Below are positions 1-50,278 of a DNA stretch of 50,278 bases, in pieces. Numbering within the stretch: position 1 is the stretch's first letter; every line of letters starts with the position of its first letter. Where the stretch lies: NCBI GenBank assembly GCA_025054955.1, contig JANWZE010000057.1, positions 1 through 50,278 of the forward strand, written 5' to 3'. A model generated the notes under the pieces. The model saw only the letters and a list, made by a program, of their open reading frames with translations. It ran no database searches and was not told the origin of the DNA. The position numbers were made by a program, and so were the translations under genes. The stretch is from Blastocatellia bacterium. GTDB taxonomy: Bacteria > Acidobacteriota > Blastocatellia > HR10 > J050.

Positions 1-257
1 AGGGCATACAGCAGCACATTCAAGGCCCGCACCCGCTGGCTCCGCTGAGAATGCGCCTTGATCCCCTCCGGTTGACACGTCCAGGTCCGCCCACACCGCC
101 CACACTGCATCCGCCACTTCAGCACCCGCCCCAGCCGGATATCCACCACCCCTCGCTCCTCTCGCTGATGGATATGCCCGCTCGCTCTCTGACAGGTGGG
201 ACATCGCCGATCCACTTGCGCTTCTTCCTTTACAATGGGAATAATATATCGCCGCAT
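1..257 (-). CDS. Transposase N-terminus (zinc-ribbon type), runs off the window
   Basis: Reading the minus strand from the ATG at 257 gives an open frame of 85 codons that leaves the window. It starts MRRYIIPIVKEEAQ and has two cysteine pairs, CPTC (about residues 19-22) and CGRC (about 51-54), followed by a basic stretch. Such an N-terminal zinc ribbon is common in DDE transposases. A GGAGGA ribosome-binding site lies 7 bases upstream. The same N-terminus recurs at 50163-50278 with few changes. I cannot name the IS family because the catalytic domain is missing. Multi-copy presence supports the mobile-element call. Confidence 0.65.
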   Translation of the reverse strand, partial: MRRYIIPIVKEEAQVDRRCPTCQRASGHIHQREERGVVDIRLGRVLKWRMQCGRCGRTWTCQPEGIKAHSQRSQRVRALNVLLYA

Positions 258-349
258 TTGGTTTCCTCCGGTAAGCATTTTTCTTAAGTTTTACAGCTTG
301 CCAGAGGAACCCCTCTCTTTCAAGCACAAAATTTGAAACGATTACCGGG
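1..349 (-). mobile_element. Insertion sequence, left-edge copy (incomplete)
   Basis: The first about 349 bases, read on the minus strand, match the last about 200 bases of the window with scattered differences. The match covers the transposase start, its ribosome-binding site and about 90 bases of upstream non-coding DNA, and fades near 349 and near 50077. This marks one end of a shared insertion sequence. The other end and most of the transposase lie outside the window. The two copies point outward from the window, so they are inverted relative to each other. Confidence 0.75.
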
Positions 350-383
350 TTTTGACGGGAATGCAAAAAAGAGCCGTTTCGGT

Positions 384-389
384 TATAAT
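384..389 (+). promoter_or_regulatory. Candidate -10 box upstream of the TonB-type receptor
   Basis: A perfect TATAAT at 384-389 lies about 98 bases before the ATG at 487. There is no good -35 at 16-18 bases; a TTGACG at 352-357 is too far away. It lies just outside the insertion-sequence homology. Confidence 0.35.
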
Positions 390-486
390 CACACGCCTTT
401 TGTGACATCGCACTGGAATGCAGAGCAGGCTGGGCTACGATTCATACGCACCATAGCTTGTGAGTTAGCATGGTGAGGCTGGGAAG

Positions 487-3147
487 ATGCGATTGATACA
501 CACCGCTGCACGACAGCAACGACGAACGCCCGCGAGGACGTTGATCAGACAGTTGAGGCGTTTCCTTGCCAGCAGAGCATATCGGCGGGTTATACAAACG
601 CCCGCAAGGACGTTGATCAAACGGTTGACACTGGCTGCGTGGCTGGCATGCATTTTCTTGCACGTGCCTGCATCGGCGAGCCAAGCGACCGGCAAGCTCA
701 ACGGCACGGTGACCTATCAATCGAAGCAGCAGTCGCTGCCTCTGGCCGGCGTTGAGGTGATCATTCGCAGCCCCGTGCTCCCAGACGGATTAACTTCTGT
801 GATCACGGGCGAACGTGGCGAGTTTCAACTTGGCGGACTGGTTGCTGGCAACTATACCATCACCGTCGAACTAGAGGGTTTCAAACCCCTCAGTCAAACC
901 GTCATCATCAGGCCGGACGCGACGACATCTGTTTCGTTGGTGATGGAATTGGCGCGAACGATCAGCGAAGAGGTGGTCATCGAAGCCGGAGCGACGACGA
1001 TTAACACGATCGAGTCATCGCAACAGACGGAGATCAGTCAGCGTCAGATCACCTACGCGCCGCTGGTGAGCGAGAAGTTTCAGGATACGCTGCCGCTGGT
1101 GCCCGGCGTCGTGCGCGGCCCCGATGGGTTGATCAACATCAAAGGCGCTCGCTCGAACTTATCGGCATTGCTTGTTAACAACGCCAACGCCACCGACCCG
1201 GTCACCGGCGAATCCGGCATCAGCTTGCCGATTGATGCTGTGCAATCCGTCGAGGTCTTGAGCAGTCCCTATCTGGCCGAATATGGCAAGTTGGCCGGCG
1301 GCGTCACCCAGGTCGAGACCAAAGCGGGCGGCGACAAGTGGCGTGCTTCGTTCAATAATTTTATGCCGCGTTTGCGCCGGCGTCAGGACCCACTGACCGG
1401 CGACACAGCGATCGTTGGCATCGAATCGTTTACACCACGACTGCGAGTGAGCGGCCCCCTGGTCAAACAGAGACTAATCCTGGCACAAACGTTTCAGTAT
1501 CGCTTTGTGCGAACCAAGGTGGATGTATTGCCCGACCCTCAAGAGCCGCCCGTGAAAGTTGACGCCCGCGGCGAAATCGAACGCGATACACAACTGGAGA
1601 GCTTCGACTCGTTCACCGAACTCGGCTATCGCATCAACGACAAACATGAATTGACGGCAACGTTGTCGCTCTTCCCGCAGAACCATCGGTTTGTCAATCT
1701 CAGCGCATTCAATCCTCCACTGGTGACGCCGAATCTGCGTCAACGCGGCTTTCAACTGGGATTGAACGAACGTGCGTTCCTCACCGCCAACCTGGTGTTG
1801 AATTCGCTGCTCACCATCCGCACATTCGACATCGAAATTTTTCCCAATGGACATCGGCCAATGATCTTCACCCCCGAAGTCAACACGGGAAGTTTCTACA
1901 ATCGGCAAAATCGCAAGACGGATCGGATTGAATTGCTCGAAACGCTCAGCTACCAACCTTCGATGCGACATTTCTTCAAATTCGGGCTGAACGCGGCGCA
2001 TACCAAGTTCGACGGCTTTCATCACAGCTCGTCGGTGCATATTCTCAGGGCCGATGGTACGCTGAGCCAACTCATTGAGTTTGTCGGCGACCCGTATGTG
2101 GAGCGGGATACAACCGAGATCACGCTGTTTGCGCAAGACAAATGGATGGTGCATCGTCGCGTGACCTTTGATGTCGGTTTGCGCTATGACCATGAAACAA
2201 TAGCCGATGAGCATCTCCTCGCCCCTCGATATGGATTCGTCATTATGCCCACGCGCGACGCGCGCACGGCGATTCGCGGCGGCGTCGGATTGTTTTGGGG
2301 CAAGATGCCGTTGAGCGTCGGCGCGTTTGATCAACTTCAACAGCGCGTCGTCACATTGTTTGGCGCAGACGGCCGCACGCCGCTTGGGCCGGCTCGCCGG
2401 TTCACTCACGTCATCGGCGCCGGTCGCCCACGCACCCCATACAATGTTGCTTGGAACATTGAGGTGGACCGCGAGCTGACGCCGCAACTGACCCTGCGGC
2501 TGGGCTACGCGCAACGCGAGGGCCGTCGCGAGCTGATTATCAATCCATTCGACGATCCGCGCGATGGGACTCGCGGCGTGCTCCAGTTGAGTAACGGCGG
2601 ACGGTCACACTACAAGGAATTTCAGGTGATCGCGCGTTACCGGTTTGGCGAAGCGAGCAATATCTTTGCCTCTTACACGCGCTCAGCAGCGACCGGCGAC
2701 TTGAATGCGTTCAACGAGTTCTTTGGCAATTTCCAAAATCCGATCATCCGCCCCAACGAAGTCTCACGATTAAACTTCGACGCGCCTAGTCGGTTGCTCG
2801 TGTGGGGCAGCGTTGATCTGCCCTGGAAAATAACCGTCTTTCCGGTGCTCGATGTGCATGACGGATTCCCCTATTCGCACATTGACGAGAACCGAAACTT
2901 CATCGGGCCACGCAATCGCGCCGGACGCTTCCCGCTGTTTGTCGCTCTGGACATGCAGATCATCAAGCGATTTCAGGTGCGCGTGCGCGGCAAACTCTAC
3001 AACCTACATGCCGGCGTCAAGCTATTCAACCTGACCAATCATTTCAACCCGCGCGATGTGCAAAACAACATCAACAGCCTGACGTTCGGCCGCTTCCATA
3101 ACAGCGTTGGCACATTGTTGCGGGGATCGTTCAACATTGACTTCTAG
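487..3147 (+). CDS. TonB-dependent receptor-like outer-membrane protein (Oar-like)
   Basis: The 886-residue protein resembles the large TonB-receptor/Oar family that is abundant in Acidobacteriota. After a hydrophobic signal segment (about residues 43-66, ending PASAS) comes a carboxypeptidase-regulatory-like beta-sandwich (about 68-155). A plug-like region follows (about 185-290, with IKGARSN and VEVLSSPYLAEYG), then a long beta-barrel ending in phenylalanine (NIDF). It would sit in the outer membrane and take up a large substrate, possibly a glycan or siderophore, using TonB energy. The ATG at 487 has GAGG eight bases upstream, but it gives a long arginine-rich leader before the signal peptide. 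A TTG at 613 would give a classical signal peptide. The start is therefore uncertain. The next gene begins 17 bases downstream and may share the transcript. Confidence 0.85.
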   Translation: MRLIHTAARQQRRTPARTLIRQLRRFLASRAYRRVIQTPARTLIKRLTLAAWLACIFLHVPASASQATGKLNGTVTYQSKQQSLPLAGVEVIIRSPVLPDGLTSVITGERGEFQLGGLVAGNYTITVELEGFKPLSQTVIIRPDATTSVSLVMELARTISEEVVIEAGATTINTIESSQQTEISQRQITYAPLVSEKFQDTLPLVPGVVRGPDGLINIKGARSNLSALLVNNANATDPVTGESGISLPIDAVQSVEVLSSPYLAEYGKLAGGVTQVETKAGGDKWRASFNNFMPRLRRRQDPLTGDTAIVGIESFTPRLRVSGPLVKQRLILAQTFQYRFVRTKVDVLPDPQEPPVKVDARGEIERDTQLESFDSFTELGYRINDKHELTATLSLFPQNHRFVNLSAFNPPLVTPNLRQRGFQLGLNERAFLTANLVLNSLLTIRTFDIEIFPNGHRPMIFTPEVNTGSFYNRQNRKTDRIELLETLSYQPSMRHFFKFGLNAAHTKFDGFHHSSSVHILRADGTLSQLIEFVGDPYVERDTTEITLFAQDKWMVHRRVTFDVGLRYDHETIADEHLLAPRYGFVIMPTRDARTAIRGGVGLFWGKMPLSVGAFDQLQQRVVTLFGADGRTPLGPARRFTHVIGAGRPRTPYNVAWNIEVDRELTPQLTLRLGYAQREGRRELIINPFDDPRDGTRGVLQLSNGGRSHYKEFQVIARYRFGEASNIFASYTRSAATGDLNAFNEFFGNFQNPIIRPNEVSRLNFDAPSRLLVWGSVDLPWKITVFPVLDVHDGFPYSHIDENRNFIGPRNRAGRFPLFVALDMQIIKRFQVRVRGKLYNLHAGVKLFNLTNHFNPRDVQNNINSLTFGRFHNSVGTLLRGSFNIDF
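525..628 (+). repeat. Two imperfect 32-base direct repeats spanning the receptor N-terminus
   Basis: Copies at about 525-556 and 597-628 share the core GCCCGCRAGGACGTTGATCA, with about three mismatches in 32 bases and 40 bases between them. They encode the duplicated peptide TPARTLI in the predicted N-terminus of the receptor. The spacing resembles a two-repeat CRISPR, but the copies differ, lie in an open frame and have no cas genes nearby. Confidence 0.5.
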
Positions 3148-3163
3148 CCGCGCTCCATGCCGC

Positions 3164-4855
3164 ATGCAGCATGATCGTCCGATCCATCATCCTTCATTTC
3201 GTGCGTCGTTCATCACGGATCGTTCAGTGTGGGTCATCCTGCTGCTGATTCTGCCCTACTGGATCAATTTGACCGGCCCTTCGTTGTGGGATTCGACCGA
3301 AGCGTTCTACACAGAAACGCCGCGCGAGATGATTGAACTGAAGAGTTACCTCGTTCCGTTCTTCAACTATCAGCCAAGGCTAAATAAGCCGCCGCTGGTT
3401 TACTGGTTGGTGATTCCGTTTTATCACCTGTTCGGCGCTGAGCATCTCATCGCTCGCGCTGTCAATGCACTGGGCGCGTCGTTGCTGGTGGTGGTGACCT
3501 GGGCGATGGCTCGCCGATTGTTCAGTGAGCGCGCCGGATTGCTGGCCGCTGCGATGATGGCAACAACGCCGCGAATGCTATTGATCGCGCAGAAGTCACT
3601 CATTGACACGTACTTTACTTTGTTCGTGGTGGCTGCGCTGTTCTTCTTTTGGCTGAGTGTCGAGCGGGAGACCTCGACGAGAACGACACTCATGTTCTAT
3701 GCCATTGTTGGTCTGGCCGTGCTGACCAAAGGACCGCTGGCGCTGGTATTGACCGGCGGCATCGGGTTCTTGTTTTTGCTGGCGACCGGACGTTGGGCGC
3801 TGATTCGTCGCATGAAAATTCCTATCGGCGCGCTAATCCTCGTCAGCATCGTCGCGCCGTGGTACGTGGCCGTTTATCTGCACGTTGGTTGGGAACCCAT
3901 TGCCGCATTCATTTTTCGAGATAACATCGGGCGATTCACATCAGACATTGATTGGTCTGAGCGCGGCCATTTCTTCTACGTCTCGGTGCTGCTGGCCGAC
4001 TTCTTTCCGTGGTCGTTCTACCTGGTGCCGGCCGCTGTGGTCGGTTACCGACTCTACCGCGGTCGAGCAGGCGAGCATGCGCGGGTGATCTTTTTGCTCG
4101 TCTGGATAGCGTTCATGCTGACGTTCTTTTCGCTGGCGCGCAACAAGCAAGAGTATTACCTCCTGCCTCTGTATCCGGCAGCCGCGGCGCTGATCGCGCA
4201 TTGGTTCGACCGATTGATGGACAGGGCCGTGAGCGTGTGGGAGCAGCGAAGCGCGCAATTGATCACGCTGCTTGTTGGCGTCAGCCTAACCATCGGGGGG
4301 GTCCTCATCGCGTTGTTCATGCAACGTGTGTTGATGCAGCCGCAGGCTGCGGCCATGATGCTCGTGCTGGTCATTGGCGCAGGATGGTTGCTGTGGCATG
4401 CGCGTCAGCAGAATCTGAAACGGATGCCGGTCGCGCTCGCCGGCGTCATGTTGTTTGGGGTTGTACTGTACCACGCTGTGTATCTTCCAGCGATTGAGCC
4501 GTTCCGTCCGACGCGGGCGCTAGCCGAGGTGATCGCGCGACGCGCCAGACCCGATGATCTGATTGGCGCCTACAACTACGCTGCGCCGAGCTTGACGTTC
4601 TACTTGCGACGCCGCACGTTTGAAGCCTTCTTGCCGGAAGTGATGAGTGAAATCCTACAGTCCAAGCAGCGCATCTTCTGTCTGGTACAGGAGCGCGATT
4701 TGCCTCAACTCGAACAGATGGCGTCGGGCCGGCTCAGGATCCTGGAACGGCGACCCCTGTTGACGTGGCGGTTGAGTGCGTTGTGGGACGCGCGCGTCCG
4801 TGAGCAGATGCCGCACGTGCTGTTGATAGTTGCTGGGGACACCGGTTCAGACTAA
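3164..4855 (+). CDS. Membrane glycosyltransferase, ArnT/PMT (GT39/GT83-like) family
   Basis: A polytopic membrane protein of 563 residues. It begins with a hydrophobic helix, followed by an acidic loop WDSTEAFYTETPRE and the motif KPPLVYWL, which match the first periplasmic loop and following segment of ArnT-type lipid-linked-sugar transferases. About ten further hydrophobic segments follow, then a C-terminal soluble part. These enzymes move a sugar from an undecaprenyl carrier onto lipid A, glycans or proteins on the outer face of the inner membrane. The acceptor cannot be read here. The ATG at 3164 was chosen because the frame upstream of it overlaps the receptor gene. An upstream in-frame start at 3107 is possible but would overlap 41 bases. 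Confidence 0.8.
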   Translation: MQHDRPIHHPSFRASFITDRSVWVILLLILPYWINLTGPSLWDSTEAFYTETPREMIELKSYLVPFFNYQPRLNKPPLVYWLVIPFYHLFGAEHLIARAVNALGASLLVVVTWAMARRLFSERAGLLAAAMMATTPRMLLIAQKSLIDTYFTLFVVAALFFFWLSVERETSTRTTLMFYAIVGLAVLTKGPLALVLTGGIGFLFLLATGRWALIRRMKIPIGALILVSIVAPWYVAVYLHVGWEPIAAFIFRDNIGRFTSDIDWSERGHFFYVSVLLADFFPWSFYLVPAAVVGYRLYRGRAGEHARVIFLLVWIAFMLTFFSLARNKQEYYLLPLYPAAAALIAHWFDRLMDRAVSVWEQRSAQLITLLVGVSLTIGGVLIALFMQRVLMQPQAAAMMLVLVIGAGWLLWHARQQNLKRMPVALAGVMLFGVVLYHAVYLPAIEPFRPTRALAEVIARRARPDDLIGAYNYAAPSLTFYLRRRTFEAFLPEVMSEILQSKQRIFCLVQERDLPQLEQMASGRLRILERRPLLTWRLSALWDARVREQMPHVLLIVAGDTGSD

Positions 4856-5116
4856 AGTTGTCTTCGTTTGAGTTGACCTGACATGTGACCGGTTTTTCTG
4901 CGACCTTCAGGCGGCGCACTCAGCTCGGGAAAACGTGCGGACGATTCGTCATGGATAGCGTCGCTGCCATTGCCTGCTGCCAGGATGGACGCCCTTGCTC
5001 GGCGGCGACTCGCGCTGCGACCGCCAGGTTCACCGAATGACACGGGATCAGCTCTGAGTGATGAACTTGACGCGTGCAGGCTGGCGTGGTAGCGTTCATT
5101 TCTCAACAGATGAAGA
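4856..5116. other. Intergenic leader region before the riboswitch
   Basis: No gene is supported here on either strand. It holds a candidate promoter for the thiC transcript at 5067-5095. The rest shows no recognisable structure. Confidence 0.5.
5067..5095 (+). promoter_or_regulatory. Candidate promoter for the riboswitch-thiC transcript
   Basis: TTGACG (5067-5072) is separated by 17 bases from TAGCGT (5090-5095). The -35 is good and the -10 is weak. It would start transcription about 20 bases before the riboswitch aptamer. Confidence 0.35.
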
Positions 5117-5215
5117 CGGGACACGGGGGAGCCGGAGTGAGTCCGGCTGAGAGGGCGTCGCAGTCCGACGCCGACCCCACGAACCTGATCTGGGTAATGC
5201 CAGCGAAGGAAGCGG
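5117..5215 (+). promoter_or_regulatory. TPP riboswitch (THI element)
   Basis: The conserved thiamin-pyrophosphate aptamer is plain: GGGGGAGCC, then CTGAGAGGG (about 5147-5155), the variable GC-rich P3 hairpin GGCGTCG/CGACGCC, GACCC, and the strongly conserved GAACCTGATCTGGGTAATGC and CAGCGAAGGAA. It sits directly upstream of thiC. In this family TPP binding lowers expression of thiamin-synthesis genes. Confidence 0.95.
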
Positions 5216-5227
5216 TTCACGAGCTAA

Positions 5228-7066
<1,839 letters not shown>

Positions 7067-7071
7067 CTGAT

Positions 7072-7130
7072 CCGCGAATGGATGCCACTGGGCGCGAATA
7101 GGTTTCGCGTGTCTGCGCGTTCATTCGCGG
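7072..7130. repeat. Inverted repeat downstream of thiC
   Basis: A perfect 9-bp pair, CCGCGAATG (7072-7080) and CATTCGCGG (7122-7130), with GCGCGAATAGG between. It starts six bases after the thiC stop. There is no T-run. It may be an mRNA-stabilising hairpin or an interspersed repeat of the GCGAAT type. Confidence 0.5.
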
Positions 7131-7131
7131 T

Positions 7132-7459
7132 TCAAATCACCAGAGAAGTACGGCTCGACCGGCCAAACTTCTTCACATACTTGCTTCGGCGTTCACTGGC
7201 TGTTGGTGGACGCCACGTGATCCAGTACGTCGTCCAGCGCAAGAAGAATCTGCCGTCGAGGACAAAGCGCTCGTCATACTCGTATTCGGCCCGCGCCGCG
7301 CCGATCTTCATCCCGCACTCGTGGCACATCACGTCTGTTCCCGGATCAAGGTGAACCACGTCAGCAGGCGTTTCCGCTGGAGGAGTGATGCCAGACCAAC
7401 TGGCCGCAGTACATGCAATGCCGATAGGCTTTCGCGTCTTTCACAAAAATCTTCGCCAT
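7132..7459 (-). pseudogene. Decayed small zinc-ribbon protein (frameshifted)
   Basis: On the minus strand the ATG at 7459 opens MAKIFVKDAKAYRHCMYCGQ and runs about 32 codons to a TGA near 7363. The next frame continues without an obvious break as a 75-codon stretch (7359-7132) containing MCHECGMKIG and a basic C-terminus. Joined by one frameshift, the product would be about 107 residues with two CX2C pairs, a four-cysteine zinc site split across the break. That split is the main argument that one gene has been broken. The function is not recognised. It follows another broken gene at 7467-7701 by 7 bases, as in an operon. A sequencing error rather than real decay is possible. Confidence 0.5.
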
Positions 7460-7466
7460 ACTTGCC

Positions 7467-7701
7467 TCAGACTTGGGCGGTGACCAACACCTCTTCGCGC
7501 GGCATGTCTACAATCTTCACGGCTATTTTTCCATTGCGCCACCTTGTCACTTTGGAAAAAGATTGCGGATTGAGCCGGCTCAAACGTCCCGACCAACTGG
7601 GCTGGGAGGGCGGTGACGTGGTGTAGCGAACGTTTGCCGACCCACGTGAGCATCGGTCACCTTTTGGCGGGTTTGATTTCCAGCTTGGCTCCGTTGGACA
7701 T
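7467..7701 (-). pseudogene. Decayed small gene with an in-frame TGA and a frameshift
   Basis: The minus strand from the ATG at 7701 reads MSNGAKLEIKPAKR, then TGA (7657-7659). The same frame continues as PMLTWVGKRSLHHVTALPAQ and onward to about FFQSDKVA. A frame change then gives RWRNGKIAVKIVDMPREEVL and ends VTAQV-stop at 7467. Each piece looks like protein-coding sequence and together they make about 77 residues. I do not recognise a family with confidence. Two lesions in one short gene, next to another frameshifted gene, argue for decay rather than a single sequencing error. Confidence 0.45.
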
Positions 7702-7738
7702 GTTTACACCTTCGGAGTACTACCCAGCCACTACACTT

Positions 7739-7769
7739 AAGTGCAATTTGAGCGACGCGAATTGCACTT
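7739..7769. terminator. Perfect hairpin just after the fic stop
   Basis: AAGTGCAATT (7739-7748) pairs perfectly with AATTGCACTT (7760-7769). A T-run follows on the plus strand. It lies 7 bases past the end of the minus-strand fic gene, so it probably ends or protects that transcript; it would also stop plus-strand read-through from thiC. Confidence 0.6.
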
Positions 7770-7776
7770 TTTGTCC

Positions 7777-8982
7777 TCAAGGTGCAACGCCGCCCGCTTC
7801 TATTTCGCCTCCACCGATGATTCTGAGAATTTCTTGCGACTGGAAGACTCTCCCATAAGAAGTGTCACCAACCGGCTGCAAGATGCCCGCTGCCACCAGC
7901 TTCTCGACGCTCTTGCGGGCGCTATTGTAATGTCTCACACCCAAACGGCGTTGCGCCTCCGGTATGGTCAGCATAGGAGATTCAAATAGGCTGTCGGCCA
8001 ACCGAAGCAGCAAGGCTGAAGCGCGGGCTTGCGTTAGCCGCTCGCGCCACTCTGATTGCAAATCCTGGAGGCGTTTGGCTCTGGTGATGGCGTCCCGCGA
8101 CTGCTCGGCCACGCCGCGCAGAAAGAACAAAACCCACTCGCGCCACGTCCCGCGCTCACTCACGGCCAGCAACAAGTCATAATAGTCTTGCCGACGGCGT
8201 TCAAAAAACGCGCTCAGGTAAAGCACAGGCAGCGGCAGCAAATTCCAACTGACCAGCAACAGTGAAATCAGCAGCCGCCCGATGCGCCCATTGCCGTCCA
8301 AAAATGGATGAATCGCCTCAAACTGATAATGAATGAGCGCCAAGCGGACCAGCGGCGGGAGCTCGTTCTCGACGTGCAGGTACTTTTCGAAAGCATCCAA
8401 CGCCTCGTGCATGTCCGGCACAGGAGGTGGAACATACGTCGCCTCATTCAACGTGCAGCCGGGCCGTCCAATCCAATTCTGACTACGGCGAAACTCGCCA
8501 GGCGTGGCTTGTCCACCGCGCACGCCTTCCATCAACCGTTCATGGAGTTCGCGCAGCAGGCGCAACGAAACAGGCAACGTGCTGAGTCGTTCCAGCCCAT
8601 ACTCTAGCGCCCGCACATAGTTCAGAACTTCTCGTACATCCGATTCGGGTGGCGATGGCTTCGCGCCGGGAAGCGGCAATTGCCCGACCTCATAAGCATA
8701 AAGATCAACAATGTCGGCCTGCGTCCCTTCAATGCGCGAGGACAACACGGCCTCACGGTGGATGAAGGGACGTACAAAGAGACGCGGGTTGGCCATCGTT
8801 CGCGCTAACCCGGACAGCTCGCCAAGCGCCCGGTCAGCCTCTGACAGCGTGCGCACAAGTTCGGCGTCAAACGGGAGCGCCGGCGGCAGCGGATGAGGCA
8901 CAAACGCCCAATATGCTGTCTCCCCCTGCCCAATCCACACCAGCCGCCCCGTCGGACTTTGTTGAAAACGTTCCATGTTCAT
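7777..8982 (-). CDS. Fic family protein (AMPylase-type, with N-terminal inhibitory motif)
   Basis: Fic enzymes usually transfer AMP from ATP to a hydroxyl of a target protein. The core motif HPFLDGNGRIGR is intact at residues 225-236, including the catalytic histidine. The N-terminal inhibitory motif (S/T)xxxE(G/N) is present as SSRIEG at residues 81-86, the arrangement of self-inhibited class II Fic proteins. A C-terminal winged-helix-like region (about 335-400, LTIPEAQRRLGV) suggests DNA binding or regulation. The ATG at 8982 was chosen because MNMERFQQSPTGRLV is the usual kind of start in this family; an upstream start at 9066 is possible. The upstream stretch to 9124 (MSSQRPISEWIQEVMEFVAS) is open in another frame and could be a broken small gene. 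Targets are unknown. Confidence 0.9.
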   Translation of the reverse strand: MNMERFQQSPTGRLVWIGQGETAYWAFVPHPLPPALPFDAELVRTLSEADRALGELSGLARTMANPRLFVRPFIHREAVLSSRIEGTQADIVDLYAYEVGQLPLPGAKPSPPESDVREVLNYVRALEYGLERLSTLPVSLRLLRELHERLMEGVRGGQATPGEFRRSQNWIGRPGCTLNEATYVPPPVPDMHEALDAFEKYLHVENELPPLVRLALIHYQFEAIHPFLDGNGRIGRLLISLLLVSWNLLPLPVLYLSAFFERRRQDYYDLLLAVSERGTWREWVLFFLRGVAEQSRDAITRAKRLQDLQSEWRERLTQARASALLLRLADSLFESPMLTIPEAQRRLGVRHYNSARKSVEKLVAAGILQPVGDTSYGRVFQSQEILRIIGGGEIEAGGVAP

Positions 8983-9204
8983 GTGTGCGCCCCTGCCCAT
9001 GCCTTTCACTTGCCAAAGGTCGGTAAAGGATACGCCGTTTTCTTTTATTCTGGAAGGCCGGACCACTGGCCACGAACTCCATGACCTCTTGAATCCACTC
9101 AGAGATTGGCCGCTGGCTGCTCATGGCGCACCTTGAACCACAGGGCGCTCAGTGCTAGACTTCGCCCTCGTTTGCAACCCGACAGAGAAGGATAGGTTCT
9201 TGCT

Positions 9205-9795
9205 ATGAGCGTGAAATCTGACCGATGGATTCGCCGTATGTGCGCTGAGTATGGCATGATTCGGCCTTATGAAGAACGCCTGATCCGCCAAGTCAACGAC
9301 CGCCGTATCATCAGCGCCGGCGTCTCCAGCTACGGCTATGACATGCGCCTGGCCAAAGACGGCTTTCATGTTTTCTCGCCGATCAAAGGCAGAGAGATTG
9401 ATCCGAAAAATTTCGACAATTCGAGCCTCATTGACTCGCCGCTGCGCACGGCAGAAGACGGCTCACAGTATTGGCTATTGCCGCCACTCTCTTACGCGCT
9501 GGGCGTGACCGTCGAGACGTTTAACATTCCGCGCAACGTGATAGGACTTTGCTTTGGTAAAAGCACCTACGCGCGCTCCGGTTTGATCGTCAACGCGACG
9601 CCGCTCGAACCCACGTGGCGCGGGCGACTGGTGCTGGAAATCTCCAACTCGGCGGACTTGCCCGTGCGCATTTATGCTGAAGAAGGCATCGCGCAGGTGA
9701 TCTTCTTCGAGAGCGATGAGCTCTGTGAGATTGCTTACGAAGATCGCCAGGGCAAATATCAAGATCAGGCTGGCTTGGTCACGGCCAAAGTGTGA
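9205..9795 (+). CDS. dcd: dCTP deaminase
   Basis: Dcd deaminates dCTP to dUTP on the route to dTTP. The 196-residue protein has the family's trimeric fold motifs: ISAGVSSYGYDMRL near the N-terminus, the nucleotide-binding block GKSTYARSGLIVNATPLEP, and LEISNSADLPVRIYAEEGIA with the catalytic glutamate region. The length matches the family. A purine-rich site (GAGAAGGATAGG) precedes the ATG. It stands alone between convergent and divergent minus-strand genes. Whether it is mono- or bifunctional (with dUTPase activity) cannot be settled from the sequence. Confidence 0.94.
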   Translation: MSVKSDRWIRRMCAEYGMIRPYEERLIRQVNDRRIISAGVSSYGYDMRLAKDGFHVFSPIKGREIDPKNFDNSSLIDSPLRTAEDGSQYWLLPPLSYALGVTVETFNIPRNVIGLCFGKSTYARSGLIVNATPLEPTWRGRLVLEISNSADLPVRIYAEEGIAQVIFFESDELCEIAYEDRQGKYQDQAGLVTAKV

Positions 9796-9810
9796 CGCCG
9801 CGCCGGGCGC

Positions 9811-10425
9811 TCAATGCTCGGCCGTCGCTTGCGAGCGGTCCAACCGTAATTCGATACTGATTCTTTGACCAGACGTGGGCCGGCGCAGGCGTTCAACACG
9901 AACCATGAGATGGTCTGTCCGATCAAACGGGTCTCCGTTCTTGGGAAAGCGAAAATAGACAAGCCCCTGACGGCGCTCGCCCGGTTGTAGATCCTGTTCG
10001 AGCTGGAGCGCCGCTTGATCAAACTCAGCTTCAATCTCTTTGCGCGCAGCGATGCGGTAGGTGCTGATCTGATAGTAATCATACAACTGCTCAACCGCAC
10101 GGCGTGGCGTCAACCATTGGAACGTTTGTCCTTGAGCATCCTTCAAACGCAATTGCAGCCCGCGAAGACGAATCGGCTCGTCTCCTTGATTGGACAAACT
10201 AACCCGCACGACAAGCAGGCGAGCCAGAATCAAATTGCCATTGAACAGGCTCATTAACTCATCTTCATCCATCAAGGCATGCGCCTGAACTGCTAACTGA
10301 TGTGAGGCCGTTTGGCCTGCCAGCTCGCCCGGCACAGATTGAACCTGTGGAGAAACGCGAAACGGTTTTCCGCATCCGGCCACGATCAGGATGAGTAGAA
10401 ACAGCGCTGCGCACCGGCTGATCAT
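9811..10425 (-). CDS. Hypothetical lipoprotein
   Basis: This 204-residue protein starts with a lipoprotein signal (MISRCAALFLLILIVAGC), with lipobox VAGC and the modified cysteine at residue 18. The mature part includes a segment that reads like an immunoglobulin-like or DUF4352-type beta domain (VVRVSLSNQGDEPIRLRGL about residue 72 onward). It probably faces the periplasm from a membrane anchor. It starts 6 bases after mnmA and is surely cotranscribed with it, but no functional link is apparent. No family name is claimed. Confidence 0.75.
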   Translation of the reverse strand: MISRCAALFLLILIVAGCGKPFRVSPQVQSVPGELAGQTASHQLAVQAHALMDEDELMSLFNGNLILARLLVVRVSLSNQGDEPIRLRGLQLRLKDAQGQTFQWLTPRRAVEQLYDYYQISTYRIAARKEIEAEFDQAALQLEQDLQPGERRQGLVYFRFPKNGDPFDRTDHLMVRVERLRRPTSGQRISIELRLDRSQATAEH

Positions 10426-10431
10426 GGCGAT

Positions 10432-11595
10432 TCAGCTCTCCCATCCCGGTTGGCGGTCACTGATCCAGCCGCCGCCGACGACAACATCGCCGTGATAAAA
10501 CACGACCGCTTGTCCTGGCGTGAAGGCGCGTTGCGGTTGATCGAAGCGGACAGCGACGCGATCATCATCAAGCGGCTCAACTGTGGCTGGCGCTTCGTGA
10601 TGCTTGTAACGGATTTTGGCTGTCACGCGTAGCGGCTCGGTCAACGCTGGGATTGAAATCCAATTCATCCGCTCGGCATGCAATGTCGAACTGAGTAACT
10701 CGCTTTCGCTGCCAACGACAATGCGCTGACGCTGGCGATCAATGCGCAATACATAGAGCGGCTGGCCGACAGCCAGATTCAATCCACGACGCTGCCCCAC
10801 CGTGTAACGATGAATGCCTTGATGATAACCGATGACCTCGCCCGTGGAAGTGACGATCTCCCCTGATCCATCAAGCGATGGGAGCTCGGCGACTCGCTCG
10901 CTCAGCCCATCAGCCTTGCCGTCCACCTTCAAACCGGTACGGCGGTACTCTTCCACAAATCGCGCATACTGGCCATCGGGGACAAAGCAGATTTCCTGGC
11001 TCTCACCTTTGTGGGCAACAGGCAAGCCGGCCTCTGCGGCGATGCGCCGCACGTCTTGCTTGCACAGATGACCGAGCGGGAAGAGCGTGCGAGCCAACTG
11101 CTCTTGCGTCAGCTCGAACAGGAAATACGACTGGTCACGGCTTGCATCCACGCCTCGCTTGAGCAGGAATCGGCCGGTTTGCGAGTCTAGCTCAACGCGC
11201 GCGTAGTGCCCGGTGGCGACTCGATCAAAGCCAAGCTGGTCAGCAAACGAGAGTAATGAACGAAACTTGACGTAGGTGTTGCAGGCAATGCAAGGAATGG
11301 GCGTCCGCCCGTTAAGATACTCCTGCACAAACGGCAACACCACGCGCTGCTCGAACTCCTCCTCCATGTTCAACACGTAAAACGGAAACGCCAGGTGCGC
11401 AGCAACAGCGCGCGCGTCATACACGTCGTCCAGCGAGCAGCAACGCGATGGCAAAGGCTCACCATCGAGCCCGGCGCGACGCCGTTGGTTCCAGAGTTGT
11501 AACGTGAAACCAACAAGCTCATGGCCTTGCTGCTTCAACAGGACTGCGGCAGTGGAACTATCCACGCCGCCGCTCATGGCTACGGCGATTCTCAT
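10432..11595 (-). CDS. mnmA: tRNA-specific 2-thiouridylase MnmA
   Basis: MnmA puts sulfur on uridine 34 of tRNAs for Lys, Glu and Gln. The PP-loop SGGVDSS is at residues 8-14. The two catalytic cysteines of the family are present: C102 (PCIACN) and C203 (EICFVPDG). The tRNA-binding and C-terminal beta-barrel regions follow ([17 protein letters not shown]). The length of 387 residues is slightly above the usual 360-370 because of an insert near residues 36-50 ([17 protein letters not shown]), a variant seen in several phyla. A divergent promoter is shared with the AAA ATPase gene at 11638. Confidence 0.96.
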
Positions 11596-11600
11596 ATCAA

Positions 11601-11630
11601 TTGTGACCCTTCTGACAACGTGTTATTATA
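11601..11630. promoter_or_regulatory. Overlapping divergent promoters for mnmA and the MoxR-type ATPase gene
   Basis: Plus strand: TTGTGA (11601-11606), 17 bases, TATTAT (11624-11629), with the ATG only 8 bases further at 11638. Minus strand: a perfect TATAAT occupies plus positions 11630-11625, facing mnmA at 11595; its -35 would lie inside the start of the ATPase gene. The two -10 boxes share the same bases, so polymerase can serve only one side at a time. Confidence 0.6.
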
Positions 11631-11637
11631 GCAACCT

Positions 11638-12444
11638 ATGATTGAAACGGCAGCCGATAAGTATCGGATCACGCAAGAACCATTCTACATACCGGTCAAT
11701 CACGAAGTGGAATTGTTGACGGCTGCCTACCACGCCAAGTTGCCGGTGATGCTCAAAGGGCCGACCGGTTGCGGGAAAACTCGTTTCGTGCAATATATGG
11801 CGTGGAAATTGGATCGCCCACTGATCACTGTGGCCTGTCATGAAGACCTTTCGGCTACCGATTTGGTCGGGCGTTTCTTACTCGAAGGCCAGGAAACAGT
11901 CTGGCATGATGGCCCGTTGACAACAGCCGTCAAGCACGGATGCATTTGTTACCTGGATGAAGTCGTCGAAGCTCGCAAAGATACGATTGTGGTGATTCAT
12001 CCGCTCACCGATGACCGCCGCATCTTGCCAGTGGAAAAATTGGGCACGTTGATCCAAGCGCCGGATGAGTTCATGCTGATCGTCTCGTATAACCCAGGTT
12101 ACCAAAGTGTGCTCAAAGACCTGAAACATTCGACGCGACAGCGCTTCATCAGCCTGGAATTTGACTATCCCTCGCCAGAGATCGAAACCCAGATACTGAT
12201 GCAAGAAGGCGGCATTGATGCGCCGATGGCGCGCGACTTGGTCAGAATCGGCCAGAAGGTTCGCAACCTTAAAGGTCATGGCCTGGAAGAGGGCGTCTCC
12301 ACGCGATTGCTCGTGTATGCGGCGCAGCTCATCGCCAGTGGGATTGCGCCACGCCAAGCTTGTGAAGTCGCCATCACCAATACCGTCACCGATGAGCTGG
12401 AGATTCAACGGAGCATTCACGAAATTATCACGACGATTATCTAG
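11638..12444 (+). CDS. MoxR-family AAA+ ATPase (NorQ/CbbQ/NirQ-like)
   Basis: This 268-residue AAA+ ATPase has Walker A GPTGCGKT at residues 41-48, Walker B CICYLDEV at about 102-109, and the sensor block [14 protein letters not shown] with the arginine-containing STRQRF. This reading is typical of the CbbQ/NirQ/NorQ branch. Members work with a VWA-domain partner to insert metals into, or activate, enzymes such as Rubisco or nitric-oxide reductase. The partner follows at 12572. The target enzyme is not encoded in the window. The ATG lies 8 bases after a -10 box, so the mRNA is probably leaderless. The 3' end is duplicated downstream. Confidence 0.88.
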
Positions 12445-12523
12445 AGAAGTTGGTTCAACGAGCGTGTTGGAGCAGGTTGTACGGCATTCACGAAATGATC
12501 ACGACGATTATCTAGAGAAGTTT
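12413..12523 (+). repeat. Duplicated 3' end of the ATPase gene
   Basis: About 39 bases at 12413-12451, covering the last codons (HEIITTII), the TAG stop and following bases, recur at 12484-12522 with one mismatch and 71 bases offset. The second copy lies in the gap before the VWA gene and is not needed for coding. It looks like a local duplication. Confidence 0.75.
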
Positions 12524-12571
12524 GCGATGAACTGCACGTATCCATTGCAATAAGCGACACGATCAACTGTG

Positions 12572-15500
12572 ATGGACTCGATCAAAGAGATTCTCGATCA
12601 TAACCTGCCTGGCGTCGCGCCATCCAAAATCGAGATGCTGGCCGGCAAGTTGCGACGATTGCCGGTGGAGCGGGCGCGGATCATGCTCGATGCCGGATTA
12701 TTGCTTGTCGGCTCGTCGGCGCGCGCGGCTATCGAATTTTTGTGGCACAGTCCTGACGTTGCGCGACAGTTACCGTTGGACGATGTGCGCGTCTGGGGCA
12801 AGATCGCGCGCCATCTGGTTCATGGTCATGCCGACGGCGCTATCCGGTTTTTCCAGAGCGCCGCGCCGGTGCTCCAGTCGCTGCCCGCGTCTGTGCGTAG
12901 CCTTGTGCTAGGCGTCTGCGAACGACAGACCACCATGTCTCCACCGCTGGCCATAGACTGTTTCATGGCCGCGCCGCAATTGATCAGCCACATCAACGAT
13001 CAACATGTTGCCACTCGCCTTTATGCGATTGCCTATGAGATCAGCCGTCGCAGCGCCACGCAAAGCGCCGAACTGCTCAAAGCTGCGCCGCGAGTCCTTG
13101 CGTTCTTGCGCGCCGAGCATCGCGGCCCAATCCGAAAGCCAGCCCAGGACCGTCACCAATCGGACGAAGATCAGTATCAACTTATTGACGAAGTTCTAGC
13201 GCTGACAGAAGCGTTCGCTCAACGAGCCGGCGGCCTGGCCACCGAGTTTTTTGCCACGTTGCCTCAGGCACTGCCAGAAACACCTGTGCCACTGCAAATG
13301 ACGCTGCTACACGCTACTCGATGCTTTCTCGAACGAGGGGGTGGCGCCGCCTTGCAATACTTTCTCGTGGCTGGACGCTTGTTGGTCAGCGCCGGCCCTG
13401 GTGCGCTCAGTCGCTGGACGGCGCTGGCGCAGAAAATTGCCGTGCAGGGAAATGCCGCTGTCTACCATTTCTTGAAGGTCACGCCGCCGGTGATCACAGC
13501 CTTAGTGGCGCTCGGTCGTCATCGCGCCGATGCGTTCACGAGCGGCGTGCTCGACGTGGTCAATGAGATAGCTGATGAGAATATCTCGCTGGCCATCGAA
13601 TGTTTCAAGTCGAGTCCGACGGCGCTACAATCAAGTTCGCTCGAACAATTCGCTCGCTGGGCGCATGCCGGCTTGCGCTTGCGTCAGCGCGACATGCGCC
13701 ACGCTCAGGCCTATTACGCGCTGGAAACAAAGTCCAGTCAACAGTCCTTGAATCAGCTCACGGGCGGCCTCTCACTTGACAAAGTGTTAAACACATTGCG
13801 TCTCTACATCGAAGGGTTGGCAGGTCAGCAGATCATGGTCAAACCATCACCGACGTTCGCGCTCTCACGCCTGCCCGATGAGCTGCGCCTGCATGAGGCC
13901 GCGACCGTGTATCTGCCCTCGCTGATCCACGAATTCGAAGACGAAGCGTCAAATTTCAGAATCTATAAGGCGCTGGCCGCGCACATGGCCGGCCATATCG
14001 AGTTTGGAACATACGCCACCGACACACCGCCGCTCCAATCCGTGATGACGCGCATCCAGGCAGATGGATCGCAGCAACACGCGCCGTCAACATCGGCTCA
14101 ACCTGATGCCGAACCCATCAGTTATGCGACGGTGTTGTCGCAGTTTCCTGACCGTGAGTGGGCAATGCGCGTGTTCACCACGCTGGAAATGGCTCGCATT
14201 CACCAGCAGTTGAGACGTGTCTACCGCGGCTTGAGAGATGACCTTGATCTGTTTCAAACTAGGCTGCGCCAACATCGCCCCCATCTTGACACAATGAGCT
14301 CCGACCAACTGCTTGTCGAATTCCTGTTCCAACTGACGCTGTGTGGCGAATGCAGCAAGACGCTACACTCCATGTTTGCCCCGCTTGCGCCGCGCCTGCA
14401 AGACATCCTCACCCAAACCATCTATCGTCCAGAAGCCACTGTGGCCGACACCTTATTGGCGGTCTATCACATTCATCAATTAGTGGCCGGCGCGCGTCAA
14501 CAACCATCTGAGTCGCTCGATTCGGATCAACGCGCGGGTCAAGCTGAGACCCAACCAGAGCCGCAATCAATGAGTGAGAACATGGCTTCGATCCATGAAG
14601 ATGCGCTGGGCGACCGAGCCGACCACATTCAAGACATACACGCCGACCCTTCACAATCATGGATGGAGCTGATGGGCAAGCGTCTGCCATCTACGCTTCA
14701 TTCGCAGCTCTGGTCAAACCACAATCTTTCCGAAGAGTACGCTCTTGAGCCGGGTGATCAGGTTTATTTTTACGACGAATGGGACCGTGAACTGGGCGAT
14801 TATCGCGCTGATTGGTGTCGGGTCGTGCAGAAATCAGCGCGGCGTGGAGGACAACAATTCGTTCAGTACGTGCGCTCCTACTACGGGCCAATGATCGGCT
14901 CAATCAAACGGCAGTTTCAACTGCTTCGCCCTGAAGCGTTGCGACGCATACGCGGCGAGCTTGATGGAGAAGAGTTCGATCTGCAAGCAGTGATTGATTA
15001 CGCGCTCGACCGTCGCACATCGGGTCGCGTCTCGGAACGACTCTACGTCCGGCGGCTGCGTAAACAGCGTGATGTGGCTGTCTCGTTTCTGCTCGATATG
15101 TCCAGTTCAACTGCGCGCACGGTCGGCCCCGCTCGCGCCGAGCGCGGGCGAGTCGCCAAGCGAATCATTGACATTGAGAAAGAAGGGCTGGTGTTGATGA
15201 GCGAGGCGTTGGAAGCGGTCGGAGACATCTACTCAATTCAAGGCTTCACCAGCGAAGGGCGCCATCATGTCAAATTTTTCGTCATTAAAGATTTTGAAGA
15301 GCCGTATGGCGCCGAGATCGAATCGCGGATTGGCGGCATCACCTACCAGAACAACACGCGACTGGGCGCAGCGATTCGCCATGCCACAGCTCGGCTCAAG
15401 CGACAAACCGCTCATACCAAACTGCTCATCGTGCTGAGCGACGGACGACCTTACGATCATGATTACGGTGACGCCCGCTATGCTCGCGACGATACCAAGG

Positions 15501-15673
15501 TTGCGTTGAGACAAGCGCGCCTCGATGGCATCATCCCATTCTGCATCACGATTGATCGCGAGTCCGAACCGCAACTGCGCGATATGTACGGCGAAGTGGG
15601 ATACACGATCATTGATGACATTCTGCATCTTCCTGAGCGCTTGCCCGGCATCTACCGTCGTCTCACCCAGTGA
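12572..15673 (+). CDS. Very long VWA-domain protein, NorD/CbbO-like, with N-terminal helical repeats
   Basis: The 1033-residue protein is the likely partner of the AAA ATPase just upstream. The C-terminal third is a von Willebrand A domain with the metal site DMSSS (MIDAS, about residue 841) and [13 protein letters not shown] (about 953), as in NorD/CbbO. The N-terminal part (about residues 40-380) is a run of imperfect helical repeats with the pattern A-x-x-F-F-x-x-x-P-x-x-L (for example [15 protein letters not shown] and [13 protein letters not shown]), suggesting an alpha-solenoid. A low-complexity acidic/Gln/Ser segment (about 640-700) separates the two. NorD proteins are usually much shorter. 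An ATG at 12572 follows an in-frame GTG at 12569; no ribosome-binding site is evident. No nor or cbb genes are nearby. Confidence 0.8.
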
Positions 15674-15990
15674 CGTTGCGAAACACAGCGAGAAGAATCA
15701 CTGTCCCTCACGCTGGACTGGTATTTGCCTTCACATCACTGGACGATGCCCGGAAACAGGCTTGCAGAGAGCGTTTGCAGCCTGAAAGGATTTTTCTTCC
15801 GATTGCACGCAGGATTGATTTTTCATTTTTTCGATCACACTTCGCTTAACTCTTGAGAAAAAAGTTGTTGACATTTGATGCGAAAAGGTTTATAAGATGA
15901 CAAGATATTGTGTGTGTGGTTCAATTGTACACAATGCGAGACTAGCCACAGGATATTGTGGTTAGTGAAATTTGAATAAGGAGAAACACT
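15674..15990. other. Leader and promoter region of the H1-like gene
   Basis: No gene is supported. The stretch holds a strong promoter at 15868-15896 and a roughly 90-base untranslated leader ending in AAGGAG (15978-15983). The leader has the short repeat ATATTGTG at about 15904 and 15953 around CACAATGCGAGACTAGCCACAG. Confidence 0.6.
15868..15896 (+). promoter_or_regulatory. Strong sigma-70-type promoter for the H1-like gene
   Basis: A perfect TTGACA (15868-15873), an optimal 17-base spacer and TATAAG (15891-15896), preceded by an A-rich stretch that could act as an UP element. This is among the best promoter matches in the window. Confidence 0.85.
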
Positions 15991-16158
15991 ATGGCAACAA
16001 AGACGAAGAAACCAGCGAAGAAAACCACGAAGAAAGCTTCGAAGCTAATCTCCACGGCCGTTGCTCCAAAGAAGGCGGCGCCGAAGAAGAAAGCGACGAA
16101 GAAAGCAGCAGCACCCAAGAAAAAAGCGGCTGCCAAGAAAGCCACCAAGAAGAAATAA
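15991..16158 (+). CDS. Lys/Ala-rich histone H1-like small DNA-binding protein
   Basis: A 55-residue protein that is nearly half lysine, built of PKKK, KKA and TKK blocks (MATKTKKPAKKTTKKAS at the start, KKATKKK at the end). It resembles the lysine/alanine/proline tails of histone H1 and of bacterial Hc1, AlgP and HU-tail proteins, and would be an unstructured polycation that binds DNA or RNA. AAGGAG lies 7 bases before the ATG. A near-consensus promoter upstream and a textbook terminator downstream mark it as a highly expressed single-gene unit. A low-complexity protein of this length is easily missed by gene finders. Function (chromatin compaction, RNA binding) is inference. Confidence 0.8.
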   Translation: MATKTKKPAKKTTKKASKLISTAVAPKKAAPKKKATKKAAAPKKKAAAKKATKKK

Positions 16159-16216
16159 GTTTGAGGGTGGTCTCACAGCTCTGAGAGCGTTTCGCCTCAG
16201 CGAACATCAGAGCACA

Positions 16217-16275
16217 CCCGGTGTTCTCACATCATCCGGACAAAGAACGAACCAGGCCGATGCGAGAACACCGGG
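16217..16275 (+). repeat. 12-bp perfect inverted repeat in the 3' untranslated region
   Basis: CCCGGTGTTCTC (16217-16228) and GAGAACACCGGG (16264-16275) can close a 35-base loop. It lies between the H1-like stop codon and the terminator, so it would fold in the transcript 3' end. Confidence 0.7.
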
Positions 16276-16286
16276 AGCGATTGATA

Positions 16287-16314
16287 GGGATGGGTTGCCA
16301 TCCCTTTTCTTTTT
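16287..16314 (+). terminator. Intrinsic terminator of the H1-like gene
   Basis: GGGATGG, loop GTTG, CCATCCC, followed directly by TTTTCTTTTTC. The stem is perfect and the T-run is strong. Confidence 0.92.
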
Positions 16315-16519
16315 CTCCTGTCCACGCACGTCTTGCTCAATGCTCAACTGCATGCAACGCGCGGATGAGTCGCCATCCCTTTGTTCTGTTCTCACGGCTC
16401 CTGCTCGCTTGATCGGCGTCGCCGTGCTCGCGGATTCGCGTTGAATCTCCTGCCGGCCTGATCGTCTCGGTTCGGCACTCACCGATCGGATTGAGTTGAG
16501 CGAAGCCTCGGCTCGTTCT

Positions 16520-16549
16520 TTGCCAACGGCTGACGGTTCAGTGTAGAAT
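16520..16549 (+). promoter_or_regulatory. Candidate promoter for rfbB-rfbD
   Basis: TTGCCA (16520-16525), 18 bases, TAGAAT (16544-16549), 40 bases before the GTG start of rfbB. Confidence 0.45.
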
Positions 16550-16589
16550 GGCAGCCTCAGCGTGAGCGTTAATGCTAAGGAGTGAGAGC

Positions 16590-17609
16590 GTGAAAGTTTT
16601 CGTCACAGGTGGAGCTGGGTTCATCGGCTCGAATTTCATTCGCTATTGGCTGAACCAGTATCCGCATTCGCAGATCACCAATTTCGATAAGCTCACCTAC
16701 GCCGGTAATCTCGATAACCTCACTGATGTCGCCGCGCAAGCGAACTATCGCTTCGTCCACGGCGACATTTGTCAGTACGAACAGGTGAGCGAAGCGCTTG
16801 AGCCGGACACTGATCTGTTGATCAATTTCGCTGCCGAATCGCACGTGGATCGCAGCATCGAGGATGCGACCGACTTCGTTCAGACGAATGTCGTGGGGGT
16901 GCAAACGCTGCTCGATGTGGCTCGGCACAAACGAGTCAGGCGCTTCGTACAAATTTCGACCGATGAGGTCATGGGCAGCGTCGAGCCAGGCCGCTACTTC
17001 ACCGAAACAAGTCCGCTCGAGCCCAACAGTCCTTATGCTGCTTCCAAAGCCGCTGGCGAGATGTTGGTACGAGCTGCGCATCGAACGTATGGTCTTGATG
17101 TCGTCATCATCCGATCGGGCAATTGCTATGGCCCGTATCAATTTCCCGAAAAGCTCATCCCGCTGATGATCACCAATGCGCTGAACTATATGCCACTGCC
17201 GATCTACGGAGACGGAATGCAGATCCGCGATTGGGTCTACGTGGATGATTACTGCCGGGCGGCTGATCTCATTAGCCGACATGGCCGCGCTGGTGAAGTC
17301 TATTGCGTCAGTGCCCGTTCGGAAAAAACTAATTTGGAAGTGGTTGAAACATTGCTGCGGTTGCTGGACAGGCCGCGTTCGTTGATTCAGTTTGTCGAAG
17401 ATCGGCCGGGTCATGACCGTCGCTATGCCATTGATCCATCCAAGTTGGAACGAGAACTGGGATGGCGACCCAAGGAATCATTTGAAAGCGGCATCGCTAA
17501 GACAGTCGCCTGGTATCAAGCCAATCCCCACTGGGTTGAAACTGTGCGTAGCGGCGCCTATCGTGATTACTACCAGCGCATGTATGGACATCGAAAGATC
17601 ATCCGATGA
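16590..17609 (+). CDS. rfbB: dTDP-glucose 4,6-dehydratase
   Basis: RfbB/RmlB converts dTDP-glucose to dTDP-4-keto-6-deoxyglucose, the second step to dTDP-L-rhamnose and other deoxysugars of surface polysaccharide. The extended-SDR features are clear: GGAGFIGS for NAD at residues 7-14, STDEV at 123-127 and the catalytic YxxxK as Y149/K153. The family landmarks FDKLTYAGN and ESHVDRSI are also present. The GTG at 16590 was chosen because AAGGAG sits 7 bases upstream and the fold starts at once (MKVFVTGG). The length of 339 residues fits. Its end overlaps the reductase gene. rfbA and rfbC are not in the window. Confidence 0.93.
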   Translation: MKVFVTGGAGFIGSNFIRYWLNQYPHSQITNFDKLTYAGNLDNLTDVAAQANYRFVHGDICQYEQVSEALEPDTDLLINFAAESHVDRSIEDATDFVQTNVVGVQTLLDVARHKRVRRFVQISTDEVMGSVEPGRYFTETSPLEPNSPYAASKAAGEMLVRAAHRTYGLDVVIIRSGNCYGPYQFPEKLIPLMITNALNYMPLPIYGDGMQIRDWVYVDDYCRAADLISRHGRAGEVYCVSARSEKTNLEVVETLLRLLDRPRSLIQFVEDRPGHDRRYAIDPSKLERELGWRPKESFESGIAKTVAWYQANPHWVETVRSGAYRDYYQRMYGHRKIIR

Positions 17610-18507
17610 CCGAGCTGCGCCTCGACGCACGATTCTGATCACCGGCGCAAACGGATTACTTGGCCGACAGGTCGTTCAGTGGTTCTCCCCGCGCCACCAT
17701 GTTGTGGCCGCATCACGAGTGGATCTTAACATTGCCGATGCCGACGCAGTGAACCGATACGTTGACGAGTGCAGCCCCGATCTCATTATCAATTGCGCAG
17801 CTTTGTCCAATGTGGATGCGTGCGAGAGCGATCCACAGGCGGCCTTTGTTGCCAACGCTGACGGGCCGCGCCATCTGGCGCAAGCTGCCCAGCGTATCGG
17901 CGCTGAACTCATTCATATCAGCACCGACTACGTCTTTGATGGGCAGAAGACAATCCCGTATACGATTGAGGATGAGCCGCGCCCTATCAATGTCTACGGA
18001 GCGTCTAAGCTGGCTGGCGAACAGTTTGTGCGTGAGGCCTGCCCGCGACATTACATCGTTCGCGTGGCTCGTTTGTTTGGGCCCGGCGGACGCAACTTTG
18101 CTAGCACGGCGCTGGAAACGGCCAAACAACATAGCCGATTGTTGGCCATCGTTGACGAGATCGGTTCGCCCACTTACGTGGTGGATTTAGCTCAGCGCCT
18201 TGAGGTGATTGCGCAACATGGCCATTATGGCACGTATCATGTCACCAATCGGGGCGCTTGTTCGTGGGCTGATTTTGCGACTTATGTCATCGAACTTGGC
18301 GGGTTGTCAGGCGTCACGATACAACGAGTACGCAGCGGCGATTTACATCGGCCAGCTCGACGCCCTGCCTATACTGAAATGCGCTGTCTGCTTTCGGAAC
18401 GACTGGGATTTGAACCGCTGCGACCGTGGCAGCAGGCATACAGTGAATTTATCAACTCAGTGATAAGTTCAACGGAGCGCAATGCGCCGGCTGGGCATAT
18501 AACGTAA
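17584..18507 (+). CDS. rfbD: dTDP-4-dehydrorhamnose reductase-like SDR
   Basis: This short-chain-dehydrogenase-fold protein of 307 residues has TGANGLLGRQ for cofactor binding near the N-terminus, the strongly conserved STDYVFDG, and YGASKLAGE with the catalytic tyrosine and lysine. It matches the RmlD family, which makes the last step to dTDP-L-rhamnose. The only sensible start is the ATG at 17584, which overlaps rfbB by 26 bases, so the two are translated from one message. The order rfbB-rfbD without rfbA/rfbC is unusual but not rare. Related SDR reductases with other sugar substrates cannot be excluded. Confidence 0.85.
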   Translation: MDIERSSDDRAAPRRTILITGANGLLGRQVVQWFSPRHHVVAASRVDLNIADADAVNRYVDECSPDLIINCAALSNVDACESDPQAAFVANADGPRHLAQAAQRIGAELIHISTDYVFDGQKTIPYTIEDEPRPINVYGASKLAGEQFVREACPRHYIVRVARLFGPGGRNFASTALETAKQHSRLLAIVDEIGSPTYVVDLAQRLEVIAQHGHYGTYHVTNRGACSWADFATYVIELGGLSGVTIQRVRSGDLHRPARRPAYTEMRCLLSERLGFEPLRPWQQAYSEFINSVISSTERNAPAGHIT

Positions 18508-18515
18508 AGGATACG

Positions 18516-19934
18516 TCACTTCGCTTGCAGAGATTGGAGAATTGTCCGGCGAAACTCTTGCGCCTTAGCGATGATTGTCGGTTGATCCAGCGTCAACAAA
18601 CGACGGTTGCTCATCACCACGCGCCCATTGATGATAACCGTGTTGACATCGGTCGCATCAGTGGCATAAACCAATTGCGAATAGAGATCGTAGACAGGCA
18701 CCTGATGTGGCGCATTCAAATCAACCACGATGATGTCAGCGCGTTTGCCGGGTTGGAGGCTGCCGATTTCTCGGTCCAGATGGAGAGCGCGCGCGCCGTT
18801 GATAGTGGCCATGGCCAAGGCCTGGCGCGCGCTGACAACTTTGGGGTCGGCTGAGGCGACTTTGTGCAGCAGCGCCGTCGTTTTCATCGCTTCAAACATG
18901 TCGAGCGTATTATTGCTGGCCGCGCCGTCCGTGCCCAGTCCCACGGCAACATCAGCGCGGAGCAGGCGGGGCACCGGCGCAATGCCCGATGCAAGTTTCA
19001 TGTTGCTTTGCGGATTATGAACCACGCCGACCTGATGACGCTTGAGCAGGGCGATTTCTTCATCAGTCAGGTGAACCGCATGGGCTGCAATTAACCGAGG
19101 CGTCAAGAGTCCGATCCGTTGCAAATAGAGCACAGGACGCGCGCCGAATCGCTGACTGACATCGTCAATTTCGGTTTGCGTCTCGGCCACGTGCATGAGC
19201 ACAGGAACGTCATGAGTCTCAGCGAATGATTGCACCTTTTTCAAAGTCTCCGTGGATAACGTGTAGGGCGCATGAGGCGCGATCGCCGGAACGATCAAAG
19301 GATGATGGCGATATTGGTTAATGAACCGCGCGGCATATTCCAGTGCCGCGTCCGGTGTGCGGCTATCGGGGCTGGGGAAATCAATCACTGTTTGACCGAG
19401 CACACCACGCATGCCGGCAGCGGCGGCAACGGCGGCAATTTCATCTTCAAAGTAGTACATATCGGCAAAGGTGGTCGTGCCGCCGCGGATCATTTCCACA
19501 CACGCCAGCCGCGTTCCCCAGCGAACGAACTGGCGCGTGACGTTCTTGGCTTCAGCCGGAAAGATGTACTCGGTGAGCCACTGCTGCAAATCGAGGTCAT
19601 CGGCGATGCCACGGAACAACACCATCGGCGCATGGGTATGTCCATTGATGAGTCCAGGTAGAACGGCTTTGTCGCGTGCATCAATCGTTTGTCGAGCGAG
19701 GAACCGCGGAGCCAGCGCGCGCCGCTCGCCGACGGCCACGATTCGATCGCCTCGAACAGCGACGAAGCCGTCATGGAAGCTGCTCCAGTCAGCATCCATG
19801 GTCAACACAGTGCCGCCTTGAATCACGAGATCAACCCGTTCACGTTGAAGCCCCGCGCGCGCGACAGCGCAACCGGCGGTCGTTACCATCACCGCCAACA
19901 AGGCCACAAGCACCGAGTGAACCGTCCGCATCAT
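18516..19934 (-). CDS. Amidohydrolase, MTA/SAH deaminase-like, with lipoprotein signal
   Basis: The protein belongs to the ATZ/TRZ (MtaD) branch of metal-dependent amidohydrolases that deaminate S-adenosylhomocysteine, methylthioadenosine or related rings. The metal ligands are visible: NGHTHAP, then APHAPY, MHVAET and GTDGAASNN. An N-terminal signal of about 22 residues with a lipobox-like TAGC (cysteine at 22) suggests export and lipid anchoring, which is unusual because known MTA/SAH substrates are cytoplasmic. The start overlaps the stop of the RsbW-like gene as ATGA, so translation is coupled. A second ATG follows immediately at 19931. The substrate is not settled by the sequence. Confidence 0.82.
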   Translation of the reverse strand: MMRTVHSVLVALLAVMVTTAGCAVARAGLQRERVDLVIQGGTVLTMDADWSSFHDGFVAVRGDRIVAVGERRALAPRFLARQTIDARDKAVLPGLINGHTHAPMVLFRGIADDLDLQQWLTEYIFPAEAKNVTRQFVRWGTRLACVEMIRGGTTTFADMYYFEDEIAAVAAAAGMRGVLGQTVIDFPSPDSRTPDAALEYAARFINQYRHHPLIVPAIAPHAPYTLSTETLKKVQSFAETHDVPVLMHVAETQTEIDDVSQRFGARPVLYLQRIGLLTPRLIAAHAVHLTDEEIALLKRHQVGVVHNPQSNMKLASGIAPVPRLLRADVAVGLGTDGAASNNTLDMFEAMKTTALLHKVASADPKVVSARQALAMATINGARALHLDREIGSLQPGKRADIIVVDLNAPHQVPVYDLYSQLVYATDATDVNTVIINGRVVMSNRRLLTLDQPTIIAKAQEFRRTILQSLQAK

Positions 19935-20398
19935 GATGATTTCGCCTTGGGAGATTTTTTGATCATGGTGATTTGATTGCCGCGCTCATTATACCGGACT
20001 TCATCCATGATGTGCCGCATCATCAGCAAGCCACGCCCACACTCGCGGAAGATATTTTCACCTTCGGTGGGATCACACACCGACGCAGGATCAAATCCAT
20101 TGCCCTCGTCGGTGATAATGAAGACGGCTTGCTGCGCGTCGAGTTCGAGCACGATCTCCACTTTCTTGGTGGCATCCAGCTTATTGCCGTGACGCATAGC
20201 ATTGGTGATCGCTTCATGCAGGGCAACGGCCGTGTGACAATCTTCATCAGGGTAGCCGAACCGTGTCAGATGATCGCTGAGATACATAACAACTGGGTCA
20301 ACGTACTGCAACTGACTGGGAAGAACGATCGTGATCCGCTCGGTGATAAATTCTTCAATGGGCATCGCCGCCTGCTTGGCATCCATAGCATGAGCCAT
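19931..20398 (-). CDS. RsbW-like anti-sigma/serine-threonine kinase (HATPase)
   Basis: A stand-alone GHKL ATPase domain of 155 residues of the RsbW/SpoIIAB type, which phosphorylates anti-anti-sigma factors and binds sigma factors. The N-box reads HEAITNAMRHGNK, the G1 box DEGNGFDP and the G2 box GRGLLMM. It has no sigma or RsbV partner beside it. Its stop overlaps the start of the deaminase gene by 4 bases on the same strand. It lies beside a tandem repeat array and the tRNA gene on the other strand. In Acidobacteriota many such orphan kinases exist; the partner must be elsewhere. Confidence 0.85.
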   Translation of the reverse strand: MAHAMDAKQAAMPIEEFITERITIVLPSQLQYVDPVVMYLSDHLTRFGYPDEDCHTAVALHEAITNAMRHGNKLDATKKVEIVLELDAQQAVFIITDEGNGFDPASVCDPTEGENIFRECGRGLLMMRHIMDEVRYNERGNQITMIKKSPKAKSS

Positions 20399-20436
20399 TG
20401 TACTCGATGGTTTTGACTCGCTTCAAGCATACCCAT

Positions 20437-20505
20437 AGCCGCGGTGATGAGCGATTGACAGCCGCGGTGATGAGCGGTTAACAGCCGCGGTGATGAGCGG
20501 TTGAC
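20437..20505 (+). repeat. Three 23-base tandem repeats upstream of tRNA-Gly
   Basis: Three copies of AGCCGCGGTGATGAGCGGTTGAC (consensus; 23 bases) run 20437-20459, 20460-20482 and 20483-20505, followed by a truncated fourth, AGCCGGGAAGCGGTT. Copies differ at one or two bases. Each ends in a -35-like hexamer (TTGACA, TTAACA, TTGACA when the next base is included). Confidence 0.9.
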
Positions 20506-20529
20506 AGCCGGGAAGCGGTTGCCTATGAT
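20501..20529 (+). promoter_or_regulatory. Promoter of tRNA-Gly, -35 inside the repeat array
   Basis: TTGACA (20501-20506), 17 bases, TATGAT (20524-20529), 19 bases before the tRNA 5' end. The -35 is the end of the third tandem repeat. Confidence 0.85.
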
Positions 20530-20548
20530 TGGAGCCGGATTGAGTCGA

Positions 20549-20624
20549 GCGGGCGTGGCGCAATTGGTAGCGCATCAGCTTCCCAAGCTGGGTGTTGCGG
20601 GTTCGAGCCCCGTCGCCCGCTCCA
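20549..20624 (+). tRNA. tRNA-Gly(CCC)
   Basis: The cloverleaf closes fully. The acceptor stem is GCGGGCG/CGCCCGC, the D stem GCGC/GCGC with loop AATTGGTA, and the anticodon stem TCAGC/GCTGG with loop TTCCCAA. The anticodon is therefore CCC, reading glycine GGG. The T arm is GCGGG-TTCGAGC-CCCGT. The 3' CCA is encoded at 20622-20624. Length 76 bases. Confidence 0.96.
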
Positions 20625-20637
20625 TTCATTGAGGCCA

Positions 20638-21168
20638 TCAACGCAAATTCATCTGGCCAAGCACGGTTTGCGCCAATGCGCCTGTCTGCTGTCCGGTCAC
20701 GCGAATAATGATCGGCGTAGATGAAATCATCTCGTCCGTTACAGTGAAGCTCGCCACGAACGTGCCATCGGCGCGAGCATGCACGGGCGACGGAAAGACC
20801 ACCGGACGATCGTTCACGCAGATTTCGAGAGCTTCTTCACGGCCGAACCCTGTGCCACTGACGGTGACTGTTTCTGCAGGTTTGAGCATCGCCGGTTCAA
20901 CGCGCGTGATCTCTGGTAGCACTTTGAAGGTCGCATGAGCCAGTTGGTGAGCTGCTTGCGAGACGCCAATGATGTTGTTCTCACCATACGGCGCGGGCGG
21001 AACCCGAAAGACCGTCACAAAGCTGCCACGATTGTTCGTCGTCCCCGGCTTCAACCACTGGCCGTCAAACTCAATGCGATAGCTCACGTTCGGACGAAAA
21101 CCGGTGCCGATCAGTTTGATCTCTGTCCCAACCGGCCCTTCGCGTGGTTGTAGTTTTAATGATGGCAT
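20638..21168 (-). CDS. IPT/TIG-domain protein
   Basis: A 176-residue protein made of two Ig-like IPT/TIG beta-sandwich repeats. The first starts LQPREGPVGTEIKLIGTGF and the second ITRVEPAMLKPAETVTVSGTGFG; the GTGF turn is the signature of this fold. No signal peptide is visible, which is unusual because TIG domains usually occur in exported or surface proteins. GAGGTGAG lies before the ATG. It ends 13 bases from the tRNA on the opposite strand. No function is known. Confidence 0.8.
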   Translation of the reverse strand: MPSLKLQPREGPVGTEIKLIGTGFRPNVSYRIEFDGQWLKPGTTNNRGSFVTVFRVPPAPYGENNIIGVSQAAHQLAHATFKVLPEITRVEPAMLKPAETVTVSGTGFGREEALEICVNDRPVVFPSPVHARADGTFVASFTVTDEMISSTPIIIRVTGQQTGALAQTVLGQMNLR

Positions 21169-21259
21169 AATCTCACCTCAAGCGCTCAGGAATCAGCACT
21201 CACCGGCCGAGCATCCTTCCTCGAGCCTGCGCAGGTGTAGCCAACTGCGCTCTTCATGC

Positions 21260-22894
21260 TCAGCCCTCTGAGGCTTCGCCGCTGCGTTCTGCTTGCTGTT
21301 CTACAAACAGCTCCCTCAAGCGGAATCGTTGCACTTTTCCTGAGGCTGTCATAGGAAATGACTCAACAAATCGTATGAACCGAGGAATTTTGAAGTGCGC
21401 CAGTTGTTCCCGGCAAAATGCCTTGATGTCGTCTTCTGTCGCCGACGTATCGGGCTTCAACCGAATCGCAGCGGCCACTTCTTCGCCAAATCTCCGGTCA
21501 GGCACGCCGAAGACGTAGACGTCGGCAATAGCCGGATGATGGCGCAGCACGTCTTCAACTTCTTTCGGCGAAATGTTTTCTCCGCCACGAATGATGATCT
21601 CTTTGATGCGTCCTGTAATCCGCACATAGCCATCCTGATCGAGCGTTGCCTGATCGCCAGAATGGAGCCAGCCCTCGGCATCAATCGCTTTGCGTGTTTC
21701 GTCGGGTTTGTTGTAGTACCCCTTCATGGTGTTGTAGCCGCGCGAGCACAGTTCGCCAGGCGTATTGGGCGGTAGCGTTTGACCGGTGACCGGATCAATG
21801 ATTTTGACTTCAATCTCAGGTAGGACTTTGCCAACCGTTTGCGTTCGTCGCTCAATCGAATCGTGACGCGGGGTCATCGTGATGGCAGGGGACGCTTCGG
21901 TCAATCCGTAGGCAATCGTCATCTCCGGCACGTGCATATCGTGGATGACCCGCCGCATGAGCGGTTCAGGACACACCGCGCCCGCCATGATGCCCGTGCG
22001 CAAGCTGGTCAAGTCAAACTCAGCGAAATCGGGTTGCTCCAGCACATTGAGAAACATCGTCGGCACGCCGTAGATAGCCGTGGCCCGCTCTTTGTGAACG
22101 TATTCGAGGACCTTGTGCGGATCGAAATACTCAAGCGGGATCAGACACGTCGCATGCGTGTATGCGCCGAGCACGCCGATGACACAACCGAAACAGTGAA
22201 ACAACGGCACCGGCAAACACAATCGGTCGGCAGGTGTAAACCCAAGGCCTTCACCCAGCCAATACCCGTTGTTGACAATGTTCCGACTTGTCAACATGAC
22301 CCCCTTGGGGAAACCTGTCGTGCCTGATGTGTACTGCATGTTGATAACATCATCGAGTTCAACCTGCGCTTCGCGCGCGTCCAAGGCCTGATCAGGTACT
22401 GTCTGGCCTGCTTGAAAGACGTCCCTGAGGTTGATCATTCCATCCGGCGTTTCATCGCCAATGTAGAAAACGTGTCGCAGATGAGGCGGCCGCCGAATCT
22501 GGCCGACCGTCGCCACGTAATCCACGTCTTTGAACCCGCGGACCAGCGCCAGCGCGCATGATTCAGACTGAGTCAGCAAGTATTCGAGTTCCGGCGCGCG
22601 AAGCGACGTATTGACCGTCACTAAAATCGCGCCGATCTTGGCCAGCGCAAATTGCAGGATGATCCATTCAGGCACATTGGTCGCCCAGACGGCGACACGC
22701 TCGCCTTTCTGCACGCCGAGTTGCAGCAGCCCTTTCGCGCACTGCCGGGCTACGGATTCGAGTTGTCCAAACGTGTATCGCAGGTCACGGTCCACGTAGA
22801 CCAAGGCTTCGTGATCAGGATAATCACGCGCCAGCGCCGTCAGCAACGCGCCGACAGTCAGATCACGATAGGATTTAGCTTGGCACGCATTCAT
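21260..22894 (-). CDS. AMP-forming acyl-CoA synthetase (FadD/AcsM-like)
   Basis: An ANL-superfamily enzyme of 544 residues that activates a carboxylic acid to its acyl-adenylate and then acyl-CoA. The P-loop-like motif [11 protein letters not shown] is present, as are [11 protein letters not shown] (A5 region), [21 protein letters not shown] (A7/A8) and the catalytic lysine block [13 protein letters not shown] at the C-terminus. The pattern fits medium- or long-chain fatty-acyl substrates, but specificity cannot be read. The ATG at 22894 ([15 protein letters not shown]) was chosen because family members start there; a longer frame to 22966 is less likely. It probably forms its own transcript after a repeat-rich gap. 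Confidence 0.9.
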
Positions 22895-23109
22895 GATGAT
22901 TGAAGTGGCTTTGGCAACGCCGAAGCAGAATTCTAGAGAGAGCGCCAAACGTTTGGCAACCGGCATTCAGCATTTCATGGTGAGTCACTCGGTCTGCTGG
23001 ACTGTGGCGTTTTTTCGGAGGCAGGCGGTTGTCGCCGTTGGTCTGGCTCACTGCGTGGGAAGGAGTTGGCTGGCTGTGGACGTAGCCGGTCGGACGCGGA
23101 CGGAATGTT

Positions 23110-23265
23110 CCGCGCGTTGTGTGACCATTGAGAAGGTGGCGCAGGCGTTCCCGCCTGCGATCCGCGCGTTGTATGACCATTGAGAAGGTGGCACAGGCGT
23201 TCCCGCCTGCGATCCGCGCGTTGTATGACCATTGAGAAGGTGGCACAGGCGTTCCCGCCTGTGAT
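23110..23265 (+). repeat. Three 52-base tandem repeats with an internal palindrome
   Basis: Copies start at 23110, 23162 and 23214 (CCGCGCGTTGTRTGACCATT and onward), each 52 bases and nearly identical. Each contains the hairpin GCAGGCG-TTCC-CGCCTGC (one copy has G to A changes). Such GCAGGCGTTCCCGCCTGC palindromes are known as interspersed repeats of many bacteria. Confidence 0.9.
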
Positions 23266-23300
23266 CCATTCGCATCGTTTCTGGGCAGCGTGAATACTCT

Positions 23301-23326
23301 GTGCACAACTCCTCCGCAATTGGTAT
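23301..23326 (-). repeat. ATACCAATTGCGGAG terminal-motif copy
   Basis: On the minus strand the sequence reads ATACCAATTGCGGAGGAGTT, closely like the ends of the MITE-like elements at 44060-44485 and 46373-46668. It may be a solo end of the same family. Confidence 0.4.
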
Positions 23327-23360
23327 TATTCAGCCGCGATAAGGGAGGCGGTTCACCTGG

Positions 23361-23849
23361 TTATGTGTTGTCCTGTTCCTCAATGCCGAAGTACCGCATC
23401 CATTGATCAATATCCTGGGCATTGAGCTGGACATCTTCTTTTTCAGCACTGTCGGTCGAAGCGAGTGCCGTCCAAACGCGCTCAGCGAACTGTTCGCAGG
23501 TGATGACTTGAGCGCCGCATGAGCGCACGTAGTTGTACAACTCTCGGTCCGAGGTGACGACCGTCAATCCGCGACGGTCCCGCTGCTGTTCGACTCTTTG
23601 TTTAATGCGCGCGTCGGCGGTGGAGTTGGGCAATGAATAAATGATCTGCACACCTTGAAACACGCTGCCCTCGGGGAAGAGCGGCTCCGGCGCGCCGTCA
23701 AACACGACTGTCACGCGGCGCGCTTTGTGGCCAGGCTGATTGCGGAACGCGGCCAGCCATCTGAGCAACTGCATCCGCGCGTCGGGCGCCTCTGGATCAA
23801 TATCATGCAGGCGTCCCATCAGGTTATTGCCGTCGATCAAGTATGACAT
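23361..23849 (-). CDS. NYN-domain RNase, YacP/Rae1-like
   Basis: The 162-residue protein has the PIN-like NYN fold of YacP. The acidic residues that hold catalytic metal are visible: D6 in LIDGNNL, the aspartate in VVFDGAP (about 51) and TSDRELYNYV (about 99-101). Homologues such as Bacillus Rae1 cut mRNA on the ribosome, but many members are uncharacterised. It starts 38 bases after pyrB on the same strand and may be the last gene of the pyr transcript. The extra C-terminal segment (DVQLNAQDIDQWMRYFGIEE) is a predicted helix with no known role. Confidence 0.83.
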   Translation of the reverse strand: MSYLIDGNNLMGRLHDIDPEAPDARMQLLRWLAAFRNQPGHKARRVTVVFDGAPEPLFPEGSVFQGVQIIYSLPNSTADARIKQRVEQQRDRRGLTVVTSDRELYNYVRSCGAQVITCEQFAERVWTALASTDSAEKEDVQLNAQDIDQWMRYFGIEEQDNT

Positions 23850-23887
23850 TGCGTCGGCTCCTTGATCGCTGACGTGTTGTTTGATGT

Positions 23888-24862
23888 TTAGCTAGACAGC
23901 GGCGACTCGCCAGCTTTGACAGCACCGCCGGTCAGTAAGTAGAGCACAGCCATGCGCACGGCCACACCATTGGTGACTTGATCGAGTATGAGCGAGTACG
24001 GCCCATCGGCGACTTCTGATGAAATTTCCACACCGCGATTGATTGGCCCCGGATGCATCACCAGCACATCAGGCTTAGCCAAGCGGAGTCGCTCCAGCGT
24101 CAATCCAAATCGAATCGCATACTCTTTGAGTGAGGGAAAGAAACTTTCTTTCTGGCGTTCCAGTTGAATCCGCAGCATCATCACCACGTCTGCGCCTTCA
24201 ATCGCTTCTTCCAACCGGGGCGTCACCGTCAGTCCATCTTCGACCAATCGTTCGTATCCGGGCGGCAATAGCGTTTGCGGGCCGCTGACGGCGACCTGCG
24301 CGCCCAGCTTTGTCAACAAATACGTATTGGAGCGCGCCACGCGGCTATGGCGAATATCGCCCAAGATGGCTACTTTCAATCCGGCGATCCGACCTTTGTG
24401 TTCTTTGATCGTCATGGCATCGAGCAGGGCCTGCGTCGGATGCTCATGCGCGCCGTCGCCCGCATTGATGATTGCTGCCTTGACCCATCGCGCCAACTGG
24501 TGCGGCGCGCCCGAACTGGCATGGCGAATCACAATCACGTCCGGCGCCATCGCTTCCAGGTTGCGCGCCGTGTCAATTAACGTCTCCCCTTTGACGACGC
24601 TGCTTGTGGAGACAGAAATGTTGATGGTGTCGGCAGAGAGCCGCTTGCCAGCAATTTCAAAACTGGTGCGCGTGCGCGTCGAAGGCTCATAGAAGAGATT
24701 GATGATGGTCTTACCGCGCAACGTTGGGACTTTTTTGATGTCCCGCGTGGAGACATCTTTGAACGCTTCCGCGGTCTGCAAAATCAGATGGATTTCATCA
24801 ACGTCGAGTTCTTGAATGCCTAACAGGTCTTTTCGTTTGAGCGCAGTCAGCATCGCTGCCAT
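23888..24862 (-). CDS. pyrB: Aspartate carbamoyltransferase, catalytic chain
   Basis: PyrB joins carbamoyl phosphate to aspartate in the first committed step of pyrimidine synthesis. The carbamoyl-phosphate loop [13 protein letters not shown] and the aspartate-binding part ([12 protein letters not shown]) are both present, along with [11 protein letters not shown] and [14 protein letters not shown]. About 324 residues is typical of the trimer-forming, PyrI-free type. The ATG at 24862 has GAGG 5 bases upstream and lies 7 bases after the pyrR stop. pyrR just upstream marks a regulated pyr operon. The other pyr genes are not in the window. Confidence 0.96.
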
Positions 24863-24869
24863 GATCGCC

Positions 24870-26275
<1,406 letters not shown>

Positions 26276-26353
26276 CAAAAAACTCTTGTATGGGCGCTCA
26301 CGTCAACAACTGTCATTCGCGCGCCCCTCACCGGCGGCGCATGGCAAGCTGCC

Positions 26354-28576
26354 TCAGCGGCGAGCATCGCGACGCGGAGGACGCCGATCCTCGCTGCGAC
26401 GCCGTCGTGGAGCGCCCTGCTCACCGCGCTCCCGTCGCTCCCGTCGTTCACCGCGTTGGGCCAACTCAGTTACGCCGGACCGCGCCTGCTCATCTTCATA
26501 CAACGCGCGGCGACTCAAGCGAACCTTGCCCTGTCCATCGTTCGAGATGCACTTGACGAGAATCTCCTGCCCTTCTTCCAGCACGTCGCGGATGTCGCGC
26601 ACGCGATGGTCGGCCACTTCTGAAATGTGCAAGAGCGCCTCAGTGCCGGGAAACACCTCGACAAACGCGCCGAAATCAGCCAAGCGGGTCACTCGACCGA
26701 TGTACGTCTGACCGACTTCCACTTCCGCCGTCAGGTCTTGAATCGCTTTCATCGCGCGTTCGGCTGCCTCCTGATTGGCCGAGGCAATGTGAACCGTGCC
26801 GTCGTCACCGATGTCAATTTTGCATTTCGTCTGTTCGACAATCCCGCGGATCACTTTTCCACCGGGCCCAATGACGTCGCGAATCTTCTCGACCGGGATC
26901 GTGATCGTGTAGATGCGCGGCGCGTGTGGGCTTAGTTCAGCGCGTGGCGCGGCAATTGTCTGTTCCATCTTCTCGATGACGAACAGCCGGCCTTCATGCG
27001 CCTGTTGCAGCGCTTCAGCCATGATCTGTGGCGTGATGCCAGCAATCTTAATGTCCATTTGCAATGCGGTGATGCCTCGGCGCGTGCCGGCGACTTTGAA
27101 GTCCATATCGCCGTAGTGATCCTCGGCGCCGGCAATGTCAGTCAGGATGGCATACTTGTTTCCTTCCTTGACAAGTCCCATCGCCACGCCGCCGACGTGG
27201 GCCTTGATCGGGACGCCAGCATCCATCAACGAGAGGCTGCCGCCGCAAACTGACGCCATCGAAGATGAGCCGTTCGACTCCGTGATGTCAGAAACCACGC
27301 GGATGATATAGGGCCAGGCCTTCTCATCGGGCACAACCGCTTCCAAGGCTCGACGAGCCAGCGCCCCGTGTCCGATCTCGCGTCGGCCAGGCGCACCGAT
27401 GCGTCCCGTTTCACCAACCGAAAAAGGCGGGAAATTGTAATTAAGCATGAATCGCCGCTGAATCTCGCCCAGCTCTAAGTTATCCACATACTGAACGTCT
27501 TCCGACGTGCCGAGGGTGGTCGTCACCAAGGCTTGCGTCTCGCCACGAGTAAACAACGCGCTGCCGTGCGCGCGCGGCAACACGCCCACTTCACACTCAA
27601 TCGGTCGGATCTCAGTGAACCGCCGGCCATCAGGGCGACGCCGGTGATTCAAGATATCGTCGCGGAAGAATTTCTCTTTGAGGTAATCGAATATCCGACC
27701 GGCCATTACGCGCGATTCGGCTGGGTCTTCAGGATATGATTCAACCACCTGTTGCCGGAGTGCATTGATGGCCGCCTGACTCTGCAGCTTGGTTTGCTGC
27801 CTGACGTCTAGAGCCTGACGGAGCGCAGCGCCATAGGTCTGTTCGATGTGTGTCATCATCTCCTGATCCAATGTCGGCGCGGGCACGTCCGGCTTTTGCA
27901 CACCGAGTCGCTCGCCCAATGCTTTCTGCCACGCGCACAGTCGCTTGATGTCTTGATGCGCCACAATCAAGGCTTCGATCATCACCTGTTCAGAGACTTC
28001 ATTGGCTCCTGCTTCGACCATCACGATTGCATCCTCAGTGCCAGCAACGACCAGGTTGAGTTCAGAGGCTCGGAGCTGCTCGTAGGTCGGGTTGACGATG
28101 TAGCGTCCATCCACCAAGCCGATGCGCACGCCGGCAACGGGTGTGTGGAAGGGGATCGGTGAAAGAAACAAAGCCGCCGAGGCAGCGGTGACACTGAGAA
28201 TGTCGGGATCATTGTCTGCATCAGCCGAAATCACATTGGCAATAATTTGAGTCTCGACATGAAACCCTTCGGGAAACAACGGCCGCAACGGCCGGTCAAT
28301 CAGCCGACTGGTGAGAATTTCTTTTTCAGTTGGTCGGCCTTCACGCTTAAAGTAGTTGCCGGGGATACGTCCGGCGGCGTAGTTATTTTCACGGTAATCC
28401 ACCGTCAACGGAAAAAACTCAACGTCCTCTTGCTGTTCTTTGGCGGCCACGGCCGTTGCGAGCACCATCGTTTCTCCATACGTCACCACAACGGCGCCAT
28501 CTGCTTGCCGAGCAACTTTGCCTGTTTCGAGCGTCAGCAACCGCCCGCCAATTTCTATTGAATCTTTGATATACAT
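26354..28576 (-). CDS. pnp: Polyribonucleotide nucleotidyltransferase
   Basis: PNPase degrades RNA 3' to 5' with phosphate and, with RNase E, forms the degradosome core. The 740-residue protein has two RNase PH domains (first from YIKDSIEIGGRLL, with DYRENNYAAGRIPGNYFKRE; second with GETQALVTTTLGTSED), the KH domain (VEKIRDVIGPGGKVIRGIVE) and the S1 domain (GRVTRLADFGAFVEVFPGTE), in the standard order. The C-terminal tail is unusually rich in Arg and Glu (GERRERRERGEQ and similar). rpsO lies upstream on the same strand with a strong terminator between, the common rpsO-pnp arrangement. GGAGGA is before the ATG. Confidence 0.97.
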   Translation of the reverse strand: MYIKDSIEIGGRLLTLETGKVARQADGAVVVTYGETMVLATAVAAKEQQEDVEFFPLTVDYRENNYAAGRIPGNYFKREGRPTEKEILTSRLIDRPLRPLFPEGFHVETQIIANVISADADNDPDILSVTAASAALFLSPIPFHTPVAGVRIGLVDGRYIVNPTYEQLRASELNLVVAGTEDAIVMVEAGANEVSEQVMIEALIVAHQDIKRLCAWQKALGERLGVQKPDVPAPTLDQEMMTHIEQTYGAALRQALDVRQQTKLQSQAAINALRQQVVESYPEDPAESRVMAGRIFDYLKEKFFRDDILNHRRRPDGRRFTEIRPIECEVGVLPRAHGSALFTRGETQALVTTTLGTSEDVQYVDNLELGEIQRRFMLNYNFPPFSVGETGRIGAPGRREIGHGALARRALEAVVPDEKAWPYIIRVVSDITESNGSSSMASVCGGSLSLMDAGVPIKAHVGGVAMGLVKEGNKYAILTDIAGAEDHYGDMDFKVAGTRRGITALQMDIKIAGITPQIMAEALQQAHEGRLFVIEKMEQTIAAPRAELSPHAPRIYTITIPVEKIRDVIGPGGKVIRGIVEQTKCKIDIGDDGTVHIASANQEAAERAMKAIQDLTAEVEVGQTYIGRVTRLADFGAFVEVFPGTEALLHISEVADHRVRDIRDVLEEGQEILVKCISNDGQGKVRLSRRALYEDEQARSGVTELAQRGERRERRERGEQGAPRRRRSEDRRPPRRDARR

Positions 28577-28600
28577 GTTACATCCTCCAATGCGCTCAAC

Positions 28601-28638
28601 AAAAAAGCCACGACAGCCTATCCCGCTTGCTCGTGGCT
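28601..28638 (-). terminator. Terminator between rpsO and pnp
   Basis: On the minus strand the stem AGCCACGA (plus 28638-28631) and TCGTGGCT (plus 28613-28606) is followed by TTTTTT. A perfect 8-bp stem and six Ts should end most rpsO transcripts; the rest may read through into pnp. Confidence 0.85.
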
Positions 28639-28781
28639 TGACTTGAACCTAATTGTTCGATCCTGTCCGCCCCTTGCGGAACCACTCACTGGGCTCACAT
28701 GCCCACTCTCACTGGTAAAATCACAACCTTGCGCCGGCCCAGCTCTCATCCACTTGCTGGCTAGGCCAACCCACAGGCGCT

Positions 28782-29051
28782 CTATTTCCTCAGCCCTAAC
28801 TGGGCAATCAACCGGTAATACCGCGTGGCATCTCTTCGCTTCAGATAATCCAACAACTGCCGGCGCTGGCTCACTAACTGCAACAAGCCCCGCCGCGAAT
28901 GATGATCTTTTTTGTGGGTCTTGAAATGCTCCGTCAATTGAGTAATCCGCTGCGTCAACAGTGCCACTTGCACTTCCGGCGATCCGGTATCCGATTCGTG
29001 CATTTGAAACTGACGAATCACCTGTGTTTTTACATCCTTCGTTAATGCCAC
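28782..29051 (-). CDS. rpsO: 30S ribosomal protein S15
   Basis: S15 binds the 16S rRNA three-way junction and starts platform assembly. The 89-residue protein begins [20 protein letters not shown] and contains [20 protein letters not shown] and [15 protein letters not shown], the core of the family. The GTG at 29051 was chosen because the family starts at MALTK and GGAGAA lies 7 bases upstream. An open frame continues upstream to 29165 but has no support. pnp follows after a terminator. Confidence 0.97.
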
Positions 29052-29471
29052 AACTACATTCTCCCTGATTCCATACGAACTGTCGTCATTAGGCGCAAAA
29101 AGTAGCATATCAGGCCTTTGATTGTAAAGACGAGCGACCGGCTCCGGCCTTGCGCGAGCGCTCATGGCATACTATGGGAGGGTTGGCCCTAGGCGGCGGG
29201 CGGCGGCTAACTGAGTTGACCTGGGTCATTGGCCTTCGGATGCTCAGACTTTTCAGTGGACAACCGAGAGGGATCGGGCTAGCATCTCTGGTCGCGGCAT
29301 TGAAATGTTTGATCGAACGAGATCGGGGATGTACAAGGGATCGCCTCGGCGCTTACCCACACCACCCGCTATTGACATCAATCGAGTGCTGAGGAAACCG
29401 TATTTGTTCGGCTCCCGCCGAGCGTATCAGGGTGGAACCGGCATGTTTTACTTTGAGGGAGGGATAATTCT
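29052..29471. other. Intergenic region between divergent genes
   Basis: No gene is supported; the short open frames have no family resemblance. A purine-rich GAGGGAGGGA precedes the ATG at 29472. A TTGACA at 29372 has no -10 at the right spacing. Confidence 0.4.
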
Positions 29472-31079
29472 ATGATTCGACATGACACATTTTTTATACC
29501 ACTGGCTGCACTGCTCGCCGCAGTGCTGGTCTTCGTAGGCGCACCGATGGGGATCGCCTCTGAAAATCACATTGTCCCGCCAGGAACCGTGCTGGCGCTG
29601 AGAATGGATACGGCGCTCAATTCCAGAACGGCCAAGGCAGGCGATCGTTTCACGGCAACTGTGATCAAAGATGTAACCGTCAACAATCAGGTGGTCATCC
29701 CGAGTGGCAGCCGTGTGGAGGGACATGTCACCGCCGCCGTGCCGGCGCGACGGATGAGCCGAGCTGGTACCATCGCGGTTGATTTCGATCGCCTCATCTT
29801 ACCCGACGGACGGTCGTATGCCGTAGATGGGAATCTGACCTCAACCGATCCCAATGAGAAACAGAAGATTGACGAAGAAAGTCGTATTTCTGGCGGCTCG
29901 TCCAAGAAACGGAGTATTGTCTTCATTGGAGGCGGCGCGGGCGTTGGCGCCGTCATTGGGGTGATTGCCGGCGGCGGCAAAGGCGCGGCTGTCGGCGCGG
30001 GCGTTGGCGCAGCCGCTGGCACAGCCGCGGTGTTGCTGGCCAAAGGCCACGAAGCCGTTGTCCAACCGGGCGCTGAATTCGGGTTGGAATTGGTGCGGCG
30101 ACTTGAGATGGCTGCCTTCACCCCGAGCAGCAGCGGCGGAGCAGGTGTTCGGCGCGAAGATTTTTCTTCGTCAGAAATGATTCGACGAGCACAGCTCAGC
30201 TTAAAGCAGCAAAATTATTATGACGGCGCGATTGATGGCGTCATCGGCCCACGACTGCAACGCGCCATCCGCGATTTCCAACGCGACCGCGGCTTGCCGG
30301 AGACGGGTGAGTTGGATGAACGAACAGCCATCCGATTGGGTATCACCTCTGAACCAATCTCTGCGGATGCCCGCAAAAATGCGCGAGCCATTAAAGTCAC
30401 CGATGCCTATGCCGAGCGGATTGATGACAATGCGATTCGCGTGGTCATCAACATTGAAACGCCGACTGGTGGCTGGAAGACGTTTGTCGAACACAGCATT
30501 GTCAACGATCAAGTTCACGTGTGGGCGCGTGGTATCCCGCCAAGCGGCACGGTGACGCAGGCCATCGTTCCCGGACGCCTGGAAACGACGATTACGAACG
30601 CCGGCTCATACATTGAACGAGTGATCGTGCATGGCGCCGGCTCAGATCAAACCATCAAGGTATTGCCTGCTGGCGGTTATGTGGGCGCGATCAGTCGCCG
30701 CACAAATGAGCTGCTGGCTCAGTACGAGCAAGCGCTTGGCGTGAGCCGCCGAGGCGATGAAATCATCTTTGCCCCCGGCCGCAATTACACTGAAGACGAA
30801 GTCGAGCTGTTATTGGCGCTGCAAAGCTTGCAGAAGCTGGCTGATTCGTATGGAGCCACGGGTGAGGCCGACAACAATCCGGCGACCCGACGCGGGGTTG
30901 CACGCGCCGTGCTGCGTCAAGCCCATGATGTCGAACGACTCGTTCAGCAGGCCAACACGGACGCCATGAAGGAAGTTGCCCGCCATTGGCCAGCCCTGGA
31001 AGCAGAACTCAAGCAACTGGCCGCTGCCAACGGCATGACATGGAAGCGCAGCGGGTTTGCCCCGCGCAGAAAATCGTAG
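29472..31079 (+). CDS. Exported protein with glycine-zipper and peptidoglycan-binding domain
   Basis: The 535-residue protein begins with a signal peptide (hydrophobic to about residue 25, ending GIASE). An N-terminal beta domain follows with a TrbI-like or outer-membrane feel (VPPGTVLALRMDTAL, RVEGHVTAA). A Gly/Ala-rich run (about 157-195, GGGAGVGAVIGVIAGGG) is a glycine zipper that could insert in a membrane. Next is a PGBD-1 peptidoglycan-binding domain (about 236-285, RRAQLSLKQQNYYDGAIDG and AIRDFQRDRGLPETGELDE). The C-terminal part is helical. It probably links the envelope to peptidoglycan. The exact function is unknown. Confidence 0.75.
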   Translation: MIRHDTFFIPLAALLAAVLVFVGAPMGIASENHIVPPGTVLALRMDTALNSRTAKAGDRFTATVIKDVTVNNQVVIPSGSRVEGHVTAAVPARRMSRAGTIAVDFDRLILPDGRSYAVDGNLTSTDPNEKQKIDEESRISGGSSKKRSIVFIGGGAGVGAVIGVIAGGGKGAAVGAGVGAAAGTAAVLLAKGHEAVVQPGAEFGLELVRRLEMAAFTPSSSGGAGVRREDFSSSEMIRRAQLSLKQQNYYDGAIDGVIGPRLQRAIRDFQRDRGLPETGELDERTAIRLGITSEPISADARKNARAIKVTDAYAERIDDNAIRVVINIETPTGGWKTFVEHSIVNDQVHVWARGIPPSGTVTQAIVPGRLETTITNAGSYIERVIVHGAGSDQTIKVLPAGGYVGAISRRTNELLAQYEQALGVSRRGDEIIFAPGRNYTEDEVELLLALQSLQKLADSYGATGEADNNPATRRGVARAVLRQAHDVERLVQQANTDAMKEVARHWPALEAELKQLAAANGMTWKRSGFAPRRKS

Positions 31080-31165
31080 CAGACACGGCCTTGAGGACCG
31101 AGGATGGCGACGCCGATTGGCTGCCGTCCTCGCTCTTCAGTCGTCTATCCTCGATTTTTCTGATG

Positions 31166-31174
31166 TGTTACACT
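31166..31174 (+). promoter_or_regulatory. Candidate extended -10 promoter for purM
   Basis: TGTTACACT carries an extended TGN element plus TACACT (31169-31174), 8 bases before the ATG at 31183. No good -35 is visible. The mRNA would be leaderless or nearly so. Confidence 0.4.
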
Positions 31175-31182
31175 GCCTGCGC

Positions 31183-32244
31183 ATGGTGAGCAACCGATTC
31201 AATCCGACGCCGATGACATACCGCGACGCTGGCGTGGATATTGACGCGGCTGACGCCGCCAAAGTCCGTATCCGTCAGTTGGCGCGACAGACGTTCACGC
31301 CATCGGTATTAACCGACATTGGTGGCTTTGGCGCGTTGTTCCGCGCTGACTTCAGCCACTTGCGCGAGCCGGTCTTGGTCTCCAGCGTGGATGGTGTCGG
31401 CACCAAGTTAAAGGTGGCGTTCATGACCGGCATTCACGATACGGTGGGCTATGATCTGGTGGCGCATTGCGTGAACGATATTCTGGTGCAGGGTGCGCGG
31501 CCGTTGTTTTTCATGGATTACATTGCGCTCGGCAAGATGGAGCCTGATGTTGTGGCGAGTCTCATTGAAGGATTATCGCGCGGCTGCCAAGAGGCTGGCT
31601 GTGCGCTGATCGGCGGTGAGACAGCGGAGATGCCGGGATTTTATGCGCCTGGCGAATATGATGTTGCTGGATTCATTGTCGGCGTCGTGGACCGCTGCCG
31701 CATCATTGACGGTCACGCGATTGAGCTCGGCGATGTGTTGCTTGGCCTACGTTCTCTGGGCCTGCATACAAACGGCTATAGTCTGGCACGCAAGTTGTTG
31801 TTTGAGATAGCGGGCTATCAAGCAAATACCTATCTTCAGGAGCTCGGCTGCACTGTGGCCGAAGAATTACTCAAACCGCATCGCAATTATCTGCCGTTAC
31901 TCTCAGGTTTGCTCGATAGCGGCTACATCAAAGGACTGATTCATCTGACTGGCGGCGGTTTTCCCGGCAACATCCCGCGCGTGTTGCCCGATGGCTGCGC
32001 GGCCCAGATCAACGAAGGCTCCTGGCCTGTGCTGCCGGTATTTGAACTGTTGCAACGGCTGGGTTGCGTGGCTCGTGACGAAATGTACCGCACGTTCAAC
32101 ATGGGTATCGGGATGATTATGGTTGTGGCGCCGCAGCACGTCGAAACCGTCACAGCGCATCTGGCGGCGCAGAATGAACCGGTGTACTCGATTGGCCGTG
32201 TCGTTCCGGCAGCCGCCGACAAAGTGCAATTTGTCAACGCATGA
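31183..32244 (+). CDS. purM: Phosphoribosylaminoimidazole synthetase (AIR synthase)
   Basis: PurM closes FGAM to AIR with ATP in purine synthesis. The protein of 353 residues has the family's start block (MTYRDAGVDIDAAD), SSVDGVGTKLKVAF, HCVNDILVQGARPLFFMDYI, GGETAEMPGFY and the C-terminal TGGGFPGNIPRVLP and FNMGIGMIMVV. The ATG at 31183 (MVSNRFNPTP) is the chosen start; a later ATG at 31213 (MTYRDAG) matches the usual length as well. purN overlaps the end by 4 bases, so the two genes form an operon and act in adjacent pathway areas. Confidence 0.95.
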   Translation: MVSNRFNPTPMTYRDAGVDIDAADAAKVRIRQLARQTFTPSVLTDIGGFGALFRADFSHLREPVLVSSVDGVGTKLKVAFMTGIHDTVGYDLVAHCVNDILVQGARPLFFMDYIALGKMEPDVVASLIEGLSRGCQEAGCALIGGETAEMPGFYAPGEYDVAGFIVGVVDRCRIIDGHAIELGDVLLGLRSLGLHTNGYSLARKLLFEIAGYQANTYLQELGCTVAEELLKPHRNYLPLLSGLLDSGYIKGLIHLTGGGFPGNIPRVLPDGCAAQINEGSWPVLPVFELLQRLGCVARDEMYRTFNMGIGMIMVVAPQHVETVTAHLAAQNEPVYSIGRVVPAAADKVQFVNA

Positions 32245-32861
32245 GCGAACGGGCACGCTTGGGCATTCTGATTTCCGGGCGCGGCAGCAATATGCTGGCG
32301 CTCATTCAAGCCGTCCAGAGCGGACGACTGGACGCAACCGTTGCGCTTGTCCTGAGTAATGTGCAGGGGGCTGCTGGCTTGGAAAAAGCTCAGGCTCACG
32401 GCATCGAAACGCTGGTCATCTCTCACAAAGGCATGTCGCGTGAAGAACACGAACAGCGGGTCGTTGCAGCATTGAAAGAGCGGCGGGTTGATCTGGTCTG
32501 TCTGGCCGGTTATATGCGCTTGCTGAGTCCTTATTTCATCAGCCAATTTCCTCAACGCATTCTGAACATTCACCCGTCGCTGCTGCCGGCGTTTCCCGGA
32601 CTGGATGCTCAGCGCCAGGCTCTAGCCTATGGAGTGAAGTATTCCGGTTGCACGGTTCATTTCGTGGATGAAACGCTCGATGGCGGGCCTATCATCGCGC
32701 AAGCGGTCGTGCCTGTTCACGACGATGATACGGTCGAGTCGCTCGCAGCCCGGATACTGGAGCAGGAACACAAAACCTATGTTGAAGCCGTTGCCCTCGT
32801 CCTGAGCGGCAACTATCGGATCGAAGGCCGCCGGGTCATCTGGAGCAGGAGCCCCGCTTAG
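32241..32861 (+). CDS. purN: Phosphoribosylglycinamide formyltransferase (10-formyl-THF)
   Basis: PurN moves a formyl group from 10-formyl-tetrahydrofolate to GAR in purine synthesis. The 206-residue protein starts LGILISGRGSNM and has the catalytic block NIHPSLLPAFPG (N109, H111) and the aspartate of LDGGPI (D147). The ATG overlaps the purM stop as ATGA, so the genes are coupled. The C-terminus (EGRRVIWSRSPA) is normal. Confidence 0.95.
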   Translation: MSERARLGILISGRGSNMLALIQAVQSGRLDATVALVLSNVQGAAGLEKAQAHGIETLVISHKGMSREEHEQRVVAALKERRVDLVCLAGYMRLLSPYFISQFPQRILNIHPSLLPAFPGLDAQRQALAYGVKYSGCTVHFVDETLDGGPIIAQAVVPVHDDDTVESLAARILEQEHKTYVEAVALVLSGNYRIEGRRVIWSRSPA

Positions 32862-32911
32862 AGCGAGTTTCAATCGTCTTTAGCTTAGGGGCCTGCATCT
32901 TGCTAGCCAAA

Positions 32912-32927
32912 GCACGCTGGAGCGTGC
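32912..32927. repeat. Short perfect hairpin between convergent genes
   Basis: GCACGCT, GG, AGCGTGC. It lies between purN and the minus-strand lipoprotein gene and may end either transcript or be an interspersed palindrome. There is no T-run. Confidence 0.5.
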
Positions 32928-32948
32928 GCAGGGTACACACAAGCGGCT

Positions 32949-33761
32949 CTAATAGAGCGAAGCTTCGACCAGTTTCTTCAAATTCTCCCGCGTGAAGAAT
33001 GACAGCGGTATGTTGGGATTGTCATCAGCCTCCATGGTTTCAAACACGATTCGCTTTTGATACTTGCGATTGTCAACCTCGGTGCGCACGTCGCGCCATC
33101 GGCCATTTTGTTGCATCCAGAGCGTTGAGCGAAGACGAACCAACTGATTCTCCGCGTTGTACAATTCGATTCGCGCCGGCAAATAATTATCCTGACGAAA
33201 ATAGATGACCATTTTGTAAAACCGCGAGGTCGCATCGGGTTTCAGTTGACCCTCAACCTTATATGTTTGCAGCGGGCCGATCTGTTCCATGCCGATGAGC
33301 CGGTATTCGTACAGATCATAGCCGCCCACCGATTCTTGCAGTGTCATACCAAACTGCGAATCCTCTTGCCGTAGGTCTTGTACCTCAACGAACTTGGCCA
33401 TGCCGGGCAGGTAGGTGACGCTCTGGATGGGTTGGCCCGGCGCCTGTATCGTCAGCAATACACGCGCTGGGTCGCCTTTGCTGGCCAATTGCTGGCGTAT
33501 GGTGTATTGCGTGTCGTCAACGCATTTCTGGTAATTCATGATGATGAATTCACGCTCGGTTCCATCTGCTTCTTTGACGCGCGCTTTGATCTTGGTCTTC
33601 GCATCACGACAACGGTCGCGATTTAGATACTGCTGGACAATTTGCTCACCGGTGGGCAATGGCGGCGTCTCAGGGGTTGAGGCCGTTTGTTCGCGTTGGC
33701 ATGCTTGCCCGACGGCAACCAAGAGCAACACAACAACGCATCGTGGAAGAGTGTTCAGCAT
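32949..33761 (-). CDS. LolA-like outer-membrane lipoprotein-sorting protein
   Basis: The 270-residue exported protein starts MLNTLPRCVVVLLLVAVGQA with a possible lipoprotein cysteine (lipobox weak, GQAC). The mature part has the beta-rich half-barrel of LolA/LolB-like carriers, with YRLIGMEQIGPLQTYKVEG and MVIYFRQDNYLPARIELYN and the typical end ENLKKL. Such proteins pair with RND transporters and may carry lipids to the outer membrane. It follows the RND gene by 13 bases. The ATG at 33761 was chosen because it follows AGGAG and avoids overlap; a GTG at 33782 would overlap by 8 bases. Confidence 0.78.
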   Translation of the reverse strand: MLNTLPRCVVVLLLVAVGQACQREQTASTPETPPLPTGEQIVQQYLNRDRCRDAKTKIKARVKEADGTEREFIIMNYQKCVDDTQYTIRQQLASKGDPARVLLTIQAPGQPIQSVTYLPGMAKFVEVQDLRQEDSQFGMTLQESVGGYDLYEYRLIGMEQIGPLQTYKVEGQLKPDATSRFYKMVIYFRQDNYLPARIELYNAENQLVRLRSTLWMQQNGRWRDVRTEVDNRKYQKRIVFETMEADDNPNIPLSFFTRENLKKLVEASLY

Positions 33762-33774
33762 CAGGTCGTCTCTC

Positions 33775-36156
33775 CTAATCACTGACGGCGGCGCTCACGG
33801 CAGAACCGGCCGACGGGTTCGGCGCCGGCGCGCCACCGACTTGCAACAACCGTGAGTTCATCAACACAGGTAGAAAGATCATATTTGAGATTAGGCAGGC
33901 CATGATTGTCACCGCGGAGAGCAATCCGCCGGTTCGCACTGGCACGAATGACGAAAACGCGAAAATAGCAAACGCCAACGCCAATGTCAGGTTGGCGAAA
34001 ATGATCGGCGCTCCACTGTGCTGAATGCTGATCGCCACGGCGCGGCGTTTATCGGCCATCTCGTGGCAACATTGCCGATAACGACGTATTAAATGGGCAG
34101 CGTTATCCACCGCCAATCCCAATACAATGGATGCGACTAAGCTGGTGTTCAGATTCAGATCAATGCCCATCCAACCCATGAAGCCAAAGAAAGCGATGAT
34201 CGGCACAGCATTTGGCAGCATGGCTACGAAGCCAGCCTTGATCGAACGAAACAGCAGCGCCATCATGGCGAAAATGGAGAGAACCGCGATGATGAGGCTC
34301 CGCGCCTGCTCCCTGGCCACGCTGTTGGATGTGCGGTTTAGCAGAATCAGCAGGCCTGTCGGATAGGCCGTCCACGCTGGCGGCAAATTCGTTTGTGTCC
34401 ATTCATCAATGCGGCGCAGCGTTTGATCTATCCGGGTAGAGTCGAACAGATGTGACCGAACCATGATCTGGGTCCGAGAAGCGTCGTCGCTGATGAAGCG
34501 AATCGGCGAATCGGCAGCCGAGGCTCTCAGTTGCGAAAAGAGCTGGTCGAGCTTCGCTTGATCTGAAGGGATCGCTTCATCGCGCTGCTCACTACCGCTG
34601 AACAGACGATTTGTCGTTACGACCAAATCGGCCACCGAGAGCGCGCGATCAATCCCCGGAAGCGTTTCGACGAAATGCTGCAACGCAACGATCATGTTGA
34701 GCGCGTCAGCTTGCCGAAATTCGTTGGAACGATCGCTGTTGACGATAATGCGAAAGCCGGCCGTGCCGCCCAGATGCGCGTTGATTCGCTCAGCGCCAAT
34801 GCGCTCAACAGATTCATTGGGATAAAACGACAGGTAATCCGTCTTGATACGCAGCCGGCCAATGCCGGCGACCGCCAGCAACGCCACACTAAAAGCAGCG
34901 ACGTAGATCACCATCTGACGACGTGTCACAAATTGCCCGACGTGTTCCAACAAAAAGTCTATCGTGGTTCTGCCTGAGTGCTGGCCGACGCTTTTCGGAG
35001 GCGAAGGTTTGAGCAACACAAGCCACGCTGGGACCAACGTCAGCGTCACAATCATCACTACGCCGACGCCCAGAGATGCGTACATCCCCATCTGTTGCGT
35101 GCCGACAATCGTTGTGAAGGCCAGCGAGCCGAAACCAGCCATCGTGGTTGTCGCTGAAACGATCACCGGCGGACCGATGAAACGCAAGGCATGCAACACC
35201 ATGGCGCGTTGTGTGGGCGCGGGTAAATTGCGCGTTGCCGCCAGCGCTGAGCGGTCGCACTGGGAGAGGTTATACTGATTGATCACATGGATCACATACG
35301 AGCTGCCGATGGCCATCAAAATCACAGGCAGCATCATGCTCACCAGCGTGAGCGACTCGCCCATCAGCGCCATCACGCCAAAGGTCCAGATCAAGCCGAT
35401 GGCCACCGTCGCAAGCGGCATCACGACGCCGCGCCACGTGCGGAACGCAAAGTAAAACGTCAATAAAATGAGCGACACGGTGAGCGGCGCAAACTTCAAT
35501 AAATCACCGTGAACATGCACGTCATTGCGATAGTCCATGTAGGGCAGACCAGCGAAATGAATCTGATCGTCCCTGAACTCGTTTTCGATAATTCGCTCGA
35601 TTTCCGCCACTGCCTTCTTCTCAGCCTCACCGCCAGCGGCGGAGAAGAAGACGTTCAGTGCTACCATGCTTCGATCCGGCGAAACGAGATTGCCAACAAT
35701 GAATCGGCTGCCTTCGATTTCCTGAGCAATTTCTTTCAGCTCATCTGCCGAAGCTGTGGCCGGAATCAGTGGACCGACGCGCAGGCTGTCATGAACATTG
35801 CGGGCGTGTTGAAGATCGGGCAGGCTGATGACCTGCTTGACGCCAGCCACGCGTTCGATGCGGCGCGTCAACAGGCGGACGCGCTCGATGACAGCCGGCA
35901 CGAATACGTCGTCGGCCAGCAATGCCACAATCATCACCCGGTCATCGCCGAAGGTCTTCACCGCTTCTTGGTATTGAGTCAACGCCCGGTCGTGGCTGAC
36001 CATCAACGCGTTCGGTGAATTATCGAGCGGGACGCCGCGCGTGACCAATTGATAAAAGAAAAAAGACGTGATCAGCAAAACGCCGGCTAGAACAGCGCGC
36101 GGGCGATTGACGATCGCCTGCCACACCTTGTCCAACACGCGACTCGGAAACTTCAT
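33775..36156 (-). CDS. RND/MMPL-family transporter
   Basis: A 793-residue polytopic protein with the two-half RND layout: a first membrane helix, a large periplasmic loop (about 45-220), five or more helices, a second periplasmic loop (about 430-610, YLSFYPNESVERIG) and a second helix bundle. Sterol-sensing-like motifs such as LGLAVDNAAHLIRRYRQ are present. It matches the predicted hydrophobe/lipid exporters of the MMPL type, often found beside a LolA-like partner as here. Substrate unknown, possibly lipids or hopanoids. Confidence 0.85.
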   Translation of the reverse strand: MKFPSRVLDKVWQAIVNRPRAVLAGVLLITSFFFYQLVTRGVPLDNSPNALMVSHDRALTQYQEAVKTFGDDRVMIVALLADDVFVPAVIERVRLLTRRIERVAGVKQVISLPDLQHARNVHDSLRVGPLIPATASADELKEIAQEIEGSRFIVGNLVSPDRSMVALNVFFSAAGGEAEKKAVAEIERIIENEFRDDQIHFAGLPYMDYRNDVHVHGDLLKFAPLTVSLILLTFYFAFRTWRGVVMPLATVAIGLIWTFGVMALMGESLTLVSMMLPVILMAIGSSYVIHVINQYNLSQCDRSALAATRNLPAPTQRAMVLHALRFIGPPVIVSATTTMAGFGSLAFTTIVGTQQMGMYASLGVGVVMIVTLTLVPAWLVLLKPSPPKSVGQHSGRTTIDFLLEHVGQFVTRRQMVIYVAAFSVALLAVAGIGRLRIKTDYLSFYPNESVERIGAERINAHLGGTAGFRIIVNSDRSNEFRQADALNMIVALQHFVETLPGIDRALSVADLVVTTNRLFSGSEQRDEAIPSDQAKLDQLFSQLRASAADSPIRFISDDASRTQIMVRSHLFDSTRIDQTLRRIDEWTQTNLPPAWTAYPTGLLILLNRTSNSVAREQARSLIIAVLSIFAMMALLFRSIKAGFVAMLPNAVPIIAFFGFMGWMGIDLNLNTSLVASIVLGLAVDNAAHLIRRYRQCCHEMADKRRAVAISIQHSGAPIIFANLTLALAFAIFAFSSFVPVRTGGLLSAVTIMACLISNMIFLPVLMNSRLLQVGGAPAPNPSAGSAVSAAVSD

Positions 36157-36383
36157 GATGAAGGGCTAAGTATAGGCCACGACTCAACGGAAAAGACAGC
36201 CTGCGAACCACGCGGACCTCTGCGTCTCGGCAAGTTCAGTTTTCATCCTTCGTAGCGTGCTGGCGCTCATGAGCGATTCTTCCCGAAATTGACGCTATGA
36301 CAGAAAAGAAATCAACCTGCAATCCCCATTCTGGGAGGAATCGCCGATGAGCAGCAACTCGCTGATGAGGTCGTTGGAAGGTC

Positions 36384-36941
36384 TCATCCTCGCCAACGCG
36401 GTGGCACGACGCCCTTGAGCCGATAATAGGGCACTGTTTGTCCGCGATGATGAGTCATGTGGTCGCGCGTGTACCAAAAGATTTTGCGTCGCGGGCGACT
36501 TCCTTCGGGGAATGCGACGACTTCATCAGCCTCTTCATCGGATAACTCACGGGCGACTTGGGCAACGTAATCAAGAGCGCGCTCTAGATAAGCGATGATC
36601 TGCGCCTTGGTTTTATACGCTGAGAGGTCATCATCGGGCGGCTTTTCACCTTTGACAAACCGGGCGATGTTCACGATGCTCGATTCAGCAATGTGCAGCA
36701 TGTGCTCGGCAAATGATCGCAGTTCCGGCGTTGGCTTATAGTCATAATACTCTTCGGGCATCGCCTGAGCGAATTCCAGCGTGACTTGCTTGGACAATTC
36801 CCAATCAGGCAGAAAGTCGCGTCCAAATCGGGTATTGGGCTCTGCTCGGTGCGGCCCATCGGATTTACAGGCAATGGCAGCGACCACCGAAATGGCTGTC
36901 CCCACCAGTTCGCGGCGTGTGATTCGTGTGTTCGTATCCAT
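36384..36941 (-). CDS. DinB-like protein with Tat/lipoprotein signal
   Basis: A 185-residue protein of the DinB/YfiT four-helix fold. Histidines suited to bind metal are visible in FAEHMLHIAE and YTRDHMTHHRGQ. The N-terminus carries a twin-arginine motif (ITRRELVG) followed by a hydrophobic run and a cysteine (AIACKSD, residue 25), which predicts a Tat-exported lipoprotein. Most DinB-fold enzymes are cytoplasmic thiol transferases, so an exported form is noteworthy. The end is at 36384 and the repeat region lies upstream of the start. Confidence 0.78.
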   Translation of the reverse strand: MDTNTRITRRELVGTAISVVAAIACKSDGPHRAEPNTRFGRDFLPDWELSKQVTLEFAQAMPEEYYDYKPTPELRSFAEHMLHIAESSIVNIARFVKGEKPPDDDLSAYKTKAQIIAYLERALDYVAQVARELSDEEADEVVAFPEGSRPRRKIFWYTRDHMTHHRGQTVPYYRLKGVVPPRWRG

Positions 36942-37223
36942 GACCTTTATCTCTCCATCTGACGAGCTACTTCATTCACGATCCATTGCTCGTCGGGAAA
37001 TTGCCCGGTCTCCGGTTTGCAATTTGGGTCATTGGCATTTGTTTCGGATTTCGTGCTCCGGATTTTTTGGAGTTTGTTCATTGGCATTTGTTTCGGATTT
37101 CGGATTTGGTGCTTCGGATTTCCCCGCAGGTGCTTCGGATTTCGGATTTGGTGCTTCGGATTTCCCCGCAGGTGCTTCGGATTTCCCCCGCAGAGGCTTG
37201 GAATTTTTGATTGTCGGTTCCTG
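36942..37223. other. Repeat-containing intergenic region
   Basis: Apart from the repeats at 37092-37197 no gene is supported. Earlier bases (37017-37090) contain further shorter versions of TTTCGGATTTCG, a decayed part of the same array. Confidence 0.6.
37092..37197 (+). repeat. 42-base tandem repeats, TTCGGATTT type
   Basis: Two exact copies of a 42-base unit (37092-37133, 37134-37175; beginning TTCGGATTTCGGATTTGGTG) and a third truncated copy (to about 37197). Similar CCGAAATCCGAA-type repeats are found between genes in many environmental bacteria. Open frames over it (NPKHQIRNPKH) are not genes. Confidence 0.9.
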
Positions 37224-38696
37224 CTATTGGCCGCTAAACTCGACAGCGCTGAGGGCGTTGACAACACCCCAACCGAGGAAACGGTCTGGCTGATTAGCTT
37301 GACTGGCTGTGCGACGCAGCGCATGGAGCACCTGCATTGGCGACCAATCAGGATGGGCGGCGCGAATCAACGCGGCGACACCGGCAATCAGCGGCGCTGA
37401 GAACGACGTCCCACTGACGGGTTGATACCCGCGCAGGTCAACACCCGCAGCCGCCACCACGCCCACGCCGAGCGCGACCACATCTGGCTTGATGCGTCCG
37501 TCAACGGTCGGGCCGACTGAGCTGAACCCAGCCCTGACGCCATTGAGATTGACCGCGCCAGCAGCAATCACGCCATCACCATCGGCGGGCGCAACTAGGG
37601 TATTGCGGGACGGGTGATCGCCATTGTTGCCTGCTGAATTCACGATGACGATGCCACGCTGCACGCCCATGACAGCCGCGCGCGTAATGGCTGCCGTCCG
37701 GCCATCCATATCCCGCCACGTATAGCTTCGGAACGGCGCGTCGAATTCCAGATAACCAACCGAGCTGCTGACAACGTCTACGCCCAGGCCTTCGGCCCAC
37801 TCCAGCGCCGCGATCCAGTGATCTTCCTCGCGGGGCGTTTCACTGCCCGGATGGTTCTCGGTTTTGGCCAAGATGAATTCAGCGGCGAACGCCGGTCCAA
37901 TCAATCGGCCTTCGGCAAAGCCGCCCAGCACGGATAAGACCGCCGTGCCGTGCTGTCCGAACCGTCCCATGTCTTTGCCGTCTGAGACATCCTCATCGCC
38001 GTTCACAAAATCGTACTTGGCGATGATTTTCATCTGTCTGAACGCTTCATGATCCAGGTTATTGAAGCCGGCATCAAACACACCGATGATGACCCCTTGC
38101 CCGTAATTGCCCAGTTGATGAACCGCCGGCACATTGATCTGTCGGAGTTGCGCTAGTGACGGGCCATAGTCGAATGGGAACGCTCCGCGCGGCTGAGCAT
38201 GCTCGTCGTGAAGTTGCCTGCTCGGCTCAGCGATCAGCTCTGGCTTGCTCACGCGGTAGCGCGCCACCAGGTCAATCGCTTTGACGAAATCCAATGAGTG
38301 CATCCACGCAATCTGCTGCTTAGTCGCGCGAACGCTGATGGCGTTGAGCCACTTTGACTGGTGGCGAACCTGCCGAACAGCTCGCCGAATCGCTTCGACG
38401 TAGCTCGCTTCCAGTGGCACATCGGCCATATCAACCAGATGCTGAGGCGCGCGCACGGTCAGCCGACGCTGAACGACCTTCGGCGAAAGCGCGTGTCGGA
38501 GGGCGGCTAGCTTGGCGCCGGCCTGAGGACCTTTATCGGTGAAATAGACCCAGACGAGCAACGGCTCGTCATCTTGAGCCAGGTGGTAGGCATGCCACAG
38601 ACGCAGACTGAATTTGTCTGGTTGGGCTGTATGTTCTCCGATCAACCATGTTGTGCACAGCAGGGTGAGCAATAGAAGCGTCAGTGTTCGTTTCAT
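37224..38696 (-). CDS. Subtilisin-family (S8) serine protease, exported
   Basis: The 490-residue protein has a signal peptide (MKRTLTLLLLTLLCTTWLIG), an N-terminal inhibitor-like prodomain (about 40-150) and an S8 catalytic domain from about 190. The triad is complete: D208 in GVFDAGF, H249 in FGQHGTAV and S431 in SGTSFSAP, with the oxyanion asparagine in NSAGNNG (about 357). It probably acts outside the inner membrane. It ends in GWGVVNALSAVEFSGQ with no large C-terminal adhesion domain. A short gap separates it from the E1 gene upstream. Confidence 0.93.
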   Translation of the reverse strand: MKRTLTLLLLTLLCTTWLIGEHTAQPDKFSLRLWHAYHLAQDDEPLLVWVYFTDKGPQAGAKLAALRHALSPKVVQRRLTVRAPQHLVDMADVPLEASYVEAIRRAVRQVRHQSKWLNAISVRATKQQIAWMHSLDFVKAIDLVARYRVSKPELIAEPSRQLHDEHAQPRGAFPFDYGPSLAQLRQINVPAVHQLGNYGQGVIIGVFDAGFNNLDHEAFRQMKIIAKYDFVNGDEDVSDGKDMGRFGQHGTAVLSVLGGFAEGRLIGPAFAAEFILAKTENHPGSETPREEDHWIAALEWAEGLGVDVVSSSVGYLEFDAPFRSYTWRDMDGRTAAITRAAVMGVQRGIVIVNSAGNNGDHPSRNTLVAPADGDGVIAAGAVNLNGVRAGFSSVGPTVDGRIKPDVVALGVGVVAAAGVDLRGYQPVSGTSFSAPLIAGVAALIRAAHPDWSPMQVLHALRRTASQANQPDRFLGWGVVNALSAVEFSGQ

Positions 38697-38774
38697 GGTC
38701 TTTGTTCCTTATCCTTCACCTTTACACAAGAGTTTGCTTTCTTTGCCAACGCGCCGACGGCCAACGAGCAAGGA

Positions 38775-40886
38775 CTAATACCGATGGAGTTCCCGCGCGG
38801 CCTGCACAATGTCTTCCACCTGCGGTAGGATTTCGTTTTCCAGCGCCGGACAATACGCAACAAATGTATCTTCTGAGCCAATGCGTCGCACTGGTCCGTC
38901 CAGATACTCAAATAATTCGTCGGCAATGCGCGCGGCGATCTCCGCGCCAAAGCCCCACGAAATCATATCTTCATGAGCGACGATCACTTTGTTCGTTTTC
39001 TTCACCGATGCAGCAATGGCATCCCAATCATAAGGGTTCAACGTGCGCAGGTCCAGAATCTCGACATCAATGCCTTCTTCCTGGAGCTGCTTGGCCGCCA
39101 CCACGGATCGTTGCACCAGCGCGCCGTAGGTGACGATGGTCAGATCAGTGCCCGGTCGCACAACGTTGGCCTTGCCGAAGGGGATCATGTAATTCGGACC
39201 CGGATACGGACTCTTGTTGTAGGTTTGCCGGTACAGATGCTTATGCTCGAGGAACAACACCGGGTCATCGCACCGAAGCGCTGTGCGCAACAGCCCGTTA
39301 GCGTCCAGCGCATTGGAAGGGATGACCACGTGTATGCCGGGTGTGTGCGTGAAGAGGACTTCGCCACACTGACTGTGATAGATCGCTCCGCCTTGCAAGT
39401 AACCGCCATAGCTGACGCGAATGACCATCGGGCATGACCAAGCATTATTGGAACGCCAGCGCATCACGGCAACTTCGTCGCGCAGTTGCATCATGGCCGG
39501 CCAGATATAATCAAAGAACTGAATTTCAGGCACCGGCTTGAGCCCGCGCAAGCTCATCCCCAACGCCCGTCCGATGATGCTGGCTTCGGCCAACGGCGTG
39601 TTGAACACACGATGGCTGCCAAACCGTCGTTGCAGATGGTGAGTGACCTTGAAGACGCCACCTTTGCCGGTAACCCGATCCAACACTTCCTCACGGCTAC
39701 AATCGGCCACGTCTTCCCCAAACACGACGATTCGCGGATTGCGCGCCATTTCGTCACGCAAACACGCATTGATCAAATCCACCATCGTCTTCGGCTCGCC
39801 TTGCAGATTCGGCTCGGTTTGAAATGCCGCTGATCGAGGATCAACGTCAGGCGAATAGACATAGAGCTTGTATGAGCCTGATGCCGGTTTGGGCGCGGCC
39901 AACGCTTCATCGGCGGCTCGATTGACTTCCTCGTCAACGGATGCTTTGAGTTGTTGCAGCTCGTCCTCGGTCAGCAGTTTTTCGCGCAATAGAAATTCAG
40001 CGTACGTTTTAATTGGATCACGCCGCGCTTCTGCTTCACGTTCTTCGCTTGTCTTGTAGAGTCGTTCATCGTCCGAGAGCGAATGCGAATACGGGCGGAT
40101 GACGTGAGCATGCACCAATGCCGGACCGTGCCGCTCACGAGCATAGCGCACCGCCTCCTTCATCGCGCTGTAGCTTTGCAGTGGATCGCACCCGTCAATT
40201 TCTTGCACGAACAAACCGGGGAAGCTTTGCACCAATCGGGAGATGCTGCCGCCGGCGGTTTGAACTTCGATGGGCACAGAGATGGCGTAGCCGTCATCCT
40301 GGATCAGATACACCACCGGCAGCTTCAAATTGCAAGCGGTGTTGAGCGATTCCCAAAACTCGCCTTGGCTGGTGGCGCCATCACCAGAAGAGACGTAGAC
40401 AACTTCGTCATTGTGGAAGTGCTGCGCCCGATCTTCAATTTCCTCAATCACCGAATAGCGCCAGCCGGCTTCGGCGACGCCGACGGCTTGCAGATACTGT
40501 GTGCCCGTCGGACTGGAACGGGAGACAACATGAAGCCGACGGTAGCCCCAATGCGACGGCATTTGCCGACCACCTGAGCTGGGATCGGCCGCTGCGCCGA
40601 CGGCTTGCAAAAACATCTCGGTGGGAGTCACGCCCAGCATCAGCATTAACGCGCGATCACGATAATAAGGCAAAAACCAATCATAGGCCGGTTTGAGCAC
40701 CAGCCCAGCCGCGACTTGAACAGCCTCGTGGCCGGCGCCGCTGATCTGGAAGAAAATCCGCTGCTGCCGCTTCAACTGAATTTCTTTGTCATCAATGCGA
40801 CGCGACAGGTAAATCGTTCGGTACAGCCCGACCAGCGTCTGCCGGTCAAGCCCATGATACTTTTCCACTGCGATTCTGGTTACCAT
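38775..40886 (-). CDS. Fused 2-oxoacid dehydrogenase E1 (alpha and beta in one chain)
   Basis: The 703-residue chain joins the alpha part (about 1-340), with the thiamin-binding block [15 protein letters not shown] and the start [16 protein letters not shown], to the beta part (about 365-703, [50 protein letters not shown]). The fusion is typical of Acidobacteriota and Bacteroidota branched-chain or pyruvate E1 enzymes that work with E2 and E3. No E2 or E3 gene is in the window. The substrate, pyruvate or branched-chain 2-oxoacids, cannot be set by sequence alone. The start at 40886 follows a purine-poor leader. Confidence 0.92.
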
Positions 40887-41237
40887 ACGGCCCCCGTGAA
40901 CGATTGAATGAACGCAAACAACCGATCCTTAAGCCCAGCTCGACAAGCTCACAAACCGACTGCTTTGTGCCAACCCTGTCCTTGTCCGGGCGACCTATCT
41001 TAACATAAACCGCTGATCGTGGAGAATGGGCTCCAAGCCAGCGAGCGCATACCCGGCATGAGCATGTTGCATGCGAGCAGTCCACACTTCGGAGAACACC
41101 GACAAAACCGTGCAATCAGCCTCTTCATCGTCTCGGCGTTTCGAGAGAAACTGCTGGCACTGATAGGTCGAAACCAAGGGATCTGGCGCCTCATCGTCTC
41201 ACCCACTCGGTTGATCACCGACTGGCCAACTGGTCGG
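40887..41237. other. Intergenic region
   Basis: No gene is supported. The E1 promoter probably lies here; TTGTGA-17 bases-TAAGGA on the minus strand near 40926-40954 is a weak candidate. A short repeat, CCTCATCGTCTC, occurs twice. Confidence 0.35.
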
Positions 41238-41558
41238 TTATTTCAACTTGACAGCCGTGCCGCTGGCGCTGACCATGAGCATCGAGTTCGACTGACCGAG
41301 CACTTCGTAATCCAGATCAACGCCCACCACAGCGTCAGCGCCAAGCAGCGCCGCTTTCTGCTTCATTTCATCCAAAGCCAATTCCTTGGCCTTGACCAAT
41401 TCTTGCTCATAAGCGGCTGACCGCCCACCAACGATGTCGCGAATGCCGGCGAATAAATCTCTGAAGATATTGGCGCCCATGATGGCTTCGCCGGAGACAA
41501 TGCCCAGATAAGCGATGATCTGTCGCCCTTCAATCGAGGGAGTTGTTGTCACGATCAT
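41238..41558 (-). CDS. YbjQ-family (DUF74) protein
   Basis: A 106-residue protein starting [20 protein letters not shown] and containing [20 protein letters not shown] and the end [10 protein letters not shown], the complete YbjQ/DUF74 family pattern. Members form pentamers and have been suspected of heavy-metal binding, without firm proof. GGAGG lies a few bases before the ATG at 41558. A longer frame upstream (to 41705) is not supported because the family starts here. Confidence 0.92.
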
Positions 41559-41701
41559 AGAACCTCCCGTCTGCATGATAAACAGCCAGCGATTATAGTG
41601 AAAACGGCGACCTCTTGTAGAGGCTTTCGGCAACTTCTTCTGCAAGGGCGGCGGATGACCGAACGTGAAGAGGCAATCGTTCGCCTGCGCGACTGGCAGC
41701 G

Positions 41702-42646
41702 TCATTGGCTCAACATGAATTGAGTGACAGCCTGAACGAACTCGCGTGGTTTCTCAATCTGCGGCACATGACCACACTCAGGAAACACGACCAGTTGCGA
41801 GCCGCTGATCTGCTGATGAATCCACCGGCCATGGCTCAACGGAATCAGCTCGTCGTTGGCTCCCCAGATGATCAATGTGGGTAACTGCACGCGATGCAAA
41901 TTCCTTTCAAGCGTTGATAAATCCCACTGTCGAGCAACGGCTAAGGCTGCTCGTTGCCCATGACGCGTTCGGAGCGGACGATAGTAACTTTCCAGCCGTT
42001 CAGGCGTAGCCAGCGACTTATCATAGATGCTTCGCTGCAAGCCAGCTTGCACCAGCTCAGGCGTTGTCAACGCCAGCGCGCCCAGAATTGGACCGATGAC
42101 CGGCTTGAGCAGCAGGGGCGGCACCAGGCCTGACTCCAAAGCCGCTTGATTGCTCGCGACGCTGTCCACCAAAATCAACCGCTCGACGCGGCTCGGCTCG
42201 TTCAGCGCGCAGAACAACGCCACCGCGCCGCCCATCGAATTGCCGCACAGCGCAGCGCGTTGAACGCCCAGTTGCTCCAACCACTTCATCACCAGCGCCG
42301 CTTGCGCCGGTATCGTGTAATCGCCAGCCGGTTTGTCGGAAAAACCAAATCCTTTCAAATCCACAGCCAGCACACGGAACCGTTCTGCCAGCGGCTCGAA
42401 CACGGCGCTCCAATCCTGCGTGGACGCTCCGTAACCATGAATCAACACGAGCGCCGGTCCCGCGCCTTTCTCCTGATAGTGGAGCCTGATCTGATCCACA
42501 CTGGCAAAATGACTGTAGGCTTGATGAGGGATCGGGGATGGAAGCTCTTCCAGTCGAATGTCAGCCGGTCGAACGAACCAGAAGATGGTTAGTACACCGG
42601 CTCCCACCAACAGTACGCCAACGACGAATTTGAATAATTTCTTCAC
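41702..42646 (-). CDS. Alpha/beta hydrolase with N-terminal membrane anchor
   Basis: The 314-residue protein has an N-terminal hydrophobic anchor (about 7-25), then the alpha/beta-hydrolase fold. The oxyanion region is [10 protein letters not shown], the nucleophile S137 sits in GNSMGG, the acid D265 in WGANDELIP and the base H293 in CGHVPQ. The triad is complete. It may act as an esterase or lipase on the membrane surface. The ATG overlaps the stop of the upstream E1 alpha gene by 4 bases, so translation is coupled, but a joint function is unclear. Confidence 0.88.
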
Positions 42647-43851
42647 TGCGGTTCGCGCTCCCAGATGGGGATGTCGTAGATAGTTCGCTCCGGCGGATTG
42701 CTATAGACCGCGTCGAGCAACTCATCCGGATTGGGCGGGCATTCAATCGCGCTGCGTTGCGCTTCTTGGCAGGCGGCTTCAACTTCGGCTTCGACTTCGG
42801 CTTCGATCCGCTGTAACACGGCAGCATTCCGCGCCGCCAGCTTCTTACCTTTGAGTCCGTCGCCCGCCTCGGCCAAATCCAGGTGGCTTTCGATCAGGTA
42901 AGTTTCGTACATGCCGATAGGGTCTCGCTTACCCCAGTAGGCAAACTCCTCCGGCGGAATGATACGTCGCGCGTCGCTCACATCGTGCGTGGCATGGCCG
43001 CCCATGCGGAACGTTTCGGCCACCAGCAGGTAGGGACGACCACCGCTGCGCACATGATCGGCAGCAATCTTGGTGGCGGCATAGACATCCAACACGTTAT
43101 TGCCATCCATCGCCGCGCCCTCGAAGCCATACGCTTTGTGCAGCGCCATGAAATCGCCTTTGTGATGAACTTCCAGACGTGTGCCAAGAGCAATCTGATT
43201 ATTCTGCACAATCACAATCAACGGCACATGAAAAGCCGCTGCGCAACACATGCCTTCGTGAAACGCGCCTGTCTTCGTGCCGCCGTCGCCAATCCAAGTC
43301 AGCGCCACGCGCGGTTGCCCTTTGTATTTGAAGCCGAGCGCAATGCCAGCGGCCACCGGCACCATATCGCCAATGTGACTGATCGGTGGGATGACGCCGT
43401 AGCGCACATCGCCCAGATGCACGTCCCGCCCACGCGAAGGCGAATCACCCGTGCCCAGATAGGTCTTGAAGATCGAAGACATTGGCATGCCCATCTCATG
43501 ACAAGCGCCGCCGTTACGAATCATCGGGAGCACATAATCGTAGGGCTCAGTGCCTTCAAATCGCTCGCGATTGAGCGCATGCACCGCGCCGATGGTCACC
43601 GCTTCTTCGCCTGTGCCGAGCCACGCTTTACTGATGATACCCTGCTTCACCCAGCGAAACAGCGCAATCTCGTGCAACCGATGACGCAGCAATCCACGAT
43701 ACAAATCGAGCAGGGCGCGGACACTCAATTGCCGAATGATTTCCCACCGCTGAGGATGACGCCGAATCGTTTGGCGAAACTGCTTCATCACCTCCGGGTC
43801 AGGCGTCCAATTGACGTATTCGGGTGGATCATAAGCCGGATACCGTTTCAT
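42643..43851 (-). CDS. Dehydrogenase E1 alpha subunit (pyruvate/branched-chain type), stand-alone
   Basis: A 402-residue TPP-dependent E1 alpha. The thiamin-diphosphate motif begins IGDGGTKTGAFHEGMCCAAA and ends NNQIALGTRL, and the phosphorylation-loop-like HATHDVSDARR follows. The C-terminus has an acidic/alanine-rich helix (IEAEVEAEVEAACQEA). E1 alpha usually needs an E1 beta, which is not adjacent; the alpha/beta hydrolase follows instead. The fused E1 at 38775 might supply beta activity, or the beta gene is elsewhere. The ATG at 43851 (MKRYPAYDPPEY) lies 10 bases after a TATAAT; an in-frame TTG at 43872 overlaps that box. Confidence 0.88.
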   Translation of the reverse strand: MKRYPAYDPPEYVNWTPDPEVMKQFRQTIRRHPQRWEIIRQLSVRALLDLYRGLLRHRLHEIALFRWVKQGIISKAWLGTGEEAVTIGAVHALNRERFEGTEPYDYVLPMIRNGGACHEMGMPMSSIFKTYLGTGDSPSRGRDVHLGDVRYGVIPPISHIGDMVPVAAGIALGFKYKGQPRVALTWIGDGGTKTGAFHEGMCCAAAFHVPLIVIVQNNQIALGTRLEVHHKGDFMALHKAYGFEGAAMDGNNVLDVYAATKIAADHVRSGGRPYLLVAETFRMGGHATHDVSDARRIIPPEEFAYWGKRDPIGMYETYLIESHLDLAEAGDGLKGKKLAARNAAVLQRIEAEVEAEVEAACQEAQRSAIECPPNPDELLDAVYSNPPERTIYDIPIWEREPQ

Positions 43852-43861
43852 GACGGGCGAG

Positions 43862-43867
43862 ATTATA
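43862..43867 (-). promoter_or_regulatory. -10 box of the E1 alpha gene, leaderless arrangement
   Basis: TATAAT on the minus strand ends 10 bases before the ATG at 43851. No good -35 is visible at normal spacing. Confidence 0.5.
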
Positions 43868-44502
43868 ACCAATGATCGCGCGAAGTGACGAGCGGCTCTC
43901 TATCAGTGGCCATTGTGACGGCTCACCTTTCAGACCGTGCTCGACACAATGAGGACTTCACAAACCTGCATCTGCCCGTGGAAGCCGTCTCGCAGCATTC
44001 ACAAGCCAACGGCATTCAGTGAGGCCGGTCGGTCGCTCGACCGTCAGGGAGTGCATGTCATACCAATAGTCCAAAGACGAGCCATGTTCAGCAACACGGA
44101 CTGAAGTTTGGCGTCTTGAAGTGAGCGACCTGCGAGCAGCGGCGGCGGCAGCCGCCCACCAGCGGGTAGCCAGACGTGCAACGTCTGGGAGGCCGTCATC
44201 CCCAATCCCTCGCGCCTTGAAGAGTCGCCAGCAGTGCTCCCATCGGGTCGGTCGTGCAACTGAACCGCTCGCCGCGAACACCCATGGCTTGGCGCGACGG
44301 CAGACGCGCCACGATTGTTTGGTCTGCTGCTGGTGACGTTGCACGCCTGGCTATCATCGTGTGGGCGTCCACACAGCGACACTGCTACAAACGCGCGTTG
44401 CTGCAACACTAAAACACCACACGTCAGCAGGCATCCACGCAGCGACGCCCCTACAAACCTGGTCTTTGCCTCCGCGATGGGTATAATCTGCCGCCGCAGG
44501 TT
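43868..44502. other. Repeat-rich region before the HepT-like gene
   Basis: No gene is supported between the E1 alpha promoter and 44503. Most of it is the MITE-like element at 44060-44485. Confidence 0.5.
44060..44485. mobile_element. MITE-like repeat element, copy A
   Basis: One end reads ATACCAATAGTCCAAAGACG (from 44060). The other, read on the minus strand from 44485, is ATACCCATCGCGGAGGCAAA. These match the ends of the element at 46373-46668. Inside, both elements share TATCATCGTGTGGGCGTCCA and ACAAACGCGCGT, GTCTGGCTACC-type hairpins and AACACCACACGTCAG. The element is non-coding and about 426 bases long. It may carry the -10 box (TATAAT, 44482-44487) used by the next gene. Confidence 0.6.
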
Positions 44503-44919
44503 ATGATCCCAGAACATCAAATTATCCACATCGGAGTGACCAAGCTGCGGCGCTATGTTCACAAGCTTCGGACACAGCCAGCGCGCGAGCAGCGGCATCA
44601 ACAAGAGCACGTAGAAACGGTTGAGCAAATCTTCAGGCGGCTGGTTGTATTGACCACCAATCTGGCGCATCACATGGTGGGCCGATTGCGCTTGCCGGTG
44701 CCTGACGACTCGACAGAGGTCTTCCATGTGCTCGGACGAGCCGGTGTGCTCCCAACAGATTTAGCTGAACGATTATCTGGCGTCGCTTTGCTACGGGCAG
44801 AGCTGGCGCACGGTTACTGCCAGATTGAGAGCGAAAAGATTGATAGCTGGGTGCCACAGCGGCTTGATGATTTCCTTGCCTTCGCCGATTGCACAGCCAA
44901 AACGCTTTTGTCAGAATGA
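44503..44919 (+). CDS. HepT-like (DUF86) RNase toxin, orphan
   Basis: The 138-residue protein fits the HEPN-fold HepT/DUF86 family. The catalytic Rx4HxY motif is at residues 98-105 (RAELAHGY). The family's usual stretch of helices precedes it (VEQIFRRLVVLTTNLAHHMV; VFHVLGRAGVLPTDLAERL). HepT toxins are normally paired with an MNT nucleotidyltransferase antitoxin that AMPylates the tyrosine. No such gene lies beside it. der follows 25 bases downstream. A TATAAT about 15 bases upstream is within the repeat element. Start at 44503 is uncertain; a GTG at 44536 is an alternative. Confidence 0.75.
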   Translation: MIPEHQIIHIGVTKLRRYVHKLRTQPAREQRHQQEHVETVEQIFRRLVVLTTNLAHHMVGRLRLPVPDDSTEVFHVLGRAGVLPTDLAERLSGVALLRAELAHGYCQIESEKIDSWVPQRLDDFLAFADCTAKTLLSE

Positions 44920-44944
44920 TGAGCGGACGGGATATTGAACGCTC

Positions 44945-46288
44945 ATGGACGCAGCTCAGCTCAGATCGTCAGCCGAACCGCTGGTCGTAATCGTGGGCCG
45001 GCCTAATGTCGGCAAATCCACGTTGTTTAATCGTCTGGTTGGCATGCGTCGCGCGATTGTCGGCGATGAGCCGGGCATTACACGCGACCGCATTCATGGC
45101 CATGCTGAGTGGAATGGCCGGACGTTTGAGGTCGTAGATACCGGCGGCATCATTCCCGATGAGGATGCTGAAATTCCGGCGGCGATCTTGCGGCAAGCTC
45201 GCGTGGCTATCGAAGCGGCGCAGGCAGTCTTGCTGATCGTTGACGTGCGCCAGGGTGTTACGCCCGTAGACCGCGAGCTGGCTCGGCTCTTGCACAAAAT
45301 GGATCGGCCTGTCATTGTCATTGCCAACAAAGCCGACCACAGCGCCTTGCAGATGCAGGCCGAAGAATTCCGCCAGCTCGGCTTCGATCAGCTCTTCGCC
45401 ATCTCGGCAGAACACGGAACTAATGTCGGGGATATGCTCGATGCCTTGATGGAGATTCTCCAGTTGACGAAACCGGCCGAGCCATCAGCCGTCCAACCCG
45501 AAATTAAATTGGCCATCATTGGTCGGCCCAATGTCGGCAAGTCTACCTTAGTGAATCAACTGTTGGGGGCCGAGCGTGTCATCGTCTCAGCCCAGCCAGG
45601 CACGACCCGCGACGCTGTGGATACAACCATGAGCATGGGTGATACGCGATTTCGCATCATTGATACGGCCGGCATCCGCCGGCGCTCGCGCGTCAATCTC
45701 AAGGCCGAGCAGATCGCTGTGATGATGGCCCGCCGTCACATCGAACGAGCCGATGTAGCCGTGCTTCTGATTGACGCCGTCGAGGGCGTGACCACGCATG
45801 ACGCGCGCATCGCCGGATTCACGCAAGCAGCCGGCAAGTCACTGATCATTGCTGTCAACAAATGGGACCTGGTTGAAAAGAAATCAGAGGCGGCTGCCGC
45901 TTTTGAATCGGCCATCCGCGCGCGGTTGAAGTTCCTTGAGTACGCTCCGATTCTGTTTATCTCAGCGCTCTCTGGTCAACGCACCAACAAGGTACTGGAG
46001 CTGGCTACCAAAGCTTACGCGGCACGGCATCAGCGTATCAGCACCGCTGAGTTGAATCGGTTTTTCCTGCGCTATTTGAAGGAGCCGCGCGTGTTGCCCG
46101 AAAGTTTCAAGATCAACTACATCACACAGGCGGCGGTTGATCCACCGACGTTCGTCATTTTCACCAACAGCCGCAGGCAAAGACTGCCGCTTTCTTTGGA
46201 ACGCTATGTGATCAACCGCTTGCGTGAGGCTTATGAATTCTTCGCCACGCCGATTTGCGTCAAACATCGGCCCAAGACGACAACCTAG
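44945..46288 (+). CDS. der: Ribosome-biogenesis GTPase Der (EngA)
   Basis: Der has two GTPase domains in tandem and helps mature the 50S subunit. Both P-loops read GRPNVGKST, at residues 18-26 and about 193-201. The switch blocks EPGITRDR and QPGTTRDAVD, the DTGG and DTAG motifs, and NKAD and NKWD specificity motifs are present. The C-terminal KH-like domain (about 360-447) ends with the usual CVKHRPK-like block. The 447 residues match the family. It is flanked by two copies of a related repeat element. Confidence 0.97.
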   Translation: MDAAQLRSSAEPLVVIVGRPNVGKSTLFNRLVGMRRAIVGDEPGITRDRIHGHAEWNGRTFEVVDTGGIIPDEDAEIPAAILRQARVAIEAAQAVLLIVDVRQGVTPVDRELARLLHKMDRPVIVIANKADHSALQMQAEEFRQLGFDQLFAISAEHGTNVGDMLDALMEILQLTKPAEPSAVQPEIKLAIIGRPNVGKSTLVNQLLGAERVIVSAQPGTTRDAVDTTMSMGDTRFRIIDTAGIRRRSRVNLKAEQIAVMMARRHIERADVAVLLIDAVEGVTTHDARIAGFTQAAGKSLIIAVNKWDLVEKKSEAAAAFESAIRARLKFLEYAPILFISALSGQRTNKVLELATKAYAARHQRISTAELNRFFLRYLKEPRVLPESFKINYITQAAVDPPTFVIFTNSRRQRLPLSLERYVINRLREAYEFFATPICVKHRPKTTT

Positions 46289-46781
46289 CATGACGCCGTG
46301 TTGCTTGAGCTTCAGGTATAGCTGCTCGGCAGGTTTTTCGACCGGCGCCATGAAGGCTACATCAACAGGGTTATACCAATCGCCGAGGGAAAGAGCACGT
46401 TCAATGGAGCTAAAGGGAGCCAAAAAGCACGGCGGGACCTGAACTGACTGAGCGGCAATCTGCAATCTTCACTCGGCATTGACGCCGCAGCGGCAACCGC
46501 CCACGCTAGGGTAGCCGGTCGTGCAGCGTCCGGCTATCATCGTGTGGGCGTCCACACAACGACGCCCCTACAAACGCGCGTCACCGCAACACAAAACACC
46601 ACACGTCAGTGGGCAGTCCCACAGCGACGCCCTTACAAAGAACGTGCTCTTTCCCTCCGACTTGGTATGAGATTAAGTAACCCTCAGGTCAAATTCAATG
46701 AGCAGCGGAGGTCTATAGACTCACACAGGAGCGTGCTAAAATGGCATGGCTGATTCGATAGCCCTGAAGTGGAGGAAGCAG
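46289..46781. other. Intergenic region with the second MITE-like element
   Basis: No gene is supported; apart from the repeat element the bases show no feature until GGAGG at 46771, the ribosome-binding site of the DUF433 gene. Confidence 0.55.
46373..46668. mobile_element. MITE-like repeat element, copy B
   Basis: The ends form about 30-base terminal inverted repeats: ATACCAATCGCCGAGGGAAA (46373 on, plus) and, on the minus strand from 46668, ATACCAAGTCGGAGGGAAAG. The inner 18 bases, GAGGGAAAGAGCACGTTC, are identical. The element is about 296 bases and non-coding. Internal sequence is shared with 44060-44485, so these are a family. No target duplication is clear. Confidence 0.65.
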
Positions 46782-47039
46782 ATGGCTGTGGAAATCGCGC
46801 CACGAATTACGGTAGATAAGAAAGTTCGCTTTGGACGCCCGGTGATTAAAGGCACTCGCGTCCCGGTCACCGTTGTCCTGGAGGAGTTGGCTGCCGGACT
46901 GTCCACCGACGAGATTGTCAACGAGTATGGCATCACGCCCGAAGACGTGCAGGCCGTTCTGCGATACGCAGCGAAGGTCGTCGGCGAAGAAGAGATCCAC
47001 CAGCAATTGCCGGTTGAAGGTAGAGAGAGGCAACTCTGA
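46782..47039 (+). CDS. DUF433 antitoxin-like protein, orphan
   Basis: An 85-residue protein with the DUF433 pattern: PRITVDKKVRFGRPVIKGTR, VPVTVVLEELAAGLSTDEIV and EYGITPEDVQAVLRYA, a helix-turn-helix DNA-binding unit usually encoded just before a DUF5615 PIN-like toxin. The toxin is missing; 47040-47096 is short and the next unit is a broken transposase. The ATG at 46782 has GGAGG six bases upstream. A start at 46746 is less likely. Confidence 0.85.
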   Translation: MAVEIAPRITVDKKVRFGRPVIKGTRVPVTVVLEELAAGLSTDEIVNEYGITPEDVQAVLRYAAKVVGEEEIHQQLPVEGRERQL

Positions 47040-47096
47040 AGAGTGTGAAAAGAAGAGAGAGGTTTAAGACACAGTCACACTGAGCCGCTCACGGGC

Positions 47097-48533
47097 TCAC
47101 CGATGAGTTGGATTGTGGGGTGTATCTGCTTGGTATCGCCTCCTTGACGGGCGTCGGTGGGACGCTGTCGGGCTGAGATGGTTCAAAAACGGCCGCCTCT
47201 GACTGGCCCCGGGCGCGGGCCCGTCGGCATCACGACTGGCACCCTCATCGGCCAGATAGGTTAACAACGGGTCCGGCCAACTCTCCACCAACACCAGTCG
47301 CATGGTGGCCCGCAGGGCATTCCACAACTGGCGGCGCGAGTCCTGCGCCCGGCACTGCTGATAGGGGCGGTCGCCCATCTCCAAGATGGCATGAGCCACG
47401 AACGCCACTAGAGTAAGCAGGTAAAAGACCATCCTCAAGGTCTGCTGCCCATGCCCATAGTTGTGCTCCAACTGATAGCCGTGGTTCTTATGCACCTTGA
47501 ACTGCTCGTTTTCGATCTTCCATTTGGAGCGCCCAATCTGCACGATCACCGCCACATTCCCTTGCTCCACCTCCGGCTCGGTGACCCAGCTATTGTGGTA
47601 CACCACCTTCCCCGGTTGGTTCGTTTCCCACACCTGGACGAACGTGACCCAGGTGGCGAGCGCCGCCGACAGCGACACCTGCCGCCCGATCCGGTCTTGG
47701 ACATATCGCCCCTGGCAGGCGGGCCCCTGGTGCCACGAGCCGTGCGCCGCGCCGCCGGCCCGCTCCACCACCTGTAACACACTCAAACAGGTGTTGGTGC
47801 AACGCCGGTTTGGCCACCAGCACAAACGGCAGACGGTTCTCCCTCAACTGTTGCCCAGCCGGCTCGTGGGCCTACAGGTCATCTCCATTAGCCGGGCCTT
47901 CATCTGCCGATGCTTCAGCCGAAAGCGCTCAATCAGCCGCTTCCCGGCATTGATCTCGCCGTCCTGTTTCATCTTGCCATCGCTGTTGTGCCCCGCTTCC
48001 ACATCGGTGGGCAACACCCGATGTGATCCAGCCCGCACCAGCGTCGCTCTCACCACCGTGTGGCTGTAATGCACCGTCCCCCTGGGCGTCGGTCCGCCGC
48101 AACCAGCCGGCACATTCAATCGTTCTCCAGTGAAAGTACTCACGGCCATCCAACACCACCGTGGAGTCATCGCCCTGCTGTTGCCCACTCGGCACTTGAA
48201 TCTTGAACTGATGCGCCCAACCCGCCCGTCGCACCCCTTCAACCAACTCCGGCCGCAGCCGACGCACCGGCTGCTGCCGGCACCCCATCCAAAATCTCCC
48301 GCATCTGGGTCTCCGATAGCACATCCTTGACCTTGAAGATGGTCGCCCGATTACACCGCTCCCGCTCCTGCTTCATCACCCGCTGAAACGGCAATGGGAT
48401 GTTGGAAGAACCTCAGGGCAAACCCACTCATCAACGTCTCGTGCCACACGTAATCAACCAACCGCTCTGCCCGCGGGTCAGAAATCTGGGCGAAGGCGTC
48501 TGACCGTCGGCCAATCATCCCGTCCAAGCTCAT
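47097..48533 (-). pseudogene. Frameshifted DDE transposase, IS4-like
   Basis: On the minus strand homologous parts appear in succession in different frames. They begin MSLDGMIGRRSDAFAQISDP (48533). Then come ATIFKVKDVLSETQMREIL and VLDGREYFHWRTIECAGW, followed by GTVHYSHTVV, SDGKMKQDGEINAGKRLIER and RENRLPFVLVAKPALHQHLF. The C-terminal block WKIENEQFKVHKNHGYQLEH continues as HNYGHGQQTLRM and ends by 47097. At least four frame changes and a gap are needed, so the gene is dead. The C-terminal block resembles a known group of IS4/ISNCY-type transposases. It differs from the edge IS. Confidence 0.8.
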
Positions 48534-48645
48534 GCTCTTGAGTGGTCGCCTAGGCCCCAGCGTGTATCCAAGCGCAAAAACTCTGGCTACCTCCCAGCCT
48601 ATTTTTCGGGGTTTACAGCTCTACTGGGAATTGCTGCCCGCAATT

Positions 48646-48866
48646 GGTATCACTTGACGGTTGGCGGGATATTCGTTAGAGTCCCTCAAGGCAGAAAGGG
48701 AGCAAAGAGGAGAGATTGGGTAAGGGGGAGATCCTGATTGCGATGAAGATTGACCGCTGGAAGAAAGCGGCTCTCTGGCGACCAAAGACGAGTTACCCGG
48801 ATAGGTGGCGCAGGGACGCACGGTCGTGGAGGCAATGGAGATCGCCCAAGATGTGGCACGGAAACG
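48646..48866 (+). repeat. Segmental direct repeat, copy A
   Basis: About 221 bases that recur at 49729-49950 in the same orientation, roughly nine in ten bases matching by eye. Both copies begin GGTATCACTTGACGGTTGGC and carry the same lesions in a hicB-like gene. Confidence 0.85.
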
Positions 48867-48921
48867 GACTGAGTCGGGCGTCCAACACGGGGGTTCGGGA
48901 CCCACAGAAATGACGAGATGA
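48731..48921 (+). pseudogene. hicB-like antitoxin fragment, copy A
   Basis: A HicB-like frame: ILIAMKIDR, then after a one-base loss GSLATKDELPG, an in-frame TAG (48802-48804), then VAQGRTVVEAMEIAQDVARK and a tail to TGA at 48919. In intact HicB proteins the block ELPG-x-VAQGRT is continuous. The TAG stands where family members usually have cysteine, leucine or similar. No hicA toxin gene is adjacent. Confidence 0.65.
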
Positions 48922-49005
48922 GTGGATCGGGTTGTGTTAAAAAGAAAACCGGAGCGGAGCTAGCCCGACCGCCCCGGGGACTTCGAGGGCTAGGAAGGAC
49001 TGTCC

Positions 49006-49206
49006 ATGGAAATACCCAGAAAGATCGTTTTGGATGAAAGCAACAAGCCTATAGCAGTGCAAATTGACATAGAGACGTTTGCCAAGATAGAACAGGCGCT
49101 AGAGGATTATGCCCTCGGTCAGTTGATTGCTGAGGTGGAGGCAGACGAATCACTTGATCTTGAGGCGGCAAAGGCGTATTACGAACAGTTGCCTGAAGAA
49201 GAATAA
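49006..49206 (+). CDS. Antitoxin of a RelE-type toxin-antitoxin pair
   Basis: A 66-residue protein, MEIPRKIVLDESNKPIAVQI at the start, then DIETFAKIEQALEDYALGQL and an acidic C-terminus ending EQLPEEE. The layout, a short DNA-contacting N-terminus and an acidic toxin-binding tail, and the one-base overlap with the toxin start (TAATG) match RelB/Phd-type antitoxins. AGGAAGG precedes the ATG. The gene is intact while its toxin is not. Confidence 0.8.
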   Translation: MEIPRKIVLDESNKPIAVQIDIETFAKIEQALEDYALGQLIAEVEADESLDLEAAKAYYEQLPEEE

Positions 49207-49481
49207 TGTGGCGCGTCACCTATAAGAAAGTGTTTTTGCAAGAAATGAAAAAGCTGCCGAAGGATATCCGAGACAAGGTAGAGGAATTTGCGTTTGCCAC
49301 CCTTCCTACGATAGGCAACTCTCTCGCTCTACCTGAGATCAGGAAACTCACGGGATATCGAGAGTAGTATAGAGTCCGGGTGGGTGACTATCGCATTGGT
49401 CTGCGGATTGACCAACAGGCACAGGTAGTAGAATGTTGTCGTGTCAAGCATCGGAGAGATATCTATCGCTTCTTTCCATAA
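49206..49481 (+). pseudogene. RelE/ParE-type toxin with an in-frame amber stop
   Basis: From the ATG at 49206 the frame reads MWRVTYKKVFLQEMKKLPKD and onward to KLTGYRE, then TAG (49365-49367), then YRVRVGDYRIGLRIDQQAQV and VECCRVKHRRDIYRFFP to TAA at 49481. Homologues read GYREYYRIRVGDYRIG, so the TAG replaces a tyrosine codon. Otherwise the 91-codon gene is complete, including the C-terminal RRDIYR catalytic region. It seems to be inactivated by one base change. Confidence 0.8.
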
Positions 49482-49728
49482 CAAAAGACATCATCAGGCG
49501 GTGCAACAAGACGTTCTTTTGGGGGATTTCCCGTGTCTGAGAATAGCTTTAGCGAAGCGGAACTCAAATTTGCCTACAAGCATTCATCCAATTGACAAAG
49601 AAACGATGCGCTGGCTGCGGCAATTTCCACTAGTGGCGATCACTAACTACAAAAAAGCTTCGGCTCTGCTCCGGCGGTTGACCGAAGTCCGAAATCAGAA
49701 AGCCCCCATTCCACACTCCGCCACAGTC
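49482..49728. other. Region between the toxin gene and hicB copy B
   Basis: An open stretch reads IHPIDKETMRWLRQFPLVAI and a second frame VSENSFSEAELKFAYKHSSN, but neither has family resemblance, a good start or a ribosome-binding site. No feature is claimed. Confidence 0.35.
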
Positions 49729-49950
49729 GGTATCACTTGACGGTTGGCGGGACATTCGTTAGAGTCCCTCAAAACTGAAAGGCAGCAAAGAGGAGAGTTT
49801 GGGCGAGGGTGGAGATTCTGATTGCGATGAAGATGAACCGCTGAAAGAAGGCGGCTCTCTGGCGACCAAAGACGAGCTACCCGGATAGGTGGCGCAGGAA
49901 CGCACGGTCGTGGAGGCAATGGAGATCGCCCAAGACGTGACGCGCAAACT
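49729..49950 (+). repeat. Segmental direct repeat, copy B
   Basis: Second copy of the 48646-48866 segment, in direct orientation. Spacing between copies is 1083 bases, enclosing the antitoxin and broken toxin. Confidence 0.85.
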
Positions 49951-49954
49951 GTAA
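49813..49954 (+). pseudogene. hicB-like antitoxin fragment, copy B
   Basis: It reads EILIAMKMNR, then after the same one-base loss GSLATKDELPG, TAG (49886-49888), VAQERTVVEAMEIAQDVTRK and L-TAA at 49954. Both the frameshift and the amber are at the same place as in copy A. Confidence 0.65.
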
Positions 49955-50076
49955 CAAGCGATGTTATATTGTGGAGGAGGTCAAGCGATTGATGGAGAAG
50001 AAGCATGAGACATCGTCAGAGATCATTAATTCAATGGAGCGACTCCATAGGGAACCAGACATCTTCCTGAGAGTAA

Positions 50077-50278
50077 TCGTTCCAAATTTAGTGCTTGAGG
50101 GAGAGAGGTTCCTCTGGCAAGCTGTAATACTTTTAAGGAAAATGCTTGCCGGAGGAAGCCAAATGCAGCGATATATTATTCCCATTGTAAAGGAAGAAGC
50201 GCAAGTGGATCGGCGATGTCCCACCTGTCAGAGAGCGAGCGGGCATATCCATCAGCGAGAGGAGCGAGGGGTGGTGGA
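50077..50278 (+). mobile_element. Insertion sequence, right-edge copy (incomplete)
   Basis: This matches the reverse complement of 1-349 over its visible length, beginning near GTAATCGTTCCAAATTTAG. The upstream stretch from about 49971 (VEEVKRLMEKKHETSS and onward) stays open in the transposase frame, so a host gene may have been interrupted here; this is weak. Confidence 0.75.
50163..50278 (+). CDS. Transposase N-terminus, right copy, runs off the window
   Basis: From the ATG at 50163 the frame reads MQRYIIPIVKEEAQVDRRCP and continues with TCQRASGHIHQREERG to the window end. It differs from the left copy by few residues (R2 to Q). CPTC of the zinc ribbon is present. GGAGGAAG precedes the start. 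Confidence 0.65.
   Translation, partial: MQRYIIPIVKEEAQVDRRCPTCQRASGHIHQREERGVV

Follow-up and report, generated by a model that had tools for sequence, protein, structure and literature searches.

A NorQD/CbbQO-like ATPase–adaptor pair with a long, repeat-bearing adaptor is conserved across Blastocatellia and probably has a client distinct from NOR, RuBisCO and aliphatic amidase

The 50,278-nucleotide contig of a Blastocatellia bacterium analysed here, hereafter the window, encodes a MoxR-type ATPase and an unusually long VWA adaptor. The two probably form a remodelling machine of the CbbQO/NorQD kind that belongs to the core gene set of Blastocatellia and whose client is neither NOR nor RuBisCO nor an aliphatic amidase. 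This reading is built on homology, intact motifs, the repeat anatomy of the adaptor, class-wide conservation and the lack of linked known clients. MoxR ATPase–VWA pairs are widespread, with very few clients identified so far; a core, vertically inherited pair of a whole class, mostly without known clients, therefore represents an unassigned function. The new element is that a longer, orphan version of a known type of pair occurs class-wide; we found no description of it in Acidobacteriota in the literature.

Organization of the gene pair

The ATPase gene and the adaptor gene lie on the same strand, separated by 127 bases, and in the adaptor open reading frame (ORF) a GTG immediately precedes the ATG. 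The features of the locus, in window coordinates, are as follows.

10432..11595, minus strand: trmU/mnmA (context only), divergent from the ATPase gene and about 40 bp away from it
11638..12444, plus strand: NorQ/CbbQ-family MoxR AAA+ ATPase, 268 aa (AAA_5 and CbbQ_C domains, PDB matches)
12572..15673, plus strand: long VWA adaptor, 1033 aa (ORF, orthologues of about 1000 aa in the class)
12572..13363, plus strand: N-terminal extension of the adaptor, residues 1-264, lacking in the NorD and CbbO sequences used for comparison, with about five 37-residue repeats
12692..13771, plus strand: 37-residue helical repeat array (alpha-solenoid-like), residues ~41-400 (profile periodicity, repeat HMM)
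13364..14011, plus strand: last part of the helical region plus central segment, residues ~265-480, common to CbbO and amidase-linked adaptors
14489..14746, plus strand: variable linker of low conservation, residues ~640-725 (family conservation)
14768..15664, plus strand: VWA domain, residues 733-1031 (Pfam, PDB, alignment)

An earlier note on this DNA had proposed a NorQ/CbbQ-like pair with an oversized VWA partner, and our analysis supports that proposal: the ATPase at 11638-12444 is real, as judged by its AAA_5 and CbbQ_C domains, and so is the 1033-residue protein at 12572-15673, as judged by its ORF, a Pfam VWA match and a match to NorD 9qhd. The same note had seen no nor, cbb or other client gene in the window, which is borne out among the 30 other ORFs annotated there, the annotated neighbours being ordinary housekeeping genes. 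A client-free window says little alone, and the argument draws its weight from the genome-wide survey described below.

The ATPase belongs to the CbbQ/NorQ branch of MoxR proteins

The ATPase combines an AAA_5 core (Pfam E 2.9e-34) with a CbbQ_C domain (E 1.1e-32), and its best solved relatives in the PDB are CbbQ (5c3c, 7.7e-111) and NorQ (9qhd, 1.2e-98). Alignment locates conserved Walker A (GPTGCGKT) and Walker B (ICYLDE) motifs and a conserved 10-residue helix-2-insert motif of the form GRxLL/IxxxxT, which binds the VWA finger in NorQD (PMC13036017); the protein thus carries both marks of the CbbQ/NorQ branch, the AAA_5 core with CbbQ_C and the helix-2-insert motif. ATPases of the class are 71-82% identical to that of the window. 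In a tree they form a class-specific clade (support 96/92) apart from the NOR-, RuBisCO- and amidase-linked groups, although this tree and that of the adaptors include few reference sequences and some long branches.

The adaptor couples a conserved VWA domain to a class-specific repeat array

The C-terminal VWA domain of the adaptor is recognized by Pfam (E 3.8e-7), and residues 733-1031 align with NorD 9qhd (E 7.5e-53). All five MIDAS residues (D842, S844, S846, T929 and D957) are conserved, as is the finger segment at ~781-826, whose position was mapped from PMC13036017; the C-terminal VWA with MIDAS and finger that typifies NorD is therefore present. Walker, helix-2-insert, MIDAS and finger features have been shown or proposed to matter in NorQD (PMC13036017, PMC9976466), and the MIDAS is necessary in CbbQO (PMC4660213). 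The variable linker preceding the VWA domain includes the least conserved stretch of the adaptor, with a mean identity of 0.16 at residues 651-700.

The N-terminal part contains regular repeats. Autocorrelation of the family profile, computed on an alignment of 28 long orthologues, has its peaks at offsets of 37 residues (4.1 sd) and 74 residues (3.2 sd). Nine repeat units are anchored at residues 53, 90, 127, 165, 223, 260, 296, 341 and 379, and this nine-unit register scores 0.62, while none of 20,000 randomly shifted registers exceeds 0.29. The literal motif A-x-x-F-F-x-x-x-P-x-x-L is about ten times commoner than in shuffled sequence (family mean 1.9 versus 0.19). A repeat HMM detects 8 units in the window adaptor, with a total of 143 bits that is not an independent score because the HMM was built partly from this protein; it finds no convincing unit in NorD, the better CbbO reaching 5.5 bits. 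The repeats described in the earlier note are thus real and regular, with an extent of ~40-400 rather than 40-380. Likewise, the extra part of the adaptor is present, yet in local profile alignments it amounts to ~264 N-terminal residues relative to CbbO and not to 340.

The repeat region may fold as an alpha-solenoid: the predicted model is all-helix, at low confidence given its two-sequence input. Structure models from such shallow alignments reached a pLDDT of 49 for residues 1-530 and 36 for residues 400-1033. In 19 members the N-terminal region matches no Pfam family beyond single weak matches, and PDB profile matches of this domain, to a variant surface glycoprotein and designed helical proteins, appear to reflect fortuitous resemblance between helices. 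The domain occurs in 47 of the 396 genomes of the phylum, all 47 of them of class Blastocatellia, a restriction that holds within the phylum; the comparison outside it is one match on a Miltoncostaea plasmid. The name of the class comes from a relative, L007 (JAHFUG010000098.1), whose match coordinates are those of G315, a genome of the window's class. Variability is much higher in the first 400 residues of the adaptor than in the ATPase, as would be expected if a conserved motor were joined to a faster-changing recognition arm; this agrees with such a role without proving it.

The long adaptors form a lineage distinct from NorD, CbbO and amidase-linked proteins

We compared the window pair with the known systems by local profile alignment, in which positions were converted to window residues and gappy columns dropped, so that the boundaries given here are approximate. 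Among the closest known systems is CbbQ/CbbO, which pairs a CbbQ-type ATPase with an adaptor bearing a C-terminal VWA, MIDAS and finger. CbbO residues 54-786 align with adaptor residues ~265-1033 (E 2.8e-53); however, CbbO is ~770 aa long against 1033 aa, and the window adaptor has extra N-terminal repeats. Amidase-linked adaptors align similarly, their residues 12-736 matching ~284-1033. These belong to pairs on proteobacterial plasmids in which a CbbQ-like ATPase and a VWA protein sit beside an aliphatic amidase gene, one of them beside urease genes; the window pair differs from them in being unlinked to such a client and in having an adaptor ~280 residues longer. With the N-terminal part of the adaptor taken alone, the shared residues ~265-480 match CbbO with a profile probability of 85.5% and the amidase type with 96.6%.

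By contrast, NorD, which is ~565-670 aa in the proteins compared and has no repeat array, matches just two parts of the adaptor, the VWA domain and a short piece in the centre (NorD 36-122 against ~400-469; probability 89.9% for the latter), while the key motifs of NorQ/NorD are kept in the window pair. A NorD-type N-terminal domain (about 1-240) is lacking, nothing in NorD aligning with adaptor residues 1-380, and the alignment of residues 40-380 with NorD that would have marked the protein as a normal NorD is accordingly absent. The label "NorD-like" used in the earlier note therefore applies to the VWA domain and the central stretch, whereas residues ~265-1033 as a whole resemble CbbO and amidase-linked adaptors.

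Phylogeny separates the same groups. Long adaptors form one clade (99/98) apart from the NOR-, RuBisCO- and amidase-linked groups, NorD and CbbO falling outside it, and host families mostly stay together within it. A genome from another family of the phylum (L060) carries an ordinary nor cluster whose 667-aa NorD clusters with NorD rather than among the long adaptors, which makes the classical type a lineage separate from the long one. The closest relative found outside the phylum is a pair on a plasmid of Miltoncostaea oceani (Actinomycetota), with an ATPase 68% identical to that of the window and an adaptor, annotated as two ORFs, whose N-terminal and VWA regions are both related to the window adaptor; no known client adjoins it. 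The occurrence of this pair (L118) in another phylum points to gene transfer or a wider distribution.

Related plasmid-borne pairs adjoin NOR, RuBisCO, aliphatic amidase and urease genes, so that the family as a whole probably already serves diverse clients, and the amidase- and urease-linked pairs suggest that clients beyond NOR and RuBisCO exist. The urease-linked case, a NorQD-like pair on Ancylobacter polymorphus plasmid pB (L131), possibly represents a further client class.

The pair is nearly universal in the class and its known clients are not

Of 147 class genomes, 144 carry the adaptor, of about 1000 aa, and 135 carry the ATPase. The 12 genomes without a CbbQ_C match are mostly fragmented assemblies, but include two that are 97% (G347) and 94% (G352) complete; all absence calls rest on draft genomes. 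The window genome itself (152 contigs, 99.5% complete) encodes a single member of this ATPase family and a single adaptor, together with two aa3-type and one cbb3-type haem-copper oxidases, and has neither NOR nor RuBisCO. A fourth COX1-family match (C148) was considered as a NOR and turned out to be an NtrY-like histidine kinase. A defence system was rejected, padloc giving just weak P-loop matches to IetA for the ATPase and none for the adaptor.

Because its VWA protein and ATPase are homologous to NorD and NorQ, the pair could be an ordinary NorD/NorQ serving a NOR encoded elsewhere in the genome, and a NOR-like protein, counted as places with E below 5e-15, does occur in about 53 of the 147 class genomes. 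NorQ/NorD, however, inserts FeB into cytochrome c-dependent NOR, and the class NORs are mostly qNOR-sized, with open frames of ~740-800 residues. Some 94 of the 147 genomes, the window genome among them, have no NOR, yet the pair is present in nearly all. Together with the divergent N-terminal region and the separate position of the true NorD of L060, these observations largely refute this explanation, which we regard as very unlikely. A CbbQO-type RuBisCO activase, or a near relative of one whose client has been lost, would explain why CbbO aligns with the adaptor from residue ~265 to the end. RuBisCO is nevertheless found in just 5 of the 147 genomes, in one of which (G051) a gene for a CbbX-like AAA protein comes after the RuBisCO gene, and a relic would hardly be expected where the orphan pair is so strongly conserved; this explanation is extremely improbable. 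Nor was a close aliphatic-amidase orthologue found in the 147 genomes, the best candidates being partial matches of ~31-37% to nitrilase-type proteins. The near-universal presence of the pair in the class, which NOR and RuBisCO do not share, makes a different client, as the earlier note had suggested, the preferred interpretation. Most likely the client is of a housekeeping type possessed by most Blastocatellia.

Alternatively, the client could be a haem-copper oxidase of the aa3 or cbb3 type, in which the pair would insert or stabilize a metal site, like NorQD in NOR. These oxidases share a superfamily with NOR, the window genome has three of them, and in one genus a ResB-type cytochrome c biogenesis gene adjoins the long adaptor. 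On the other hand, oxidase genes are unlinked to the pair in every neighbourhood read, and most bacteria mature their aa3 and cbb3 oxidases with no NorQD-like protein. We therefore consider an oxidase client unlikely.

trmU is the sole recurrent neighbour of the pair

Gene order was compared across families of the class. The joint order of divergent trmU, ATPase and adaptor is seen in families f1, f81 and f5, most of f6 and part of f3, whereas all three genes are apart in f4, f7 and much of f3. Divergent trmU/mnmA adjoins the ATPase gene in six families and is the sole recurrent neighbour; this adjacency persists in f2 and one f3 genome (G075), where the adaptor lies elsewhere. The arrangement might tie the ATPase to tRNA thiolation or a related pathway. 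Against this, divergent genes are not co-transcribed, the adjacency is lost in the families where the three genes are dispersed, and to our knowledge MnmA elsewhere needs no such factor. Such a tie is highly improbable, and the adjacency is probably ancestral synteny.

No metabolic gene is found next to the ATPase or the adaptor in more than one or two families, and no nor genes lie beside homologues in the class neighbourhoods read, the class NORs being unlinked; the constant association with nor genes that would speak for a normal NorD is thus not seen. The search for a conserved operon partner returned, besides trmU, just lineage-limited neighbours. In six genomes (L046, L047, L053, L063, L064 and L066; genera g4 and g14), a gene for an FHA plus DUF5715 protein of ~500 aa precedes the long adaptor in the same orientation; the gap is ~65 bp or less in five of these genomes and ~900 bp in L066. 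In genus g9, the ResB-type gene (L044, 11575-13293) comes immediately before the long adaptor. In f4 and f7 (L103, L108 and L116), the ATPase gene is followed by genes for PTS-type EIIA and enzyme I, and in f7 also HPr, apparently in one operon.

Proposed mechanism

Judging from the conserved motifs, the ATPase would assemble as a hexameric ring and engage a single adaptor, whose VWA finger would enter the pore while its C-terminus rests on the ring. The client would be gripped by the MIDAS and the N-terminal repeat array, and ATP hydrolysis may then twist the flexible linker, so that the client is remodelled by either cofactor insertion or inhibitor release. By analogy with the characterized pairs, complex formation, client reading by the solenoid and the kind of remodelling are all putative. 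Where the two genes are unlinked, their partnership is suggested by co-occurrence, a statistically weak argument for genes that are both near-universal in the class.

A client-reading role for the variable N-terminal domain has been proposed by the authors of the NorD work (PMC9976466). Since its N-terminal repeats are what distinguishes the present adaptor, the pair offers a natural test of whether the variable domain chooses the client. We see evenly balanced chances that the pair is a class-defining chaperone that matures or reactivates a housekeeping enzyme not known to need help, with the class-specific repeat array as its client reader.

Variants of the adaptor

A second, divergent adaptor paralogue of ~840-1012 aa is present at L056, L057, L058 and L059 (g9, g8 of f3, and f5); in g9 it follows an RND-type transporter gene. 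In one genome of g9 (L048, C1 of G096), the long adaptor is split into 443 and 598 aa and is intact in relatives, pointing to a frameshift or a sequencing error.

Follow-up and report, generated by a model that had tools for sequence, protein, structure and literature searches.

Does the stretch between positions 15868 and 16315 of the window, as we call the whole 50,278-nucleotide stretch of DNA analysed here, carry a genuine gene, and if so, what controls it? The original prediction had read there a promoter, a ribosome-binding site, a 55-residue lysine-rich frame and an intrinsic terminator, and we found each of them in the window.

A small gene for a lysine-rich polycation

All features lie on the forward strand. 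A sigma-70-type promoter, TTGACA-N17-TATAAG (15868-15896), has its -35 hexamer at 15868-15873 and, after a 17-nt spacer, its -10 hexamer at 15891-15896. It is followed by the ribosome-binding site AAGGAG (15978-15983) and by an ORF (15991-16158, from the ATG to the end of the stop) for a polycation of 55 amino acids, MATKTKK...KKATKKK, with 42% lysine. The unit closes with an intrinsic terminator (16286-16315), whose stem AGGGATGG-GTTG-CCATCCCT spans 16286-16305 and runs into the T-rich tail TTTCTTTTTC; a GGATGG..CCATCC stem stands after the unit in all nine members of the window's order. The 3' untranslated inverted repeat (16217-16275), predicted as 12 bp, is present and longer than that, with 17-nt arms (16217-16233 and 16259-16275) that are 94% complementary around a 25-nt loop. 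Its sequence is not conserved: the window stem was not found in eight other order members, which have different predicted 3' folds in its place, so we reject a conserved 3' stem. The extra control that had been ascribed to it is not supported, the conserved regulatory feature lying in the 5' leader.

Protein searches were of little help in finding relatives. One with the window polycation matched 1 of 58 genomes, the window's own, and a second found in 16 genomes, the window itself apart, nothing better than E 0.09, which in our opinion is due to the low complexity of the polycation. Synteny was used instead. Relatives of the adjacent VWA-domain gene (12569-15673) occur in 16/16 genomes tried, the window's own included, and the unit lies directly downstream of this gene in eight (G001 to G008), while in G009 the contig stops with the VWA-domain gene. 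In more distant class members (L012, L013, L015, L016, L018, L019) the unit was not found in the 760 bases after this gene. We take the sampled class to be Blastocatellia, since a relative of the VWA protein at 47% identity (L003) belongs to a Blastocatellia bacterium.

A model of the leader (R1) was then built from 11 aligned sequences that begin behind the -10 hexamer and run up to the ATG, promoter excluded, nine from the window's order and two from a distant family (L034, L036). At E<=0.01 it matched 70 of the 162 genomes of the class, in 33 of 53 genera, and we examined 70 matched places in 69 genomes (G150 contributing two and G132 none), setting aside three opposite-strand matches at the same places. 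A scripted search found TTGAC[AT]-N17/18-TATA directly upstream in 69 of the 70. The match at L121 (G056), at E 0.009, was discarded as false. A Lys-rich ORF (19-50% Lys) comes after the leader in 67 of the 69 promoter-bearing places; among the 59 places outside the R1 training set, promoter and Lys-rich ORF occur together in 58. A frame broken in relatives, named beforehand as what would refute the gene, was seen only in part: at two of the 69, L059 (G006) and L060 (G003), the first ORF is Lys-poor, but by eye a Lys-rich ORF of 15 or 16 codons still follows before the conserved terminator.

A second, sequence-only model (R2), built from the 69 leaders, matched 81 of the 162 class genomes at E<=0.001, 12 of them new with respect to R1, and the remaining 81 gave no match even under this broader model. 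Four of the 12 were read, and G023, G014 and G022 carry true units while G089 does not. In a phylum sample of 396 genomes, which included class members so that outsiders number fewer than 396, R2 matched 22, with only G505 marked as outside the class; that match is not such a unit, and the leader-plus-gene unit was not found outside the class in this sample. Both weak matches, G089 (L143) and G505 (L142), were rejected, having no promoter-plus-Lys-ORF unit. The leader occurs about once per genome, and in the window's genome the sole good R2 match on both strands is the window leader itself, the next being at E 0.2. G150 carries two units (L112, L113), the second encoding a different polycation with PPTKLTKV-type repeats.

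The complete ORFs encode 24-168 amino acids (the 20-residue ORF of L070 leaves its contig and that of L079 crosses masked bases), with a median of 38% Lys over the 69. Pooled over 67 ORFs (3836 residues, leaving out L059, L060 and L121), the composition is 33% K, 27.5% A, 10% G, 8% T and 6% P, the Lys/Ala-rich and highly basic make-up by which bacterial H1-like proteins are recognised. Length and filler residues vary widely, the latter from K/A to K/G, K/S and K/P, and charge is kept, which suggests that charge is what selection maintains, as it does in H1 tails. Such a composition also suggests a disordered protein. Start codons were picked near the match end, by ribosome-binding string first and Lys content second, which favours Lys-rich frames; this bias is not the whole explanation, since the MATK starts seen in 47/69 would not arise from it (36/69 end in KKR). 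In 29 equal-length ORF pairs less than 22% different, which overlap and hence are not independent, differences number 49/74/185 at codon positions 1/2/3, and 147 codons changed synonymously vs 102 non-synonymously, where random mutation would give 20-24% synonymous. This codon-position bias indicates that the ORF is translated. That the locus holds a self-contained, translated Lys/Ala-rich unit of H1-tail composition is thus borne out, the unit being kept in many relatives with the same promoter, and a genuine small gene for a lysine-rich, histone-tail-like protein is well supported.

No Pfam or NCBIfam family matched the window protein at E<=1, and five relatives stayed below the family cut-offs, with best scores of 13 bits vs 40 for HC2 (PF07382), 12.3 vs 80 for NF038053 and 10.1 vs 135 for NF038052, in tests that low complexity weakens (L067 also matched an FtsK model, at E 0.0009 and far below its cut-off). 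The Pfam search likewise gave the window protein no match to the HU family (PF00216), which has five matches elsewhere in the window's genome, so the polycation comes in addition to HU and does not replace it. Two further arrangements of Lys-rich frames were seen. The four g4 genomes of family f3 (L052-L055) have a second Lys-rich ORF, of 15 codons, just past the first stop, at a TAACATG or TAAGATG junction behind a GGAGG-like string, and at L135 (G014) the convergent gene, encoded on the other strand, looks by eye like one more Lys/Ala/Pro-rich ORF.

Three dyads at fixed spacing

The 5' leader upstream of the ORF (15901-15966), of which the original prediction made no mention, is better conserved than the protein and is as well supported as the gene. 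Dyad 1 (CAAGATATTG, 15901-15910, alignment columns 6-15, class consensus CaAnATnTtG) overlaps the predicted transcription start and has C6, A8, A10, T11, T13 and G15 invariant in 69/69 sequences. The same holds for T30, G32, A36, C37, A38 and A39 of dyad 2 (ATTGTACACAAT, 15924-15935, columns 29-40, consensus CTwGnnnnCAAG) and for C54, T61, G63 and T64 of dyad 3 (CACAGGATATTGTG, 15947-15960, columns 52-65, consensus CACAgnATnTTGTG), which makes 16 invariant columns in the alignment. The dyad centres, at columns 10.5, 34.5 and 58.5, are exactly 24 bp apart. There is no gap in the first 71 columns, though many of them vary freely; indel-bearing matches score lower, so selection may partly account for this, and in the 11 new R2 matches besides G089 the matched span equals the model span, hence no net indel. 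Dyads at fixed spacing, with no indel in 69 sequences, are what an operator array would display. The array is also symmetric about dyad 2, with column pairs 6:63, 8:61, 15:54, 30:39 and 32:37 Watson-Crick in 69/69, and in 17 genomes R2 matches this place on the opposite strand as well. At L143 (G089), dyads 1 and 2 stand rightly spaced upstream of a hydrolase-like ORF, with no Lys-rich ORF, a pair that may be a remnant or a second target.

The promoter is just as regular. Its -35 hexamer is TTGACA in 67/69 and TTGACT in 2/69, the spacer measures 17 nt in 65/69 and 18 nt in 4/69, and the -10 hexamer reads TATA[ACT][ACG] in 69/69. The last T of a -10 hexamer is usually well kept, and its absence here and from all 69 promoters is perhaps a shared tuning feature. 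From the end of the -10 hexamer to column 6 the distance is -2 to 10 nt, depending on the family, so that promoter and array shift relative to each other while the array length stays constant. Transcription starts about 7 nt after the -10 hexamer, and with start sites predicted in this way most families probably leave the left half of dyad 1 out of the transcript; where the gap is -1 to 3 nt that half, though invariant, would lie before the start site and so would not be conserved as RNA. A GGAG, AGGA or GAGG string precedes the chosen start in 69/69, that of L060 sitting in dyad 3 and not being a real site. At the other end of the unit, a strict search found a perfect stem plus T-tail after 21/69 ORFs, which include every member of the order (nine) and of family f4 (seven), plus five more.

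Rfam 15 gave nothing above gathering score at the window unit or at six related loci; the eight matches below it (best E 0.023, on the minus strand of the 3' hairpin) look like chance. Elsewhere in the window, a TPP riboswitch (RF00059, 65.3 bits) at 5115-5228 lies just upstream of ORF 5246-7066, which we read as thiC-like, an ordinary riboswitch arrangement. The open-access papers searched contained nothing on such a leader or on Blastocatellia H1-like proteins. Several other identities for the dyads were considered and dropped: a CsrA-type GGA hairpin in dyad 3, as the GGA is lost in relatives (GCATAT, GAATAT, CGATCT), a DnaA box in dyad 2, the likeness being too loose, and attenuation by a terminator within the leader, as by eye no T-run follows any stem. 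Ten matches to the dyad-3 pattern in nine genomes, each with 1 mismatch, have unrelated contexts (L032, L033, L035, L037, L038, L047, L048, L049, L050, L051). That at L032 (G028) is a chance match inside an apparent CRISPR array with repeats of about 36 nt and unique spacers, and those at L035, L037 and L051, also chance, lie where a short direct repeat resembling GTCAAAGGTCAATAG occurs in many copies.

DNA and RNA readings of the leader

Around dyad 3, the window's transcript is predicted to form a 10-bp hairpin, P3 (ACTAGCCACA-GGATAT-TGTGGTTAGT, 15941-15966), whose core has a mean pairing probability of 0.98 in nine order members. In the 11-sequence alignment 88% of P3 cells pair and four outer pairs change on both sides; 0/500 shuffles reach its covariation score and 157/500 its count of double-changed pairs. 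Over all 69 sequences 81% of cells pair in helix S2, 79% in S1 and 67% in P3, and the helix predicted to dominate depends on the family: P3 (0.98) in f1-f3, S2 in f4, f7 and f8 (1.00, 0.99 and 0.88), S2 at 0.62 with S1 at 0.31 in f5, and S1 at 0.43 with a dyad-2 hairpin at 0.63 in f6. Asked whether the leader is structured, the data thus return covariation for three mutually exclusive helices and no class-wide fold.

Since no class-wide fold emerges and the favoured helix differs by family, yet the helices covary, we read the array as operator-like DNA with a folding transcript. We hypothesise, with a confidence that falls slightly short of even, that this element over the start site controls the dose of the histone-H1-tail-like polycation. 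A single-gene transcription unit would make a free-standing polycation resembling only the histone H1 tail, which would most likely neutralise and condense nucleic acid or another polyanion. A dedicated cis-element accompanying the gene, made up of three dyads 24 bp apart from about the predicted transcription start to about +60, would determine the dose of this protein. Most likely, initiation would be limited by a protein bound to this array as DNA, at the start site, and the transcribed part would then also fold as a hairpin tuning the mRNA, P3 in the window's order and S2 or S1 elsewhere. Against a DNA operator, no candidate regulator was found, a second good match is missing from the window's genome, which is unusual for a shared transcription factor, 81 of the 162 class genomes lack a match even under R2, and the 24-bp spacing does not correspond to an integral number of helical turns.

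A possible, if somewhat doubtful, alternative is that the leader acts as RNA, its dyad segments forming S1, S2 and P3 by turns and so making a switch or an autoregulatory site that would let the polycation, or a ligand, govern the gene's own translation, in the style of ribosomal protein leaders. Covariation speaks for it: besides that of P3 in the window's order, the scores of S2 (where columns 34:66 and 35:65 change on both sides), S1 and P3 over the 69 sequences are each reached by 0/500 shuffles, and L034 is predicted to form a long hairpin with z -6.1. With each pair type counted once per genus and column pair 13:56 (nearly always T-G) omitted, G-T cells exceed A-C cells by 14 to 1 in S2, 24 to 9 in S1 and, in the flanks of P3 within the order, 3 to 0. 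Such an excess points to constraint on RNA, since a symmetry of DNA alone should yield the two in roughly equal numbers; the outer S1 pairs of f6, however, have only 7 to 5. Also against the RNA reading, the preferred helix differs among families, and RNAalifold over all 69 leaders gives a negligible consensus of 5 pairs only (-1.8 kcal/mol). Pairs changed on both sides are equalled by shuffles in 160/500 cases for S1 and 423/500 for P3, the top three column pairs of an unguided covariation scan are mostly not base pairs (14:55, in S1, came fourth), and among eight leaders folded one at a time, L014 gained no stability over its shuffles. A probably untranscribed left half of dyad 1 also fits poorly with an RNA site, and occlusion of the ribosome-binding site (mean openness 0.39-0.63) gives no consistent signal across families.

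It is distinctly improbable that the leader does no more than provide a strong constitutive start and stabilise the mRNA at its 5' end, with the dyads keeping that end folded for high expression. The near-uniform TTGACA at 17-18 spacing would suit it, as would the hairpin of one kind or another predicted in every family folded, but such a stabiliser needs a stem and not 16 invariant columns with a fixed 24-bp spacing, nor would it account for -10 hexamers that all lack their last T. Chance, that is, a low-complexity ORF beside accidental promoter and terminator matches, is scarcely credible: Lys-rich repeats easily arise and the protein search over 58 genomes found only the window's own, but accident would not place the promoter at 69 and the Lys-rich ORF at 67 of the 70 leader matches, nor bias changes by codon position. 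A further reading, also an unlikely one, is a widespread autogenous loop in which the polycation would recognise its own three-dyad leader by shape, as a hairpin or cruciform, and not by sequence, with free polycation shutting off its own synthesis.

Known systems and what the unit may mean

Autoregulatory leaders of ribosomal proteins are short and move with the gene of a small basic protein, which the window leader does too; it differs from them in its rigid dyad spacing, and it has no Rfam match and no visible rRNA mimicry. Multi-dyad operators over a start site consist of symmetric, evenly spaced dyads, as does the window leader from the start site to about +60, but here there is about one array per genome and the transcribed part has base-pair covariation. 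With regard to the protein, AlgP (AlgR3) of Pseudomonas aeruginosa has a 124-residue N-terminal helical domain and KPAA repeats, a Lys/Ala/Pro-rich tail likened to that of H1, and C-terminal peptides that bind DNA (PMC9239181). The window polycation shares this Lys-rich, H1-tail-like composition, but unlike AlgP it is the tail alone, lacks a fixed repeat and has a leader dedicated to it. Chlamydial Hc1/Hc2 (HctA/HctB) and the H1-like proteins of Burkholderiales are lysine-rich polycations as well, and bind DNA. Hc2 varies in size by Lys-rich pentamers (PMC2848022), and the small RNA IhtA inhibits HctA translation (PMC3469542). In contrast to these proteins, the window unit has its control element in cis, and their family models score far below cut-off.

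The leader probably controls how much of a sticky polycation is made, and, being better conserved than the protein, it is a handle for finding such genes. In the family searches tried, polycations this short and consisting of a tail only went undetected, so that a bacterial class may hold a conserved chromatin-like component that is overlooked. Should the array be read by the polycation or by a dedicated regulator, the unit would bear on how bacteria dose a protein able to stick to any nucleic acid, and an autogenous leader, if true, would be a dosage sensor for nucleoid or polyanion charge.
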